From positions 1 to 64,000 of the forward strand of contig JAJYPN010000007.1 in the NCBI GenBank assembly GCA_021795395.1: DNA of 64,000 nt, given 5' to 3'. The position numbers and the translations under genes are program-made. Below, piece by piece: positions 1 through 64,000 of the stretch (position 1 is its first letter; each line of letters opens with the position of its first letter). The notes under the pieces are model-generated. The model was given only the letters and a program-made list of their open reading frames with translations, did no database searches and was not told where the DNA came from. Origin of the DNA: Pseudomonadota bacterium. GTDB lineage: Bacteria; Pseudomonadota; Gammaproteobacteria; Burkholderiales; Sulfuriferulaceae.

Positions 1-135
1 GCCATGGACCGCATCATCGCCGAAAGCCCGGCCCTGGCCCAGCTGGTGGAGAATCGCTGGTTGACCATTCTCCAGATTGCCGCGGACGGATCACTGCGCG
101 AACGCCGTCGCGCCGGGGAGTGGCAGAGGGTATAA
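1..135 (+). CDS. C-terminal end of DabA-like (DUF2309) inorganic carbon transporter subunit, partial
   Basis: Only the last 44 codons lie in the window, read in frame 1 and ending in TAA at 133-135. The peptide has the pattern of the DUF2309/UPF0753 C terminus: a helix with I-I-A-x-x-P-x-L-x-x-L-V, then N-x-W-L, a hydrophobic strand, and a final basic/aromatic G-E-W. DabA is the zinc-binding cytoplasmic subunit of the DabAB energy-coupled inorganic-carbon pump found in many autotrophs, which agrees with the CbbQ/CbbO genes at 24-28 kb. The family call rests on a short tail only, and the start and DabB lie outside the window. Confidence 0.55.
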   Translation, partial: AMDRIIAESPALAQLVENRWLTILQIAADGSLRERRRAGEWQRV

Positions 136-448
136 AAAAAGCATCACCAACCGGTACGGGGAGTATCTATCCCCTTACCGGGAACCGCCACCAGCACCAT
201 GGGCGCTGGGGGAAAGTTTTCGATTCCGGTCAAGGATTAACAGAGCCATAACCCGAATGTATTCGCGCGATAATCGCGCAGAATTCTGTTTTTTGTAAGA
301 CATTTTTTGAAAGCGTGGCAGAATGATTCATACGCCCGATTGAAGAAAAATGACCTACGAAACAGAGAAACAGCGAGGGCGTGTGTGAATTTATGAAACA
401 TGCGGGATAAGTCCAAGCACGCTAAACTGTATAATTTTCAGAAAATCC
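136..448. other. Intergenic stretch with a hairpin and a possible promoter
   Basis: 313 bases without a convincing gene. Just after the DabA stop, 151-181 can form a 12-bp stem with one mismatch (CCGGTACGGGGA against TCCCCTTACCGG) around a 7-nt loop; no T-run follows, so it is at best a weak terminator. A TATAAT box lies at 430-435, only 13 nt before the ATG of the next gene, so a transcript from it would have a very short leader. No good -35 box was found. Confidence 0.35.
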
Positions 449-1303
449 ATGATAAGTTTTAATAAATCTATTTACAGAGGTTCCACCGCGAGCCTGCTCA
501 CCCAGCACGGCAAGGAAAAAATTATCGCTCCTTTGCTGGCATCTGCCATTGATTGCCAAGTGATGCGGGTAACTGGCTTCGATACTGACCGGCTCGGCAC
601 TTTCACGCGCGACATCCCGCGTCCTGGCACGCAACTTGAGGCGGCGCGAAAAAAAGCACGTCTCGGCATGGATCTGAGGGGGCTGACTCTCGGGCTTGCC
701 AGTGAAGGCAGCTTCGGGGTGGACCCCTACACCGGGATGTTTCCCTGGAACGTGGAAATGGTTGTCTGGATCGACGATACGCTGGGTATCGAAGTAGTCG
801 GCGTGGCCTCGGAAACGACCAATTTCTCCCATCTGCTCACCGTAAACTGGGAGGAGGCCGAGATATTCGCCCGCACGGCAGGTTTTCCCGAGCATGGTTT
901 AATAGTGCGCCCGCAGCACGAAGACGATCCGCGTATCCGCAAAGGCATTGCCGACTGGAAAACGTTGCGCGAAGCCTTTCTCTGGGCTTGTGATGAGGCA
1001 GACAATGACTGCGTCTTTCTGGAAACAGACGGACGCGCCCATATGAATCCCACGCGCATGGAGGTCATTGCCCAAGCCACACGGGATCTCGCACACAAAC
1101 TTTGCACCTTGTGCCCGGTCTGCAACACGCCCGGATTCCAGATCGTGGAACGTGTCCCCGGGCTGCTGTGCGAGGATTGCGGCGCCCCAACACGGGAAGC
1201 CCGAGCGGAAATCCACCGTTGCGTCAGATGTGGTCATCAGGTGACGGTGGAGTGTCAGGGGAAAGCCGCGCCAGCAGGCCGTTGCGACTTCTGCAACCCG
1301 TGA
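449..1303 (+). CDS. DUF6671 family protein with two zinc-ribbon knuckle pairs
   Basis: 284 residues, no signal peptide or membrane segment, so probably cytoplasmic. Residues 1-220 form an alpha/beta domain with H-G-K-E near the start (a usual opening of the family) and a conserved-looking block ending E-T-D-G-R-A-H-M-N-P-T-R. The C-terminal 60 residues hold four CxxC pairs (CPVC, CEDC, CVRC, CDFC), enough for two zinc ribbons. The family is widespread in proteobacteria but has no assigned reaction. ATG at 449 is the only good start although no Shine-Dalgarno is visible. It stands alone, ended by the terminator at 1368. Zinc binding is inferred from the cysteines. Confidence 0.75.
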   Translation: MISFNKSIYRGSTASLLTQHGKEKIIAPLLASAIDCQVMRVTGFDTDRLGTFTRDIPRPGTQLEAARKKARLGMDLRGLTLGLASEGSFGVDPYTGMFPWNVEMVVWIDDTLGIEVVGVASETTNFSHLLTVNWEEAEIFARTAGFPEHGLIVRPQHEDDPRIRKGIADWKTLREAFLWACDEADNDCVFLETDGRAHMNPTRMEVIAQATRDLAHKLCTLCPVCNTPGFQIVERVPGLLCEDCGAPTREARAEIHRCVRCGHQVTVECQGKAAPAGRCDFCNP

Positions 1304-1367
1304 GGTCGAAGCGGATAGGATGTATCCAAAGAATCGGCCAGTAACCGATACGCCTCGTATCACGTTC

Positions 1368-1397
1368 AGCCTGCAATCCTGGTATTGCAGGCTTTTT
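1368..1397 (+). terminator. Rho-independent terminator after the DUF6671 gene
   Basis: A perfect 10-bp stem (AGCCTGCAAT at 1368-1377 with ATTGCAGGCT at 1384-1393), a 6-nt loop, then a run of T to 1397. It lies 65 nt after the DUF6671 stop. Confidence 0.85.
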
Positions 1398-1588
1398 GTT
1401 ACCCGACGGAAAACAGGCCATCGTTATTTTGACAGCTCTAGATCAGGATTCGATGCCAGTTTACCTATTTGATTTTCATTTCGCTGGCGCTGCGGCTTAG
1501 GTAACTGGCATACAGAGACCGCCAATCGGACGGTATATAATATTTTTACTGAGCGGCAGGAACCTGACAATCACATCGGAAGGAAAAA

Positions 1589-2278
1589 ATGGCCTCAATA
1601 ATCAGTTACCAAAGACCCGATCGCAAACCGGTACAGGCGTATCTGGCCGCACCCGACGATAATGGAAACGCGCCTTCTATCGTAGTGATCCAGGAATGGT
1701 GGGGATTGAATGATCAAATCAAGTCGGTTGCCGATAAATTGGCAAAGGCAGGCTACCAGGCTCTGGTGCCGGATTTATATCGAGGCAAATTGGCGCTGGA
1801 AGAAAACGAAGCCATACATTTAATGAATGAGCTGAATTTTGAAGATGCAGCAAGTCAGGATATACATGGCGCGGTTCAATATTTAAAAAATACCGGGAGT
1901 CGAAAGGTCGGCGTCACCGGCTTTTGCATGGGAGGCGCGTTAACATTGCTTTCCAGCCTGTTTACGCCGGAACTGGATGCGGTGGCGACCTGGTATGGCT
2001 ACCCCCCACTGGAACATATCGACGCGGCAAAAATTCATGCTCCCATCATGGGCCATTGGGCGATACACGACGATGTCTTCCCTATTCATGGCGTTGACGA
2101 ACTGGAAAGAAAATTAAGCGCTGCTTCGGTTGCTTTCGAATTTTTCCGTTACGACGCAAAACACGCCTTTGCCAATGAGGAAGCCGACTCCAAGCATCTC
2201 GCTTATCTACAGCACAATGCCGAAGCGGCAGAACTGGCATGGGCAAGAACCATGGAATTTTTCAAAAAGCGTCTTTAA
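1589..2278 (+). CDS. Dienelactone hydrolase family protein
   Basis: 229 residues, an alpha/beta-hydrolase of the DLH (carboxymethylenebutenolidase) family. The nucleophile motif G-F-C-M-G-G places a cysteine at about residue 112, as in classical DLH; the acid lies in H-D-D-V-F-P and the catalytic histidine in D-A-K-H-A-F-A-N. The N-terminal Q-E-W-W-G-L-N is typical of the family. No chlorocatechol pathway genes are nearby, so the substrate is unknown; many such singletons are general esterases. The start has AAGGA 6 nt upstream. A TATAAT-like box lies about 50 nt before the gene. Confidence 0.88.
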   Translation: MASIISYQRPDRKPVQAYLAAPDDNGNAPSIVVIQEWWGLNDQIKSVADKLAKAGYQALVPDLYRGKLALEENEAIHLMNELNFEDAASQDIHGAVQYLKNTGSRKVGVTGFCMGGALTLLSSLFTPELDAVATWYGYPPLEHIDAAKIHAPIMGHWAIHDDVFPIHGVDELERKLSAASVAFEFFRYDAKHAFANEEADSKHLAYLQHNAEAAELAWARTMEFFKKRL

Positions 2279-2332
2279 CTTCCTCCAAAAGAACTTTCGG
2301 CAAAAATCCGCTGCCCACTGGATCGCGGCCGG

Positions 2333-2632
2333 TTAAAAGCCTTGCAGCAGCAGGTCCAGCGCACTAACGATTTCATTGTGGCGGCTTTCTGCATTCACGA
2401 CCATTCCTTTCAGGATTTTCGATGGAACAGCGGCCATATATTGAGTAGCCATCGAATAAGACGAACCATCAATTACAAATTGAGGATTCAATGTCTTTGC
2501 CGGTTCAGGTGCTTCGGATAAGGGAAGCAAAGGCACGACAATCCGTGTATTAAGATGGTTCAGTATATCGGCCTGAACATCCATAAGATATCCATTACCA
2601 TCCGGATTGGAATAAATAGCGAATCTGGACAT
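2333..2632 (-). CDS. ccdB: CcdB-type toxin
   Basis: 99 residues, the size of CcdB (about 101). The family pattern is clear: an N-terminal strand with Y-x-N, then Y-L-M-D-V-Q-A-D-I-L, T-R-I-V-V-P-L, and a C-terminal helix I-V-S-A-L-D-x-L-L ending G-F. CcdB proteins poison the DNA gyrase-DNA complex by binding GyrA and are neutralised by CcdA. The ATG overlaps the antitoxin stop (ATGA, 2629-2632), the normal ccdAB arrangement for translational coupling. Chromosomal copies are often stabilisation modules or relics; this one looks intact. Confidence 0.88.
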   Translation of the reverse strand: MSRFAIYSNPDGNGYLMDVQADILNHLNTRIVVPLLPLSEAPEPAKTLNPQFVIDGSSYSMATQYMAAVPSKILKGMVVNAESRHNEIVSALDLLLQGF

Positions 2633-2880
2633 CAGAACATTTTGAATCGCTGCAGCGGAAGGCCATGCTTATCGACATACTCGTTCGAGCTGTCGATGGC
2701 TTCCCTGTTTTCCCTGAGCCAGAGTTGAGCGCGCTTTTCGGCAACAGCCCGTGCCAAACCAGCCTCGGCGGCTTGTGAAACATTGATGTGCAATGCTTTG
2801 GCTTCTGCAACCAGAATCTCGGCCAAGGAAACATTGGTGGCTTTTTTCGCCGCCCTTGCGTAATAATTTGCGCACAACAT
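2632..2880 (-). CDS. ccdA: CcdA-type antitoxin
   Basis: 82 residues from the ATG at 2880, which has an excellent Shine-Dalgarno (AAAGGAGG, 4-5 nt away); a longer reading from 2958 would have none. The N-terminal half should form a ribbon-helix-helix DNA-binding dimer (A-T-N-V-S-L-A-E-I-L onward). The C-terminal tail W-L-R-E-N-R-E-A-I-D-S-S-N-E-Y-V with G-L-P-L-Q-R-F is the recognisable CcdB-binding segment. It precedes and overlaps ccdB. The AT-rich sequence upstream (about 2884-2925) contains a palindromic ATGCGCAT that could serve as operator for autoregulation; this is inference. Confidence 0.88.
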   Translation of the reverse strand: MLCANYYARAAKKATNVSLAEILVAEAKALHINVSQAAEAGLARAVAEKRAQLWLRENREAIDSSNEYVDKHGLPLQRFKMF

Positions 2881-2974
2881 AAAACCTCCTTTCGTGCATA
2901 TATAATGTTCGCATTTATGCGCATCTAAGTCAATCCCTGAATGAGACTTCCCTATCAAACCAAATGTTATTGTT

Positions 2975-3004
2975 TTTTAAAAAAAGAGCCCAAAAAATGG
3001 GCTC
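2975..3004 (-). terminator. Rho-independent terminator after nrdB
   Basis: Read on the minus strand: a 6-bp stem GAGCCC/GGGCTC (2986-2991 with 2999-3004), a 7-nt A/T loop, then a run of seven or more T. It lies 37 nt after the nrdB stop and separates the nrd operon from ccdAB. Confidence 0.85.
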
Positions 3005-3040
3005 AGTCTAAAGATTAATGAGATTTGACGGCGATCAGCA

Positions 3041-4156
3041 TCAATCCCAGCTCAACGCCCCGCCGGTCTGATACTCGGTCACCCGCGTTTCGAAGAAATT
3101 CTTTTCTTTCTTCAAGTCGATCATTTCGCTCATCCAGGGAAACGGGTTCGACGCATTGGCGTACAATTCGTCCAGCCCAATTTGCTGGCAGCGGCGGTTG
3201 GCGATGAAGCGCAGGTACTCTTTGAACATGCTGGCGTTCAAGCCAAGTATGCCGCGCGGCATGGTGTCTTCGGCGTAACGGTATTCCAGTTCCACGCCTT
3301 TCTGCATCAGCGCCTTGATTTCCTCGCGGAATTGCGGGGTCCACAAATGCGGGTTTTCCAGTTTGATGGTGTTGATCAGATCGATGCCGAAATTGCAGTG
3401 CATGGATTCGTCGCGCAAGATGTACTGGTATTGCTCTGCCGCGCCCGTCATTTTATTCTGCCGTCCCAGCGCCAGTATCTGGACGAAACCGACGTAGAAG
3501 AACAAGCCCTCCATGATGCAGGCGAAGACGATCAGCGATTTGAGCAGAGCCTGGTCGTTTTCGTGCGTACCGGTCTTAAACGCCGGGTTGGTCAGGATTT
3601 CGATGAATGGGATCAGAAAATCATCCTTGTCGCGTATGCTCGCTATTTCATGGTAGGCATTAAAAATCTCGCCTTCGTCCAACCCCAGGCTTTCCACGAT
3701 GTACTGATAGGCGTGCGTGTGTATGGCTTCCTCGAACGCCTGGCGCAATAGATACTGGCGGCATTCGGGTGCGGTGATATGGCGATACGTGCCGAGTACA
3801 ATGTTGTTTGCGGCAAGGCTGTCGGCGGTGACGAAAAATCCCAGGTTGCGCTTGATGATGCGGCGTTCGTCTTCCGTCAGCGCCGTACTGTCCTTCCATT
3901 CCGCGATATCGCGGCTCATGTTGATTTCCTGCGGCATCCAGTGATTGGCGCAACCGGATAGATACTTGTCCCACGCCCATTTGTATTTGAATGGCACCAG
4001 CTGGTTCACGTCGGCAGTACCGTTGATGATACGCTTGTCTTCGGCGCGCACGCGGCCCGTCGCGACACTATCCGCAACATCGGACGCATCGGGCCGCATG
4101 CCGTGCAAGCCCGTTTTTACCGGGATATCCGGTATGACATCTTCAAAATTCAGCAT
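3041..4156 (-). CDS. nrdB: Class Ia ribonucleotide reductase, beta (R2) subunit
   Basis: 371 residues from the ATG at 4156, chosen because AAGGAG lies 9 nt upstream and the protein then starts like its homologues; the open frame continues much further upstream, over nrdA, without meaning. R2 carries the diferric-tyrosyl radical that starts nucleotide reduction in NrdA. Iron ligands can be placed: D112 (T-A-D-S-L), E143 and H146 (E-E-A-I-H), with the radical tyrosine at Y150 by analogy to E. coli Y122, then the E in I-M-E-G-L-F-F-Y and the E and H of R-D-E-S-M-H. The presence of Y150 argues for a normal class Ia enzyme. It lies 47 nt after nrdA in the same operon. Confidence 0.96.
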
Positions 4157-4203
4157 AAAACAAACTCCTTGTTGTGATATCGAATCCTCCGAACTCGTCC
4201 GAT

Positions 4204-7071
4204 TTATTGACATGATTCGCAGCTCGGGTCGTCGATGGCGCAGAATTTCATCTCGCTCGCGGCGGCGAACCGGCCTGCGGCGGTCGAAGCGCCGGAACTG
4301 ACGGCATTGAGCTCGCCGCCCTTGCCGGTGGACTTTTCCGCGCTGGTGGCGCCGAGCGTACGCAAGTAATACGTGGTCTTCAACCCGCGCAGCCACGCCA
4401 GCTTGTACGTCTCGTCCAGTTTTTTGCCCGATGCGCCGGCGATATAGATATTCAGACTTTGCGCCTGATCTATCCATTTTTGGCGGCGCGATGCAGCTTC
4501 CACTATCCAGCGCGCATCCATTTCGAAAGCCGTGGCGTACAACTGCCGCAGTTCGGCGGGGATGCGGTCGATCCTGGCCAGCGAACCGTCGAAATACTTG
4601 ATATCTCCTACCATCACTTCGTCCCATAGTTTCAGCGCCTTGAGGTCGCGTACCAGGTATTCGTTGGTCATGGTGAATTCGCCAGACAGATTAGACTTGA
4701 CGTAAATGTTCTGATACGCCGGTTCTATGCTGGCCGACACGCCGACGATATTCGAGATCGTCGCCGTCGGCGCGATCGCCACGCAGTTGGAATTGCGCAT
4801 GCCGTATTGTTTGATACGCGCGCGCAACGCGTCCCAGTCCATCGTCGAGGAATCGTCGACTTCCAGGTAGCCGCCGCGCTGCTCGGCCAGAAGCTTGAGC
4901 GTATCCTGCGGCAGTATGCCCCGGTCCCACAGCGAACCTTCGAAGCTGGAATAGCGTCCGCGCTCCGCGGCCAGTTCGGTCGACGCCCAATAAGCGTAAT
5001 AGCACACCGCTTCCGTCGAGCGATCGGCGAATTCGACCGCGGCGTCGGACGCATAAGGCACGCGCATGGCGTGCAGGCTATCCTGGAAACCCATGACTCC
5101 CAGTCCCACAGGGCGATGTTTGAGGTTGGAATTGCGCGCCTTGCCGACCGCATAGAAATTCACGTCGATCACGTTATCGAGCATGCGCATGGCGATGCCT
5201 ATCGTACGCTGCAGTTTGGGCAGATTCAGTTCCTTGCCGCCGCGACCGTCGTCCTGCAAATGGGCGACCAGATTGACCGAGCCCAGATTGCATACCGCAA
5301 TCTCGGTCTCGGAGGTATTCAGGGTAATCTCGGTACACAGGTTCGAGCTATGAACGACGCCGATATGCTGTTGCGGGCTGCGGATATTGCAGGGATCCTT
5401 GAAGGTGATCCAGGGATGGCCGGTCTCGAACAGCATGCTCAGCATCTTGCGCCACAACTGGGCAGCCGGAATGCGCTTGAAAAACTTGATCTCGCCGCTA
5501 TCGGCACGGGCTTCGTAACGGATATACGCCGCTTCAAAAGCCTTGCCGTACAAATCGTGCAGATCGGGCACGTCGGACGGGCTGAACAATGTCCATTCGG
5601 CGTTTTCCATCACCCGGCGCATGAACAGATCAGGAATCCAGTTAGCGGTATTCATGTCGTGGGTGCGGCGACGGTCGTCGCCGGTATTTTTGCGCAATTC
5701 GAGGAATTCTTCGATGTCCAGATGCCAGCTTTCCAGATACGCGCACACAGCGCCTTTGCGCTTGCCGCCCTGATTGACCGCCACCGCCGTGTCGTTCACG
5801 ACTTTCAGAAACGGCACTACGCCCTGCGATTTGCCGTTGGTGCCTTTGATCCGGGCACCCAGCGCGCGCACCGGCGTCCAGTCGTTGCCCAGACCGCCGG
5901 CGTATTTCTGCAGCATCGCATTTTCCTTGATCGCCTGGTAAATGCCGTCCAGATCGTCGGATACGGTCGTCAGATAGCACGACGACAGCTGGCTGTGGCA
6001 CGTGCCGGCATTGAACAGGGTTGGCGTCGAGCTCATGAAGTCGAAACTGGACAGCACGTTATAAAACTCGATCGCGCGCGCTTCGCGGTCGATCTCGTTC
6101 AAAGCCAGACCCATCGCGACGCGCATGAAAAACGCTTGGGGCAATTCGATGCGTTTTTCTTCGATATGCAGAAAATACCGGTCGTACAAGGTTTGCAGCC
6201 CCAGATAATCGAAACTGAAATCGCGACTGGAGTCCAATGCCTGACCAAGCTGCGCCAGATCGAACTGCGCCAGACGCGCGTCGAGCAATTCGGCCTGGAC
6301 GCCTTTTTTGATATAGTCGGCAAAATAACCGGGATACACTTCGGTCATTTCCGCCTGCATCGTCACGCGCCCCAATACTTCATGGCGGATGGAACCGAGC
6401 AGCAGACGCGCCGTCACAAAGGTATAATCCGGATCCTGCTCGATACCTGCCCGGGCCGCCAGTACCAGCGATTTTTCCACTTCGGCCATCGGCACGCCGT
6501 CATACAGGTCGCGCATGGCTGCCTGCAGGATGGCCTCTGCGTCGACGTCGGCGCTCAATCCCTGACAGGCGGTGGCGATCACGGCACGTAAGGCCGCCAG
6601 GTCCAGCGGCTTGCGCTGGCCGTTTTCGAGCACGGAAATCGTCTGCTCCGATTTGGTTTCGGCCTTGTGCGCCGCCCGTTCCTGGTTACGTTTTTCCCGA
6701 TACAGCACGTAAGCGCGCGCAACTTCATGTTCTCCCGAACGCATCAGCGCAAGTTCGACCTGATCCTGAATATCCTCGATATGACAGGTGCCTCCGTGCG
6801 GCTGGCGGCGCATCAAGGCCTGCACGACACCTTGCGTCAGCTGTTCGACCAGTTCGCGGATGCGCGCGGAGCCGGCAGCCTGACCGCCGTGCACGGCAAT
6901 AAACGCCTTGGTCATGGCGATCGCGATTTTTGACGGCTCGAAGCCGACCACGGAGCCGTTGCGACGGATAATCTTGTAGTCATCGAACAGCGTTTGATTG
7001 TTTAATTCCGATAAGGTGTCAAACTGCGGTAATACGGTGGATTCTGCAATGGCAGCAGTAACGGTTTGCAT
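4204..7071 (-). CDS. nrdA: Class Ia ribonucleoside-diphosphate reductase, alpha subunit
   Basis: 955 residues, longer than E. coli NrdA (761) mainly at the N terminus. An ATP-cone (about residues 30-130, with the [16 protein letters not shown] motif) gives allosteric activity control by ATP/dATP. The catalytic barrel includes S-S-N-L-C-T-E-I with the radical-site cysteine, [10 protein letters not shown], and [10 protein letters not shown]. The C terminus ends in a C-E-S-C pair, the swinging arm that is re-reduced by thioredoxin or glutaredoxin. Reduces NDPs to dNDPs. First gene of nrdAB, with a probable NrdR-controlled promoter upstream. Confidence 0.97.
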
Positions 7072-7125
7072 GTGGTAGTCTCCTGTTGTTTCGGGAGGAA
7101 AGAACTTGCGTTAATCACAAGTTAC

Positions 7126-7161
7126 ACACAGATTATACGCGTGTTATACACAACATATAGT
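7126..7161 (-). promoter_or_regulatory. Probable NrdR operator overlapping the nrdAB promoter
   Basis: On the plus strand 7148-7161 reads ACACAACATATAGT, a close match to the NrdR box (ACACWATATMTWGT type). A second, weaker ACAC-containing half match starts at 7126. On the minus strand a TATAAT -10 box (7132-7137) falls between or inside them, so bound repressor would cover the promoter. Centre spacing is about 22 bp (two helical turns) rather than the more usual three. NrdR is the general repressor of bacterial RNR operons; its gene is not in the window. Confidence 0.55.
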
Positions 7162-7317
7162 ATTTTTTCCTCACGATTCACCAATTGTAGTAAAATGAGA
7201 TCACAATCGCAAGGCTTAAAAAAAAATTTTTACCGCCTGTTTTCGAATCGTTTGGAAATCATCCTGTTGCGAAAATAAACGATAATTATCCATATCAAAT
7301 GTACCGGGGAATCTGGA

Positions 7318-8178
7318 ATGTCTACCAAAAATACGGCTATCTTGCTGATCAGCTGTCCCGACCGCAAGGGCCTGGTGGCAGCCATCGCCAATTTTCTGTA
7401 TCGGCATAATGCCAATATTTTGCATGCCGACCAGCATCAGGATGCAGAATTAGGCGTGTTTTTGATGCGCGTTGAATGGGATCTGCAGGATTTCGATCTG
7501 AGCCTGGAAGATTTTGAAACAGCATTCCTGCCCATCGCACAGGAGTTCAATATGACATGGCGACTGGCGCATTCGAGCCATCGTCCGCGCATGGCGATTT
7601 TTGTGTCGCGTTACGATCATTGTCTGGCGGATTTGCTCTACCGCTATCGGGCCGGAGAACTGAACTGCGACATTCCCATCATCATCAGCAATCATCCCGA
7701 CACGCATGCGCTGGCCGAAACCTACCGTATTCCTTTTCAGCATATCGCCATCCACAAGGACGGCAAAGAAGAAGCCGAAACTACGCAATTGGCCATTTTA
7801 CGCCGACTGCATATCGATTTTATCGTGCTGGCGCGCTACATGCAGGTACTGTCGGGAGAGTTCATCCGTCATTATCCCAACCGCATCATCAATATCCATC
7901 ATTCGTTCTTACCCGCATTCCATGGGGCAAAGCCCTACCATCGGGCTTTCGAACGCGGTGTGAAACTGATCGGCGCTACCAGCCATTACGTCACCGAAGT
8001 GCTGGACGACGGCCCGATCATCGAACAGGACGTCACACGCGTCTCGCACCGCGACGATCTGGACGATCTCGTCCGCCGCGGCGCCGATCTGGAAAAAATC
8101 GTCCTGTCGCGGGCGGTACGCCTGCATATCGAACATCGGGTATTGCTGTATGCCAACAAGACGGTGGTATTCGATTAA
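7318..8178 (+). CDS. purU: Formyltetrahydrofolate deformylase
   Basis: 286 residues, the usual length. An N-terminal ACT domain (residues about 5-85, opening I-L-L-I-S-C-P-D-R-K-G-L-V) is followed by a formyltransferase fold with H-H-S-F-L-P-A-F-H-G-A-K-P-Y and the catalytic region D-D-G-P-I-I-E-Q-D. PurU hydrolyses 10-formyl-THF to formate and THF, balancing one-carbon pools. In E. coli it is regulated by methionine and glycine, and the ACT domain suggests the same sort of control. It is transcribed divergently from nrdAB and stands alone; the next gene is convergent. Confidence 0.96.
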   Translation: MSTKNTAILLISCPDRKGLVAAIANFLYRHNANILHADQHQDAELGVFLMRVEWDLQDFDLSLEDFETAFLPIAQEFNMTWRLAHSSHRPRMAIFVSRYDHCLADLLYRYRAGELNCDIPIIISNHPDTHALAETYRIPFQHIAIHKDGKEEAETTQLAILRRLHIDFIVLARYMQVLSGEFIRHYPNRIINIHHSFLPAFHGAKPYHRAFERGVKLIGATSHYVTEVLDDGPIIEQDVTRVSHRDDLDDLVRRGADLEKIVLSRAVRLHIEHRVLLYANKTVVFD

Positions 8179-8187
8179 GTAGAGAAT

Positions 8188-8228
8188 AAAAAAAGCCGGA
8201 TCAATGCCCGTGCACCACTTCTCCGGCC
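8188..8228 (-). terminator. Probable terminator of the ilvE / zf-CHCC transcript
   Basis: On the minus strand a GCCGGA...TCCGGC stem (8222-8227 with 8195-8200) is followed by seven T. The long loop (about 21 nt) and the 5' arm lie inside the last codons of the zf-CHCC gene, so the coding end and the terminator share sequence. Confidence 0.55.
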
Positions 8229-8404
8229 TTAAGCTTGAACGTCGTGCCGCAATAAGGGCACAAGGCCGTGCCTGTCTCGGTCACATCGAGAAAGACGCGC
8301 GGATGCGAGTTCCAGGCGATCATTTCGGGGGTCGGGCAATGCAGCGGTAAATCGGCGGCGGTCACTTCTATGCAACGTTGTTTATTATCGTGCGGAATCA
8401 TCAT
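8201..8404 (-). CDS. zf-CHCC zinc-finger domain protein
   Basis: 67 residues. The sequence shows C-P-T-P-E, H-P-R-V-F-L-D-V and C-P-Y-C-G, which is the Cys-His-Cys-Cys pattern of the zf-CHCC family (related to the NDUFS6 subunit of mitochondrial complex I). A gene of this family next to ilvE is a common arrangement in betaproteobacteria, but its function is unknown. It follows ilvE by 6 nt, so the two are surely co-transcribed. Two ATGs stand in tandem (8404 and 8401); the second is better spaced from the AAGGGG box. Confidence 0.85.
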   Translation of the reverse strand: MMIPHDNKQRCIEVTAADLPLHCPTPEMIAWNSHPRVFLDVTETGTALCPYCGTTFKLKAGEVVHGH

Positions 8405-8410
8405 CGCCCC

Positions 8411-9331
8411 TTACACATAACTTAACCAATCCGCATGCCTGGCGTCGCGGCCGTGCACGCAGTCGAAATACATGGTTTGCAATTCCGTGGTGACCGGCCC
8501 GCGTTTTCCCTCGCCGATGACGCGATTATCCAGCTCGCGGATCGGCGTCACCTCAGCGGCCGTGCCGGTAAAAAACGCTTCATCGGCACCGTATACTTCG
8601 TCGCGGGTAATGCGCTTCTCTATGACCCGCAAGCCGATGTCGCCGGCAAGCTGTACGATACTGTCGCGGGTGATGCCTTCGAGCGCGCTGGTCAGATCGG
8701 GAGTATACAGCGTGCCGTTGCGTACGATAAATATGTTCTCGCCGGAACCTTCCGCAACGAAGCCGTCGACATCCAGCAGCAGCGCTTCTTCGTAGCCGTC
8801 CTGCGCCGCTTCCTGATGAGCGAGTATCGAATTCATGTAGTTGCCGTTGGCCTTGGCTTTGCACATCGTCACATTGACATGATGCCGGGCAAAGGAAGCA
8901 GTTTTGACGCGTATGCCGCGCTCCAATGCATCGGCGCCCATGTACGCGCCCCACGTCCAGGCGGCAACGATGACGTGACTGGACAGAATCTTCGCCGATA
9001 TGCCCATCGCTTCGGCACCGTAAAATACCATCGGGCGCAAATACGCCGATTCGAGGTGATTGTCCCGCACTACCGCCTTTTGTGCAGCGGTCAGCGCTGC
9101 CTTGTCGAAGGGCATTTTCATGCCCAGAATATGGGCGGAGCGAAACAAGCGATCGGTATGTTCCCCGAGACGGAAAATGGCGGTTCCCTGCTCGGTTTTA
9201 TACGCGCGCACGCCTTCGAATACACCCATGCCGTAATGCAGCGTATGCGTCAAAACATGCGTGGTGGCATCGCGCCACGGTACCATTTTACCATCGTACC
9301 AGATCAAACCGTCGCGATCGGACATAGACAT
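8411..9331 (-). CDS. ilvE: Branched-chain amino acid aminotransferase
   Basis: 306 residues, fold-type IV PLP enzyme. The PLP lysine is K160 in C-K-A-K-A-N-G-N-Y. The N-terminal L-H-Y-G-M-G-V-F-E-G-V-R-A-Y and the E-G-S-G-E-N-I-F motif are characteristic of BCAT rather than of D-amino acid aminotransferases. It performs the last step of valine, leucine and isoleucine synthesis with glutamate as donor. The ATG has TGGAG upstream. It leads a two-gene unit with the zf-CHCC gene. The 128 nt between it and the end of the upstream selD-like gene contain a perfect palindrome (TCCTGATCAGGA, near 9427) without a T-run. Confidence 0.95.
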   Translation of the reverse strand: MSMSDRDGLIWYDGKMVPWRDATTHVLTHTLHYGMGVFEGVRAYKTEQGTAIFRLGEHTDRLFRSAHILGMKMPFDKAALTAAQKAVVRDNHLESAYLRPMVFYGAEAMGISAKILSSHVIVAAWTWGAYMGADALERGIRVKTASFARHHVNVTMCKAKANGNYMNSILAHQEAAQDGYEEALLLDVDGFVAEGSGENIFIVRNGTLYTPDLTSALEGITRDSIVQLAGDIGLRVIEKRITRDEVYGADEAFFTGTAAEVTPIRELDNRVIGEGKRGPVTTELQTMYFDCVHGRDARHADWLSYV

Positions 9332-9459
9332 TGCTTTTTACTCCAGAAACTATAAATTGAATGAATTCGAAATTGTAACCGAAATTTGCGCTTGCAGCCG
9401 TGCATTTGCCGCGCGAGCATCGATTCCTGATCAGGATCTGTCCCGTTATCGGCAAGCGC

Positions 9460-10518
9460 TCAGACCGAAACCTTGATTCTGGCCGGACCCGCCGTCATTT
9501 CGCCGATTACCGCCGCATGCACGAAGCCTTCGCGGGCAAACTGCTCCAGCACCGCCTCCACCGATGCGTCGTCGCACGCGACCAGCAAACCGCCGGAAGT
9601 TTGAGGATCGCTCAAAAGCGCCTGCTGTATGGGTGTCGATGACGCGGGCAAATCGACCGCATGACCGTAACTGGCCCAGTTGCGCCCCGAAGCGCCGGTC
9701 ACAAAGCCACTTTTGGCGAGCTGCCGGACATTCGGCAGAATCGGAACGTGCGCCATATCGATCCGGGCACCCAGACCGGCGCCGCGCGCCATTTCCAGCA
9801 AATGCCCCAGCAAACCGAAACCGGTGACGTCAGTCATCGCATGGACTCCCGGCATATCGGACAAGGCGATGCCGGGCGTATTGAGTCGCGTCGTATTTTC
9901 CACCATCGCGGCATAGCCGGCCGCATCGAGCGCGCCTTTTTTCAAGGCAGCCGACATGATGCCGACGCCGAGCGGCTTGCCGAGTATCAATTTATCGCCG
10001 GCTCGGGCATACGCATTGCGTTTTACCTTCGACGGATGCACCAGACCCATCACTACCAGGCCGTAAATCGGTTCCATCGAATCGATCGTATGACCGCCGG
10101 CAATCGGGATGCGCGCTTCGGCGCAGATCGATTCGCCGCCCTGGATGATCCGGCCGATGATATCGACCGGCAATTTGTCGATCGGCATGCCCACCAATGC
10201 CAGCGCCATGATCGGCGTGCCACCCATCGCATAGACATCGGAAATGGCGTTGGTCGCGGCGATCCGGCCGAAATCGTAGGGATCGTCGACGATGGGCATG
10301 AAGAAATCCGTCGTCGCGATCAGCGCCTGCTCGTCGTTGAGCTGATAGACGGCGGCATCGTCGGACGTTTCGATCCCGACCAGCAAGGCTTGGGGAACCG
10401 GAAACCCGGCAGAATTTTTCAGGATTTCGGCGAGTACCCCCGGCGCGATTTTACAGCCGCAGCCGCCGCCGTGCGAGAAAGAAGTCAATTTGATGTTGTC
10501 GTGTTGAAGTACGTTCAT
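9460..10518 (-). CDS. senC: Selenide, water dikinase; selenophosphate synthetase of a selenoneine cluster
   Basis: 352 residues, SelD family: makes selenophosphate from selenide and ATP. The N-terminal glycine-rich loop G-G-G-C-G-C-K has the active cysteine (C20, not selenocysteine) and the lysine (K23) equivalent to E. coli C17/K20. The P-loop-type A-T-T-D-F-F and later D-V-T-G-F-G-L-L-G-H are family signatures. It lies 16 nt after a TIGR04348-type glycosyltransferase and downstream of an EgtB-like gene, the order reported for selenoneine clusters, in which the SelD homologue is called SenC. It could also serve tRNA selenation if SelU is encoded elsewhere; in that case the symbol selD would apply equally. 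Confidence 0.9.
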   Translation of the reverse strand: MNVLQHDNIKLTSFSHGGGCGCKIAPGVLAEILKNSAGFPVPQALLVGIETSDDAAVYQLNDEQALIATTDFFMPIVDDPYDFGRIAATNAISDVYAMGGTPIMALALVGMPIDKLPVDIIGRIIQGGESICAEARIPIAGGHTIDSMEPIYGLVVMGLVHPSKVKRNAYARAGDKLILGKPLGVGIMSAALKKGALDAAGYAAMVENTTRLNTPGIALSDMPGVHAMTDVTGFGLLGHLLEMARGAGLGARIDMAHVPILPNVRQLAKSGFVTGASGRNWASYGHAVDLPASSTPIQQALLSDPQTSGGLLVACDDASVEAVLEQFAREGFVHAAVIGEMTAGPARIKVSV

Positions 10519-10534
10519 GTATATCCTTTATCTT

Positions 10535-11539
10535 TCATCGAAACGGTCCGGAAATATCCGGTGCCGCATTACGTGCATCGATTGAATTGTCCATCAATTT
10601 CAATACCGCCGTCCGTTCCCGTTCCGGCATAAACAAATGGGCGCGAGCTGCGCACTGCGCCTGCAACCAAGCATAAAACGCATTATCGGTCGCCGCCGAC
10701 TCGATCAGGCGCGCTAACGCCAGACTGTCGCCGAGCGGAAAATAACCTGCGTAATCGGCACCCAGCATGCCGCGATTTCCAGGAATGTCGCTGGCCAGGA
10801 CCGGTACGCCGCTGGTAACGGCTTCGATAATAACATTGGCGCCACCTTCCATGACAGACGCAATGATCATCAGATGGCTACGTTTCAAACGCTGCCGGGT
10901 CAGCGCGCGGGGCAAATGCCCCAGCCAGCGATAATGCGGATGTGCATCGTGAGTACCTCGGGCATGAAGAGCGAATTCGGGATCGAGCGCGCCACCGATA
11001 TGCAGCAAACGAATGCGGCGGTCATTAATATGCATTGCGGCGCGCATAAAGGTCAAGGGATCTTTTTCATGACGCAAATGACCGACCATGGTGACATCGA
11101 AATGCCGCATACGCTGCTTCAGCTCCATGGGCACAGGTTTGAGCACGCGCGCCGATTGATATATGACCGTCGTTCTGTCGCGCAATTCCGGATCGAGTTC
11201 CAGCAATCCTTCCGGTTGCAACACTACCCTATGCGTAGCCAATTGCAGCGAGCGTCTGCCATCGACATCGGTTCCTATATCACGGTACAAATCGGTGCCG
11301 GTCAGTACCAGCACCAGCGGCAACGAGGGATGCGCCGCGGCAAACGCCGCTATCGACGATGCGGAACGCCGGGCATGCAGCGCAATCATGGCATCGCACG
11401 ACCTCCCATCCCAGGACAAAGCCAGCGTTACCCGATAACGCTCACGCAGGAAACCAGCCCACCGGCTAGCCGTGAGCCAATTGCCGTTGTTGGTTTTAGC
11501 CGATGCTGGTGTCACTATGTAAATATGCGGTTTGACCAT
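10535..11539 (-). CDS. senB: Selenosugar synthase-type glycosyltransferase
   Basis: 334 residues, GT-B fold of the TIGR04348 type. It opens I-Y-I-V-T-P-A-S-A-K-T-N-N-G-N-W and carries the retaining-GT motif E-G-G-A-N-V-I-I-E-A (E231, E239), expected for sugar-nucleotide binding. In characterised selenoneine clusters SenB joins selenophosphate to a UDP-N-acetylhexosamine, forming a 1-seleno-sugar. No transmembrane segment or signal peptide. It lies between the EgtB-like gene (78 nt upstream) and the SelD gene (16 nt downstream). Assignment rests on family recognition plus this context; by itself it would only be called a glycosyltransferase. Confidence 0.85.
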   Translation of the reverse strand: MVKPHIYIVTPASAKTNNGNWLTASRWAGFLRERYRVTLALSWDGRSCDAMIALHARRSASSIAAFAAAHPSLPLVLVLTGTDLYRDIGTDVDGRRSLQLATHRVVLQPEGLLELDPELRDRTTVIYQSARVLKPVPMELKQRMRHFDVTMVGHLRHEKDPLTFMRAAMHINDRRIRLLHIGGALDPEFALHARGTHDAHPHYRWLGHLPRALTRQRLKRSHLMIIASVMEGGANVIIEAVTSGVPVLASDIPGNRGMLGADYAGYFPLGDSLALARLIESAATDNAFYAWLQAQCAARAHLFMPERERTAVLKLMDNSIDARNAAPDISGPFR

Positions 11540-11617
11540 TTTTCCAAATGCTATCGATGTGCGTGGGTTACGATTTTGATCTGCCGACGACCATCCGGCA
11601 AAAATAAGCGATTAAAC

Positions 11618-12820
11618 TTACAGCGCACAGGTTCTGAATCCGGCGAACAGATCATCCCGGTGCGGCATGAAAAAATTACGATACACCGGCGAGCGCATGC
11701 GTGTTTGCGTTGCGAACGACGCTCCGCGCAATACCTGATGCGTTTTGAACCAGGGAACCGAATATTCCCGATAGGCATCGGACGTAAAGCCGGGATAGGG
11801 TTCGAATGGCGAACGGGTCCATTCCCACAAATCGCCCCATCGAAAATCCCGGTTGCCGGAACGGGCGGCAAATTCCCATTCGCCCTCGCCGGGCAATCGC
11901 CGTCCCGCCCAGCGACAAAACGCCTGCGCTTCATGCAGATTGACATGACGCACCGGTTCTTCGGGACGCAAGGATACCAAGCTTCCGAAACGCTCAACAT
12001 ACCAATCGCCGTCAACCCGCCGCCAGTAACGCGGCGCCGCACGCTGCTGCCGCGCCAGCCAGGCGCCGGCGGAATCGGGCCACAATGCAGCCTGCTCATA
12101 ACCGCCATCCTCGACGAAAGCGGCGTATTGAGCATTCGATATCAGACTCGAATCGATAGCGAATGGAGGCACGGTAACCGGATGCGCCCATTTCTCATTA
12201 TCGAATACAAAGCCCTGATCGGGCTCGCTTCCCAAACAGAATTCGCCACCGGAGTATCGAATTTCCATCGGCGATGCAATGTCACAATCCGCCGATGCGA
12301 GCACGGATGGCGCAGATATGCCCAAGGTCTGCAAGGTATAGGCAAACGCTTCGCCATGCATGTCCTCATGCGCCAGCGACAGTCGGTACGCATATAGTGC
12401 AGCATTGTCCTGACCAGCCTGATCGAGCTTATCCAGCGTACGCTCGAAAACGTCGCGGCAATAGGTTTTGATCGCAGCGGTGCCGGGCAGATTCAGCGAC
12501 CAGCGCGTGCGGTGCGGCACCGCATTCGAATCGAACCAGCGGTCGCTGCCATCGAGCAGTGAAGGATAGCGGGCGCTGCCGGGATTGCTTGATGCCGCCT
12601 CGCGCAACAGGAACAATTCGCCGAACCAGGATACATGCCCCAATTCCCACAGCGGCGGATTGACGATAGCAAGGTAAGGCACCTGATCTGCGGTGTCCAA
12701 TCCGGCCGCCGCGAACCGCTCGAACAGCGACAGCGTGCGGCTGCGAGCATCCCGCATCGCAGCCGCCAACCCGGAGGGCGTCGCGATACGGAAAGATGGG
12801 TTGGCTGGCTCTTCCGTCAT
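11618..12820 (-). CDS. senA: Selenoneine synthase-type EgtB homologue
   Basis: 400 residues from the ATG at 12820; an earlier ATG at 12886 would overlap the pirin gene and has no ribosome site. An N-terminal DinB-like four-helix domain (1-160) holds the iron ligands: H62 in E-L-G-H-V and the H-x3-H-x-E motif (H151, H155, E157). A C-terminal FGE-sulfatase/SUMF1 domain (about 185-400) has W-E-F-A-A-R and ends L-R-G-A-S-F-A ... G-F-R-T-C. EgtB-like enzymes make a C-S or C-Se bond to the imidazole of hercynine with O2; with SenB and SenC next door the selenosugar is the likely donor. An ergothioneine-type role cannot be excluded from sequence alone. Confidence 0.85.
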   Translation of the reverse strand: MTEEPANPSFRIATPSGLAAAMRDARSRTLSLFERFAAAGLDTADQVPYLAIVNPPLWELGHVSWFGELFLLREAASSNPGSARYPSLLDGSDRWFDSNAVPHRTRWSLNLPGTAAIKTYCRDVFERTLDKLDQAGQDNAALYAYRLSLAHEDMHGEAFAYTLQTLGISAPSVLASADCDIASPMEIRYSGGEFCLGSEPDQGFVFDNEKWAHPVTVPPFAIDSSLISNAQYAAFVEDGGYEQAALWPDSAGAWLARQQRAAPRYWRRVDGDWYVERFGSLVSLRPEEPVRHVNLHEAQAFCRWAGRRLPGEGEWEFAARSGNRDFRWGDLWEWTRSPFEPYPGFTSDAYREYSVPWFKTHQVLRGASFATQTRMRSPVYRNFFMPHRDDLFAGFRTCAL

Positions 12821-12861
12821 GTAGTCATCTCGTGCCTTACTGAAATAGGGGATATCCGCAA

Positions 12862-13572
12862 CTAATCCAACGGTACTTCGATACATAATATCTGTATATT
12901 ATCCAGCGCTTCAATATCGATACTTGATAAATCGAACAAGCCTATCGCGTCGCGCTCGTTGGCCAACTCACCATCTATCATGGCCTGACCTCGAATCAAA
13001 AAGAGATAGATGGCGTTACCCTGCTTTTTTACCGGATAAATTGCTTTTGATCCCGCATCCAGATCGGCCATCGAAAAATAGGCGTCCTGATTGATCCACA
13101 GCGAACCATCCTGCCGATCCGGGGATATCAGCGTCTGGAAACGGCCTCTGCGTTCCGCCTCATCGAATAGTTTTTGCTCGTAATGCGGTTCGATATTTCT
13201 TTGTTTCGGAAGTATCCATATTTGCAGGAAATTCACCAGCTCATTATCGGAGCGATTGAACTCGGAATGCCGGATGCCCGTTCCCGCAGACATGACCTGC
13301 ACTTCACCCACGCGAATCTCATGGATATTTCCCATGCTGTCCTTATGCAGCAAAGCCCCTTGCAACGGGATGGAAACGATTTCCATATTATCGTGGGCAT
13401 GCGTATCGAAGCCCTGCCCAGGATCGACCGTATCGTCATTCAATACCCGCAGCATGCCGAAATTCATGCGTTCCGGATGATAATAGCCGGCAAAACTGAA
13501 GGTATGATAACTGCGCAACCAGCCATGATCGGCCACACCACGACTTTCGGCCTTGTGTACGATTTTCTTCAT
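12862..13572 (-). CDS. Pirin family protein (YhhW type)
   Basis: 236 residues from the ATG at 13572 (GGAG 8 nt upstream), a bicupin of the pirin/quercetinase family. Metal ligands are visible in the N-terminal cupin: D-T-H-A-H-D-N-M-E-I-V and, further on, G-I-R-H-S-E-F-N, giving three His and one Glu. YhhW-type pirins can show quercetin 2,3-dioxygenase activity in vitro, but their physiological substrate is unknown. It ends 41 nt before senA on the same strand, so it may be part of that transcript. Transcribed divergently from yjbQ. Confidence 0.88.
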   Translation of the reverse strand: MKKIVHKAESRGVADHGWLRSYHTFSFAGYYHPERMNFGMLRVLNDDTVDPGQGFDTHAHDNMEIVSIPLQGALLHKDSMGNIHEIRVGEVQVMSAGTGIRHSEFNRSDNELVNFLQIWILPKQRNIEPHYEQKLFDEAERRGRFQTLISPDRQDGSLWINQDAYFSMADLDAGSKAIYPVKKQGNAIYLFLIRGQAMIDGELANERDAIGLFDLSSIDIEALDNIQILCIEVPLD

Positions 13573-13754
13573 ATCATCTCCGTCTCGAAAGCAACTATAA
13601 GATAAATCAAGCGCAACCACTATCGATTACGCTTATGGCTCGCCATCCTTGCCGATACAGCACGTAATGCTCATAATATTATTCGACGCAAGCATCTGTT
13701 GATGGAACAGTATTCGGCCTCTATATCATTACAAATCAATTCATGGAGAACTGC

Positions 13755-14174
13755 ATGTTACACTTCCGCAAGGAACTCTGGTTCAATATTCCGACCCGCC
13801 GGGCTTTCGTCAACATTACCGACCAGGTCAGCGCCTGCATCAAGGAAAGCCGCATCCGCGAAGGTTTGGTGCTGGTCAATGCAATGCACATCTCGGCATC
13901 GGTCTTCATTAATGATGACGAATCCGGCCTGCATCACGATTTTGAAGTGTTTCTCGAACGACTCGCCCCGCACGAACCGGTCGGCGCCTACCGCCACAAC
14001 GATACCGGCGAAGATAATGCCGATGCGCACATCAAACGCCAGATCATGGGACGCGAAACCGTCGTCGCCCTCACCGAAGGCAAACTTGACCTGGGGCCGT
14101 GGGAACAGATTTTTTACGGCGAATTCGACGGAAAACGCAGAAAACGCGTCCTGGTCAAGATCATCGGTGAGTAA
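13755..14174 (+). CDS. YjbQ family protein (UPF0047)
   Basis: 139 residues from the ATG at 13755, preferred over 13743 because GGAGAA lies 4-5 nt before it. The UPF0047 signature is present: T-R-R-A-F-V-N near the start, G-L-V-L-V-N-A-M-H, and [11 protein letters not shown] with the conserved histidine, then [11 protein letters not shown]. The family is annotated as 'secondary thiamine-phosphate synthase' from a weak complementing activity; its true role is unknown. A degraded copy of its 3' end lies 450 nt downstream (14620-14713). Confidence 0.88.
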
Positions 14175-14199
14175 ATACAAAGCTGGTTGGGTAGGGATA

Positions 14200-14250
14200 C
14201 TACCATGCTGAAATTATATGCCTGATGGTGTTACTGTCGAGAATCAGCAT
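14200..14250 (-). pseudogene. Stub of a VapC (PIN domain) toxin gene
   Basis: From an ATG at 14250 the frame reads M-L-I-L-D-S-N-T-I, the usual start of a VapC PIN domain with its first catalytic aspartate, but homology stops there and the frame closes after 16 codons, right beside the yjbQ stop. It directly follows the vapB remnant. The rest of the toxin has been deleted. Confidence 0.6.
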
Positions 14251-14259
14251 GTCTACCCA

Positions 14260-14487
14260 TCAAAAACCCGCTCGTGGCACATCCGCCGGCTGTGAAACCG
14301 TACTTTCCTCGCGCAGAGGAAGTCGGCAAAACTTCCCGCCAGCGCCAGGCAATCCCGAGGCCATTCATGCGCTGCGTATTTGCGGATAATGTCTGCCACC
14401 CAGCGCTTTTTGATACACCATTGGCCTGAGCAGTCTGCTCTACCAGCGTCTGTGGGGCATCATTCAGATAAGCGTGATTTGGGGCAT
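14260..14487 (-). pseudogene. Frameshifted VapB-type ribbon-helix-helix antitoxin
   Basis: An ATG at 14487 has AAGGAGAT upstream and begins M-P-Q-I-T-L, then hits a stop after seven codons. Adding one base restores Y-L-N-D-A-P-Q-T-L-V-E-Q-T-A-Q-A-N-G-V-S; a second restores R-W-V-A-D-I-I-R-K-Y-A-A-H-E-W-P; a third restores the end through F-A-D-F-P-L-R-E-E and A-G-F before TGA. This is the pattern of CopG-like VapB antitoxins, which end with such a W-P ... F-P segment. Three independent single-base losses mean it is dead. The AT-rich palindromic sequence at about 14519-14535 would be the old promoter/operator. Confidence 0.75.
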
Positions 14488-14619
14488 GGCGACATCTCCT
14501 TACAGTCAACCGCTTAGAGTATATTTTAAAGTATACGTGTCGCGCTCGGTTCGTCAAATTAAATATGTGCCGGTTCCATACCATTTCGTGCGCTTGACGA
14601 CGTGGACCCGCCTACCGCA

Positions 14620-14713
14620 GGCAACTCGACTTTGACCCTGCGAGGAGGTTTTTTACGGAATTTCGACGGCAAAACGAAGGAAACGGATGCTGGTGAAGGT
14701 CATCGGCGCATGA
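14620..14713 (+). pseudogene. Remnant of the 3' end of a second yjbQ gene
   Basis: From 14650 to the TGA at 14711-14713 the DNA is clearly homologous to the last 65 nt of the intact yjbQ (14110-14174): both encode F-Y-G, then K-R-R-K-R, L-V-K and I-G, with scattered substitutions and a local frame change. Weaker similarity extends back to about 14620. No start or 5' part is present. Confidence 0.65.
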
Positions 14714-14720
14714 TACCGTT

Positions 14721-15716
14721 CTATTCGCCGACGGAACCGGTGATTGGCAGAACGATACCGGTAATGTAACTCGAACAAACCGCGGAAGCCAGGAAGACAT
14801 AAGCCGGCGAGATCTCTTCGGGTTGAGCTGGTCGGTGCATGTCGGTGGTATCGCCAAACTGTGCGATCTTTTCCGCCGATTTGTCGGCAGGATTGAGCGG
14901 CGTCCATACCGGTCCGGGCGCAACTGCGTTGACGCGTATGCCTTGCGGTAAAAGATTGGACGCCAGCGCCATGGTGAAGGCATGAATCGCGCCCTTGGTG
15001 GTCGAATAATCCAGCAAGTCTTTATTTCCTTTGAGGCCCGTGACCGAACCGGTATTGATAATCGCCGCGCCGCGCTTCAAATACGGCAATACCGATTTGG
15101 CCATATGAAAATAGCCGTAGACGTTGGTTTTCATGGTCAGATCGAAACGTTCTTCGGTCAGATCGAGCAAAGAATCGGCGTGTTCCTGAAACCCGGCATT
15201 GTTGACCAGTATGTCGATATGACCGAAATAATCGTGCACCTGCCCGACTGCGCGCCGGCAAAATTCCGGATCACGCACGTCGCCGGAAATACTCATGCAA
15301 CTTTGCCCTTCCGCCTCGACATGGCGTTGCGTGTCGATCGCATCCTGATCTTCGTTGAGATAAATGATGGCGACATCGGCGCCTTCGCGCGCGTACAGCA
15401 CGGCAACCGCGCGACCGATGCCTGAGTCGCCGCCGGTAATGATAGCGACCAGTCCCGCAAGCTTGCCGCTGCCCCGATAATCGGGTGCCATGAATTGCGG
15501 CTTGAGACCCATCTCGGCTTCCAGGCCCGGCTTGTCCAGATGTTGGGACGGCAAAGGCAGGCCAGGGTAATCGCGGGCACCGGTTTGTACCGGTGCGCTA
15601 GTTTTTTCCTTGGTTTTCTGGCCGTCAGACACGCTCGCATCGCGCTCATCCTGCGTCTTCTGCACAGACTTATGCAAATGCGCGACCGATTCGGTTATAT
15701 TGTTTGGTTGAGTCAT
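14721..15716 (-). CDS. SDR family oxidoreductase, YghA-like NADP-dependent aldehyde reductase
   Basis: 331 residues from the ATG at 15716 (AAGGAG 7 nt upstream). Residues 1-85 form a polar N-terminal extension typical of the YghA/YhxD group, including P-G-L-P-L-P-S and an 'A-P-D-Y-x-G-x-G-K-L' lead-in. Then come the Rossmann motif T-G-G-D-S-G-I-G-R-A, N-N-A-G-F-Q, the catalytic Tyr-Lys pair in D-Y-S-T-T-K, and P-G-P-V-W-T-P-L-N. The group reduces aldehydes with NADPH and is often stress-induced. Single gene; its stop lies 8 nt from the yjbQ remnant. Confidence 0.9.
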   Translation of the reverse strand: MTQPNNITESVAHLHKSVQKTQDERDASVSDGQKTKEKTSAPVQTGARDYPGLPLPSQHLDKPGLEAEMGLKPQFMAPDYRGSGKLAGLVAIITGGDSGIGRAVAVLYAREGADVAIIYLNEDQDAIDTQRHVEAEGQSCMSISGDVRDPEFCRRAVGQVHDYFGHIDILVNNAGFQEHADSLLDLTEERFDLTMKTNVYGYFHMAKSVLPYLKRGAAIINTGSVTGLKGNKDLLDYSTTKGAIHAFTMALASNLLPQGIRVNAVAPGPVWTPLNPADKSAEKIAQFGDTTDMHRPAQPEEISPAYVFLASAVCSSYITGIVLPITGSVGE

Positions 15717-15923
15717 TAACAACTCCTTAAAAATTCAATTTGGAATTAGCGGAAATACGATAGCGAACTATGTTAGCTATTTCCTGTTGGGGTCTGTACC
15801 CTTTCAAACGCAAAGAGCGATTTGAATTGGTGAGGCTTTCCCGGATGGAACTGATTCATCGAACTTTTCCCAACGATTCCCTATCATGAGAAAATGCCGA
15901 ACAGGAATATGCAGGAGCGTACC

Positions 15924-16040
15924 TTGAAAACCATAGGATTGATCGGCGGCATGAGTTGGGAATCAACCATTCCGTATTACCGGCAGATTAACGAAACGAT
16001 CAAGGAAAGACTGGGCGGACTGCATTCAGCAAAGATCGTT
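15924..16040 (+). pseudogene. 5' fragment of an aspartate/glutamate racemase gene
   Basis: Starting at TTG 15924 (CAGGAG 7 nt upstream) the frame reads K-T-I-G-L-I-G-G-M-S-W-E-S-T, then Y-Y-R-Q-I-N-E and L-G-G-L-H-S-A-K-I-V. This is the first 39 codons of a YgeA-like Asp/Glu racemase. Homology stops at 16040, 9 nt before the stop of the opposing hipA gene, and no remaining part is seen in the window. The racemase was cut by insertion or deletion of the toxin-antitoxin block on its right. Confidence 0.8.
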
Positions 16041-16048
16041 CAACTTAG

Positions 16049-17314
16049 TCATTCCGCCAGCCGGAACGCGGAGGCCATTCTTTGCTGTTCGCGCGCTGGG
16101 ATGCGCAGACTCTTGGCGATCTTCGGCCACTGCCGTACGATCGCTTGGCTGCGCTCGATGATCGCATTCGCGTCCTTCGCCGTGATGCGGAAGTAGTGTG
16201 CCACGGAAAGAGCCAGATCCAGATCCTGTGCGTTGTCGGCCGCGCTGACATTCAGCCGCAAACCCTGTGAGTCGGCTACAGGATTCATGTCGAAAGCCTC
16301 GGACAGACGCCACCCCTTGCCCGGCACCAGAATGAAGCCGTGATTGCGCAGGTGATCGTCGGTATTCGAGACCAGCATGTTGAACACTATACGTGACCAC
16401 AACTCCCGAAGATCTGCATCGGTCTGCGCGCCGTGATCGATCAGCACGCGAACCAGTTCCAGGTAGCTCACTCCCGTCGATGCGTCATCGCCATCTTTAC
16501 GCCCGGTCAGCGTCATGGCCGAGGCGAAGTGTAAGCGTCGCCCGGCCGCGGTTCGATCGAAGCGCTTCACAAGAAAACTGTGATGCGGATTCGCGAAACG
16601 GCGCCCCAGACTTTCAGGCACGCGCAACCCGCAGCCCCGCGCCAAGGTCTGGACCAGCAGTTCCCAACCGCCCACGTCATGTTCGTCGCGCACGCTGGGA
16701 AACTTGGCGATCCACAAGTGCCTGTCCGGATCGACGACACTGGCCTTGGGCCGGGCGCCACCCAAGGAACCACCGGGAGCGATCAACATGCGCAGCCAGT
16801 CGTCGCCGGCCTTGTCCGTGTTGTCTTCATCGCGTTCCAGCGCCAGGCTCGCGGCCTCCAACTCACGCAGTTGCAGGAACGGCGGTGCCGCTACGTCGTG
16901 ACGGTTGTCGAGGAACTCACCTGCGTCGTTGAGCCGGAATCTAAGTGCGCCTGCGCGAAACATGTCATGCACACCCAGCAAGTAGTCGGATTCGTACAGG
17001 CGTGCGCTTTTTGGCACTTTGCCTGCCCGCTTCTCCCGCTCCAGACGCCGCTGCATGAGCAAGCGACCCCAACGATCCGGAGTAGCATCGGCGAACACAC
17101 CAAAGGTTTCGTTCCCCTGCGGTGGATGCTGGCGGCCCATGAACAAACCAAGACGTGGGTCGAGTTGATGAACCGCTACCGCAGTGTGTGTCAATGCCTT
17201 GGTATCGAATTCGAACTCGAACACTTCGCGCGCAGCGAAACGCTGCACATGGAGCAGACCGAGCCGTAGCGGATGCGGTAATCCATCCCAATCAGCGTAA
17301 ACGGCGATGAGCAT
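16049..17314 (-). CDS. hipA: HipA family serine/threonine kinase toxin
   Basis: 421 residues from the ATG at 17314, two nucleotides after the hipB stop. HipA kinases phosphorylate tRNA synthetases or similar targets and induce persistence-like arrest; HipB neutralises them. Visible motifs are the N-terminal subdomain, the glycine-rich loop G-G-S-L-G-G-A-R-P-K, the catalytic loop N-T-D-D-H-L-R-N-H-G and the DFG-equivalent D-M-N-P. All catalytic residues look intact. Its 3' end abuts a truncated racemase gene. The length and motifs fit the ordinary two-gene HipBA type. Confidence 0.92.
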   Translation of the reverse strand: MLIAVYADWDGLPHPLRLGLLHVQRFAAREVFEFEFDTKALTHTAVAVHQLDPRLGLFMGRQHPPQGNETFGVFADATPDRWGRLLMQRRLEREKRAGKVPKSARLYESDYLLGVHDMFRAGALRFRLNDAGEFLDNRHDVAAPPFLQLRELEAASLALERDEDNTDKAGDDWLRMLIAPGGSLGGARPKASVVDPDRHLWIAKFPSVRDEHDVGGWELLVQTLARGCGLRVPESLGRRFANPHHSFLVKRFDRTAAGRRLHFASAMTLTGRKDGDDASTGVSYLELVRVLIDHGAQTDADLRELWSRIVFNMLVSNTDDHLRNHGFILVPGKGWRLSEAFDMNPVADSQGLRLNVSAADNAQDLDLALSVAHYFRITAKDANAIIERSQAIVRQWPKIAKSLRIPAREQQRMASAFRLAE

Positions 17315-17315
17315 C

Positions 17316-17822
17316 TCAACGTCGCCTCGAAGGCGCAACGCCCTTGGGATCGATCAAATCGACCAAACTCTGGGCACTGGAAAAGCCGCTCTTCTCGACC
17401 CAATGTCCGGCGCCCTTGCCGGGCCGAGATCGAGACTTGTCTGCCGTGCTCTGCACACGTCTCTCGGTCACATCTGCAACAGGAACGGTTTGCCTACGCT
17501 TCGCTGGCTCCACGGATGCCGATGGTTTGCCGCGAGCTGTCAAGCGCGCATCTTGCAACTCGCGCCCCATCGGATCCGCAGTGCCCAGCAAGTCCAAGTC
17601 TTTCTCAATGCCAAGCACCTGCATGACCGCGAGATAGGCCCCCATCGTCACGCCCGCCCCGCCCCGCTCCAGACTGCGCAGGGTCATCGGCGCCATGCCC
17701 GCCCGTTCCGCCACCTGTTTGGCGGTCAAGCGCCGGCGTAATCGCGCCAGGCGCAGCCGTTCGCCAAACCGTTGCAGGAGTTCGGCCGTCGAGGGAAGTA
17801 ACGGAGCAATCGTCTTTGCCAT
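17316..17822 (-). CDS. hipB: HipB-like XRE antitoxin with long C-terminal tail
   Basis: 168 residues, about twice the size of E. coli HipB. The helix-turn-helix lies at about residues 15-70 (L-R-L-A-R-L-R-R-R-L-T-A-K-Q-V-A-E-R-A-G). The remaining 80 residues are polar, rich in R, K, S and P, and probably disordered, with a late S-L-V-D-L-I-D-P segment. Antitoxin and autorepressor in the hipBA module; hipA starts 2 nt beyond its stop. Upstream (17823-17870) is AT-rich with TTGCAT repeats that could be the operator. Its own promoter must lie in 17823-18068. Confidence 0.88.
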   Translation of the reverse strand: MAKTIAPLLPSTAELLQRFGERLRLARLRRRLTAKQVAERAGMAPMTLRSLERGGAGVTMGAYLAVMQVLGIEKDLDLLGTADPMGRELQDARLTARGKPSASVEPAKRRQTVPVADVTERRVQSTADKSRSRPGKGAGHWVEKSGFSSAQSLVDLIDPKGVAPSRRR

Positions 17823-18068
17823 GATGTAAATATTGCATCAATTGCATTGAAATATAGCCAAAATAATATCACATAATTCACATGTCGGATATAAATGCCA
17901 TTATTTTGACTATTATTTAATGTAATCGCTAGAATAACAACATTTTCTATTTCACCCCATTTTCGCAGCATCAATCCGTTCCCCTCTTCTGGCGGCGGAT
18001 AAAACATCGAAAGATCGAGAATCTGGATTGTTTGAGTTACTTTTCCATACGCGCAAATAGCAACAATT

Positions 18069-18392
18069 TCATATGACACTCAACTCCCGGGACAATTCGG
18101 GATGCTTGATTATCAACCGAAGCAGGCACAGCATCCCCCCTGGAGGCGCGAACCGTCCTTGCTCCCAATCGCGCAATGTCGCCACCGGGGTTTCGATACG
18201 CTCGGCAAACGCGGCCTGTGTCAGGCCAGATTTCTCCCGGGCCTGACGCACAAGAATCTGCTCAGGCGTTGTGACACGCCCAAGGCCTGCCTTCGCCTCT
18301 GCGAGTGCTTGCCGCAGATAGGGAAGAACCTCACCGGCATCGGCCTCAATAGCCGTTGCCACCTTCTCAACGTCGATTTCCTTATTGCCCAT
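18069..18392 (-). CDS. HigA-like XRE antitoxin
   Basis: 107 residues from the ATG at 18392, with AGGTGG 6 nt upstream. The N-terminal half is helical and acidic (G-E-V-L-P-Y-L-R-Q-A-L); the C-terminal half is an HTH: S-G-L-T-Q-A-A-F-A-E-R-I, V-A-T-L-R-D-W-E-Q-G and P-P-G-G-M-L. This is the layout of antitoxins paired with RelE-like toxins in 'reverse order' modules, toxin first. The ATG is 1 nt from the toxin stop. If the toxin is broken (see next feature), this antitoxin may survive as a stand-alone regulator. Confidence 0.85.
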   Translation of the reverse strand: MGNKEIDVEKVATAIEADAGEVLPYLRQALAEAKAGLGRVTTPEQILVRQAREKSGLTQAAFAERIETPVATLRDWEQGRFAPPGGMLCLLRLIIKHPELSRELSVI

Positions 18393-18393
18393 G

Positions 18394-18689
18394 TCACACC
18401 ACCTTTTTGATTTCGGCGGGAAGCATGTTGGTGCGTTCGGCCTTGGCATACGCTGCCACCCACAGCACCACTTCCTGTTCGGTCAAGTTGAAATAGATCA
18501 CCCGCGCACCGCTTGATTTGTCAGATCCGGCACGGCTCCAACGAACCGTGCGTCCTCCATCCGCACCGGGAATCACATTCCCTGCCAGTGGATTCGCTGC
18601 AATCCAGTCGATGAAGGCCAGTCGCTCTTCTTCTGACCACAACTTCTCGGCCGCTTCTGGAAAGTCGGCGTTTCGATCACGGTGTGCAT
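18394..18689 (-). pseudogene. RelE/HigB-like toxin gene with probable frameshift near the start
   Basis: The body is a clear RelE-superfamily toxin: A-A-E-K-L-W-S-E-E-E-R, then A-N-P-L-A-G-N-V-I-P-G, V-R-W-S-R, R-V-I-Y-F-N-L and a final A-Y-A-K-A-E-R-T-N-M. The natural start M-H-T-V-I-E-T-P-T-F-Q (ATG at 18689) matches family N termini but is in a different frame: one base is missing around 18650. In the frame of the body the reading continues upstream to 18774, but that would pass through the promoter and operator, so translation from there is unlikely. A sequencing error is an alternative explanation. Confidence 0.65.
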
Positions 18690-18696
18690 GATAGCG

Positions 18697-18736
18697 ATCA
18701 TACGGGATTCCCGTAGTAGTATGCAATCTTTCTCTT
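18697..18736 (-). promoter_or_regulatory. Promoter and palindromic operator of the HigBA-like module
   Basis: Read on the minus strand: TTGCAT, 18 nt, TATGAT (18697-18702), with the TATGAT placed 7 nt before the ATG at 18689, so the transcript would be nearly leaderless. A 7+1+7 palindrome TACGGGA-TCCCGTA (18701-18715) fills the spacer, a good place for repression by the HTH antitoxin. Confidence 0.5.
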
Positions 18737-18842
18737 CTCATACGACGAATGCTCGCGCGCAGATTCGATACCATGCGCCACTACCATCCCGCTTCATGGC
18801 ATCGACCCAACATCGCCTCAACGGCTTCGAGTGTGCCATGCA

Positions 18843-18883
18843 AAATGCCATTAATGACGTGTGGCTGGTCATCAATGGCATTT
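18843..18883. repeat. 16-bp inverted repeat downstream of guaA
   Basis: 18843-18858 and 18868-18883 are inverted copies with one mismatch around a 9-nt loop, centred 55 nt after the guaA stop. A T-run follows on the plus side and TTTT on the minus side, so it may act as a bidirectional terminator between guaA and the toxin-antitoxin block. The AT-rich stem is longer than most terminators here. Confidence 0.6.
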
Positions 18884-18920
18884 AATTTTTTCAATACAGT
18901 CTATGCACTACAGAATTTTC

Positions 18921-20486
18921 TCACTCCCACTCAATCGTCGCCGGCGGTTTGCCCGAGATATCGTACACCACGCGGTTGATGCCGCGGACTTCGTTGATGA
19001 TGCGGTTGGAGACTTTGCCTAGCAACTCGTAGGGCAGTTCCGCCCAGTGCGCGGTCATGAAGTCCGTGGTTTGTACGGCTCGGAGGGCGACGACGTATTC
19101 GTAGGTACGACCGTCGCCCATCACGCCTACCGATTTCACCGGGAGGAAGACGGCGAAGGCTTGCGCGACTTTTTCATACCAGCCGCTGCGGCGCAGTTCT
19201 TCGATGAATATTGCGTCGGCGCGGCGCAGCAGGTCGGCGAATTCGGCGCGAACTTCGCCGAGGATGCGCACGCCGAGCCCGGGACCGGGGAAGGGATGAC
19301 GGTAGACCATGTCGTGCGGCAGACCGAGGGCTACGCCCAGTTCGCGGACTTCGTCCTTGAACAGTTCGCGCAGGGGCTCGAGCAGTTTCAGATGCAGGGT
19401 CTCGGGCAGGCCGCCGACATTGTGGTGCGATTTGATGGCATGCGCTTTTTTGGTTTTGGCGCCGGCGGATTCGATAACATCAGGATATATCGTGCCTTGG
19501 GCCAGCCATTTCACTCCCAGCAGTTTTGCCGATACACGCTGGAAAACTTCGACAAATTCGCGGCCGATGATTTTGCGTTTTTGCTCTGGGTCGGTGACGC
19601 CGGCGAGATGGTGCATAAAGTCCGCGCCGGCATCGACATGAATGACCTTGACGCCCAGATTTTGCGCAAACGTCAACATCACCTGTTCGGCTTCGTTCAA
19701 GCGCAGCAAGCCGTTGTCGACGAACACGCAGGTCAGCTGATCGCCTATCGCTTTATGCAATAATGCGGCCACCACCGACGAGTCGACGCCGCCCGATAAT
19801 CCCAGCAGTACGTCCTCCTGCCCTACTTCGGCGCGTATCCGTTCGATGGCGGTATCGGCGTAGCCGGGCATGGTCCATTCGCGGCCTATGCCGCAGATAT
19901 CGTGCACAAAGCGCGAGAGGATCGCTTTGCCCTGGACGCTGTGCGTGACTTCCGGGTGAAATTGCAGGCCATAATAGCTGCGCGTCTCGTCCGCCATGCC
20001 GGCGATCGGCGTCGATTCATTGCTGGCGCAGATGCTGAAACCCTGCGGCAACGCCATGACTGTGTCGCCATGGCTCATCCACACGTCAAGCAGCCCATGA
20101 CCGTGTTCGTTGACTTGATCCTGCAATTCTTTGAGCAACCGGGAATGCCCCCGTGCGCGTACCTGGGCATAGCCGAATTCGCGCTGCACGGCTTGTTCGA
20201 CCGCACCGCCGAGTTGCGCCGCCATGGTTTGCATGCCGTAACAGATACCCAGTACCGGCACGCCGAGGTCGAACACCGCCTGCGGCGCGCGCGGCGTTTC
20301 CTCTTCCGTCACCGAAGACGGGCCGCCCGACAGGATAATGCCGGCCGGTTCGAAGCGACGGATGAATTCGTCGCTCACATCATAAGGATGCAATTCGCAA
20401 TACACATGGGTTTCACGTACCCGCCGCGCGATCAATTGCGAGTATTGCGAACCGAAATCCAGGATCAGTATTTTTTTATAAGTCAT
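18921..20486 (-). CDS. guaA: GMP synthase (glutamine-hydrolysing)
   Basis: 521 residues from the ATG at 20486 (a GTG two codons earlier is also possible). Converts XMP to GMP with glutamine and ATP. The N-terminal class I amidotransferase (1-200) has the nucleophile in L-G-I-C-Y-G-M-Q and the His/Glu of F-H-P-E-V; the ATP-pyrophosphatase domain has the P-loop L-S-G-G-V-D-S-S; the C-terminal dimerisation domain ends T-I-E-W-E. Downstream of guaB with a strong hairpin in between. The 3' end of guaA is a known insertion hotspot for islands, and accessory genes do lie next to it here. Confidence 0.97.
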
Positions 20487-20505
20487 TTCCACACTCTGAA
20501 ATACG

Positions 20506-20544
20506 TAAAAAAACAGCAGCCGGCAATAAATTTGCTGGCTGCTG
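20506..20544 (-). terminator. Strong intrinsic hairpin between guaB and guaA
   Basis: On the minus strand an 8-bp perfect stem CAGCAGCC/GGCTGCTG (20537-20544 with 20514-20521), extendable by further pairs toward the loop, is followed directly by seven T (20507-20513). It lies 53 nt after guaB and the T-run ends only 20 nt before the guaA ATG, leaving no room for a separate promoter after it. It must limit guaA transcription or act as an attenuator. Confidence 0.8.
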
Positions 20545-20597
20545 TCCGATTATCGCCCTTGCGCAAAATGGCACGCGAGTATAGTCGTTACTCGCTT

Positions 20598-22061
20598 TCA
20601 ATCCAGCCGATAATTGGGCGCTTCCTTCGTGATCTGCACATCGTGCACGTGCGATTCGCGAGCTCCGGCCGCGGTGATTTCGACGAATTCGGCGCGTGCC
20701 TGCATGCCGGTTATCGTCATGCAGCCGAGATAGCCCATGCTGGCGCGCAAGCCTCCCATCAATTGATGAATGACCGCCAGTACGCTGCCTTTGTACGGCA
20801 CCCGGCCTTCGATGCCTTCGGGCACAAATTTGTCGGTATTGGCCTCGTTGTCCTGAAAATACCGGTCGCTCGACCCTTTTTGCATCGCACCCAGCGAACC
20901 CATGCCGCGATACGATTTATAGGAACGCCCCTGAAACAGTTCGATTTCGCCCGGCGCTTCTTCCGTCCCGGCGAACAAACCGCCCAGCATGACGGTGTTC
21001 GCCCCGGCGGCTATCGCTTTCGCAATATCGCCCGAATAGCGCACGCCGCCGTCGGCAATCAGCGGTATGCCGCGATCCGCCAACGCCAGCGCTACATTCT
21101 GGATCGCGGTGATTTGCGGCACGCCTACGCCGGCGATGATCCGCGTGGTGCAGATGGAGCCGGGACCTATGCCCACTTTCACCGCGTCCGCGCCGTGATC
21201 GGCCAAGGCCAGGGCTGCGCTGGCGGTCGCGATATTGCCGCCTATGACCTGCAGATGCGGAAAATTCGTTTTGACCCAGCGCACGCGGTCGAGCACGCCT
21301 TTGGAATGGCCGTGCGCGGTATCGATGACGACGACATCGACTCCGGCATGCGCCAGCGCGGCGACGCGATCTTCCGTTCCTTCGCCGACGCCGAGCGCAG
21401 CGCCGACACGCAGGCGGCCCTGATTATCCTTGCAGGCATTGGGGTGTTCAGACGATTTCTGGATATCCTTGACCGTAACCAGTCCGCGCAATTCGAACGC
21501 GTCGTTGACGACCAGCAAGCGTTCCAGTCGATGCTTGTGCAGCAAACTCAGCACTTCCGAACGGGTTGCGCCTTCCCTTACCGTCACCAGCCGCTCGCGC
21601 GGCGTCATGACGCGGCTGACGGGCTGGTCGAGATTGGTTTCGAAACGCAAATCCCGGTTGGTGACGATGCCGACCACCTTGCCGCCGCCATCGACGACCG
21701 GCAAGCCGGAGATCTTGTTTCTTCGCATGGTTGCCTGAACGTCACGTACCGTCATATCGGGCGTTACCGTTACAGGTTCCTTCACCACACCTGACTCGAA
21801 CCGTTTCACCCGCGAAACTTCGGCCGCCTGCTGATCTATGCTCATATTCTTATGAACGATGCCTATGCCGCCTTCCTGCGCCAGCGCAATCGCCATCGGC
21901 GCCTCGGTGACCGTGTCCATCGCGGCGGCAAGCAAAGGAATATTCAGCATGATCTCGCGGGTCAGGCGGGTTTGCAGGCTTACGTCACGGGGCAATACTT
22001 CAGAATGGGCGGGGACGAGCAATACGTCATCGAAGGTGAGAGCTTTTTGGATCACGCGCAT
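20598..22061 (-). CDS. guaB: Inosine-5'-monophosphate dehydrogenase
   Basis: 487 residues from the ATG at 22061, matching the family length; an upstream TTG at 22079 is out of line with homologues. Oxidises IMP to XMP with NAD, the committed step to guanine nucleotides. The TIM barrel opens [12 protein letters not shown]; two CBS domains occupy about residues 95-205; the catalytic cysteine is in [11 protein letters not shown]; the flap carries [10 protein letters not shown]. First gene of guaBA. Confidence 0.97.
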
Positions 22062-22085
22062 GATCTTTGTTCCGAACAAAGCAGT

Positions 22086-22091
22086 ATTATA
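22086..22091 (-). promoter_or_regulatory. -10 box of a probable guaB promoter
   Basis: TATAAT on the minus strand, about 25 nt upstream of the guaB ATG. The -35 region is poor (no good TTGACA at 16-18 nt), so the promoter may need an activator or be weak. No operator was recognised. Confidence 0.4.
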
Positions 22092-22236
22092 CGGTAAAGT
22101 TGAACCCGTCGCTATTCGTAAACGGATTGCAATCCCGAATTGCCCATAAATTTCGGCATTTAAAAAATAGTTGACGCACGGGCCGCTAATCGCTAAGTTG
22201 CTTTGAATCCATTATTAATTTTAAAAGGGGCAAACA

Positions 22237-22563
22237 TTGATTAATAAATTTACAGGCGCCTTCGTTTTCGCTTTCTTGTTGCTGATTAGCGGATGCGCAA
22301 ACAATGCTCCGGTCAAGCAACCCAACGGCGTCTACCTGACCGGCTCGGCGATCGCCGCGCTCGACCGGGCTAAAGCCGATGTCGACAAGGCCCGGCAGCA
22401 AGACGCTTTATGGACTACCGCGCTCAAAGAACTGAACGCCGCCGAAAGCGCCGCAACGCGGGGCGACAGCACAGCCGTGATCAGCCATGCGCATGAAGCA
22501 AGCGCGCTCGCAAAATTAGGCATCGCGCAATTGTCGTTACCGAGCACGGAGCCGTTTAAATGA
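22237..22563 (+). CDS. DUF4398 domain lipoprotein
   Basis: 108 residues. The start is TTG at 22237 with AGGGG 8 nt upstream; no ATG would keep the signal peptide. A type II signal peptide with lipobox L-I-S-G-C places the lipidated cysteine at about residue 20. The mature part is helical and Ala/Asp/Lys rich (A-A-L-D-R-A-K-A-D-V-D-K-A ... A-A-E-S-A), as in DUF4398 proteins. These small lipoproteins are thought to sit in the outer membrane on the periplasmic side; their role is unknown. Divergent from guaB. Confidence 0.75.
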   Translation: MINKFTGAFVFAFLLLISGCANNAPVKQPNGVYLTGSAIAALDRAKADVDKARQQDALWTTALKELNAAESAATRGDSTAVISHAHEASALAKLGIAQLSLPSTEPFK

Positions 22564-22677
22564 GATGGTCAGGGCGTTCATCGATAAAATAAACGGCCGA
22601 CAATACCTTGACAGTTTCCTTTTTAATAAAACAACCTATAATATATAATATCGTAAGACACGTTGACGGATCAAATC

Positions 22678-22917
22678 ATGACCGATCACATAGAAAATTT
22701 GCTGCTGGAACATTTAAAACGATTCCAGTCCGGCCAGGACCGTATGGAACGCAAACTGGATGAATTGACGCGCCGGGTATCGAATCTGGAAGCCGGGCTT
22801 GCGTCCGTGATCCAGCATTTAGGGTATCTGGCAGCCGCCGACGCGCAGCAGCAACTGGCTGCGGACGGCTTTAATCTACGACTTGAGCGTATCGAACGCC
22901 GTCTGGAGCTGGCTTAA
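22678..22917 (+). CDS. Small coiled-coil protein of unknown function
   Basis: 79 residues from the ATG at 22678 (a TTG at 22663 would add five). It is almost all helix with heptad spacing: L-L-L-E-H-L-K-R-F, R-M-E-R-K-L-D-E-L, R-V-S-N-L-E, and a C-terminal R-L-E-R-I-E-R-R-L-E-L. A short hydrophobic patch (V-I-Q-H-L-G-Y-L) sits in the middle. I do not recognise a named family. It ends 11 nt before the convergent rnfH. A TATAAT box at 22637-22642 is a possible promoter, with TTGACA at 22608 too far upstream (23 nt). Confidence 0.6.
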   Translation: MTDHIENLLLEHLKRFQSGQDRMERKLDELTRRVSNLEAGLASVIQHLGYLAAADAQQQLAADGFNLRLERIERRLELA

Positions 22918-22928
22918 CCCTCGCGGAA

Positions 22929-23315
22929 TCAATCTTTGGTCGCGTCGGATTTTTCCATAGGGCCGCCGCCCTTTTTCATGACCTTCCCTTCTTCGGCACG
23001 CTGCCGCCGGACTTCCTTCGGGTCGGCCAGCAATTTACGATAGATTTCTACGCGATCCTTATCGCGCAATACGGTGTCGGGTTTGACCAGCTTGCCGAAA
23101 ATACCGACTTTGTTCTGTGCCAGGTCGATTTCCGTAAATTTCTGCAAGATGCCGGAAGCTTCTATCGCCTGAGCTACCGTCATACCCTCTTCGCCGTACA
23201 AGGTCAAAATTATCTGCGCATCGGGCCTGGCGTACGCAACCTCGATCTTGACCGGCAGATTTACTTTATTGTCGGGCTTGGCAAAGGCCTTCGCCACATC
23301 GATCGATTGGCTCAT
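22929..23315 (-). CDS. rnfH: RnfH family ubiquitin-fold protein
   Basis: 128 residues from the ATG at 23315, which overlaps the ratA stop by 4 nt. Residues 20-100 are the RnfH beta-grasp: I-E-V-A-Y-A-R-P, A-I-E-A-S-G-I, G-I-F-G-K-L and R-V-E-I-Y-R-K-L-L-A-D-P-K-E-V-R-R-Q-R. The last 25 residues are charged and rich in Lys/Gly. Despite the name, most RnfH proteins are not linked to the Rnf complex and the function is unclear; pairing with ratA next to smpB is the conserved arrangement. Confidence 0.9.
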   Translation of the reverse strand: MSQSIDVAKAFAKPDNKVNLPVKIEVAYARPDAQIILTLYGEEGMTVAQAIEASGILQKFTEIDLAQNKVGIFGKLVKPDTVLRDKDRVEIYRKLLADPKEVRRQRAEEGKVMKKGGGPMEKSDATKD

Positions 23316-23749
23316 GATGTTCCATACACCTCTTCCGCACGTTTGATAAAGGCTTCGACGAAGGTATTGGCGATATAACCGAATACGGGACCGAGCACGG
23401 CATCGAGCAATTTGCTGGAAAATTCGTAATGCAGGATGAATTCTATTTTGCAGGCCGCATCGCTTAATGCCTTGAACCGCCACTCGCCGTCAAGATGCTT
23501 GAACGGGCCGTCCAATAAACGCATTTTTATCAGAGTGGGCGGGTCATTGGTGTTTTCCGTGGTGAAATGCTGCTTGATATGCATATAATCGATATGTATG
23601 GTGGCAACCATACGATGATCCTGGCGGTTTTTCACCTGGCTGCCGCTGCACCATGGCAAAAATTCGGGATACTCTTCGACTTTATCGACCAGGTCAAACA
23701 TTTGCTGCGCGCTATGCGCTACCAGAACGCTTTTGTTTACGAGTGCCAT
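23312..23749 (-). CDS. ratA: RatA/COQ10-like START domain protein
   Basis: 145 residues, SRPBCC (START) fold, cyclase/dehydrase type. Markers are [22 protein letters not shown], the conserved [11 protein letters not shown], and a C-terminal helix ending A-F-I-K-R-A-E. E. coli RatA was described as blocking 70S ribosome assembly, whereas mitochondrial Coq10 binds ubiquinone; the second role fits the fold better. Divergent from smpB (71 nt between starts) and overlapping rnfH by ATGA. Confidence 0.9.
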
Positions 23750-23820
23750 TGTATTTGATCCATAATGCTGATTGCTTGTTTAAAACTGGTAAAATACCCG
23801 ATCAAACCGGGAATACGTCC

Positions 23821-24276
23821 ATGAGTATCGTACAAAACAAAAAAGCATACCACGATTATTTCATCGAGGATAAATACGAAGCGGGCCTGATGCTCCACGG
23901 CTGGGAAGTCAAAGCCATACGGGCCGGACGGGTGCAGCTGAAAGAAGCTTACGTCGTCATCAAGAACGGAGAAGTGTTTCTGATCGGCGCCCATATCAGT
24001 GCCCTCGCTACTGCTTCGACCCACGTTCATCCTGAAGCGACGCGCACACGCAAATTATTGCTGCATGCCGCCGAAATCAGCAAACTGATCGGCAAGGTGG
24101 AGCGCGCCGGTTACACGCTGGTTCCGATCGACATGCATTACACGCGCAGCCACGTCAAATTGCAGATCGGTCTGGCCAAGGGCAAAAAAGAGCACGACAA
24201 ACGCGAAACCGCGAAAAATCGCGAATCCAATATCGAAATTCAGCGCGCGATGCGCAGCCACAACAAACGGGGCTAA
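23821..24276 (+). CDS. smpB: SsrA-binding protein
   Basis: 151 residues from the ATG at 23821; the frame is open upstream but the N-terminal [16 protein letters not shown] fits SmpB starts. Partner of tmRNA in trans-translation rescue of stalled ribosomes. Also visible: [24 protein letters not shown] and the basic C-terminal tail (K-G-K-K-E-H-D-K-R) that enters the mRNA channel. The ssrA gene is not in the window. Confidence 0.96.
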
Positions 24277-24340
24277 ACGGATTACCCTTATATCGGCGTT
24301 ATCCCCGCTTGCGTTACGCCGCACCGGGCAGGAAAACCGT

Positions 24341-26872
24341 CTATTTGCGCAGGCGTAAATATATTTCGGGCAATTTTTTTGGCAAATCGTTAATGTGATC
24401 GAGCACCAGATAATGACCCGCGCCGAATATCTGCGGCAAATACTCGCTGCCGGCTGCGTCCAGCGTGATACAGAACACATGTATGCCCGCATCGCCGGCT
24501 TCCTTCACCGCCATCCGCGTGTCCTCGTGCAGATAGCGTTCATCGCCGCCGTCATCGTAATCGGCCGGCCGGCCGTCCGACAGGATCAGCAACAAACGCC
24601 GCGCCGACGGCGCCCGGTCGAAACTGGCAACCGCATGGCGTATGGCTGCACCCATGCGTGTCGCCAGCCGCCCCGTCAGCCCGCCCAGCACGGCACGAGT
24701 ATGTGACGTCAGCGTCTCGTCAAACCCTTTGATCGTGTAATAACTGACATTGTCGCGATATTTCGAGGCAAATCCGGCCAGACCATAAGGATCACCCACT
24801 TCTTCCATGCTTTCCGCAAACAGCAGCATTGCAGCGCGGATGCGGTCGACGACCTTGCCGCCCCCCTCTGCACACGCCTGCATGATGGAAGTAGACATAT
24901 CGGCCAGCAATACGACGGCGGTATCGCGATACTGAACAACACGCTGGCGGTAAATATTCGCCTGCGGCGACATCCCCGCCCGTTTTTCGACGACATAAGT
25001 GATACTGGCTTCCAGGTCCAGTTCGTCGCCGTCGAATTGCCGTCTAAGCGGTGCCATCCGGATCGGTTTCTGCGTCTGTATGGCGCGTTTCAAACGTTGC
25101 AGCGCCGGAGCGTATTGCGCCAGCAGTCGAGTCGCTTCGTTGGCATCCAATTCGGTCAGCGTTTTTTCCTGCACCCAGGCCCAATTACGCTTATAGCGGT
25201 TGTCGCGATAATCCCATTCCGCATATGGTTTGCCTTTTTCGCTGTATTCGGCGCCTTTGGCATAACCCAGCACATGCGCGGGTTGCGGAATGCCGACGCC
25301 GACCCTGCCACCGGAGCCCGCGGTTTCTTCGGGCGGAATATCGAAATCGGGGTCTTCGCCGGCAGCATGTTTGGGTATCTGCTTCTGCTCGGGATTAGGC
25401 TTGATCTCCTGATTTTTGACAACATCTTCCTGATCTTCCAGCCCGGTACCGAATTCCGCCTGATCGAGCATACGGCGCGGATAAACCGGACGCGCCGCAT
25501 TCGGGCTGCGGCCCGGCAAAAAAGCCTGGTCGCGCGCCAACAGTGCTATAGCCGGCAAATCCGTATGTTTGTATAATTCGTTGGCGATTCTGAACGCATC
25601 GACTATATTCGCATCATTGCTCAACAAGGGACGCAGCGGTTCGAATACCGGATCGGCAGGAGCGCCTTCTATCGTCCATTGCAATAGGTCTCGCGCCCAA
25701 CGGAAATAGGCAGCGGCAGGCCCATCGACGATGGCGGCAGCATCAGCGGCGCGCAACAGGCGTTGGCGGTAATTCGGAATATGCCGACCAATCTGTTCAT
25801 CGACGCGCGTATCTTCGCAAATGTCGAAAATCAGCTGAAACCGTATCATGTCGTCACCGTACGCGGCAAACAGCGGCCGCCAGGTAATGCGCTGTTCCGC
25901 GTCGAGCGGCGGATGCTCGCGTCCGGCCGCGCGGAACAGGGCGTCGATATAGCGGCGTTCGTAAGAATGAAATTTTAAATGGCCTGTGGCGTGCAACACG
26001 GCCAGCATGGCTTCTTCCCGGTCAGGCAGCGCCATCGGCAGATACAGCGCAACGCCGTCGGTTTCGACGAAAGCACGGCCCTTATCAGGCGACCATTTGC
26101 TTTCCAGCAGATCAAGATTGAACCCGAACCACGCGTATATCACCAATTGCAATAAACGCTGATGTTCGGGGATGCGAAAACCCGGCAGGTTTTCCAGCAG
26201 CAGGGCCATGCTTTCTTCGGATTCCAGCTTGAAAAACGCTTCGCCTCTGAGGCGACCTGATTGAAGGATATCCGCGCCGCGTTTTGCCCAGGGCAGTACC
26301 GCCTCGATACCGAGCAGATTGCGCACCCGTATCGCACCGCTCAAATACGTACCGAGCGCGAGACGCCGGTTGCCGAACAATTCCACGCTGGGCAACACAA
26401 CGTCTTCTATGCCGTTAATACCGTGGCCGCCTTCCAGTTCAAGCACCGGACAGCGAAAATAGGCGACCCCGGAATCGAGATGCCGCTCGCACCAGTCGAG
26501 ACCGAGCTCAGCCCAACGCACTTCGCCTTCGAACCCGAGACTGCGGTAGGCTTGCGGCAACTGTTCCATGTAACCGTCCACCGCTTTCCATGAGCCGCGC
26601 CAGGCTAGAAAACGCATAGCCTGTCTGGTCCACGGCAAAACCGTATTGCTTGCGCCGCAGGCGGCTACGCTGCCACGCATGAAGGCTTTACCGGCATCGC
26701 GGTCGTGCTCGAACAAGGCCTTGCAAGCCTTGACCCATTCCAGTACGGTTTCATCGCCATAAGGCTGGATGGCGCCCAGAGCCGATTGCGTATCCCTGTG
26801 CGCGACAAAACTGATTTTTTCCAGATCGGCCAGAACTTGTTGAATCTCTGCAAGAATCTCTGTACTACTCAT
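24341..26872 (-). CDS. cbbO: CbbO-like VWA-domain protein (RuBisCO activase adaptor)
   Basis: 843 residues from the ATG at 26872. The C-terminal von Willebrand A domain (about 645-843) has an intact MIDAS D-M-S-T-S near residue 656 and D-G-R-P-A-D-Y. The N-terminal 450 residues form the helical CbbO/NorD-type region, joined by a low-complexity linker with N-Q-E-I-K-P-N-P-E-Q. In autotrophs CbbO binds RuBisCO through the VWA domain and a CbbQ AAA+ hexamer drives removal of inhibitory sugar phosphates. NorD of nitric oxide reductase clusters is a related family, shorter (about 640); length and the absence of nor genes favour CbbO. It follows cbbQ by 21 nt. Confidence 0.78.
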   Translation of the reverse strand: MSSTEILAEIQQVLADLEKISFVAHRDTQSALGAIQPYGDETVLEWVKACKALFEHDRDAGKAFMRGSVAACGASNTVLPWTRQAMRFLAWRGSWKAVDGYMEQLPQAYRSLGFEGEVRWAELGLDWCERHLDSGVAYFRCPVLELEGGHGINGIEDVVLPSVELFGNRRLALGTYLSGAIRVRNLLGIEAVLPWAKRGADILQSGRLRGEAFFKLESEESMALLLENLPGFRIPEHQRLLQLVIYAWFGFNLDLLESKWSPDKGRAFVETDGVALYLPMALPDREEAMLAVLHATGHLKFHSYERRYIDALFRAAGREHPPLDAEQRITWRPLFAAYGDDMIRFQLIFDICEDTRVDEQIGRHIPNYRQRLLRAADAAAIVDGPAAAYFRWARDLLQWTIEGAPADPVFEPLRPLLSNDANIVDAFRIANELYKHTDLPAIALLARDQAFLPGRSPNAARPVYPRRMLDQAEFGTGLEDQEDVVKNQEIKPNPEQKQIPKHAAGEDPDFDIPPEETAGSGGRVGVGIPQPAHVLGYAKGAEYSEKGKPYAEWDYRDNRYKRNWAWVQEKTLTELDANEATRLLAQYAPALQRLKRAIQTQKPIRMAPLRRQFDGDELDLEASITYVVEKRAGMSPQANIYRQRVVQYRDTAVVLLADMSTSIMQACAEGGGKVVDRIRAAMLLFAESMEEVGDPYGLAGFASKYRDNVSYYTIKGFDETLTSHTRAVLGGLTGRLATRMGAAIRHAVASFDRAPSARRLLLILSDGRPADYDDGGDERYLHEDTRMAVKEAGDAGIHVFCITLDAAGSEYLPQIFGAGHYLVLDHINDLPKKLPEIYLRLRK

Positions 26873-26893
26873 AATTGACCGCAAAGCGTCCGT

Positions 26894-27742
26894 TCACGAA
26901 AAATGCGCACGTATGATTTCCAGCAAGGCTTCGGCGAGCTCCGGGTCGTCCGTCACCGGACTCACCAGCGCAGCTTTACACGCCTCAAGTGGCGTTATGC
27001 CGGCTGCCATCATATTCGCCGCATACACCAGCGCGCGCGTCGACGTCGCCTCGTCCAGTCCGTGATCCTTCAAGGTCCGTGCCCGGCGGCCGGCGGCAAC
27101 CAGCGGCGCAAGCTGCGCTTCCGCCAGTTCGGGAACTTCGTTGCGGAGAATCTTGCGTTCGATGTCTTCGTTGGGGTAATTGAAATCAATGCCGATAAAG
27201 CGCTGTTTGGTCGAGGGTTTCAAATCTTTCAACACGGTCTGGTAACCGGGGTTGTAAGAGATGACCAGCATGAAATCTTCATGCGCCTCGATTTCCTGGC
27301 CCTTTTTCTCCAGCGGCAATTGCCGCCGGTGATCGGTCAGCGGATGAATAATGACGGTACTGTCGGTACGGGCTTCGACGATTTCATCCAGATAACAGAT
27401 GGCGCCGGCTTTGACAGCACGGGTTAACGGGCCGTCCTGCCAGACGGTTTGCTCACCTTCGAGCAAAAAGCGTCCCACCAGATCCGAACTGGTCAGATCT
27501 TCGTGACACGAAACCGTTACCAGCGGACGCTGCAAACGCCATGCCATGGCTTCGAGAAAACGGGTTTTGCCGCAACCGGTCGGTCCCTTGAGCATGACCG
27601 GCAGACGCTTTTTGTAAGCAGCCTCGAAAATCTCGATTTCATTGCCTTGCGCTTCGTAATACGGCCCGGCCGCAGTATCCTCCACCGGCATTTGTATGAT
27701 ATCGCGCTCGACTCCGCGCAATCGATTCAAAAAACCTTTCAT
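26894..27742 (-). CDS. cbbQ: CbbQ-like AAA+ ATPase (MoxR family)
   Basis: 282 residues from the ATG at 27742 (GGAG 6 nt upstream). Walker A is G-P-T-G-C-G-K-T, Walker B is A-I-C-Y-L-D-E-I, sensor 1 is V-I-S-Y-N-P-G-Y, and S-T-K-Q-R-F follows. P-Y-Y-E-A[12 protein letters not shown] at the N terminus and the closing T-D-D-P-E-L-A are typical of CbbQ/NorQ. It forms hexamers that work with CbbO on RuBisCO. The start overlaps the stop of the upstream 137-residue gene by ATGA, so the three genes are one operon. NorQ is the alternative name for close relatives. Confidence 0.82.
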
Positions 27743-28152
27743 GCCATCTCCAGACGCGCTTCGCGCATACAACGTGTTTTCATAAACAAATAAACATGGC
27801 GCAGGGTGCGCACCGCCATTTTTTCCGGATGCTGCGGCAAGGCATCGCACCGGTCCATAGTTATACAATTGCGGTAATACACAAGTTCCCGGCAATTATC
27901 GCGGATAGTATTCCACGAAGGGTCGCCTTTGATCAGTGCTTTAAATACATCGAGCAAGTCGTCGTCCGGGTTGGGAACGGCTTTTTCGCCGACATCGACG
28001 ATATACGCAATGATCAGCTGTTTGATCAATTGCATCGTTTGTTCAACGGTGCCGAGCAAATTCAGCGATAGCCGCTCATTCAAAATACGTTCGAGATCGG
28101 TGATTTGCTCATCGACCTGTTCAAAAGTCTGTATTAACGCGTGATGATCCAT
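27739..28152 (-). CDS. Unrecognised first gene of the cbbQO operon
   Basis: 137 residues, cytoplasmic, mostly helical. The first 70 residues suggest a coiled-coil start ([19 protein letters not shown]) and amphipathic helices; the rest has R-E-L-V-Y-Y-R-N-C and [14 protein letters not shown]. Three cysteines occur but no metal motif. I do not recognise a family. Its overlap with cbbQ shows translational coupling, so it may be an adaptor or assembly factor for the CbbQO complex; that role is inference. The Shine-Dalgarno is weak. Confidence 0.75.
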
Positions 28153-28254
28153 TTCTGACTAGACCGAATAGAAGATTAAGAATAAAATTGCCAGGATTAA
28201 GATACCAATACTCGATTATTTTACTCAACTTTACACACAAATGGAAATGCTGAT

Positions 28255-28578
28255 ATGAAAAAGCTGGTCAAACTCGTCAAGCTCAATAACCTGGAATACA
28301 ACGCCAATCGCGATCCAGCCGTATACCGGCGTTTAGCCAACGAGGGTTTTCGTATTCAGGCGCTGATAAACGGAGAAGGTCCTGTCAAATGCGTATTGAC
28401 CGATGCCAACAATAAGGTCATCAATGAGCAGACGGTCAACGCCCCGGCCACTTATACGCATGAAGTCAGTTTCGCCACTCCCGGCGTCCGGGTAGTGACA
28501 TTGAACATCACCGGAAACAACGGAAAATTCACCCAGGACATACTTCTGGATGTCATGGAACACGCCTGGATCGGTTGA
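28255..28578 (+). CDS. Small beta-rich protein of unknown function
   Basis: 107 residues from the ATG at 28255. No signal peptide: the N terminus is basic (K-K-L-V-K-L-V-K-L). Alternating hydrophobic pattern suggests about seven strands in an Ig-like sandwich (V-K-C-V-L-T-D-A, Y-T-H-E-V-S-F-A, G-V-R-V-V-T-L-N-I-T-G), ending M-E-H-A-W-I-G. No family recognised. It is divergent from the cbbQO operon across 102 nt that must hold both promoters, so a shared function in carbon fixation is possible but unproven. It ends in the hairpin at 28594. Confidence 0.65.
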   Translation: MKKLVKLVKLNNLEYNANRDPAVYRRLANEGFRIQALINGEGPVKCVLTDANNKVINEQTVNAPATYTHEVSFATPGVRVVTLNITGNNGKFTQDILLDVMEHAWIG

Positions 28579-28593
28579 ACGAACCATCTGAAC

Positions 28594-28620
28594 GAAATCA
28601 GGCGGCTTTCGCCTGATTTC
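28594..28620. terminator. Bidirectional hairpin between convergent genes
   Basis: Perfect 11-bp stem GAAATCAGGCG/CGCCTGATTTC with a 5-nt loop, lying between the small beta-rich gene and the convergent holD-like gene. The T tract is short on both sides. Confidence 0.7.
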
Positions 28621-28632
28621 AAAGATACACCA

Positions 28633-29094
28633 TTATGCGTTGTATCGACACCAGTCTGCCCATAATCTGCCCTTTAGTTCAGGCTGCGCCAGCAAATCCG
28701 CCGGGTGCGCGCTAAAGAATACCGGCAAATCCTTCCAGATCGCTTTCGATACTGCCGTTAACGGCACGATATCGAGCTTGTTGGCCGCTTCTGCTCCGGC
28801 CAGCCATAGCCACGATATCGTGTTACGCTCAGCCGCATCGAGCAAACCTGCGCGATCGACCTCGATATCAGCCCCCCGCTGCAATTGCATTGCAAACAAT
28901 AAATTCGTGAACAGCGTTTCTTCGTCTCCGCTCAAGGGCCGGGGTAACAATGCCCATCCATCGGCGCCCTGCGCTGTCGAAATTTCTACCGCCGTCCATG
29001 CATCAGTCGCGATCGAAGCTGGCTCGCGACACGATTCGCGCAATTGCCACAGAGGCATCAGCTCCAGCTCTACCAGCAACGCATTATTCGACAT
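28633..29094 (-). CDS. holD: HolD-like protein, probable DNA polymerase III psi subunit
   Basis: 153 residues. Weak but coherent likeness to HolD: an N-terminal E-L-M-P-L-W-Q-L-R, a central alpha/beta body with S-W-L-W-L-A-G, and a final L-K-G-R-L-W-A-D-W-C-R-Y that matches the R-A-x-L-W-Q-Q-I-C-x-Y end of E. coli psi. In E. coli holD directly precedes rimI; here the gene follows and overlaps rimI by 11 nt, which supports the call. Psi, with chi, links the clamp loader to SSB. Sequence likeness alone would not decide it. Confidence 0.6.
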   Translation of the reverse strand: MSNNALLVELELMPLWQLRESCREPASIATDAWTAVEISTAQGADGWALLPRPLSGDEETLFTNLLFAMQLQRGADIEVDRAGLLDAAERNTISWLWLAGAEAANKLDIVPLTAVSKAIWKDLPVFFSAHPADLLAQPELKGRLWADWCRYNA

Positions 29095-29557
29095 ACGATA
29101 AATCCAGGCACATTATCAGCGCATCTTCACGTCCGGCCGGCGCCGGATAATAATTCCTGCGCACCGCGACATCGACGAAACCCAGACCGCTATACAAACG
29201 ATACGCTATCGTATTGGAAGGTCTGACTTCGAGCCATATCGACCCGATGTCATCCTGCCGGACCTTGTTCACTAATTTTTGCATCAATTGCCGCCCCCAT
29301 CCAGCCCCTTGCCATTCGGGCACGATGGTGAAATTGAGCAGATGCGCTTCGCCGGCTGCCAGCAAAATCACCGCATAACCGATAATGTCGTTCTCGATCT
29401 GATATATGCAACAATCATACCCCGCACTCAGCGAATCGGCGAAATTTCCGGTTGTCCAGGGATATGGATAACATTGCGCGTCCAACCGGGCTATTTCCGG
29501 CACGTCGGCCATCGACATGGGCCGCAGCAGAGCATCGGGATACAGGACGGCGCTCAT
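29084..29557 (-). CDS. rimI: Ribosomal protein S18-alanine N-acetyltransferase
   Basis: 157 residues, GNAT fold. The acetyl-CoA loop is E-W-Q-G-A-G-W-G-R-Q-L-M; I-W-L-E-V-R-P-S-N and A-Y-R-L-Y-x-G-L-G-F are GNAT/RimI markers. Acetylates the N terminus of S18. Overlaps tsaB by 4 nt (ATGA) and the holD-like gene by 11 nt, giving the common tsaB-rimI pair. Confidence 0.93.
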   Translation of the reverse strand: MSAVLYPDALLRPMSMADVPEIARLDAQCYPYPWTTGNFADSLSAGYDCCIYQIENDIIGYAVILLAAGEAHLLNFTIVPEWQGAGWGRQLMQKLVNKVRQDDIGSIWLEVRPSNTIAYRLYSGLGFVDVAVRRNYYPAPAGREDALIMCLDLSYVE

Positions 29558-30225
29558 CGTTCGCTGATTTTAAGCGCTACTTTATTGCGGATATATAACG
29601 GGAGCGCCGATTCCGCGGCGCAACCGCCCTCTTTCGCGAATTGCCCGGCCGCCAGTATGGCGATCTGCCTGGCGTACGGATAACAGTTTTCGGTTACAAG
29701 GTTCAAGGCGCCACCGAATTGTGACATCAGTACGGCGGCATACGTCGCGAAGCCGTTACCGCAACCTGTCCAGCCGTCGCCGTCGAGACCAGGCATCTCC
29801 TCGGGTTTGCAGACGCCGGGGGCACGAATTTCCAGAATACTGCCATCGACTCGTGCATACAGGGCGTGATAGATCTCGCCCATACGCGCATCCAGGCACA
29901 CCAGCACCTTATCGCCGCCGCTTTCTGCCGCCATCGCTTGCAGGCTATTTATGCCGATAACCGGCAAATCAGCTGCAAAGGCGAGCCCCTGCGCGGCCGC
30001 GCAGCCTATTCTCAATCCGGTAAATGAACCGGGCCCCATCCCGAAAGCGATGCAGTCAAGCTGTTGCAGATCGATCCTGGCTTCTTCCAGTAAACTCCGA
30101 CATTGCGGCAACAGGAGTTGCGAATGCGTCTGACCCGCCCGCTCCGTCCGCTCCAGCAGGTTGCCCTCCAGCCACAAGGCGGCTGAACAATATTCGGTAG
30201 CCGTATCAAAAGCGAGAATTTTCAT
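29554..30225 (-). CDS. tsaB: tRNA threonylcarbamoyladenosine synthesis protein TsaB
   Basis: 223 residues, ASKHA fold. Opens M-K-I-L-A-F-D-T-A-T-E, then R-A-G-Q-T-H-S-Q-L-L-L-P and G-P-G-S-F-T-G-L-R-I-G, all family hallmarks. TsaB is the scaffold for TsaD/TsaE in making t6A37 of ANN-decoding tRNAs. The last 20 nt of the upstream HIRAN gene overlap its start. TsaD and TsaE are not in the window. Confidence 0.95.
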   Translation of the reverse strand: MKILAFDTATEYCSAALWLEGNLLERTERAGQTHSQLLLPQCRSLLEEARIDLQQLDCIAFGMGPGSFTGLRIGCAAAQGLAFAADLPVIGINSLQAMAAESGGDKVLVCLDARMGEIYHALYARVDGSILEIRAPGVCKPEEMPGLDGDGWTGCGNGFATYAAVLMSQFGGALNLVTENCYPYARQIAILAAGQFAKEGGCAAESALPLYIRNKVALKISER

Positions 30226-30601
30226 CGTTCAGGGTTTCATATACTTCGAACACGATTCTTTGCCAGGGGTCACGGCTGACAGTCAGGCGTACGATGCGTG
30301 CGTCGAGTCTGACGCCCTTATCCATGAGCCTGGCGAGTGCCGAATTATCCCGGCGTGGTACGTAGCCCAATTGCTGCCCGCGCCAATCCACACGTATTGC
30401 ATTATCATCATGCACATTGCCCGGTTCGCGCACCAGCGTCAGCGGATCGCCTTCATGCATTTTTTTCCATACCGATTTACCGGCATAATATTGAAATCCG
30501 GCCAACGGGGACGCCTGAATCAAAATTTGGCTGTCGATCTCGGTAGCATCAATGCAGAAAGACAAAAACCAAACCGATAATCCCAACCATGCCAGCTTCA
30601 T
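30206..30601 (-). CDS. HIRAN domain protein with signal peptide
   Basis: 131 residues. Residues 1-19 look like a cleavable signal peptide (W-L-G-L-S-V-W-F-L-S-F-C-I-D-A). The HIRAN domain spans about 28-105: F-Q-Y-Y-A-G, then L-V-R-E-P-x-N-x-H-D-D-N-A-I-R-V and L-G-Y-V-P-R-R-D-N. In eukaryotic HLTF this domain binds 3' DNA ends, but bacterial stand-alone secreted versions have no known ligand. It is 4 nt from the DsrE-like gene and overlaps tsaB by 20 nt. Confidence 0.8.
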   Translation of the reverse strand: MKLAWLGLSVWFLSFCIDATEIDSQILIQASPLAGFQYYAGKSVWKKMHEGDPLTLVREPGNVHDDNAIRVDWRGQQLGYVPRRDNSALARLMDKGVRLDARIVRLTVSRDPWQRIVFEVYETLNDENSRF

Positions 30602-30605
30602 GTCG

Positions 30606-30983
30606 TCAATAGCTGATCGATCGCCATTCGTCGTCCATTACCCGGCTTATGTATGCCGCACCGCCGGCAATTCCGGCGCATTCGGGAATAAGCGAATCGG
30701 GTTTGATTGCATAAGCGTCCAATGCTCCGCCGCAGGCAAAGAATTTCACGCCGAGGTCCGCGGCGTCTTTCATGAAACCGTATACCGATTTCTGCCTGTT
30801 TTCCGAAGGGTAGATAGTTTCCGCTGCGCCTTTCGCCAGCAATCGGGTCGCAGCGCTGGCGAAAAAAATTTCGACTTCGACATCCATGGCAGCAGCCGAG
30901 GCTGCCTGAAAAAAAGGGGTGCCGCATAAATGGGGCTGATCGGGGCTGATGGTCAACAACATCATCACCAGTTTTTCTGCCAT
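30606..30983 (-). CDS. DsrE family protein
   Basis: 125 residues from the ATG at 30983 (AGGAG 8 nt upstream). Rossmann-like DsrE/DsrF fold with V-M-M-L-L-T, A-M-D-V-E-V-E-I-F-F-A and the typical F-F-A-C-G-G-A-L near residue 83, where DsrE-like proteins keep a conserved cysteine. The family includes sulfur-relay carriers (TusD/DsrE), and sulfur trafficking is possible, but many singletons have no proven role. First gene of the operon leading to tsaB and rimI, and divergent from purL. Confidence 0.82.
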   Translation of the reverse strand: MAEKLVMMLLTISPDQPHLCGTPFFQAASAAAMDVEVEIFFASAATRLLAKGAAETIYPSENRQKSVYGFMKDAADLGVKFFACGGALDAYAIKPDSLIPECAGIAGGAAYISRVMDDEWRSISY

Positions 30984-31228
30984 GACATTCTCCTGAAGTT
31001 TTTATGAATCTTATTATGTCAGCTGTTGCTGATCCAGGGATAATCGTATCCCGCACCGAATATCATAACCTGATTGACAGCGGCTGGCTGCAAAAGTTGA
31101 TTTGATCAGCGAATCTGTCCACACGGTTCAATCCTGCATAGCGAAATGTGTTTGCATGCAATGACGGATTTTACGGCAGATCAAATCGTTTTTTGAGGTA
31201 AAATTCATTTTTATTTCAATCTCGATGC

Positions 31229-34200
31229 ATGATGGCAGAATTAATACGAATTCCCGGTGGTCGCGCGCTTTCTCAATTTCGCCTGGAGAAGCTCAGACTT
31301 GCGTTACCCGATTTTGTCTGTTCAGGCGCCCAGTACTGGCATTTTGTCGAAACTACCGGCGAATCAGGCAGTGAAGGACATAAACTGCTCCTCAAGCTCT
31401 TGACCTGCGGCGACGCATTTGTCTCGCAGAACCATGCGGACATGATACTGGCGATACCGCGGCTGGGTACAATTTCCCCCTGGTCTTCCAAGGCAACGGA
31501 TATTGCGCGGCATTGCGGTCTGAACGATATCGTTCGCATCGAGCGCGGGACGGCGTATTATTTTTCGCGTCACGACGGCAATCAACTGACCGCCGAAGAC
31601 AGAGCGTTCATCGCTCCGCACATTCACGACCGCATGACCGAGATTGTGGTCGATGAACTGGATCACGCGTATGCCTTGTTTCGGCATTTGCCTCCGCAGC
31701 CGTTGCATTACATCAATATTCTCGACAATGACGCACACGCGATGAACACCGCCAACGCGGAGCTGGGACTGGCGCTGTCGGACGACGAAATCGACTATCT
31801 GCTCAGCCATTTCATACGGCTCAACCGCAACCCTACCGATGTCGAGCTGACGATGTTCGCACAAGCCAATTCGGAACATTGCCGGCACAAGATATTCAAT
31901 GCAAACTGGATCATAGACGGCGAAACCCAAAATCAAACCCTATTCGGCATGATACGCGCAACTCATAGCCGCCATCCCGGAGGCACCGTGGTCGCCTATT
32001 CGGATAATTCTTCGGTCATTGCAGGAGCCGAGACCCAGCGTTTTTATCCCGACAAGGAAGGCCGTTACGCTTATCATCGAAGACTCACGCACATCCTGAT
32101 GAAAGTGGAGACCCACAACCACCCTACCGCCATCTCTCCTTTCCCAGGCGCCGCTACCGGTTCCGGCGGCGAAATCCGCGATGAAGGCGCTACCGGGACC
32201 GGCTCCAAGCCCAAAGCAGGATTATGCGGTTTTTCGGTATCGAATCTGCGTATTCCGGATTTTCTCCAGCCCTGGGAAAAATTTCAGAATACCGCTTCGG
32301 GCTATGGCAAACCCCAACGCATCGCTTCGGCCTTGCAAATCATGATCGACGGACCGCTCGGCGCAGCTGCGTTCAACAACGAATTCGGCCGTCCGAATCT
32401 GGCGGGATATTTCCGGACTTTCGAAGAATTATGCGACGGCGATATGCGCGGTTATCACAAACCCGTCATGCTAGCGGGCGGAGTCGGCAATATCGATGCC
32501 GAACAATGTTTCAAAAAGCCGTTTGCGGCAGGCACGCTACTCGTCCAGCTCGGCGGCCCGGGCATGCTGATCGGTCTGGGCGGCGGCGCAGCATCGAGCA
32601 TGGCTACCGGCAGCAACGCCGAAAAGCTCGATTTTGATTCGGTGCAACGCGGCAATCCGGAAATGCAGCGCCGCGCGCAGGAAGTAATCGATCGATGCTG
32701 GCAACTGGGCGACAGCAATCCTATTCTTTCCATACACGATGTCGGCGCAGGTGGCATATCCAATGCCTTGCCCGAGCTGATAGATGGAGCTGGCCGAGGC
32801 GCAATCTTTCAATTGCGCGACGTGCCGCTGGAAGAATCGGGCATGTCGCCGCGCGAAATCTGGTCGAATGAAGCGCAGGAACGGTATGTCCTGGCTCTCG
32901 CACCGGCTGATCTGGAGCTTTTTCGCCGGATTTGCGAACGCGAACGCTGCCCGTTTGCCGTCGTCGGCATTGCAACGGATGCGCCTCGCCTAACCGTTCA
33001 GGATAATTTATTGGCCGAAACTCCGGTCGATATGGATATGTCGGTGCTGTTGGGAAAACCGCCGCAGATGACGCGCTCAGTCAATCGCGTCCACCGTCAA
33101 CTCCCTTCGCTCGAATTGTCGGACATGGATATCGCCGAAGCGGCGATACGCGTATTGCATTTACCCAGCGTCGCTTCCAAATCGTTTTTGATCCATATCG
33201 GCGATCGGACGGTCGGCGGCTATACTGCGCGCGATCAAATGGTCGGTCCATGGCAGGTTCCGGTCGCCGATGTAGCCGTCACCACCATGAGCCATACCGG
33301 TTACGCCGGGGAGGTCTTTGCCATCGGCGAACGCGCTCCGCTTGCCTTGATCGATGCGCCGGCATCCGGACGCATGGCGATAGCGGAAGCATTGACCAAT
33401 ATCGCCGCGGCGCGTATCGATAAGATCGGCGACATCAAATTATCCGCGAACTGGATGGCGGCAACCGGATTCCCCGGCGAAGACGCCGCCTTGTTCGATA
33501 CCGTAAAAGCCGTGAGCATGGAACTTTGCCCTGCACTGGGCATCAGTATACCCGTCGGCAAGGATTCCTTGTCGATGCGCAGTACCTGGCAAGAGCATGG
33601 GGAAAATAAGGCAGTAACCGCCCCGCTGTCGCTGATTATTACGGCCTTTGCCCCGACAGCCGACGCCCGTTCGACTCTCACGCCTCAACTTCGCACCGAT
33701 CAGGGCGATACCGATCTGATCCTCGTCGATCTCGGCCGCGGCCGCAATCGTCTGGGCGGCTCGGCCCTGGCGCAGGTGTATAAGCAGATCGGCAACAGCT
33801 GTCCGGACATTTATTCCCCGCAGCAGCTCACGGCTTTTTTCAGCATCATCCAGGATTTGAAAGCGCGGCAGTTATTGCTGGCCTATCATGACCGCTCCGA
33901 CGGCGGTTTGTGGACGACCCTATGCGAAATGGCTTTCGCAGGATATTGCGGCATCAGCATTGATTGCGACGAGTTATGTCAGAATTTCACTGCCGAGGAA
34001 GACGGAAACAATCCCGACGAAGACGAAACCTCGTTTGTTGCCCCGCAACCCGACGATCCCGATTATATTCTGGGTGCGCTGTTCAATGAAGAATGCGGTG
34101 CCGTGCTTCAGGTTCGGCGCTCCGATACAGCACAGGTCTTGCAGACATTTTTCATTGCCGGATTGCGCAGCGAAGTACACGTCATCGGCATGCCGAATTC

Positions 34201-35185
34201 AAATGACCGGATCAGCATACGCCGCCACGGCAAGGATCTGCTGAATTTCAGCCGTACCGAACTGTATCGGGCCTGGCACGAAACCGGTTATCACATACAA
34301 AGACTGCGCGATAATCCGCGATGTGCTGAGAGCGAGTTTGCCCACATTCAGGATGAAACCGATCCAGGCAGATTCTTCAAGTTATGCTTCGACCCGGAAA
34401 TCGACTGGACCGTAGGCGGCAACAAACCGCGCATAGCAATAGTGCGCGAGCAGGGCGTGAACGGCGAGGTAGAAATGGCAGCCGCTTTCGATCGTGCAGG
34501 CTTTGAAGCGATCGATGTACACATGAGCGACATATTGGCCGGTCGCATCAGCTTGCAGGATTTCCATGGTCTGGCGGCGTGCGGCGGATTTTCCTACGGG
34601 GACGTGCTCGGCGCCGGTGAAGGCTGGGCCAAGTCCATCCTGTTCAATTCGCGCGCGCGCCAGCAATTCGAGGCTTTTTTTAACCGCAGTGACAGTTTTG
34701 CGCTCGGCGTCTGCAATGGCTGCCAGATGATGAGCAATCTGAAATCGATCATACCCGGCGCGCAGTTCTGGCCCAAATTTACCCGAAACATTTCGGAACA
34801 ATTCGAAGCGCGCTTTGTCATGGTAGAAGTCACCGACAGTCCCTCTATCCTGTTCGCCGACATGCAAGGCAGCCAGATGCCCATCGTCGTCGCACACGGC
34901 GAAGGATACGCCAACTTCAGCCAGACCGGCGATGCCGACCGCGTTATCGGGGCTTTGCGTTTTATCGATCATCGCGGCCAGCCTACCGAAACGTACCCGC
35001 TCAACCCTAACGGCTCGGCCGGCGGGTTGACCGGCGTTACCAGCGACAACGGTCGGTTTACCATCATGATGCCGCATCCGGAACGGGTATTCCGCGCCAT
35101 CCAGCACAGTTGGCAGGGTGACTGCAATCGGGAAAACGGTCCCTGGCTACGGTTATTCCAAAATGCGAGGAAATGGGTACAATAA
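31229..35185 (+). CDS. purL: Phosphoribosylformylglycinamidine synthase
   Basis: 1318 residues, the large single-chain PurL (E. coli 1295). Converts FGAR, glutamine and ATP to FGAM in purine synthesis. N-terminal PurS-like region, then the FGAM synthase core with [18 protein letters not shown] and P-F-P-G-A-A-T-G; C-terminal class I amidotransferase with the nucleophile C1162 in G-V-C-N-G-C-Q and the His in [10 protein letters not shown] 25-residue acidic insert (about 922-946, [12 protein letters not shown]) is unusual. ATGs stand in tandem at 31229 and 31232. Followed 4 nt later by the NifU-domain gene. Confidence 0.97.
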
Positions 35186-35189
35186 GCCT

Positions 35190-35630
35190 ATGTCTACAGA
35201 AAAAACCATGCCCATACGTCGTTTTTCAGCGGAAGAATTGACTCGGCGCAATGTTGAAATGGGCGTCGACGATATACGTTGGTACGAGGAAGATGAGCTC
35301 GACGAACTCGAAGCCAGCGATCCGCTGCTGGCCGCACGCATCGCCCAGCGCCAGGCCAGAATCGAGAAACTCAAACCCTATGCCGCTAACGGCATCGCTC
35401 CCCCCATGACTCCGGAAGCATTGACCGACGTACTCGAAGAAGCCCGCGCAGTCTTGTTGCGCGATGGCGGCGATCTGGAACTGGTCGAGATTCGCGACAC
35501 CGTGGTACGCGTTCGGCTCAAGGGAGCATGCGTAGGTTGCCCCAATTCGGTACTCGATTTGAAAAATGTAGTGGAAAAAATCGTACGGCGCACATTTCCG
35601 CAAGTCACGGCTGTGCAAAATGTGTACTGA
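35190..35630 (+). CDS. NifU C-terminal-like domain protein
   Basis: 146 residues from the ATG at 35190 (M-S-T-E-K-T); a second ATG at 35208 is also possible. Residues 1-65 are acidic and helical (W-Y-E-E-D-E-L-D-E-L-E). The C-terminal 75 residues are a NifU-type scaffold domain with the Fe-S cysteines in K-G-A-C-V-G-C-P-N-S and D-L-K-N-V-V-E-K-I-V. Likely carries or transfers an Fe-S cluster. It sits 4 nt after purL; co-transcription is probable but may be incidental. Confidence 0.85.
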   Translation: MSTEKTMPIRRFSAEELTRRNVEMGVDDIRWYEEDELDELEASDPLLAARIAQRQARIEKLKPYAANGIAPPMTPEALTDVLEEARAVLLRDGGDLELVEIRDTVVRVRLKGACVGCPNSVLDLKNVVEKIVRRTFPQVTAVQNVY

Positions 35631-35709
35631 ACCCATTGGCGACCTGGGTGGATGCACGTTAATAGGCAACGAGCCAGATTGTTTTGTCGCTACGGATACA
35701 ACACCGTTA

Positions 35710-36126
35710 TCAGGGTGCAATCTGTAATTTATCAGGAGTGGCGACTACGATCGGCGGTTTGGGCTGATGCGTCAGCAACCATTTCTGTTTTACCGCCAAC
35801 TGCTTCCTCGGCGGCAGACGTTTCAATTTACGATAATTTTGCCGTGCCAGCGCTCTTTGCTGGCTGGTCAGCTCGCTCCAGGTCGTCAAGCGCTTCTGGA
35901 AACGGCGCTGCTGTTCCGGTTTCAGTTTCGGGTACTTCGCCGCGATCGCGAGTAATCTCTTGCGTTGCATTTCGCTCATGCCGTCCCATTTGGCTTTTAC
36001 AGGCGCCAGTATGGTTTGCTGTGCGGGCGACAGGCCAATCCACGCCGGTTCGGCCGACCACGCCGGGTATGCGCAGCATAGCAGGTATCCCAGCACTGTC
36101 AGTATGCGGAAGAATTGCTGACCCAT
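35710..36126 (-). CDS. DUF3106 family periplasmic protein
   Basis: 138 residues with a signal peptide (L-T-V-L-G-Y-L-L-C-C-A-Y-P-A-W-S-A, cut at about 24). The mature part is Trp/Gln/Arg rich with repeated helices: L-S-P-A-Q-Q-x-I-L-A-P, W-D-x-M-S-E-x-Q-R-K-R-L-L-A-I-A, and W-x-x-L-T-S-x-Q-R. This is the DUF3106 pattern, common in betaproteobacteria and similar in style to Spy/CpxP-like helical periplasmic proteins. Overlaps the DUF3619 gene by 28 nt, third in the sigma-factor operon. Confidence 0.85.
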   Translation of the reverse strand: MGQQFFRILTVLGYLLCCAYPAWSAEPAWIGLSPAQQTILAPVKAKWDGMSEMQRKRLLAIAAKYPKLKPEQQRRFQKRLTTWSELTSQQRALARQNYRKLKRLPPRKQLAVKQKWLLTHQPKPPIVVATPDKLQIAP

Positions 36127-36482
36127 TTGCTCAGATGTCCATCCAGATATGCGTTGACAGGTAAATCGCCGGTTAACAGCTCGGTATCTATACTTACGGT
36201 ATTATCGTCCTTGCCGTTGCCGCCGGCTTGCCAGACAGCCGTGCCGCCGCCCAACGCCAGAACGAGCAGCATGCCTGCCAGACCCAGTCTGTGCTGACGC
36301 ATCCACTCCGTCCATGTCACGCTATGACCGGAACTGTACGAATGGGCATACATGCCTTGCGTAGCAAGCGTACAGGCTTGTTCCCGGGCCAATCGAAGCC
36401 GCTCTGTAATTTCCGGGCGCAACAAGGGCAGACTGTCGTCAAGCATAGCGATCATTTCCCTGGCGTAAGCATCCTCATTCAT
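36099..36482 (-). CDS. DUF3619 family single-pass membrane protein, possible anti-sigma factor
   Basis: 127 residues. A cytoplasmic N-terminal part (1-68) with L-R-P-E-I-T-E-R-L-R-L-A-R-E-Q-A, one transmembrane helix (about 69-86, G-L-A-G-M-L-L-V-L-A-L-G-G-G), and a short periplasmic tail ending W-V-S-N-S-S-A-Y. It overlaps the sigma factor gene by 8 nt. This layout is what one expects of an anti-sigma factor, although no ZAS motif (HxxxCxxC) is present, so the role remains inference. Confidence 0.85.
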   Translation of the reverse strand: MNEDAYAREMIAMLDDSLPLLRPEITERLRLAREQACTLATQGMYAHSYSSGHSVTWTEWMRQHRLGLAGMLLVLALGGGTAVWQAGGNGKDDNTVSIDTELLTGDLPVNAYLDGHLSKWVSNSSAY

Positions 36483-37038
36483 CTTTCATTCCTTTATCCT
36501 GCAACAACTCGGCAAGCGCCCGCACTGCGCGCGAACAATGCGTTTTGACGCTGCCTTCCGAGCATCCCATTACTGTTGCTGTTTCTGCAATATCCATTTC
36601 CTCCCAATAACGCAGCAGGAAAGCTTCGCGTTGACGAGCGGGCAATTTTTCTATCGCTTTTTCTATCAAAGCAAGATTCTTGCCCGTGGCAAGCTGATTG
36701 TAAGGGCTATCCTTTTCGTTGGCCGGCTGGACATATTCCTGGCTGCTATCGTCCTCCTCGCCTTCCCGGCCTGGTGTAATGAAAGACAGCGCGGTCACCC
36801 AAAAGTTGCGCACCTTTTGGCGCCGATAATAATCGCGTATCGTATTTTGCAATATGCGCTGAAACAACAAGGGAAATTCGGCAGGGGGAGCATCCGCATA
36901 TTTCTCCGCGAGTTTCATCATCGAATCCTGCACGATATCGAGCGCAGCCTGATCGTCGCGCACCGCAAAGGCAGCCTGGCGATACGCCCTGCGTTCCACC
37001 TCGGCCAGAAAACGCGCCAGGGCATCGGTATCAGGCAC
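36475..37038 (-). CDS. ECF-like RNA polymerase sigma factor
   Basis: 187 residues from a GTG at 37038 with AAGGA 6 nt upstream; the open frame runs further up without a family match. Region 2 is at about 20-75 (A-A-L-D-I-V-Q-D-S-M-M-K-L, then I-L-Q-N-T-I-R-D-Y-Y-R-R-Q-K); region 4 at about 120-180 (L-P-A-R-Q-R-E-A-F-L-L-R-Y-W-E, A-E-T-A-T-V-M-G-C-S-E-G-S-V-K-T-H). The linker is long and acidic. Followed by DUF3619 and DUF3106, a conserved betaproteobacterial trio. Regulon unknown. Confidence 0.88.
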   Translation of the reverse strand: MPDTDALARFLAEVERRAYRQAAFAVRDDQAALDIVQDSMMKLAEKYADAPPAEFPLLFQRILQNTIRDYYRRQKVRNFWVTALSFITPGREGEEDDSSQEYVQPANEKDSPYNQLATGKNLALIEKAIEKLPARQREAFLLRYWEEMDIAETATVMGCSEGSVKTHCSRAVRALAELLQDKGMKDE

Positions 37039-37216
37039 AATTGTCCTTAAGCCCGAAGGCAAACAGACACGGCCGCGCGTCTGAGAAATTTGCAGGCACT
37101 CGCACGAAACTGATCGCGATATCCGCTGCGCCGAACGCGCAGACGCCATCGGCGTTCAAACATGGCGAGAAACGAAAAAAATCGGCGAAAACAGGCAATG
37201 CGGTATCCCTGACACT

Positions 37217-38164
37217 TTAATGTATTTTCATATCCATCATGGCTAATGGATTGATATTCTTGGCCAAGGCCACTCCGAAATGCTTGGCGAAGCGATCTGC
37301 AAAGCCTTCTTGCGGAGTAAAGTCGACTATTTTTTTGGCGTGGATGATTTCACGCGCCACATAATCCGTACTGCCCAGCCCGTCAGCCAACCCGAGTTTT
37401 ATGCTTTCGGCTCCGGTCCAGACCAGACCGCTGAACATATCCGGTGTTTCTTTCAGGCGATTGCCGCGCCCTGTCCGAACAGCTTGTATAAATTGCCTGT
37501 GTATTTGTTCCAGCATTTGTTTGGCGTACGCCACCTGTTGAGGGTTGGCCGGCGAAAACGGATCCAGAAATCCTTTGTTGGCGCCAGCCGTCAATAAACG
37601 CCGTTCTACGCCTATCTTGTCCATCGTGCCGGTAAAGCCGAAGCCGTCCATCAGCACACCGATCGAACCGACCAGACTGGCTTTATCGACGTAAATCCGA
37701 TCTGCCGCCGAAGCAACATAATATCCGCCGGAAGCGCAAATATCATCAACCACCACATACAAGGGTATTTTCGGATATTTTTGACGCAAACGCATCATTT
37801 CATCGTAAATCTGCCCAGCCTGCACCGGGCTGCCGCCAGGACTGTTGATCCGCAGAATCACGCCTTGCGTATCCTTGTCCTTGAACGCATCGTCGAGACC
37901 GTCGATAATCTGGTCGGCATTAACTTCATTGGGAGATATCGTCCCCTTCAGTTCGACCAGTGCAGTGTGTTTGCCGTGCAAATCGATATTATTGGCGCCG
38001 TTCCAGTTCAATACGTAATAAATCAGAACACTTAACAGCGCCAGACTCAACAGTTTGAAAAAAATTCTCCAGCGCCTTGCCGACCGCTGTTCCCGCACGG
38101 CAGCCAGCGCTACTTTTTCGAGGATTTCGCGTTCCCAGTTACCGGGTTTTTCCGCTTCGGACAT
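37217..38164 (-). CDS. sppA: S49 family signal peptide peptidase
   Basis: 315 residues, the short SppA type. Cytoplasmic basic N terminus, one membrane helix (about 33-49, F-F-K-L-L-S-L-A-L-L-S-V-L-I-Y-Y), then the protease in the periplasm. The nucleophile serine is in C-A-S-G-G-Y-Y and the general base lysine in D-K-A-S-L-V-G-S-I-G-V. Degrades residual signal peptides. AAGGAAAA precedes the start. Third gene after rluC and the HAD gene, 40 nt behind the latter. Confidence 0.93.
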   Translation of the reverse strand: MSEAEKPGNWEREILEKVALAAVREQRSARRWRIFFKLLSLALLSVLIYYVLNWNGANNIDLHGKHTALVELKGTISPNEVNADQIIDGLDDAFKDKDTQGVILRINSPGGSPVQAGQIYDEMMRLRQKYPKIPLYVVVDDICASGGYYVASAADRIYVDKASLVGSIGVLMDGFGFTGTMDKIGVERRLLTAGANKGFLDPFSPANPQQVAYAKQMLEQIHRQFIQAVRTGRGNRLKETPDMFSGLVWTGAESIKLGLADGLGSTDYVAREIIHAKKIVDFTPQEGFADRFAKHFGVALAKNINPLAMMDMKIH

Positions 38165-38204
38165 GTATTTTCCTTTTGGTATGAGACGAATCGTCAGTAT
38201 AAGC

Positions 38205-38861
38205 TCAAGCGTGGATAGTTAACCATTGCGACAGGCCGGCAAAATCGTCGGCGATGTACAATGGCGAAAAGTACCGCAGACTTTCCTTGTCATGTGCGCC
38301 ATAGCCGGCGCCTACGCTGGCGACGCCGGCATTTTGCGCCATCAGGAGATCGTGACTGGTATCGCCTATCATCAAGGTACGCTGCGGCGGCACGCCGAAG
38401 GCTTCCATCAACTCAAGTATCATGGCGGGGTGGGGTTTGGAAAGGCTTTCATCGGCACAACGCGTCGCGTGGAAATACGGACGCAGCCGGCTGGTATCAA
38501 GCGCGCGTTCCAGGCCTGCCCGATTTTTTCCCGTCGCCACCGTAACCGTATGGCCGACCTTGTTCAAATGCGGTATGGCATCGGCCACTCCGTCAAATAA
38601 CGTGAGCAAGCCATCCTGGCGCAGAAAATGATAGCGATAACGCGCGATCAAACGCGAATATTCGTCTGGCGGCAATTCCGGCAGCAGCGCAGCGATGGCA
38701 TTGGTCAAACCCAGGCCAATGATATGACTGGCTTCTTCCTGGGTAGGCACCGGCAAATCGAGATCGGCGCACGCCTTGCGTATCGATCCGGCTATCGCCG
38801 CTGTCGAATCCATCAGGGTACCGTCCCAATCGAATATCAATAAGTCAAATTGTCTGGGCAT
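38205..38861 (-). CDS. HAD-IA family hydrolase (phosphoglycolate phosphatase-like)
   Basis: 218 residues from the ATG at 38861, which gives the standard opening L-L-I-F-D-W-D-G-T-L-M-D-S with both catalytic aspartates. Motif II is V-A-T-G-K-N-R, motif III/IV includes K-P-H-P and I-G-D-T-S-H-D. The W in place of F/L in D-W-D-G-T and placement after rluC are common in betaproteobacteria. Probable substrate is a small sugar phosphate, perhaps 2-phosphoglycolate, which would suit an autotroph, but this is not shown. Overlaps rluC by 17 nt. Confidence 0.9.
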   Translation of the reverse strand: MPRQFDLLIFDWDGTLMDSTAAIAGSIRKACADLDLPVPTQEEASHIIGLGLTNAIAALLPELPPDEYSRLIARYRYHFLRQDGLLTLFDGVADAIPHLNKVGHTVTVATGKNRAGLERALDTSRLRPYFHATRCADESLSKPHPAMILELMEAFGVPPQRTLMIGDTSHDLLMAQNAGVASVGAGYGAHDKESLRYFSPLYIADDFAGLSQWLTIHA

Positions 38862-39801
38862 GGGGCAATCGCTCGATAAAATTTTGTAATTCATCCGGCA
38901 GCGGCACTTCCACCACTATCGGTCGCTGAGTCAGCGGATGAGCGAATTCGACGCGCCAGGCATGCAGAAACATCCGCTTCAGACCCTGCCTTGCCGCCTC
39001 GCGGTTTCTGGCAAAATCGCCGTATTTGTCGTCGCCGGCGATAGGAAAGCCGGAATGCGCCAGATGGACGCGGATCTGATGCGTGCGTCCGGTTTTCAGT
39101 TCCGCTTCCAGCAGGGAATAATCCGGCCATGCCCGCAATAATCTGAAGACCGTATGCGCACTTTTTCCATCCACGCTCACCATCACCCGCCGTTCGCCCT
39201 CGCCGTTCAAATATTTATGCAAAGCCAGCGTAACATGTTGCACCGGGTTTTTCCACCTGCCGTATGTTAACGTCAAATAACGCTTGTTGACGCGATTCTC
39301 ACGGAAAATATCGTGCAACCGGACCAGCGCACTGCGCTTGCAAGCCAAAATCAACGCTCCGGAAGTATCTCGGTCCAGACGATGCGCCAGCTCCAGAAAG
39401 CGGGATTCGGGCAATTCCAGCCGCAATTGCTCGATCACGCCCAGGCTGATCCCGCTGCCGCCATGAACCGCCATGCCGGCGGGCTTGTTTACGATGAGGA
39501 TGGCATCGTCGCGATACAGCACGCGATCGAGCAGACGCAAGCCATGCCTGGGCAACACCGGTCGCGTCGCGATTTCGGCGACCCGTAGCGGCGGAATGCG
39601 GACTTCTTCGCCCAGGGCGAGTTTATGAGCGGCATCGACGCGGCCCTTGTTCACCCTTACTTCACCGGTACGCAAAATACGATACAAATGGCTTTTGGGT
39701 ACGCCTTTCAGATGCCGCGCCAGAAAATTATCGATGCGCTGGCCTTCCGAAGATTCGTCTACTTTAACGAAAGTAACGGATTCTTTGCGTAAATCATTCA
39801 T
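38845..39801 (-). CDS. rluC: 23S rRNA pseudouridine synthase, RluC type
   Basis: 318 residues. N-terminal S4 domain (about 15-75, G-Q-R-I-D-N-F-L-A-R, then G-E-V-R-V-N-K-G-R), catalytic domain with the signature H-R-L-D-R-D-T-S-G carrying the nucleophilic aspartate, then K-T-G-R-T-H-Q-I-R-V-H. RluC modifies U955, U2504 and U2580 in E. coli. Divergent from rne, as in E. coli, with 579 nt between them. It leads the rluC-HAD-sppA operon. Confidence 0.94.
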   Translation of the reverse strand: MNDLRKESVTFVKVDESSEGQRIDNFLARHLKGVPKSHLYRILRTGEVRVNKGRVDAAHKLALGEEVRIPPLRVAEIATRPVLPRHGLRLLDRVLYRDDAILIVNKPAGMAVHGGSGISLGVIEQLRLELPESRFLELAHRLDRDTSGALILACKRSALVRLHDIFRENRVNKRYLTLTYGRWKNPVQHVTLALHKYLNGEGERRVMVSVDGKSAHTVFRLLRAWPDYSLLEAELKTGRTHQIRVHLAHSGFPIAGDDKYGDFARNREAARQGLKRMFLHAWRVEFAHPLTQRPIVVEVPLPDELQNFIERLPHAQTI

Positions 39802-40380
39802 TTTGCATATACTGGCAATACTTTCTGCGATGACGGATGATTAAATATTCGCATATAAACTTTGATCGTGCATCGGCCGGTCATCCCAAAAGTAAAATTA
39901 ACCGGTTAATTTCGCTCACCGGAACTCTCAAACCTGGCAGACTGGGCAATTATACACCTCTGCCTGCCGGGACACAGAAGGATCCAGAACTGCAAAACGC
40001 AGACGGCTCCAGACAAGTAGCGATATTAAAGTATATTTTAGCGCGCGAAATGCAACCTGGCTTAAAAATCGTTCGCACACGCCAATCCGCATTGGTTATG
40101 ACCCGATAGCATCCTTTGTCGCTCAGGCACCCAAATGAAACAAAATCCGTTGCCCACACAAAGTTACTTATCCTTGTCACACTGTTCGCCGATTGTGCAT
40201 TTAGGAACGCACGCCGGTTTTATTGATGATGCTGTACTCCGTTACCTCACCCGGAACCCGTATGCTCGCTTTTCCCGGAAGCCCGTACCGGCACAATTTC
40301 CGGATTAGACTGCGCTGTTAAATTTGCGCTTGTGGTAGTGGCTTATCGTCCCGTGTGTCGCGCGCGGGAGAAAACGAATA
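39802..40380. other. Long rluC-rne intergenic region, probable rne leader
   Basis: 579 nt with no convincing gene: a 90-codon frame at 39837-40109 has no ribosome site and no family look. In E. coli the rluC-rne gap holds several promoters and a 361-nt rne leader through which RNase E controls its own mRNA. A leader of similar size fits here. The last 180 nt are GC-rich with several possible stems (around 40200-40300), and a purine-rich GGGAGAAAACGA precedes the ATG. No specific box can be assigned. Confidence 0.4.
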
Positions 40381-43377
40381 ATGAAACGCATGTTATTTAA
40401 CGCGACGCAAGCCGAAGAGCTGCGCGTCGCCATTGTAGACGGTCAAAAACTGGTTGACCTGGATATCGAATCAGCCAACAAGGAGCAACGTAAAAGCAAT
40501 ATTTACAAAGGCGTCGTAACCCGCGTAGAACCGAGTCTGGAAGCCGCATTCATCGATTACGGCAACGACCGGCACGGCTTCCTGCCATTCAAGGAACTGT
40601 CGCGAGCCTGTTATTCCACCGGGGCTGCCGAATCGAGCCGTCCGCGCATTCAGGATGTGTTGCGCGAGGGCCATGAGATCATCGTCCAGGTAGAAAAGGA
40701 CGAGCGCGGCAACAAAGGCGCAGCACTGACCACCTATATCAGCCTGGCCGGCCGCTATCTGGTACTGATGCCCAACAACCCGCGCGGCGGCGGCGTTTCG
40801 CGACGGATCGAAGGCGAAGAGCGCAACGAATTGCGCGATGTCATGGCGCAACTCGAAATCCCCACGGGCATGAGCATCATCGCACGTACCGCAGGCATAG
40901 GCCGCGGCGTCGAAGAATTGCAATGGGATCTGAATTATCTGCTGCAATTATGGAACGCCATCGACAGCGCGGCCAACCAGCAGAAAGGCGCATTTCTGAT
41001 TTATCAGGAAAGCAGCCTGGTGATACGCGCCATCCGCGACTATTTTCAGCCGGATATCGGCGAAATCCTCATCGATACGGAAGAAGTCTACGAGCAGGCG
41101 CATCAGTTCATGGCGCATGTCATGCCCGGCAATGTCCATAAGGTAAAGCTGTATAACGACGATGTACCGCTGTTTTCCCGCTTCCAGATCGAACATCAGA
41201 TCGAAACCGCGTATGCGCGCGAAGTCAGCCTGCCCTCCGGCGGTGCCATCGTCATCGACCATACCGAAGCACTGGTTTCGGTCGACGTCAACTCGGCTCG
41301 CTCGACGCGCGGCTCGGATATCGAACAGACCGCGTTCACGACCAATCTGGAAGCGGCTGAAGAAGTAGCCCGCCAATTACGTTTGCGCGATTTGGGCGGC
41401 TTGGTCGTCATCGATTTTATCGATATGGAAAACCAGCGCAATCAGAGAGATGTAGAAAATCGCTTGCGGGATGCCTTACATTACGATCGCGCCCGGGTGC
41501 AATTCGGCAAAATCTCGAAATTCGGTTTGATGGAGTTATCGCGTCAGCGTCTGCAGCCTTCGCTGGGCGAATCGAGTCACCAGCCTTGCCCGCGTTGCAG
41601 CGGCACCGGTTTCATACGTGGCATAGAATCCACCGCGCTGCATATCCTGCGCATCATTCAGGAACAGGCCATGAAAGACTATACCGGCGCCATACACGCG
41701 CAGATTCCGGTTGATGTCGCAACTTTCCTGCTGAACGAAAAACGCGCCGATATCGTAGCGATCGAGTCGAGGCTGAAAGTCAATGTCGTTCTCATACCCA
41801 ATATTTATCTGGTGACGCCGCATTATAAAATAACACGTTTACGTCATGATGAAATCAATCCGCTCGAATTGCTGACGCCCAGCTATCAGCTCAGCGAAAC
41901 CATAGAGGAATCGACGCCTGCCGAAATCCGAAAGGAAAGCAAGACGGCCGTTCAGATTCCGGTGGTGCACGGTATCACGCCGTCCAAACCGGCACCGATA
42001 ATCGCCGAGAAACTCACTGCCATCCTGCCGTCACCGGCTGCTGCTCCGACCAAAACCACCTTGATCGGCAAAGTTCTGGGCTGGCTGCAAAAATTCAACG
42101 ATAACAAACCTGCCGTAACCGCCGCGAGCGGACAGACCGTTGCGCTCACCACGTCCGAACCTCGCGCGCTTGCCGACGACACTAACCGAAACCGAAATCG
42201 CGCGCGTCCCGAACGCAGTAATGCGCGCTTGCCTGATTCGACAGTTCGCAATGCCGGCAGAAACGAAGCTGCCACCGAGCGAATGCCACGGCCGGAACAT
42301 ACACCCCGTCAGGAACGCCAGCCGCGCCCCGAACGCAATCAGACCGATAACGCAGCAAACCCGAATGCCGACAGGACTGCAAGACCCGAATCCGTCAAAA
42401 AACCGAGGCCGCCGCGTCCACCTCGGCCTATCAACAATAATGAAAACGGCGGCGCCCTTCCCGCAACCGAAGATTCGGCGGTCACTGCTAAAAATAACGA
42501 TATTGCAGTTACCCAGCCGGCACGCCCACGTCGCAATCGCGACTCTGTTGCAGCAGAAAATGCAACGACAAACGAACCGGTAACGGCCGCTAGCGATCCA
42601 TCCAGTGCGGACAATCCAATTCGCGAACCTCGCAGTCGGCGCGGACGACGCGGTGGGCGACGCGAACGGCGCCCGGAACAGATCAGGGCCGGCAACGAAA
42701 ATAGCACAGCGGAAGCTGATGAAACTGCGAAAACGGTTGTCGTAACGACTGATATTCCGCATTCGGTTGCCGATACCGCAGGCGCTCCAAGTCCGGCGGC
42801 GCACGAAGCAGCCGGGAATGCAACCACCGAGAATGCAAACAGCGTTACGAGCGATGAAGCCCCTATGCTTTCGGACACAGCCATCGCAAGGAAAACCGAT
42901 ACCGGCCAACACGATGCGCCTGTAATCGACAATAAACCCGTACTTGCCGCACAACTGGATATATTTACCGTCGAATCTGCAAATTTACCGGACGAAGCTC
43001 GCGTGTCAACCGCTATGGAAGAAAGATCGCTCGTATCGCCGTTATCGAAACCTGCTATCGATTCCTTGCTGGCTGAATTACTGGCGCCTGCCAGCGAGGC
43101 GGAAAACCTGCAAATGATAGAAACTCAAAATACGGCAGCAGCTTTGCCGGAACCGGCGGTGCCCAAGGCCGGCAAATCGCCACGCGTAAAGCCGGCCGCT
43201 ATCGATACCGAAGATGAAGCTCCATTGCAACAAATCGAAACCAAAACGGAAATAATCGATTCTGTCAACGCTGCCGCAGCGGATGAAATCAAACCCCTAC
43301 GGCACAAAAAACCTGCGCTGCGTGCAGCGCAGGAGGAAACAGAAGTCGAATTGATACAGATAGAAACCAAGTCTTGA
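40381..43377 (+). CDS. rne: Ribonuclease E
   Basis: 998 residues. Catalytic half (1-about 520): M-K-R-M-L-F-N-A-T-Q start, S1 domain (about 38-120, I-Y-K-G-V-V-T-R-V-E-P), DNase I-like site with V-D-V-N-S-A-R-S-T-R and V-I-D-F-I-D-M, and the zinc-link C-P-R-C (C403, C406). The C-terminal half is disordered, rich in R, P, N and A, with an arginine-rich RNA-binding stretch (R-S-R-R-G-R-R-G-G-R-R-E-R-R at about 753-766). Three copies of L-x-x-I-E-T-K/Q lie at residues 910-916, 949-955 and 991-997. Central mRNA decay and rRNA/tRNA processing enzyme; the tail should scaffold the degradosome. Confidence 0.96.
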   Translation: MKRMLFNATQAEELRVAIVDGQKLVDLDIESANKEQRKSNIYKGVVTRVEPSLEAAFIDYGNDRHGFLPFKELSRACYSTGAAESSRPRIQDVLREGHEIIVQVEKDERGNKGAALTTYISLAGRYLVLMPNNPRGGGVSRRIEGEERNELRDVMAQLEIPTGMSIIARTAGIGRGVEELQWDLNYLLQLWNAIDSAANQQKGAFLIYQESSLVIRAIRDYFQPDIGEILIDTEEVYEQAHQFMAHVMPGNVHKVKLYNDDVPLFSRFQIEHQIETAYAREVSLPSGGAIVIDHTEALVSVDVNSARSTRGSDIEQTAFTTNLEAAEEVARQLRLRDLGGLVVIDFIDMENQRNQRDVENRLRDALHYDRARVQFGKISKFGLMELSRQRLQPSLGESSHQPCPRCSGTGFIRGIESTALHILRIIQEQAMKDYTGAIHAQIPVDVATFLLNEKRADIVAIESRLKVNVVLIPNIYLVTPHYKITRLRHDEINPLELLTPSYQLSETIEESTPAEIRKESKTAVQIPVVHGITPSKPAPIIAEKLTAILPSPAAAPTKTTLIGKVLGWLQKFNDNKPAVTAASGQTVALTTSEPRALADDTNRNRNRARPERSNARLPDSTVRNAGRNEAATERMPRPEHTPRQERQPRPERNQTDNAANPNADRTARPESVKKPRPPRPPRPINNNENGGALPATEDSAVTAKNNDIAVTQPARPRRNRDSVAAENATTNEPVTAASDPSSADNPIREPRSRRGRRGGRRERRPEQIRAGNENSTAEADETAKTVVVTTDIPHSVADTAGAPSPAAHEAAGNATTENANSVTSDEAPMLSDTAIARKTDTGQHDAPVIDNKPVLAAQLDIFTVESANLPDEARVSTAMEERSLVSPLSKPAIDSLLAELLAPASEAENLQMIETQNTAAALPEPAVPKAGKSPRVKPAAIDTEDEAPLQQIETKTEIIDSVNAAAADEIKPLRHKKPALRAAQEETEVELIQIETKS

Positions 43378-43383
43378 GTGTAC

Positions 43384-43431
43384 GGCGATGGGATGCTCTC
43401 GCATGGGAGCGGCCCATCGGCATTTTATTGT
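43384..43431 (+). terminator. Terminator after rne
   Basis: Nested hairpin: outer stem CGATGGG/CCCATCG (about 43387-43419), inner stem GCTCTC/GGGAGC around GCAT, followed by CATTTTATTGTTT. It lies 9 nt after the rne stop, in the 106-nt gap to the convergent uup gene. Confidence 0.7.
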
Positions 43432-43483
43432 TTGCCTGTCATTTGAAGACGCCGCAGGCATCGCCATCTCCGACTTGCAACGC

Positions 43484-45388
43484 TTATTTGTTAGCCTGCC
43501 CGGCTTCCAATATTTCCCAACGCGTCAGCGCTGTCGTCAATTCCGCTTCGATTTCATCCAATTCCGCTTGCAACGCCCCAACCCGTTCCTTTTTTCCCGT
43601 GTATAAGGCCGGATCGGCCAATTGTTCCATCGCTGCCGACTGGCGGCCTTCCAGCTCTTGTATCCTGGCCGGCAATTCTTCCAGTTCCTGTTTCTCTTTC
43701 CAGCTTAACGACCCGCCGTTTTTTATCGCGGGCGCCGATGGCGCCGATTTGACAGGCGCACGCGGTGAACTAACGGTAGAATTCGCTTTCGCTCTCTGCG
43801 ACAGCCAATCTTCGTAACCGCCGACATATTCGCGCAAAAAACCGTTACCTTCGAACGCTATGACCTGGGTCACGATATTATCCAGAAATGTCCTGTCGTG
43901 CGACACCAATAACACGGTGCCCGGATAATCCTGCAATAGCTCCTCCAGCAATTCCAGCGTGTCGATATCAAGATCATTGGTCGGCTCGTCGAGCACCAGG
44001 ATATTCGCCGGACGGGTAAACAGCCGCGCCAGCAATAAACGGTTGCGCTCGCCGCCAGACAAAGACTTTACCGGAGAGCGCGAACGTTCCGGCGCAAACA
44101 GGAAATCTTCCAGATAACTGATGACATGCTTGCGTTCGCCGCCGATTTCCACGTAATCGCCGCCCTGACTGATCGTATCTGCCACCGTCGCTTCTTCGTC
44201 CAGCTGGGTGCGGAATTGATCGAAATACGCCACCGAAAGATTGCTGCCCAATTTGACTTCGCCACGGTCCGGCGCAATTTCTCCCAGTATCAATTTGATC
44301 AGCGTCGTTTTACCGATACCGTTAGGACCGACCAGGCCGATTTTGTCGCCGCGTTGTATGACGCCGCTGAAATCGCGTATCAAAACCCTGTCGCCGAATG
44401 ATTTGCCGACATGTATCAATTCGGCGACGCGCTTGCCGGAGCGTTCGCCGCTGTCGACATTCAGATTCACCTGACCAAGATGGCTGCGTCGCTCACTGCG
44501 GACTTTGCGCAATTGTTCCAGACGGCGTACGCGACCTTCGTTACGGGTACGGCGCGCTTGCACGCCTTTGCGTATCCATACTTCTTCCTGCGCCAGAAAT
44601 TTGTCGAATTTGGCCTGCTCCACTGCTTCGATAGCCAGTTGCTCGATTTTCAAACGCTGATAGTCAGAGAAATCCCCCTCGAAACTGCGCAATTTGCCAC
44701 GATCGAGCTCGATGATCTGTTGGGCGATATTATTCAGGAAACGCCGGTCGTGGGTAATCACCACTACGCCGCCGGCATAATTGCGGATTAATTCCTCCAG
44801 CCACTCGATGGAACTCAGATCGAGATGGTTGGTGGGCTCGTCGAGCAGCAGCAGATCCGGTTCCGCTACCAGCGCACGCGCCAGCGCAACCCGTTTTTTG
44901 AGACCGCCTGACAAGGTTCCGACCAATACGTCTTCAGGCAAATCGAGCTTGCTCAGCGCCGTTTCGACGCGTGCCTGCAAAGTCCAGCCATCGAGCGCTT
45001 CGAGCGCGGTCTGCAATGTTTGCATCTGTGCCATCAAGTCATCGAAATCGGCATCGGGTTCGCCCATTTTATGCGTGACAACATGATAGTCCAGCAATAG
45101 CCTGCTTGCTTCGCCCAAACCCGTGGCGACCGCTTCGTATACCGTGTGCGCGGGATCGAGCACCGGCTCCTGCGGCACATACCCCAGTTTCATGCCCGGC
45201 TGCCGCCATACCACGCCGTCGTCGGGAGGATATTCCCCCGCCAGCACTTTGAGCAGACTGGATTTGCCCGCGCCGTTACGGCCTATCAGGCCTAAATGCG
45301 TACCGGGTTCTATCACCCAACTCGCCCGATCCAGCAGGGCGAAATGACCGAATGCCAGGGAAGCGTTTTCTATCGTTAATAACGGCAT
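43484..45388 (-). CDS. uup: ABC-F ATPase, Uup type
   Basis: 634 residues with two ATPase cassettes and no membrane part. Walker A sequences are G-R-N-G-A-G-K-S-S and G-P-N-G-I-G-K-T-T; signatures L-S-G-G-L-K-K-R and L-S-G-G-E-R-N-R; Walker B L-L-L-D-E-P-T-N-H-L-D and L-V-L-D-E-P-T-N-D-L-D. A C-terminal coiled coil (about 565-630, W-K-E-K-Q-E-L-E-E-L-P-A-R) is the Uup mark. ABC-F proteins act on the ribosome; Uup also affects transposon excision and branched DNA. The gene lies 31 nt after rnhA on the same strand. Confidence 0.93.
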   Translation of the reverse strand: MPLLTIENASLAFGHFALLDRASWVIEPGTHLGLIGRNGAGKSSLLKVLAGEYPPDDGVVWRQPGMKLGYVPQEPVLDPAHTVYEAVATGLGEASRLLLDYHVVTHKMGEPDADFDDLMAQMQTLQTALEALDGWTLQARVETALSKLDLPEDVLVGTLSGGLKKRVALARALVAEPDLLLLDEPTNHLDLSSIEWLEELIRNYAGGVVVITHDRRFLNNIAQQIIELDRGKLRSFEGDFSDYQRLKIEQLAIEAVEQAKFDKFLAQEEVWIRKGVQARRTRNEGRVRRLEQLRKVRSERRSHLGQVNLNVDSGERSGKRVAELIHVGKSFGDRVLIRDFSGVIQRGDKIGLVGPNGIGKTTLIKLILGEIAPDRGEVKLGSNLSVAYFDQFRTQLDEEATVADTISQGGDYVEIGGERKHVISYLEDFLFAPERSRSPVKSLSGGERNRLLLARLFTRPANILVLDEPTNDLDIDTLELLEELLQDYPGTVLLVSHDRTFLDNIVTQVIAFEGNGFLREYVGGYEDWLSQRAKANSTVSSPRAPVKSAPSAPAIKNGGSLSWKEKQELEELPARIQELEGRQSAAMEQLADPALYTGKKERVGALQAELDEIEAELTTALTRWEILEAGQANK

Positions 45389-45419
45389 AAATCTCGCCTA
45401 TTATAAAATCGGTTTAAAA

Positions 45420-45869
45420 TCAATTTTGCTGCTGTTGCGCAACACCCATATTCGCCAGTGCGTCGGCACGTTCGTTGCCGACATGCCCAGCATGTCCCTT
45501 GACCCAGATCCATTGCACGTCGTGCAATGCAGCCAATGCATCGAGCCGCCGCCATAAATCGGCATTCTTGACCGGCCCGTTCGCACTGGTACGCCAACCG
45601 CGTTTTTTCCAGTTCGGCAGCCATTCGGCGATTCCCTTGAGCACATATTGCGAATCGGCGTGCAGCAACACCCGGCTTGGCACCTTCAAGCCTTCCAGCG
45701 CGGCTATGACTGCCATCAATTCCATCCGGTTATTGGTAGTCAACGCTTCGCCGCCGAATAGTTCCTTGCGGTGCGTCCCGCTAACCAAAACCGCACCCCA
45801 ACCGCCTATTCCGGGATTTCCCTTGCAAGCGCCATCGGTATAGATTTCCACTACCGGTCTATCATTCAT
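45420..45869 (-). CDS. rnhA: Ribonuclease HI
   Basis: 149 residues from the ATG at 45869. Opens [20 protein letters not shown] with the first catalytic Asp; then N-N-R-M-E-L-M-A (Glu), A-D-S-Q-Y-V (Asp), V-K-G-H-A-G-H (His loop) and N-E-R-A-D-A-L-A (last Asp). Cleaves RNA in RNA-DNA hybrids. It overlaps the end of the methyltransferase gene by 8 nt, matching the yafS-rnhA order of E. coli. Confidence 0.96.
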
Positions 45870-46602
45870 AGTTCGATTCTCTTTTGTTTTGCATGCCTTG
45901 GGTCGCCGGGCGCAGGGCATTGACCCGTTTTGCCTTGCCTTGCCAGCGCGGCGTGATCAGGCGCATACCATGCACCCGCTTGACCGCATGAATGAAATAT
46001 ACGCCGCCGCCCATCGCCCACCAGCGATCGCCGGCCTTTTCCATGAATTCGAACCGATGCACCCACGGAATCCGCGCAAAGGGCGGCGCATAACAACACA
46101 TGCGCCACCCGGCAATGTCGCAGCCCAGCAAGGACAGCCAATCCTTCAAGCGGCTGAAATTGATAAAATTGCCGCGCCACGGAAATTCGGTGCCACGCTT
46201 TTTATATCCGCTATACAATCCCCACAAACTGCGCGGATTAAAACCACTGATCAGCAAATTGCCCTCGGCGATCAGCACTCGTTCCGCTTCACGCAAAATC
46301 TGGTGAGGATAAGGCGAAAATTCCAGCAAATGCGGCAACACCATCAAATCCACCGATTGTGCGGCAAAAGGCAAATGAGTAGGTTCTGCCAGAACATGGC
46401 CGGTTGCCCCATTGTCGACGAGAAAACGGCGCGGAATCCGGCTATTACGCAGCAAATCGATATGCGAAAGCCCCACTTGCAAGGCATTGAATCCGAACAT
46501 GTCCATTACGGCCTGATCGAAATACGCGAGCTCGCGAGTTTGCAAATACTGCCCTAACGGGCTGGTAAACCATTCCGCCAAGGAATTATCCGGATTTGTC
46601 AT
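45862..46602 (-). CDS. YafS-like SAM-dependent methyltransferase
   Basis: 246 residues. Class I methyltransferase without a clear glycine-rich motif [13 protein letters not shown] and [19 protein letters not shown]-x-S-L-W-G are typical of the YafS group. The start M-T-N-P-D lies 14 nt from the divergent gloB ATG. The gloB / yafS / rnhA neighbourhood is the same as in E. coli, where the substrate is unknown. The basic C-terminal tail (K-A-K-R-V) is common in the group. Confidence 0.85.
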
Positions 46603-46616
46603 GCTATCATGCCCAT

Positions 46617-47393
46617 ATGAATACCGATTTATGCGTATCCCCGATCAGCGCCTTCAAGGACAATTATATCTGGGCGATACACACTCAAACGCATGCCGTG
46701 ATCGTCGACCCGGGAGACGCGCGGCCTGTATGGACCTTTTTACAAAAAAAACATCTCCAGCTTTCCGCTATCTTAATCACGCATCATCATCATGATCATG
46801 TCGGTGGCATAGCCGATCTGGTCGGACGCCACCCGGCGCCGGTGTACGGACCGGCCACGGAAGTCATACCGTGCAGGAGTATCGCCGTACAAGAGGGTAA
46901 CACAATCGAGCTTAAAGAATTAGCGCTCACCATGCATGTTCTGGAAGTTCCCGGTCACACAGCCGGTCATATTGCGTATTATACAGACGGTATGCTGTTT
47001 TGCGGCGATACCTTGTTCGGCTGCGGCTGCGGTCGCCTGTTCGAAGGCACTCCCGAGCAAATGCATGCCTCCTTGACCAAGCTGGCAAACTTACCGCGTG
47101 ACTCGGAAGTCTATTGCGCTCACGAATACACACTGAACAATATCGCGTTTGCGTTGACGGTGGAACCGCGCAATCCCGATTTGCTGGCGCGCGCGGTCGC
47201 GGATCAAAACCGTATCGCTCGAGACGAGCCTACCTTGCCTTCGACGATAGGGCTGGAACTGGCCACCAATCCGTTTTTGCGTTGCCAGATCTCTCAGGTG
47301 CAAGACTACGCCCGACAGGCGTCCGATCACCCTCTACGATCGGTTACAGAAGTATTCGCCGTCCTGCGTACCCTCAAAAATGACTTCAATTAG
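46617..47393 (+). CDS. gloB: Hydroxyacylglutathione hydrolase (glyoxalase II)
   Basis: 258 residues from the ATG at 46617. Metallo-beta-lactamase fold with the binuclear motif T-H-H-H-H-D-H-V-G-G, later H-T-A-G-H, G-D-T-L-F-G-C-G-C-G-R-L-F-E-G-T and C-A-H-E-Y-T. Hydrolyses S-lactoylglutathione to lactate and glutathione. Divergent from the yafS-like gene with almost no gap, so the two promoters must lie inside the opposite genes or overlap them. mltD follows 27 nt later as in E. coli. Confidence 0.95.
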   Translation: MNTDLCVSPISAFKDNYIWAIHTQTHAVIVDPGDARPVWTFLQKKHLQLSAILITHHHHDHVGGIADLVGRHPAPVYGPATEVIPCRSIAVQEGNTIELKELALTMHVLEVPGHTAGHIAYYTDGMLFCGDTLFGCGCGRLFEGTPEQMHASLTKLANLPRDSEVYCAHEYTLNNIAFALTVEPRNPDLLARAVADQNRIARDEPTLPSTIGLELATNPFLRCQISQVQDYARQASDHPLRSVTEVFAVLRTLKNDFN

Positions 47394-47420
47394 ACAAACA
47401 ATGCTTGCCGAATAGCACTG

Positions 47421-49139
47421 ATGAAGTATCATACGGCCATGAACACGTTACAGAATTTTACGCTCATCGCATACAAGCTCGCCCGGTTATTATTGCTGTG
47501 CCTGGGTTTGTCCGTGTCCGCAGGCACTCTGGCGGGTACGGCAGCACCTGCCGACGCCGACGCTGCCGGCAATCGCACGACCAACATCGATACCTCCTCG
47601 AACACATCCGAGTCCGGCGCTGCCGCCGGCGAATCGGCTTCGACCGCCGCTCCGGGCACAGCGACGCCAGATTCCCCGACTCAGGACACTCAAATACCCG
47701 TATCGACTGCTGGCGACGATACTGCGAACGGCGCGGATTCGCAAGACGCCGGCAATACAGACGATGCCCCCTCGGATATCTGGGACCGCATACGCAAAGG
47801 GTTTGCGCTGAAAGATTCCGATAGCCCGTTGATTGAAACGCATATCGCCTGGTACGCAAGCCGGCCCGATTACGTCAGCCGGATGGTAGAACGCAGCAGA
47901 CGCTATCTGTTTCATATTTTGGGCGAAGTGGAAAAACGCGGCATGCCTACCGAAATTGCGTTATTGCCTATGGTGGAAAGCGCCTACAATCCTATGGCGT
48001 ATTCGAGCAGCCAGGCATCGGGTATCTGGCAATTCATTCCTGCCACAGGAAAATTGTACGGCCTGAAACAGGATGGCTGGTACGACGGCAGACGCGACAT
48101 CCTGGCAGCCACCGATGCCGCACTCGATTACCTGAACAGACTGCATACCGAATTTGGCACCTGGGAACTTGCGCTGGCAGCGTACAATTGCGGCGAAGGC
48201 TGCGTCGAGCATGCCATCGCGAAAAACCAGGCGCTCGGCTTGCCTACCGATTATTCGAGCTTGAGCCTCCCGCTGGAAACCCGGCATTACGTGCCGAAAT
48301 TGCTGGCGATCAAACAGATCGTCGCCGATCCGCAAAGCGTCGGCCTCAACCTGGACAGCATACCGAACCACGCTTATTTCACCGCGGTCACCTTAAAGCG
48401 TCCTATTGACGTCAGCCTTGCAGCTAAACTGGCAAATATGCCGGTGCGCGATTTCATCTCGCTTAATCCGGCCTATAACAAGCCTGTGGTACGCTCGGAT
48501 ACGCCGGCGCAATTATTGTTGCCCGTAGACAAGGTAGATACCTTTTCCAATAACCTGCAGAATTGCACCGAACCGCTGGTCACCTGGCAAATGTATCGCG
48601 CCAGACTGGGCGAGCGCATCAAAGCGATCGCCAGAAAATTCCACGTCAGCGTAGCATGGTTAATCGAACACAATCCTATCCGTCTCAGCCGTAAAGGCAA
48701 GCTTACCAGCGAACACACGCTGATCGTTCCGCTGCGCAGCCAAGTCGCAAACGCAATAAAACCTGACGGCCTGTCCGCGCAGCACGAAAAGCTTGCCGAA
48801 AATGATCCCGTCGCCGTCAAACCCCTAACAGTCGGCTACCATGAAGATATTTCCGGTCACAGTACACCTACCGGTGTTCCCGAGCATATCAAAATCCTGC
48901 CCGGCGACACGCTCTACGGCATCGCCAAACGGTATCGGATCAGCATGCAAGACCTGAAAAAATGGAACCATACCGGTAACCACCCACTGCAGCCCGGGGC
49001 TACCCTGTTTCTCGCCGCCTCTTCCGGCCTGCATAAAACATCCAGGCAACATGGTCCTCATAAAAAATCCGGCAAGACCACGACAGCCAGAACAAGAAAA
49101 GCCATCGCACGCAAACAGCGCGCTACGCCAAAAGTATGA
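47421..49139 (+). CDS. mltD: Membrane-bound lytic murein transglycosylase D
   Basis: 572 residues; ATG at 47421, or 47439 which is closer to the signal peptide (L-A-R-L-L-L-L-C-L-G-L-S-V-S-A-G). Residues 40-115 are low-complexity (A, D, T, S). The SLT domain (about 160-280) has the catalytic glutamate in P-M-V-E-S-A-Y-N-P, then S-G-I-W-Q-F-I-P-A-T-G and A-L-A-A-Y-N-C-G-E-G. Two LysM-like repeats follow, a degenerate one near 395-440 and a clear one near 490-535 (L-P-G-D-T-L-Y-G-I-A-K-R-Y). The tail is basic. No lipobox, unlike E. coli MltD. Cleaves peptidoglycan glycan strands. Confidence 0.92.
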   Translation: MKYHTAMNTLQNFTLIAYKLARLLLLCLGLSVSAGTLAGTAAPADADAAGNRTTNIDTSSNTSESGAAAGESASTAAPGTATPDSPTQDTQIPVSTAGDDTANGADSQDAGNTDDAPSDIWDRIRKGFALKDSDSPLIETHIAWYASRPDYVSRMVERSRRYLFHILGEVEKRGMPTEIALLPMVESAYNPMAYSSSQASGIWQFIPATGKLYGLKQDGWYDGRRDILAATDAALDYLNRLHTEFGTWELALAAYNCGEGCVEHAIAKNQALGLPTDYSSLSLPLETRHYVPKLLAIKQIVADPQSVGLNLDSIPNHAYFTAVTLKRPIDVSLAAKLANMPVRDFISLNPAYNKPVVRSDTPAQLLLPVDKVDTFSNNLQNCTEPLVTWQMYRARLGERIKAIARKFHVSVAWLIEHNPIRLSRKGKLTSEHTLIVPLRSQVANAIKPDGLSAQHEKLAENDPVAVKPLTVGYHEDISGHSTPTGVPEHIKILPGDTLYGIAKRYRISMQDLKKWNHTGNHPLQPGATLFLAASSGLHKTSRQHGPHKKSGKTTTARTRKAIARKQRATPKV

Positions 49140-49324
49140 TTCATCCATAACTGGCTTACTGTGGTTTTCACAATTCCTATCATTTTTTTCCGTCGAAATA
49201 TGTTATCTTTAAACAGTAATGTATGAAATTTTAGCTTGCTGGTATCTTGTATGAGTGACATTGCGTAGAAAACACGCTTCCATCTCACTCGGCGACGGAA
49301 TAATCATGCACCTTAAGGAATGAA

Positions 49325-49567
49325 ATGCCCATCATCTTTCGTTATAAGGAATATCGGTTTTTCTTTTATTCCAACGAAGGCAGTCCAAGAGAACCGCTAC
49401 ATGTGCATGTTCGCGGTAATGATGGCGAAGCCAAATTCTGGTTGCATCCGATGGTTCATCTGGCTGACAGCAATGGCTTAGATGCCCGGACATTGCGCAT
49501 ATTGACGGAAGCGATAGAACAAAACATAGCAGTTATTGAAAGGACATGGAATGAATACTTCTGCTAA
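49325..49567 (+). CDS. DUF4160 domain protein
   Basis: 80 residues. M-P-I-I-F-R-Y-K-E-Y-R-F-F-F-Y-S-N-E, then P-L-H-V-H-V-R and E-A-K-F-W-L fit DUF4160, whose members carry a P-x-H-x-H-V motif. Such genes are usually paired with DUF2442 and listed as candidate toxin-antitoxin modules, though activity is not established in general. The downstream DUF2442 gene overlaps it by 17 nt. Start ATG at 49325 follows AAGGAATGAA. Confidence 0.82.
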   Translation: MPIIFRYKEYRFFFYSNEGSPREPLHVHVRGNDGEAKFWLHPMVHLADSNGLDARTLRILTEAIEQNIAVIERTWNEYFC

Positions 49568-49799
49568 ATCCGTTTGGTTCGACGATAACAGCATGTGGAT
49601 AGAATTGGCGGATGGCCGCACATTAGGCGTTCCATTGGCATGGTTTCCGCGATTACTGCATGCGACGCCGGAGCAGCGTCAAAATTGCGAACTATCCATT
49701 AACGGCATTCATTGGGACGACCTTGACGAAGATATTTCGGTGGCTGGCCTTTTGGCCGGCCGCGGTGATTCCACGAGCACCACAAAGATCGCTGCTTGA
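49551..49799 (+). CDS. DUF2442 domain protein
   Basis: 82 residues from the ATG at 49551 with AAGGA 7 nt upstream. The pattern W-F-D-D-N-S-M-W-I-E-L-A-D-G-R-T-L-G-V-P-L-A-W-F-P and I-H-W-D-D-L-D-E-D-I-S-V-A-G-L-L-A-G is classical DUF2442. Proposed antitoxin-like partner of DUF4160. The two genes overlap, so they are translated together. Confidence 0.88.
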   Translation: MNTSAKSVWFDDNSMWIELADGRTLGVPLAWFPRLLHATPEQRQNCELSINGIHWDDLDEDISVAGLLAGRGDSTSTTKIAA

Positions 49800-50009
49800 T
49801 TGTAGCGCACATCCAGCGTTACCAATAGATGCTCTAAGGAGCTCGCCGTTTTTGCCGTACACCGCTAATATGGGGTAGATTGGATGGGGGCTCCACCAAT
49901 CGTCCCCGCAAAATGGTTTCATACTGAAATCGTATCAAGGTGTGTGCCTGTTTTCATCCTTTCAGATTGCGCCTTGCCGTGGAATCATGCAACGCATTCA
50001 GGGACAATG
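49800..50009. other. Intergenic stretch between DUF2442 and the convergent yejF
   Basis: 210 nt. No gene, clear terminator or repeat was seen. Confidence 0.5.
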
Positions 50010-51989
50010 TCATGCATCATCAGAGCCGAGCGGATGATGACACCACACGGCATGCGTCTCGCCCAACGGCGTGGTACCGGGATATTGCCGCATGCAAATC
50101 TCCGTGGCCCGCGGACAGCGCGGATGAAAATGGCAACCTGCGGGCGGATTGACCGCCGATGCGATATCGCCGCGAGCTGTCACGCTGGCAGGGCGATCTA
50201 CGGCGGGTACGGCAGCCAGCAACGCGCGCGTATAAGGATGCCGGGGCTGGCCGATGATTTCGGCGCTGGTGCCGATCTCGACGATGCGGCCGAGATACAT
50301 GACGGCGATCCGCTGCGCGAGATAATCGGCGAGCGGCAGGTTATGCGTAATAAACAATAAGCTCAGTTTGAATTCCGCCTGCAATTCCTTGAGCAGATTG
50401 ACGATCTGTGCCTGCACCGACACGTCGAGCGAACTGGTCGGTTCATCGCAGACGATCAATTTCGGCTGTACCGCCAGCGCCCGGGCGATGGCGATGCGCT
50501 GACGCTGACCCCCAGAAAACTCGTGCGGATAGCGCTGCAAGGCCTTCGCCGGCAGGCCGACCTGCCCCATCAGTTTTTCCAGCATACGCCTACGCTCGGC
50601 AGGATTGCTTTCGGTTTTGAGAGCGATCATGCCTTCTTCGAGCAAATCCGCTACCCGCAAATGCGGGTTGAGCGATGAAAACGGGTCCTGGAAGATCATT
50701 TGCACATGCTTGCGCTGTTCGCGCAATGCACGCTGGTCGAGGCTGCCAAGCTCGACTCCGTCCAGAACGACATGCCCCGCCGTGACCGGCAGCAACTGGA
50801 GAATTGCCTTGCCTGCCGTGGTTTTGCCGCAGCCGGATTCGCCGACCAGCGCCAGTGTTTCTCCCTCGCGGATCTGGAAACCGATGCCGTCGACCGCCTT
50901 GAGTACCCGGTTCGTTCTACCCCAACCGCCTAGCGGAAAATGCACGCTCAAATCGTTCACCGCCAACAATACCTTGTCGGTCGTCGCCATGGAAGGCGCA
51001 GTTCGGGCAATGACCACCGGATCAGACCATTGCGGCATCGCCACGCGATGGCAGCGTACTGCATGACCGTTACCGGTTTGCGTCCAGTCGGGCGACTCGA
51101 CGCGGCAGCGGTCGAACACCCACTCGCAACGCTCGGCAAAGCGGCAGCCGACAAATTCGGTATCGAGCGGGGGCACGCTGCCGGCAATATTGGCGAGGCG
51201 CACGTTTTTTTGTCCCGATTTCGGCATGGCGGCAAACAGCGCCTGGCTGTACGGATGTTGCGGCGCACGGAAAAAGGCATCGCGCGGCGCGATTTCCACC
51301 AGTTCGCCGGCATACATGACGCCGACCTGATCCGCCATTCCAGCTGCCACGCCGAAATCATGGGTGATCAGCAGCATACTCATACCGCGCTGCTGCTGGA
51401 TTTGCCGCAGCAATGCCAGCACCTGCGCCTGTATTGTGACGTCCAGCGCAGTAGTCGGTTCGTCCGCAATCAGCAACGCCGGGTTGCCGGCCAGAGCCAT
51501 CGCGATCAAGACTCTTTGTTTCATCCCTCCCGACAACTGAAAAGGATATTCGCCTAAACGGCGCATCGCATCGGACAAGCCTACCGACCGCAACAACGCT
51601 GCCGCTTCCTCGCGCGCGCCGCGGCGGTGCATGCGCCGATGCCGCAACAGGGTTTCGGTGATCTGCTCGCCCAGCGTCAGCACAGGATTAAGGCTGGTCA
51701 TGGGCTCCTGAAATATCATCGCCATCGATCCGCCGCGCACGTCGCGCATCGCCGATTCCGGCAATGCCAGAATATCGCGGCCGTCAAACTCAACATCGCC
51801 GCCCCGAATAATTGCCAGCTCCGGCAGCAAACGCATGATGGACAAAGCCGTCATCGACTTACCCGATCCAGATTCTCCAAGCAAGGCAAAGGTTTGTCGG
51901 GGCGCTATGCTGAAACTCACGCCGTCGACAACGCGCAACTTGCCCAGTTCGGTATGCAACCGGTCTATACGCAATAACGGAGCGCTCAT
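50010..51989 (-). CDS. yejF: Peptide ABC transporter ATPase with two cassettes, YejF-like
   Basis: 659 residues, two fused OppD/OppF-type ATPases. Walker A are G-E-S-G-S-G-K-S-M and G-E-S-G-C-G-K-T-T; signatures L-S-G-G-M-K-Q-R and F-S-G-G-Q-R-Q-R; Walker B L-I-A-D-E-P-T-T-A-L-D and I-V-C-D-E-P-T-S-S-L-D. A C-x6-C-x... Cys-rich oligopeptide-transporter tail occurs in each half (G-C-R-F-A-E-R-C and G-C-H-F-H-P-R-C-P). Energises the YejABEF-type importer; overlaps yejE by ATGA. Confidence 0.92.
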   Translation of the reverse strand: MSAPLLRIDRLHTELGKLRVVDGVSFSIAPRQTFALLGESGSGKSMTALSIMRLLPELAIIRGGDVEFDGRDILALPESAMRDVRGGSMAMIFQEPMTSLNPVLTLGEQITETLLRHRRMHRRGAREEAAALLRSVGLSDAMRRLGEYPFQLSGGMKQRVLIAMALAGNPALLIADEPTTALDVTIQAQVLALLRQIQQQRGMSMLLITHDFGVAAGMADQVGVMYAGELVEIAPRDAFFRAPQHPYSQALFAAMPKSGQKNVRLANIAGSVPPLDTEFVGCRFAERCEWVFDRCRVESPDWTQTGNGHAVRCHRVAMPQWSDPVVIARTAPSMATTDKVLLAVNDLSVHFPLGGWGRTNRVLKAVDGIGFQIREGETLALVGESGCGKTTAGKAILQLLPVTAGHVVLDGVELGSLDQRALREQRKHVQMIFQDPFSSLNPHLRVADLLEEGMIALKTESNPAERRRMLEKLMGQVGLPAKALQRYPHEFSGGQRQRIAIARALAVQPKLIVCDEPTSSLDVSVQAQIVNLLKELQAEFKLSLLFITHNLPLADYLAQRIAVMYLGRIVEIGTSAEIIGQPRHPYTRALLAAVPAVDRPASVTARGDIASAVNPPAGCHFHPRCPRATEICMRQYPGTTPLGETHAVWCHHPLGSDDA

Positions 51990-53383
51990 CGTTGCCTACC
52001 CCGCGGATCGAAAGCATCGTGCACGCTGTCGGCAAACAGGTTGGCTGCCAGTACCAGCACGAACATCAGGCTGAATGCCGCGGCCAAAGGCCACCATACG
52101 ATCGGTTCGCGCGCCATCTCCAGACGCGCCGCATTGATCATATTGCCCCAGCTCTGCATCGCCGGATCGACGCCGACGCCCAAATACGACAAGACCGCTT
52201 CGGCCAGCACCAGTCCGGAAAAATCCATGACCACACTGATCAGGATCAAATGATACAGATTAGGCAGGATATGGCGCAGCATCATGCGCCAGTCGGATAC
52301 GCCGAAGGCGCGCGCCGCCTGCACATATTCCAGCTCGCGCAATTTCAGCGTCTCGCCGCGCAATACCCGGCATAAACCGGTCCAGCTGGTAACGCCGAGA
52401 ATGATGCACAGGAACAGCAGACGAAAATCGGTGCGGGAGGCAGCGCTGTCGAACATTGCCGGATGCATTTCGATATACACCTGCATGATCAATACCGCGG
52501 CGGCGATCAGCAATACGCTGGGTATCGCGTTCAAGGTGGTGTATAGATACTGGATAACATCGTCTACCCAGCCGCCGAAATAGCCTGCGCTTACCCCCAG
52601 CAATACGGCGAACGGCAACATGATCAGGGTCGTCAGCGTACCGATCAGAACCCCGGTGCGTATGCTCTTCAGCGTTTCGTAGAGCACATCCTGCCCGATC
52701 TTATCGGTCCCCAGCACATGAAAGGCGCCGGCCAGTTCTGCTAGCACCGCCGTCAGTGTGCCCAGCAAGGCCACCGTAAGCAGCATGCTGCGCCAGGGCA
52801 GCCGATTGTCCATCGCCAAAAGTTGACGCACCAATTCTGCGATACCGCACTGCCTGCGCATCATTAGCCATGACGCGGCACATGCGGCAACCAGCACCGC
52901 GAACGAAATGCCGAACAAAACGCCACGCCCTGCCCGGTGCGCGATATCATTGCTGCCGGTTTGGCGGCGTATGTCGTCGATGCGCAACAAAGGATAGATG
53001 CGCACTATTTTACCGTCCGGTAGAGTCACGTTTTGCTTGACGTACAAATGCTTAGCCAGCGGTGCCGAATAGGTTTTTTCCTTGTACTTGAGCAAGGGCT
53101 GCAATATTTCATCCAGCACGCTGGTGACTTCGACGCTGTATTGACGCCCTACACCCGGGTGCGCCGGTAATGCAGCACGATAATGCAGCGAATCGAGCAA
53201 GGCGATGGCAACAAACAAGAACAAAACCAGTCCCGTCGTCATCGCCACCGGCATCTGTCGCAACCGCACGCTCGCCTCATGCAACTGCCCGTGCGGACTT
53301 TTGCGCCACAGCGTCAGCGCAACGACACCGACCAGCAGCCAGATCAAGCCGTCAGTCCATAAAATGACCGGCTGCCAGTTCAA
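51986..53383 (-). CDS. yejE: Peptide ABC transporter permease with long periplasmic insert, YejE-like
   Basis: 465 residues from a TTG at 53383 that overlaps the yejB stop (TTGA); no ATG serves. A first pair of membrane helices (about 10-25 and 45-65) flanks a large extracytoplasmic loop (about 70-150) with Y-S-V-E-V-T-S-V-L-D-E-I-L-Q and Y-P-L-L-R-I-D-D-I. The rest is a standard BPD_transp_1 domain with the EAA loop E-Y-V-Q-A-A-R-A-F-G-V-S-D and A-E-A-V-L-S-Y-L-G-V-G. E. coli YejE is 341 residues, so the N-terminal part is enlarged. The start choice is somewhat uncertain. Confidence 0.85.
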   Translation of the reverse strand: MNWQPVILWTDGLIWLLVGVVALTLWRKSPHGQLHEASVRLRQMPVAMTTGLVLFLFVAIALLDSLHYRAALPAHPGVGRQYSVEVTSVLDEILQPLLKYKEKTYSAPLAKHLYVKQNVTLPDGKIVRIYPLLRIDDIRRQTGSNDIAHRAGRGVLFGISFAVLVAACAASWLMMRRQCGIAELVRQLLAMDNRLPWRSMLLTVALLGTLTAVLAELAGAFHVLGTDKIGQDVLYETLKSIRTGVLIGTLTTLIMLPFAVLLGVSAGYFGGWVDDVIQYLYTTLNAIPSVLLIAAAVLIMQVYIEMHPAMFDSAASRTDFRLLFLCIILGVTSWTGLCRVLRGETLKLRELEYVQAARAFGVSDWRMMLRHILPNLYHLILISVVMDFSGLVLAEAVLSYLGVGVDPAMQSWGNMINAARLEMAREPIVWWPLAAAFSLMFVLVLAANLFADSVHDAFDPRGRQR

Positions 53384-54357
53384 CTCAATCTCACTCTGGG
53401 ATCGGCCCAGCTGTACGCGATGTCGGTCAGTGACAAGCCGACGATGTACAATGCGGAACCGATAAATACCATCGCGCGGACAATGGCGAAATCCTGCGCC
53501 TGTATCGCATCGATGATATACGAGCCCAGCCCGGGGATGCCGAAAAACGATTCCGTCAGCAAACTGCCCATAAACAGTAAAGGCAGCACGACAACAGCGC
53601 CGGTCAATATTGGTATCAAACCGTTTTGCAAAACGTGGCGGAACAGGATGCGCCATTCCGACAGGCCTTTCGCCCGCGCCGTGCGCACATAATCCTTGCC
53701 CATTTCTTCCAGGAATATGCTGCGGTACCAGCGGCTGCCGCCGCCTATGCCGGCAATTATGGATACGGCGATCGGAAGCACGACGAATCGCCAGCTATCC
53801 AGTCCGTTGACATACCCCGAAATCGGTACCAGACGCCAAAGTTTGGCGACAAGGTATTGCCCGGCAATAATATAAAACAGCCCGGAAATCGACATCAGGG
53901 CCACAGCCAGCATGACGCCGAAACGGTCCAGATGCGTACCACGGAACAACACCAGCAGCAAGGCGAAACTGATGTTTGTCAGCAATCCCAGCACAAATAC
54001 CGGCAACGCGATTTCCAGACTGGGGCCGGCACGGGTTTCAATTTCATGGGAGATATTCCGCCCATCGTCCGACTGGCCGAAATCCAGCACAAACATGCGC
54101 AGCGATTTATCAAAAAATACGGTGTCGGTCAGTTTATCGCTACCATGCGCCTGCGGATGGTAAAACAAGGGCTTGTCGTAACCGTGAGCCGTTTTCCAGC
54201 GAGCTATCGCCGCGGCGCTCACATGTTTGGTACCCAAGTGCATGCGCGCCATATCGTCCGGCGTATTGACGATGAAGAACAATAAAAACGTCAACAAATT
54301 GACGCCGAATAAAATCGGCAGAGCATAAAGAAAGCGGCGACCAAGGTAATGGATCAT
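53380..54357 (-). CDS. yejB: Peptide ABC transporter permease, YejB-like
   Basis: 325 residues from the ATG at 54357, which overlaps the stop of the binding-protein gene (ATGA). N-terminal helix (L-Y-A-L-P-I-L-F-G-V-N-L-L-T-F-L-L-F-F), a periplasmic loop with H-G-Y-D-K-P-L, then five more helices. The EAA loop is Y-V-R-T-A-R-A-K-G-L-S-E. Near the end, T-E-S-F-F-G-I-P-G-L-G is typical of OppB-like permeases. Works with YejE. Confidence 0.92.
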   Translation of the reverse strand: MIHYLGRRFLYALPILFGVNLLTFLLFFIVNTPDDMARMHLGTKHVSAAAIARWKTAHGYDKPLFYHPQAHGSDKLTDTVFFDKSLRMFVLDFGQSDDGRNISHEIETRAGPSLEIALPVFVLGLLTNISFALLLVLFRGTHLDRFGVMLAVALMSISGLFYIIAGQYLVAKLWRLVPISGYVNGLDSWRFVVLPIAVSIIAGIGGGSRWYRSIFLEEMGKDYVRTARAKGLSEWRILFRHVLQNGLIPILTGAVVVLPLLFMGSLLTESFFGIPGLGSYIIDAIQAQDFAIVRAMVFIGSALYIVGLSLTDIAYSWADPRVRLS

Positions 54358-56492
54358 TTCGCCGTCTTTCGGTCGCGCCGCCGTGCGGCATACGCCACCG
54401 CTGCCAGCATTATAGCCAGTACCGCCAGAACAGCCAGTACAGGCCATATCACCGGTTTATTCCATTGCTCGCGCAAATGCTGGCGCAGTTGCGGGTCGAG
54501 CTTGCGGTATTTGAAGGTGTTATTGGCGATGACATTAAGCTTGCCCGGGCTAACCCACTGCTGCCGCAAACCGAACGAGCGCGGAAAATAGCCGAACATC
54601 CACGGCGCATCCTGTTGTGCGATACCGACCATCTGATTGATCAGCAGTTGCCGTTGCGGCGTGTTGTCGAGGTATTTCATCTGATCGTATAAAACATCGT
54701 ATCGCGCGTTTTTATAATTGACCTGATTTTCGCCCCCGTATTTTACCTGGCCATCAGGCCCATACAACAAGCCCAGAAAATTTTCCGGGTCGGGATAGTC
54801 CGCATTCCATCCCGCCACGAATATCTGCGCGTTTCCGCGACGGATTTTATCCTGAAAACGATTGTAATCGGTGCTGCGCGGCACCAATTGTATATTCAGT
54901 TTGGCAAACTGGTTGACCATCCAGTCGACATAAGCCTTTGCGTTCGGCCCGGTGAACGTATTATCGTAATAAAGCACCAGCGGCGCGCCGGTACGCGCAT
55001 CGCGTCCGTTCGGATAACCCGCCTCGGCCAACAGACGCTGTGCATCGCTGAGCGGACGCCGCTCTATCTTGCCGTTTACCAGATGGTATACGACCGGATT
55101 CATTCCCGCCACACCGCCTTCGTAGCCGAAGATGCCGGGCGGAATCGGCCCTTGCGCCGGAATACCGCCGCCGTTCTGAAAAATGGCGATAAATTCCTCG
55201 TAATCCACTGCAATCGAAATTGCCTGCCGTAATTGGCGCGCTCGCTTCGTATAACCGCCAACTACATTATCCAGCATATTGAACCCGACAAACGAAATCG
55301 ACGGCATTACGGCGCTTACCAGACTCATGCCTTGCGCACTCATTGCATCGCTTAAGCGTGCATTGCCCTGCGCATCGATACGTATCGCCTGATCGAAGCT
55401 TTCGGCGTTTACGGCGGCCAGATCGTAATAGCCCTGCAGGAATTTATTCCAATAAGGGATAGTCTCTTTTTCCAGATTGAACACGATGGTATCGATAAAG
55501 GGCAGCGGTTTCCCGGCATCGCGCAGTAATCCGGCTGCCCTGTCGCCGGGCTCACCCGTACTCGGATATCTTTCGCCGTGAAAATACGGATTGCGCGTCA
55601 ATCGGATTTGCCGATTGGGATCGTTCACGGCCAGTTGATAAGCGCCGGTGCCGACAGGATGCCAGTCCAGGGTAAAATTGCGTTTCGCCATCCCTGGCTG
55701 ATGATAAAACGCATCGACTTCAGGAGCGATTGGCGCGAAAAACGGCATCGCGAGCCAATACATAAATTGCGGATACTTGCCTTTGAGGCGGATCCGGTAC
55801 GTATATCGATCCACCACTTCCGCTCCGGCCAGAGAAATTCGCGTCAGATCCAGATACCGGCCGTCTGGTAATGATTGCGCCTGTTTTGCCAGCAGATCGG
55901 CGTAATCCTTCAACCCGACGATGTATCCCGACATCAGGCCGAGAATCGGCGAGTTGACCTGCGGCGATGCCAGTCGTTTGATTTCGTATACATAATCCGC
56001 CGCTACCAGTTCACGCGTGCCGGTATGCTTGAAACCATCCCAGGAATCGGGAAGCTGGAATGTTCCTGCCCGATAATACGGCAATCCTTGCCTGTCGCGC
56101 GCAAAAGCTGGGTGCGGCTGATAATAAATGCCGGGTCGCACATGCAGTTCGTAAACGCTTTGCGCAATCCGTTCCGCAGGCGCATCCTTCGGCAGCGGAT
56201 GACCGGCAGCATCGAGATAAGTTACTTGCGGCATCGCCGTCAACGTATCAGGAATCAGCGTGTAAGGACGCTTGAGGTAATGGTACTGCAAGGGCGGCTC
56301 ATAAATCTGCGCCAGGATTTCGATTTCGTCATCACTGTACGATTGGGCCGGGTCCAGATGCTTGGGGCGTTCGACGAACGACAGATATAAAGTATTGGCA
56401 TCGCGTTCGCTTGCCGGATAGGGATCGTTCCAGACAGTCTGTTTGCAGCCTGCGAGCAATAAAATTATTATCGATATGCAAATTCGAATCAT
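54354..56492 (-). CDS. yejA: Peptide ABC transporter substrate-binding lipoprotein, YejA-like
   Basis: 712 residues, SBP family 5. A lipoprotein signal (I-I-I-L-L-L-A-G-C, Cys16) replaces the plain signal peptide of E. coli YejA. Motifs include L-D-P-A-Q-S-Y-S-D-D-E, P-V-G-T-G-A-Y-Q-L and R-N-P-Y-F-H. At the C terminus residues about 686-704 form a hydrophobic segment (P-V-L-A-V-L-A-V-L-A-I-M-L-A-A-V-A-Y-A) followed by a basic tail, which looks like a second membrane anchor and is unusual for a binding protein. First gene of the four-gene importer operon; related systems import microcins and oligopeptides. Confidence 0.88.
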   Translation of the reverse strand: MIRICISIIILLLAGCKQTVWNDPYPASERDANTLYLSFVERPKHLDPAQSYSDDEIEILAQIYEPPLQYHYLKRPYTLIPDTLTAMPQVTYLDAAGHPLPKDAPAERIAQSVYELHVRPGIYYQPHPAFARDRQGLPYYRAGTFQLPDSWDGFKHTGTRELVAADYVYEIKRLASPQVNSPILGLMSGYIVGLKDYADLLAKQAQSLPDGRYLDLTRISLAGAEVVDRYTYRIRLKGKYPQFMYWLAMPFFAPIAPEVDAFYHQPGMAKRNFTLDWHPVGTGAYQLAVNDPNRQIRLTRNPYFHGERYPSTGEPGDRAAGLLRDAGKPLPFIDTIVFNLEKETIPYWNKFLQGYYDLAAVNAESFDQAIRIDAQGNARLSDAMSAQGMSLVSAVMPSISFVGFNMLDNVVGGYTKRARQLRQAISIAVDYEEFIAIFQNGGGIPAQGPIPPGIFGYEGGVAGMNPVVYHLVNGKIERRPLSDAQRLLAEAGYPNGRDARTGAPLVLYYDNTFTGPNAKAYVDWMVNQFAKLNIQLVPRSTDYNRFQDKIRRGNAQIFVAGWNADYPDPENFLGLLYGPDGQVKYGGENQVNYKNARYDVLYDQMKYLDNTPQRQLLINQMVGIAQQDAPWMFGYFPRSFGLRQQWVSPGKLNVIANNTFKYRKLDPQLRQHLREQWNKPVIWPVLAVLAVLAIMLAAVAYAARRRDRKTAK

Positions 56493-56565
56493 GGTGCAAG
56501 TTTAACCCAGCGTCTGGACTATGGGTATAATAGCCGTGACATTTACTAACAAATCAGGAGAACTT

Positions 56566-57351
56566 ATGGGATTTCTACGCGACAAACGCCTACTCATTAC
56601 CGGTTTGATCAGCGATCGTTCGATTGCTTACGGTATTGCTCAAGCATGCCATCGCGAAGGCGCCACGCTGGCCTTCACCTATCAGGGCGATAAAATCAGG
56701 GAGCGCGTCACCGAACTTGCCGCCGAATTCGGCAGCAGCATCGTACTTCCCTGCGATGTCGGCAGCGATGAGGAAATCCAGCAATTGTTCGCCGATCTGG
56801 GCAAGCAATGGGATAACCTGGACGGTATCGTCCATGCCATCGCATTCGTTCCCAAGGCTGCGTTAGCCGGCGATTACCTCGATTCCGTTACTCGCGAATA
56901 CTTCCAGATCGCGCACGACATCAGTTCCTACAGCTTTGCCGCACTGGCGAAAGCAGGATTGCCGATGATGCAGGGGCGCAATGCCGCCCTGCTCACCTTG
57001 TCGTATCTGGGCGCCGTCCGTTCAGTACCTGCCTACAACGTCATGGGCCTCGCCAAAGCCAGCCTGGAATCGAACGTCTATTACATGGCGCAAAGCCTTG
57101 GGCCCAAAGGGATACGCGTCAACGCGATATCGGCGGGGCCGATCAAAACTCTGGCCGCCAGCGGCATTACCGGATTCAACAAGATATTAAATCGAGTTGA
57201 GAAAAATGCGCCGTTGCGTCGCAATGTAACGATCCTCGAAGTCGGCAATACTGCAGCCTTTCTGCTGTCCGATTTATCCAGCGGAATTACTGGGGAAGTC
57301 ACTTATGTCGATGCGGGTTTCAATACGACAATGGGCGCGGATTTCGAGTAA
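56566..57351 (+). CDS. fabI: Enoyl-[acyl-carrier-protein] reductase (NADH)
   Basis: 261 residues from the ATG at 56566 (CAGGAGAA 3-4 nt upstream). Opens with the modified Rossmann motif [15 protein letters not shown]. Catalytic Tyr and Lys are in A-Y-N-V-M-G-L-A-K (Y-x6-K), with the other conserved Tyr in L-S-Y-L-G-A. Reduces enoyl-ACP in the last step of each fatty-acid elongation round; target of triclosan-type inhibitors. A TATAAT at 56526-56531 is a plausible -10 box. Confidence 0.97.
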
Positions 57352-57366
57352 TAGCCGGAACATGGA

Positions 57367-57386
57367 TCGCCCCGATAACGGGGCGA
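57367..57386. terminator. Hairpin between convergent fabI and ppiD
   Basis: Perfect 8-bp stem TCGCCCCG/CGGGGCGA with ATAA loop, 16 nt after the fabI stop, nested in a longer weak pairing of ATGGATCG with CGATCCAT. No T-run, so terminator activity is only probable. Confidence 0.5.
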
Positions 57387-57420
57387 ATGCGCAATTCTTC
57401 TCGATCCATTTCGACGCAGG

Positions 57421-59328
57421 CTATTGAACCAGTTTGCCGAATGGAATATCCTTGATTTCGATTTTAGCTTTTGTCGACAGACCTGAAATATAATCGCTGA
57501 ACGCCTGCTCAGCTTCGGTATTGGCCATTTGTGTCTGCACCGCCTTGAATTGCGCAGCATCTGGCGCCGGGCCTGGCATTACTTGCGTTATCCGTACCAG
57601 AATATAATTGCCGCTTGCACTCGTCGCGCCGAAATAGGCAGGTAACTTTTTCGCGTTGGCCGAAAAAATCCCCGTCACCAAGGCAGGGTCGATAGTTTGC
57701 AGATGATCGCGGCTGACCCAGACGAAAGCGCTCCAGTGTACCGCTGCGGGCTCCTTCCCCGCTTTTAATTGATCCAGTAGCGCCAAGCCCTGTTTCTGAG
57801 CCATAACCCTGGCTTGCTGCAATTTGAGTTGCTGCATGATCGAGGCACTCACTGCATTCAAGGATTGTATGTAAGCCGGTTTATAATCGAGCAATCGTGC
57901 CGAAACTAAAGTATTCGGCGACACTTCGATTGCATCCGTATTGCGTTTGTTTTTCAGCACGTCACTGGAAAACAGCGCCTGCAACATTTTCGGCGAATTC
58001 AGGATGCCGCCGGCACCGCCGGCCATACTGATCCACGGCGATGTCTGCAACGGCAGATGCAAAGCATCCGCCACCGGCTGCAAGCTCTGCGATTGCTCGA
58101 ATACCTGATTGCTGAAACGCTCCGCCACATCGGCAAACTGCTTGAGCGCCTGCTGCTTCTGCAATTCCTGAGTAATTTGACCGGCTACTTCGGTCAATGG
58201 CCGAACATGGGCGGGTTTGATACCTGTAAGCTGAATGATGTGATAGCCGTAATCGGTAGAGACCGGGCCTGCAATCTGATTTTTTTGCATGCCAAATACG
58301 GCATCGGCAAACGGCTTCACCATCGCCGTACGCGCAAACCATCCCAAGTCTCCACCCTGATTAGCCGATCCCTTGTCGTCGGAATTACGTTTCGCCAGCT
58401 CTGCAAACGCGGCAGGATGGGCAATTGCCTGTTGATACAGACGATCGGCGCGTTGTTTCGCATCCTTACGCTGTTGAGCGGATGCACCGGCAGGGACGGC
58501 TACCAGGATATGCCGCGCTTTGCGTTCTTCGGGTTCACTGAATTTCGATAAATTCTGATCGTAATAGTGTTTGATTTCAACGGACGGAATGGAAATATGC
58601 TGCTCGACATCGTTCAGCGACAATACCGCGTATTGAAAACGCCCTTGCGCCGGTATCGTATAATCGGCTTTATGTTTGTCGTAATAGGTTTTGATTTGCT
58701 GGGGCGTAATTGTCAATTGGGCTAAATAGGCGGTGGGACTGATCTCGTACTGGCTGATCTCGCGGCGCTGCGTCATGTCAGCCAGGACTTGTCTCGCCGC
58801 CACCTCCGATGCGACAGCGGAGCGCGAAAACGGAGAGCGCATGACGTCGATCAAGATTTCCTGCTGCGCGCGCTGCTCGAAGCCGGGAACGGTCATCCCC
58901 TGCTGTTGTAACATCTGTTGATAGCGATTGACCGAAAACTGATTGTTTTCCTGAAATGCAGGAATGCTGGCGATAAATGATGCCAATTGCGCCTTGCTCA
59001 CAATCAATCCCTCGTGGTGAGCGGCCTCCAGCAGCAAACGCTGTTTGATCATGCCATTGAGTATGGAGATGCGTATTTGCGGTTCATCGAAAACATGAGG
59101 ATCGAAATTCGCTCCCATCGATGCAGCAAGTATCGCCCGCTGTTCCTTGATGGCGTCTTCGAATGCGGTACGGCTGATTTTCGAGCCGTTGACGATGGCG
59201 ATCGTGTCATCGCTGGCACGATGGCTGAAATACGAATCGATACCAAACAAGGCAAACGGCACGATAATCAGCGCTAAAATCAGCTTGGCTACCCATCCTT
59301 GCGTACTCTCGCGTATCCAATCGAGCAT
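57421..59328 (-). CDS. ppiD: Periplasmic folding chaperone PpiD (SurA-N / parvulin)
   Basis: 635 residues from the ATG at 59328 (M-L-D-W-I-R-E-S-T-Q-G). One membrane helix (about 14-33, L-I-L-A-L-I-I-V-P-F-A-L-F-G-I), then a SurA_N-like helical region with I-V-N-G-S-K-I-S, and a parvulin domain at about 265-365 (R-A-R-H-I-L-V, then F-A-E-L-A-K-R-N-S-D-D-K-G, G-G-D-L-G-W-F and G-Y-H-I-I-Q-L). PpiD is anchored in the inner membrane near SecYEG and helps proteins leaving the translocon. It starts just beyond the tRNA terminator. Confidence 0.93.
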   Translation of the reverse strand: MLDWIRESTQGWVAKLILALIIVPFALFGIDSYFSHRASDDTIAIVNGSKISRTAFEDAIKEQRAILAASMGANFDPHVFDEPQIRISILNGMIKQRLLLEAAHHEGLIVSKAQLASFIASIPAFQENNQFSVNRYQQMLQQQGMTVPGFEQRAQQEILIDVMRSPFSRSAVASEVAARQVLADMTQRREISQYEISPTAYLAQLTITPQQIKTYYDKHKADYTIPAQGRFQYAVLSLNDVEQHISIPSVEIKHYYDQNLSKFSEPEERKARHILVAVPAGASAQQRKDAKQRADRLYQQAIAHPAAFAELAKRNSDDKGSANQGGDLGWFARTAMVKPFADAVFGMQKNQIAGPVSTDYGYHIIQLTGIKPAHVRPLTEVAGQITQELQKQQALKQFADVAERFSNQVFEQSQSLQPVADALHLPLQTSPWISMAGGAGGILNSPKMLQALFSSDVLKNKRNTDAIEVSPNTLVSARLLDYKPAYIQSLNAVSASIMQQLKLQQARVMAQKQGLALLDQLKAGKEPAAVHWSAFVWVSRDHLQTIDPALVTGIFSANAKKLPAYFGATSASGNYILVRITQVMPGPAPDAAQFKAVQTQMANTEAEQAFSDYISGLSTKAKIEIKDIPFGKLVQ

Positions 59329-59345
59329 GGACAATTCACAATCTT

Positions 59346-59380
59346 ATAAAAGAAAGAAGGCGAACCGAAGTTCGCCCTTC
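59346..59380 (-). terminator. Terminator of the hupB-tRNA transcript
   Basis: On the minus strand a 7-bp stem GGCGAAC/GTTCGCC (59359-59365 with 59370-59376) with a TTCG loop, followed by TTCTTTCTTTT. It begins 4-8 nt after the tRNA-Asp CCA. Confidence 0.75.
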
Positions 59381-59384
59381 GTGT

Positions 59385-59461
59385 TGGCGGAGTGGACGGG
59401 ACTCGAACCCGCGACCCCCGGCGTGACAGGCCGGTATTCTAACCAACTGAACTACCACTCC
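59385..59461 (-). tRNA. tRNA-Asp (GTC)
   Basis: 77 nt including an encoded CCA (59385-59387). Acceptor stem GGAGTGG/CCACTCC, D-arm TAGTTCAGTTGGTTAGA, anticodon GTC at 59425-59427 (loop CTGTCAC between CCGGC and GCCGG), T-arm with GGTTCGAGTCC. All stems pair well. Confidence 0.97.
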
Positions 59462-59475
59462 GAAACCAGTCGATC

Positions 59476-59551
59476 TGGTGGGTGCTGAGGGGCTCGAACC
59501 CCCGACATTCGCCTTGTAAGGGCGACGCTCTACCAACTGAGCTAAGCACCC
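59476..59551 (-). tRNA. tRNA-Val (TAC)
   Basis: 76 nt including an encoded CCA (59476-59478). Acceptor stem GGGTGCT/AGCACCC, D-arm TAGCTCAGTTGGTAGAGC, anticodon TAC at 59516-59518 in loop CTTACAA, T-arm GGTTCGAGCCC. It lies 14 nt before tRNA-Asp and 10 nt after the hupB stop. Confidence 0.97.
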
Positions 59552-59561
59552 GGAAAAGGCG

Positions 59562-59834
59562 TCAGTTTACAGCATCTCGGAGGGTTTTGCCAGCACGGAA
59601 TTTTGGAACCTTGGCAGCCTTGATTTTAATGGATTTGCCGGTTTGCGGGTTTCGGCCGTCGCGTTCTGCGCGTTCACCGATGTAAAACGAACCAAAACCG
59701 ACCAAAGTTACCATTTCGCCTTTTTTTAATGCTTCGGTCACAGAAGATACTATTGCATCCAATACGCGGCCCGCTGCTGCTTTTTTAATGTCGGCTGTTT
59801 CAGCAATAGCATCAATCAATTCAGATTTATTCAC
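59562..59834 (-). CDS. hupB: DNA-binding protein HU-beta
   Basis: 90 residues, exact HU length. [20 protein letters not shown], then the DNA-binding arm [13 protein letters not shown] and [12 protein letters not shown] are diagnostic. Nucleoid protein bending DNA. Has a strong promoter at 59881-59910 and GGGGAT before the ATG. In the classic order lon, hupB, tRNAs, ppiD. Confidence 0.97.
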
Positions 59835-59880
59835 ATGTATCCCCTTTTTTTAGTTTCCGCAGGAAAACCCTGCAATCGGC

Positions 59881-59910
59881 TTTATAACAAGCCGCAAAAA
59901 CAAATGTCAA
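59881..59910 (-). promoter_or_regulatory. hupB promoter
   Basis: On the minus strand TTGACA (59905-59910), 18 nt, TATAAA (59881-59886). The near-consensus boxes suggest strong sigma-70 expression. A small GCAGG/CCTGC hairpin follows in the leader. Confidence 0.8.
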
Positions 59911-59956
59911 GCCAGAAAGCATCAATTTGGTCAGATAATTGCAATCCGTGTCAAAT

Positions 59957-62374
59957 TTAATGCTTGGTGGTCACCACTTCAGACGCAGCGGGTGGGATGG
60001 CAAGTACTTCTGCGGCGACTTCCGGCGTTTCCGCCAACGGTTCTGGCTGACGCTCCAGCACCACTTTCAACACCTGATCGATCCATTTTACCGGCTGAAT
60101 ATCCAGTTTATTTTTAATATTGTCAGGTATATCCACCAAATCTCGCACATTTTCCTCCGGAATCAATACCTTTTTGATCCCTCCGCGATGCGCAGCCAGC
60201 AATTTTTCCTTTAATCCGCCAATACCCAGGACTTCGCCCCGCAACGTAATTTCGCCGGTCATGGCGACATCCGAACGCACCGGATTATCGGTCAATACCG
60301 AGACCAGTGCGGTACATATCGCGATCCCAGCGCTCGGGCCGTCCTTGGGGGTCGCTCCTTCCGGCAAATGGATATGGATATCGTTTTTCTGATAAAAATC
60401 CTGCGGAATCCCCAAAGCGCGAGAGCGGCTGCGTACCACCGACATGGCTGCCTGTATCGATTCCTGCATCACTTCGCCGAGCTTCCCGGTAGTGATCATT
60501 TTGCCTTTGCCGGGAACCGCCACGCTTTCTATCGTCAGCAATTCGCCGCCGACTTCCGTCCACGCCAGACCGGTTACCTGACCGATCTGGTTGTATTTTT
60601 CGGCGACTCCATAATTAAACCTGCGCACACCGAGGTATTTATCGAGGTTACGGGCATTGACCGTGATTTTAGTCGCCTTGGTGGATTTTGTCAGCAATGC
60701 CTTGACCGCTTTACGGCAGATCTTGGCGACATCGCGATCCAGGTTACGCACGCCGGCTTCCCGTGTATAGTAACGCACGATGTCTCGCAGCGCACTCTCC
60801 ATGATGACGCATTCGTCCGGTTTCAAACCATTGGCTGCCATTTGCTTCGGCACCAGATAGCGTTCTGCGATGCTGACTTTTTCGTCCTCGGTATAACCCG
60901 ACAAACGTATGATCTCCATTCTGTCCATCAACGGCGCGGGGATGTTCAGCGTATTTGCCGTCGCTACGAACATGACGTCGGACAAATCGAAATCGACCTC
61001 GATGTAATGATCGGAAAAGGTATGATTCTGCTCGGGGTCCAGCACTTCCAGCAAGGCCGATGAGGGGTCGCCCCGATAGTCCTGCCCTATCTTGTCGACT
61101 TCATCCAGCAGGAACAGCGGATTGCGCACGCCGACCTTGCTCATGCTCTGCAATATCTTGCCCGGCATGGAACCGATATATGTCCGGCGATGGCCGCGGA
61201 TCTCGGATTCGTCGCGCATACCGCCCAATGCCATACGCACGAACTTGCGGTTGGTGGCTTTGGCGATGGACTGACCGAGCGAGGTTTTTCCCACGCCCGG
61301 AGGGCCGACCAGACACAGGATGGGCCCCTTGAGTTTTTCCACGCGCTGCTGTACAGCCAGATATTCGACTATCCGCTCCTTGACCTTTTCCAGGCCGTAA
61401 TGATCTTCGTCGAGGATCTTTTCCGCTTTCGCCAGATCGCGACTGATTTTGGTTTTCTTGCGCCACGGCAACGCCAGTAAAGCTTCGATATACGTACGCA
61501 CGACCGTTGCTTCAGCGGACATAGGCGACATCATCTTGAGCTTTTTCAACTCGGACTCGGCTTTCGCTTCGCCGTCCTTGCTCATCTTCGCTTCCTTGAT
61601 ACGCTTTTCCAGTTCTTCGAGTTCCACTCCTTCTTCGCCGTCGCCCAGCTCTTTCTGGATCGCCTTGACTTGTTCGTTCAGGTAATAATCGCGCTGACTT
61701 TTTTCCATTTGCCGCTTTACGCGTCCGCGTATGCGTTTTTCGACCTGCAATATGTCGATTTCACCTTCAAGCAGGCTCATCAAATGCTCCAGTCGCGCCT
61801 GTACCGGAAACATCTCCAGCACGTCCTGCTTCTGTTCGAGTTTGAGCGGCAAATGGGCAGCAATGGTATCCGCCAGCCGTCCGGCCTCGTCGATACCGAC
61901 CAGCGACGTCAGAATTTCTGGAGGAATTTTCTTGTTCAGTTTGACGTACTGGTCGAACTGCGCGACCAGGGCGCGGCGCGTAGCCTCTGCTTCCTTGTCG
62001 GCAATGCTGTCGTCTGCCGGAACCAGTTCCACGGTACCGACGAAATGCGTATCCACATCGGCGTATTCGCGGACGATGGCGCGTTGGTTTCCTTCTACCA
62101 GCACTTTCACGGTACCGTCTGGCAGCTTCAGCATCTGTAAAATGGTGGCTACGCTGCCTATGCGATATAAATCCTCGGGAGCGGGATCGTCCTTGGAAGC
62201 GGATTTTTGTGCAGCGAGCAATATGCTCTTACCTGCTTCCATGGCCACTTCGAGAGCTTTGATCGATTTGGCTCGGCCAACGAAAAGAGGAATTACCATA
62301 TGCGGAAATACGACGACATCACGTAATGGCAATAAAGGGAGCGTTGGATTTTCGGCGTTATGGAGTAGTGCCAT
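59957..62374 (-). CDS. lon: ATP-dependent protease Lon
   Basis: 805 residues. N-terminal substrate-recognition domain (1-about 205, P-L-L-P-L-R-D-V-V-V-F-P), AAA+ module with Walker A G-P-P-G-V-G-K-T-S (about 355) and F-L-L-D-E-V-D-K, and the C-terminal protease with the catalytic serine in K-D-G-P-S-A-G (about 680) and Lys in L-K-E-K-L-L-A-A. A C-terminal tail of 25 residues (P-E-V-A-A-E-V-L-A-I-P-P-A-A) extends past the usual end. Degrades misfolded and regulatory proteins, including many antitoxins of the sort seen in this window. Confidence 0.97.
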   Translation of the reverse strand: MALLHNAENPTLPLLPLRDVVVFPHMVIPLFVGRAKSIKALEVAMEAGKSILLAAQKSASKDDPAPEDLYRIGSVATILQMLKLPDGTVKVLVEGNQRAIVREYADVDTHFVGTVELVPADDSIADKEAEATRRALVAQFDQYVKLNKKIPPEILTSLVGIDEAGRLADTIAAHLPLKLEQKQDVLEMFPVQARLEHLMSLLEGEIDILQVEKRIRGRVKRQMEKSQRDYYLNEQVKAIQKELGDGEEGVELEELEKRIKEAKMSKDGEAKAESELKKLKMMSPMSAEATVVRTYIEALLALPWRKKTKISRDLAKAEKILDEDHYGLEKVKERIVEYLAVQQRVEKLKGPILCLVGPPGVGKTSLGQSIAKATNRKFVRMALGGMRDESEIRGHRRTYIGSMPGKILQSMSKVGVRNPLFLLDEVDKIGQDYRGDPSSALLEVLDPEQNHTFSDHYIEVDFDLSDVMFVATANTLNIPAPLMDRMEIIRLSGYTEDEKVSIAERYLVPKQMAANGLKPDECVIMESALRDIVRYYTREAGVRNLDRDVAKICRKAVKALLTKSTKATKITVNARNLDKYLGVRRFNYGVAEKYNQIGQVTGLAWTEVGGELLTIESVAVPGKGKMITTGKLGEVMQESIQAAMSVVRSRSRALGIPQDFYQKNDIHIHLPEGATPKDGPSAGIAICTALVSVLTDNPVRSDVAMTGEITLRGEVLGIGGLKEKLLAAHRGGIKKVLIPEENVRDLVDIPDNIKNKLDIQPVKWIDQVLKVVLERQPEPLAETPEVAAEVLAIPPAASEVVTTKH

Positions 62375-62412
62375 GATTGAGTACCCTTTATCAGAATTAA
62401 ACGACTAAGAAC

Positions 62413-62441
62413 ACATATACAGGCATTTTTTGTAATTTCAA
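62413..62441 (-). promoter_or_regulatory. Probable lon promoter
   Basis: On the minus strand CTTGAAA (62435-62441), 16 nt, TATATG (62413-62418), about 40 nt before the lon ATG. The CTTGAA also fits a sigma-32 -35 element, but the matching CCCCAT is poor, so heat-shock control is only possible. Confidence 0.45.
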
Positions 62442-62546
62442 GCCAGAGCGGTCAGCCAATCTGCAAATCCTGAACCCGCAGCCGCTATCCAGGTTTGCAG
62501 ACCGGCAGACCCGTCGCCGGGTTTTTCGGCTTCGCTATGCCAGTTG

Positions 62547-63806
62547 TTATGAAGCCAGCTTCGCCTGATCGGCATAAATCATCATCGGCTTGGCGGTACC
62601 GTTGATTACGTTCTCGTCGACCACCACCTTGCTCACGTTTTCCATCGACGGCAAATCAAACATGGTATCGAGCAGCGCATGTTCGATTATGGATCGCAAC
62701 CCCCGCGCCCCGGTTTTACGCGACAGAGCACGTTTGGCGATGGCGACCAGCGCATCGGAACGAAATTCCAGTTCTGCGCCTTCCATGTCGAATAATTTGG
62801 CGTATTGCTTGGTCAGCGCATTTTTCGGCTCGGTCAAAATGGTCATCAGAGCGGTTTCATCGAGTTCTTCGAGCGTGGCGATAACCGGCAGCCGGCCTAT
62901 CAGTTCCGGAATAAGCCCGAATTTGATCAAATCTTCCGGTTCGACTTCCTGCAGCAAGGCCGATATGTCCTTGCTGTTATCCTTGCTTTTTACTTCGGCG
63001 CTGAAACCGATTCCGCCCTTGGTCGACCGGTTCTGTATCACCCGCTCCAGTCCCGCGAACGCTCCGCCGCAGATAAAGAGTATATTGGTCGTATCAACCT
63101 GAACAAACTCCTGATTGGGATGCTTGCGCCCGCCTTGCGGAGGTATGGACGCAGTCGTACCTTCTATCAGCTTGAGCAATGCCTGTTGCACCCCTTCGCC
63201 GGAAACGTCCCGGGTAATCGACGGATTATCCGATTTACGCGAGATCTTGTCGATCTCGTCGATATAAACGATGCCGCTTTTAGCTTTTTCGACATCGTAA
63301 TCGCATTTCTGTAGCAATTTCTGAATTATATTTTCTACATCTTCGCCAACATAACCCGCTTCCGTCAACGTTGTCGCATCCGCCATGACGAATGGCACAT
63401 CGAGCAGACGCGCCAGTGTTTGCGCCAGTAGCGTCTTGCCCGAGCCGGTAGGCCCGATCAGCAGAATGTTGCTCTTGGCAAGCTCGACATCACTTTTGCC
63501 GCCTGCATGACGCAAGCGTTTGTAATGATTATAGACCGCCACGGCAAGAATGCGCTTGGCCTTGTCCTGCCCGATCACATAGTCGTTCAGGATAACCTGT
63601 ATTTGCTGCGGTGTCGGCAGGTCCGACTTGTCCGCCTTGCCCAATTTGTCCTGATGAATTTCTTCGCGGATGATATCGGTGCATAAATCCACGCATTCGT
63701 CGCAAATGAACACGGAAGGTCCTGCAATCAGTTTCCGTACTTCATGCTGACTCTTACCGCAAAAAGAGCAATGCAACAATTTTTCGCCGCTATTCTTGTC
63801 AGACAT
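62547..63806 (-). CDS. clpX: ATP-dependent Clp protease ATP-binding subunit ClpX
   Basis: 419 residues. N-terminal zinc-binding domain with C-S-F-C and C-D-E-C (about residues 13-38), Walker [10 protein letters not shown], Walker [11 protein letters not shown], pore loop G-Y-V-G-E-D-V, and sensor 2 G-A-R-G-L-R-S. Unfolds tagged proteins for ClpP, including SsrA-tagged ones (see smpB). It follows clpP by 31 nt in the usual clpP-clpX-lon order. AGGAAT precedes the ATG. Confidence 0.97.
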
Positions 63807-63837
63807 AGCTATTCCTCCGTTGAATGCTTAAATCCCG

Positions 63838-64000
63838 TTAAACCGTCGCTTCGTCACGATTACTGAGTACCTTGTCGATCAAGCCGTAGGCCACCGCTTC
63901 TTCAGCGCCCATGAAATTGTCGCGGTCGGTGTCCTTTTCCAAAGCGGCCATGCTTTGCCCGGTATGCAAAGCCATCATGCCATTCAATCGTTCGCGCAGA
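63838..64000 (-). CDS. clpP: ClpP protease subunit, C-terminal part (truncated by the window)
   Basis: The last 53 codons before TAA at 63838-63840. The visible peptide [18 protein letters not shown] and [11 protein letters not shown] is the ClpP C terminus, including the D-R-D handle aspartate of the catalytic triad. The serine and histidine lie outside the window. Confidence 0.93.

Follow-up and report, generated by a model that had tools for sequence, protein, structure and literature searches.

The three genes at positions 9460–12820 of the window (the whole 64,000-nucleotide stretch analyzed, which lies on contig C2 of the draft genome) were judged, with a probability of about 0.92, to encode a complete pathway to selenoneine, a selenium-containing antioxidant; the judgment draws on homology, conserved residues, and gene linkage. 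As the preliminary description had stated, all three lie on one strand, here the minus strand; each is an intact ORF and exceeds the curated cut-off of its family. The putative selenoneine synthase gene, senA (11618..12820; 400 aa), specifies an EgtB-like non-haem iron enzyme; senB (10535..11539; 334 aa) specifies the predicted selenosugar synthase, a Se-glycosyltransferase of the GT-B type; and senC, or selD (9460..10518; 352 aa), 16 nt downstream of senB on the same strand, specifies the predicted selenide water dikinase (selenophosphate synthetase). The residues cited earlier for the trio were all found: H62, H151, and H155 in SenA, counted from the ATG at 12820 (an alternative in-frame start at 12886 would give 422 aa), E231-x7-E239 in SenB, and C20 and K23 within the HGGGCGCK motif of SelD. 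By analogy with EgtB, the three histidines are taken to be the iron ligands. The pathway itself is already known; the window cluster adds a candidate complete selenoneine producer, and one in which the hercynine source is pinpointed.

Family calls were judged by the curated NCBIfam cut-offs. SenA scored 523 bits against NF041186 (cut-off 420), SenB 425 bits against TIGR04348 (cut-off 300), and SelD 434 bits against TIGR00476 (cut-off 125) and 536 bits against NF002098; the names given to SenA and SenB thus withstood profile matching. The top PDB match of SenA was 8k5i, presumably the Variovorax paradoxus SenA, at 336 bits (E 3.5e-99); those of SenB were 8k5u, 8jjq, and 8fbx, with E values from 3e-79 to 1e-78 (1.2e-78 for 8fbx), and that of SelD was 3u0o (E 3.3e-101).

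SenA belongs to the EgtB superfamily and reached 290 bits with the EgtB model, as would a second ergothioneine synthase whose neighbors were coincidental. However, this score misses the EgtB cut-off (360) and falls 233 bits short of the protein's own SenA score, and a full EgtB adjoining EgtD is already present in the genome. A tree of 154 rows was built by a quick method with SH-aLRT support, duplicates and hits of <200 aligned residues having been dropped; in it, the window protein grouped with the characterized SenA 8k5i in a 113-row clade (support 98), and a separate EgtB clade of 32 rows (support 100) held 6qki and the genome's second homolog. A third group of nine rows was labeled OvoA-like by length and place only. 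Histidine occurred at the H62, H151, and H155 positions in 112, 108, and 107 of the 113 SenA rows, respectively. At 15 positions separating SenA from EgtB, picked from an alignment that already contained both proteins of this genome, the window protein was SenA-type throughout, 8k5i at 14, and the EgtB of contig C4 was EgtB-type at all 15. An EgtB paralog was therefore rejected as highly improbable on scores, tree, and diagnostic residues. Just as improbable is that the cluster makes another selenometabolite, e.g., ovoselenol by the OvsA pathway: OvsA, another selenoxide synthase of the superfamily, is one of the PDB matches of SenA, but OvsA 8ux5 scored only 200 bits against the 336 of 8k5i and is not the closest solved structure, and the window protein lies beyond the SenA equivalog cut-off. 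The ovoselenol route was rejected because OvsA scores lower than SenA, leaving selenoneine as the preferred product.

According to the published accounts, 8fbx is the V. paradoxus SenB (PMC10702425), and mutating N20, T23, K158, E231, or E239 of V. paradoxus SenB reduces or nearly abolishes activity, the N20 and T23 mutations having their greatest effect when combined (PMC10891094). The window counterparts (N20, T23, K159, E231, and E239) are all present. In a 108-row alignment of SenB hits of at least 230 residues, N20, K159, E231, and E239 were invariant, and position 23 was either T or S. The earlier view of SenB as a TIGR04348-type enzyme is thus sustained both by its score and by retention of the published catalytic residues.

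Hercynine is the common substrate of EgtB and SenA. The genome is a 92.8% complete draft of 2.54 Mb in 57 contigs, with contamination given as 0; its single EgtD match, of 407 bits (cut-off 290.9), is on contig C4, and the window was correctly said to contain none. EgtD is overlapped by four bases by the C4 EgtB, which scored 553 bits against the cut-off of 360. Hercynine had been proposed to be made elsewhere or taken up; the former stands, whereas uptake was rejected as not needed once EgtD was found. With the egtB-egtD pair on C4 and the sen trio, both the ergothioneine and the selenoneine pathways are encoded.

Profile searches of 150 genomes of the order with the SenA, EgtD, and SenB models gave 37, 61, and 46 genomes over cut-off, respectively. 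EgtD was over cut-off in 35 of the 37 SenA genomes (G030 has a partial match and G084 none); encoding both pathways is thus usual, being found in most sen carriers. SenB was over cut-off in 33 of the 37 and missed in G033, G059, G104, and G147; G104 has a SenB fragment and G147 a SenB match of 201 bits. Within the genus, SenA was over cut-off in two of 18 genomes, and in G161 it is cut by the contig end; because 15 of the 17 sister genomes have neither SenA over cut-off nor a fragment of the G161 type, the trait is patchy. One sister, G152, carries intact senA, selD, and egtD (L157 8983–12711), but of its senB only two short pieces are left, so that the selenosugar synthase has been lost naturally. 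A long protein resembling OvoA, in open frames of 613–803 aa, was observed in 13 of the 18 genomes, with no match in the window genome; four of the 13 (G150, G153, G155, and G162) also show an EgtB-like match. Within the genus, the ovothiol route may stand in for the ergothioneine/selenoneine routes, and vice versa.

Neither senA nor senB is a safe marker when taken singly. TIGR04348 passed SenB-like proteins in genomes that lack SenA over cut-off (13 of the 46 SenB genomes), and the SenB name alone is therefore no proof of selenoneine; four of these (G076, G113, G125, and G141) show a SenA-model match of 352–409 bits, whereas nine do not. In SenB-model proteins from nine genomes without SenA over cut-off (L200–L208), N20, T23, K159, E231, and E239 were kept in all nine, and in L200 and L205, SelD occurs within the same stretch. 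At least five (L202, L203, L204, L206, and L207) share a common chromosomal setting near a gene that we take to be MotB-like. Conversely, deep inside the SenA clade, four proteins have H151 replaced by Y and H155 by R (L064 5613–6794, L067 10001–11182, L075 10001–11182, and L082 10001–11188), and a fifth (L076 10001–11182) has only the H155 to R change. The four lie near egtD-egtB; L076 has no egtD-egtB in its flanks, and neither senB nor senC was found in the flanking stretches of any of the five. They are candidates for proteins of SenA descent in which the iron site was lost; a SenA homolog lacking H151 and H155 occurs, for example, in Noviherbaspirillum autotrophicum. Such SenA relatives, in which two iron ligands are missing, and the SenB relatives from genomes with no SenA warn against single-gene naming of selenoneine producers, and they point to possible unknown selenium chemistry.

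Gene order was compared in 114 loci (80 named records and 34 further genome stretches), a sample biased to relatives of the window SenA; 18 in which senB was not hit within 1.5 kb of senA, in several cases because the stretch is short, were dropped. In the other 96, senA and senB are divergent in 94, convergent in one (L210), and co-directional in one (L156, from genome G161); senB and senC lie on one strand in 72 of 73 loci. In this sample, then, few loci are co-directional like the window; G161, its nearest relative, has the order too, and a common ancestor of the two is its probable origin.

A gene for a pirin-family cupin (12862..13620, minus strand; PF02678 and PF17954), not a known sen gene, lies directly upstream of senA, 41 nt before its start and on the same strand. 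It is possibly the first gene of a four-gene transcription unit with senA, senB, and senC. No pirin match was obtained in the stretches of the 114 other sen loci, many of which are short, and the G161 contig ends inside senA. On C4, a second pirin-like gene (L096 12318–13253), read by eye, follows egtD at a distance of about 3.4 kb, which is possibly a coincidence. The downstream neighbor by position, outside the pathway, is a branched-chain aminotransferase family gene (8411..9331, minus strand), which we take from its sequence to be ilvE; of the 17 other genus genomes, 14 hold copies of 83–90% identity. Three sister stretches were viewed for an empty-site comparison (L190, L191, and L193), and upstream of ilvE in L190 and L191 is a presumably GlnE-like gene; the ilvE contig of G161 ends at the site upstream of ilvE. 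Promoter and terminator scans of 8300–14600 were uninformative: they gave seven promoter-like and eight terminator-like sites, and shuffles averaged 6.1 and 7.4, respectively. Elsewhere in the window, 24344–27895 encodes a CbbQ-type AAA ATPase and a VWA protein, presumably CbbO-like, which fits a RuBisCO user.

In the SenA tree, the closest partner of the window protein is that of G161 (support 98); L016, L061, L021, and L028, MAGs labeled Betaproteobacteria, Nitrosomonadales, and Gallionella, join next (support 96), and the surrounding group is otherwise mostly Oxalobacteraceae and other Burkholderiales records. Selenoneine synthesis had been called unusual for a likely lithoautotroph; this claim is weak, since MAGs labeled Gallionella and Nitrosomonadales are among the nearest relatives of SenA. 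Among open-licence literature, no paper was found on selenoneine with Gallionella or with Noviherbaspirillum, or on SelD together with MnmH. In G161, L016, L028, L061, and G152, egtD sits beside the sen genes; loss of such a sen-linked egtD from the window lineage was considered and is no more than possible, as the EgtD tree (24 rows, with long branches) does not group the EgtD of G161 with that of L016.

A SelD tree of 58 rows was made from a chosen part of the loci, hits of <250 residues having been dropped. The window SelD pairs with those of G161 and L016 (100/97). The three belong to a 40-member set of sen-linked SelDs (99/92) that includes the G152 protein, and the window SelD is separate from the 14 remaining SelD rows of its genus (98/89); not all sen-linked SelDs fall within the set, that of L107 lying outside. 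Of the 18 genus genomes, 17 have one SelD over cut-off each and G154 has none; in the three with sen genes (that of the window, G152, and G161, which is 64% complete), this one SelD is the sen-linked copy. The non-sen selD of sister stretches is divergent from mnmH in 11 of 14; no mnmH was seen in L166, L167, and L170, and in L166 and L170 selD is near a contig end. The window genome has MnmH, the tRNA 2-selenouridine synthase, on contig C17 (319 bits against a cut-off of 219.75), with no selD in the 10.5 kb read around its gene (L097). This MnmH is only 41–47% identical to those of the sisters and may therefore have a different history too. The sen copy is the only SelD over cut-off, the next match reaching 57 bits against 125, and SelA gave no match in the profile search; the draft being in 57 contigs and 92.8% complete, both statements can be wrong.

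We infer that the sen cluster was probably acquired together with its SelD and that the genus SelD may have been lost. Since senC is the only selD detected, groups with sen-linked SelDs, and coexists with MnmH, a probably acquired cluster seems to supply selenophosphate for tRNA; in this 92.8% complete genome, SenC would probably feed both SenB and MnmH. The full scenario, in which the acquired SelD replaced the native one, serves both selenoneine synthesis and tRNA selenation, possibly with pirin, and the divergent layout was rebuilt as a unidirectional one, is put forward tentatively, at slightly less than even odds. It would suggest how the cluster spreads, its SelD, grouping with sen-linked SelDs, standing in for that of the genus; if true, a gene of natural-product synthesis would have taken over supply for RNA modification.

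The possibility that the sen genes are relics or were misbinned, the pathway being unused, has to be weighed against both intactness and context. The patchiness within the genus and the senB remnants of G152, which retains senA and selD, are in its favor. The tetranucleotide profile of the sen stretch correlates with that of the rest of the window at 0.94, but the Herminiimonas locus L025 gives an equal 0.94 and sister stretches a lower 0.77–0.87, so composition does not settle the question. Against it, the three ORFs are intact with key residues kept, contamination is listed as 0, and nrdA, purU, and ilvE, which share the contig, are 82–91% identical to the genus copies where these occur in the sister stretches compared; the same cluster also occurs in G161, of the same genus, at 77–89% identity. 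Contamination was rejected because the neighbors are genus-like, and an unused or misassigned pathway was considered very unlikely. A functional selenoneine cluster remains the preferred reading.

In the pathway proposed, SenC would convert selenide and ATP to selenophosphate, and SenB would join selenium to a UDP-sugar to form a selenosugar. SenA, with iron and oxygen, would then couple the selenosugar to hercynine, elimination and reduction yielding selenoneine. Hercynine would be supplied by the EgtD of contig C4, and ergothioneine would be made by the EgtB that overlaps it. The sen-type SelD, as the only selenophosphate source detected, would probably also supply MnmH for tRNA 2-selenouridine. 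The chemistry of the pathway steps has been published for relatives (a news piece, PMC9814287; two papers on SenB structure, PMC10891094 and PMC10702425; and a review, PMC13188914). The same reactions are expected of the window proteins from their homology, residues, and gene linkage.

The sen cluster of V. paradoxus (SenA 8k5i/8ryz, SenB 8fbx, and SenC) has the same three gene products as the window. Relative to the sen loci compared here, the window differs in being co-directional where senA and senB are divergent in 94 of 96. The likeness is closest to G161 (L156), of the same genus, in which senA, senB, and senC lie on one strand in the same order and are 77% (for the partial senA), 82%, and 89% identical. 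Unlike the window, where the neighbor is ilvE, the G161 locus has egtD adjoining and facing senC, with a gene beyond it that is presumably MutS2-like. The egtB-egtD pair on C4 (EgtB structures 6o6l, 8qf6, and 6qki) shares its superfamily with SenA, but the C4 EgtB is distinct in using sulfur rather than selenium, and it scored 553 bits with the EgtB model against 342 bits with the SenA model.
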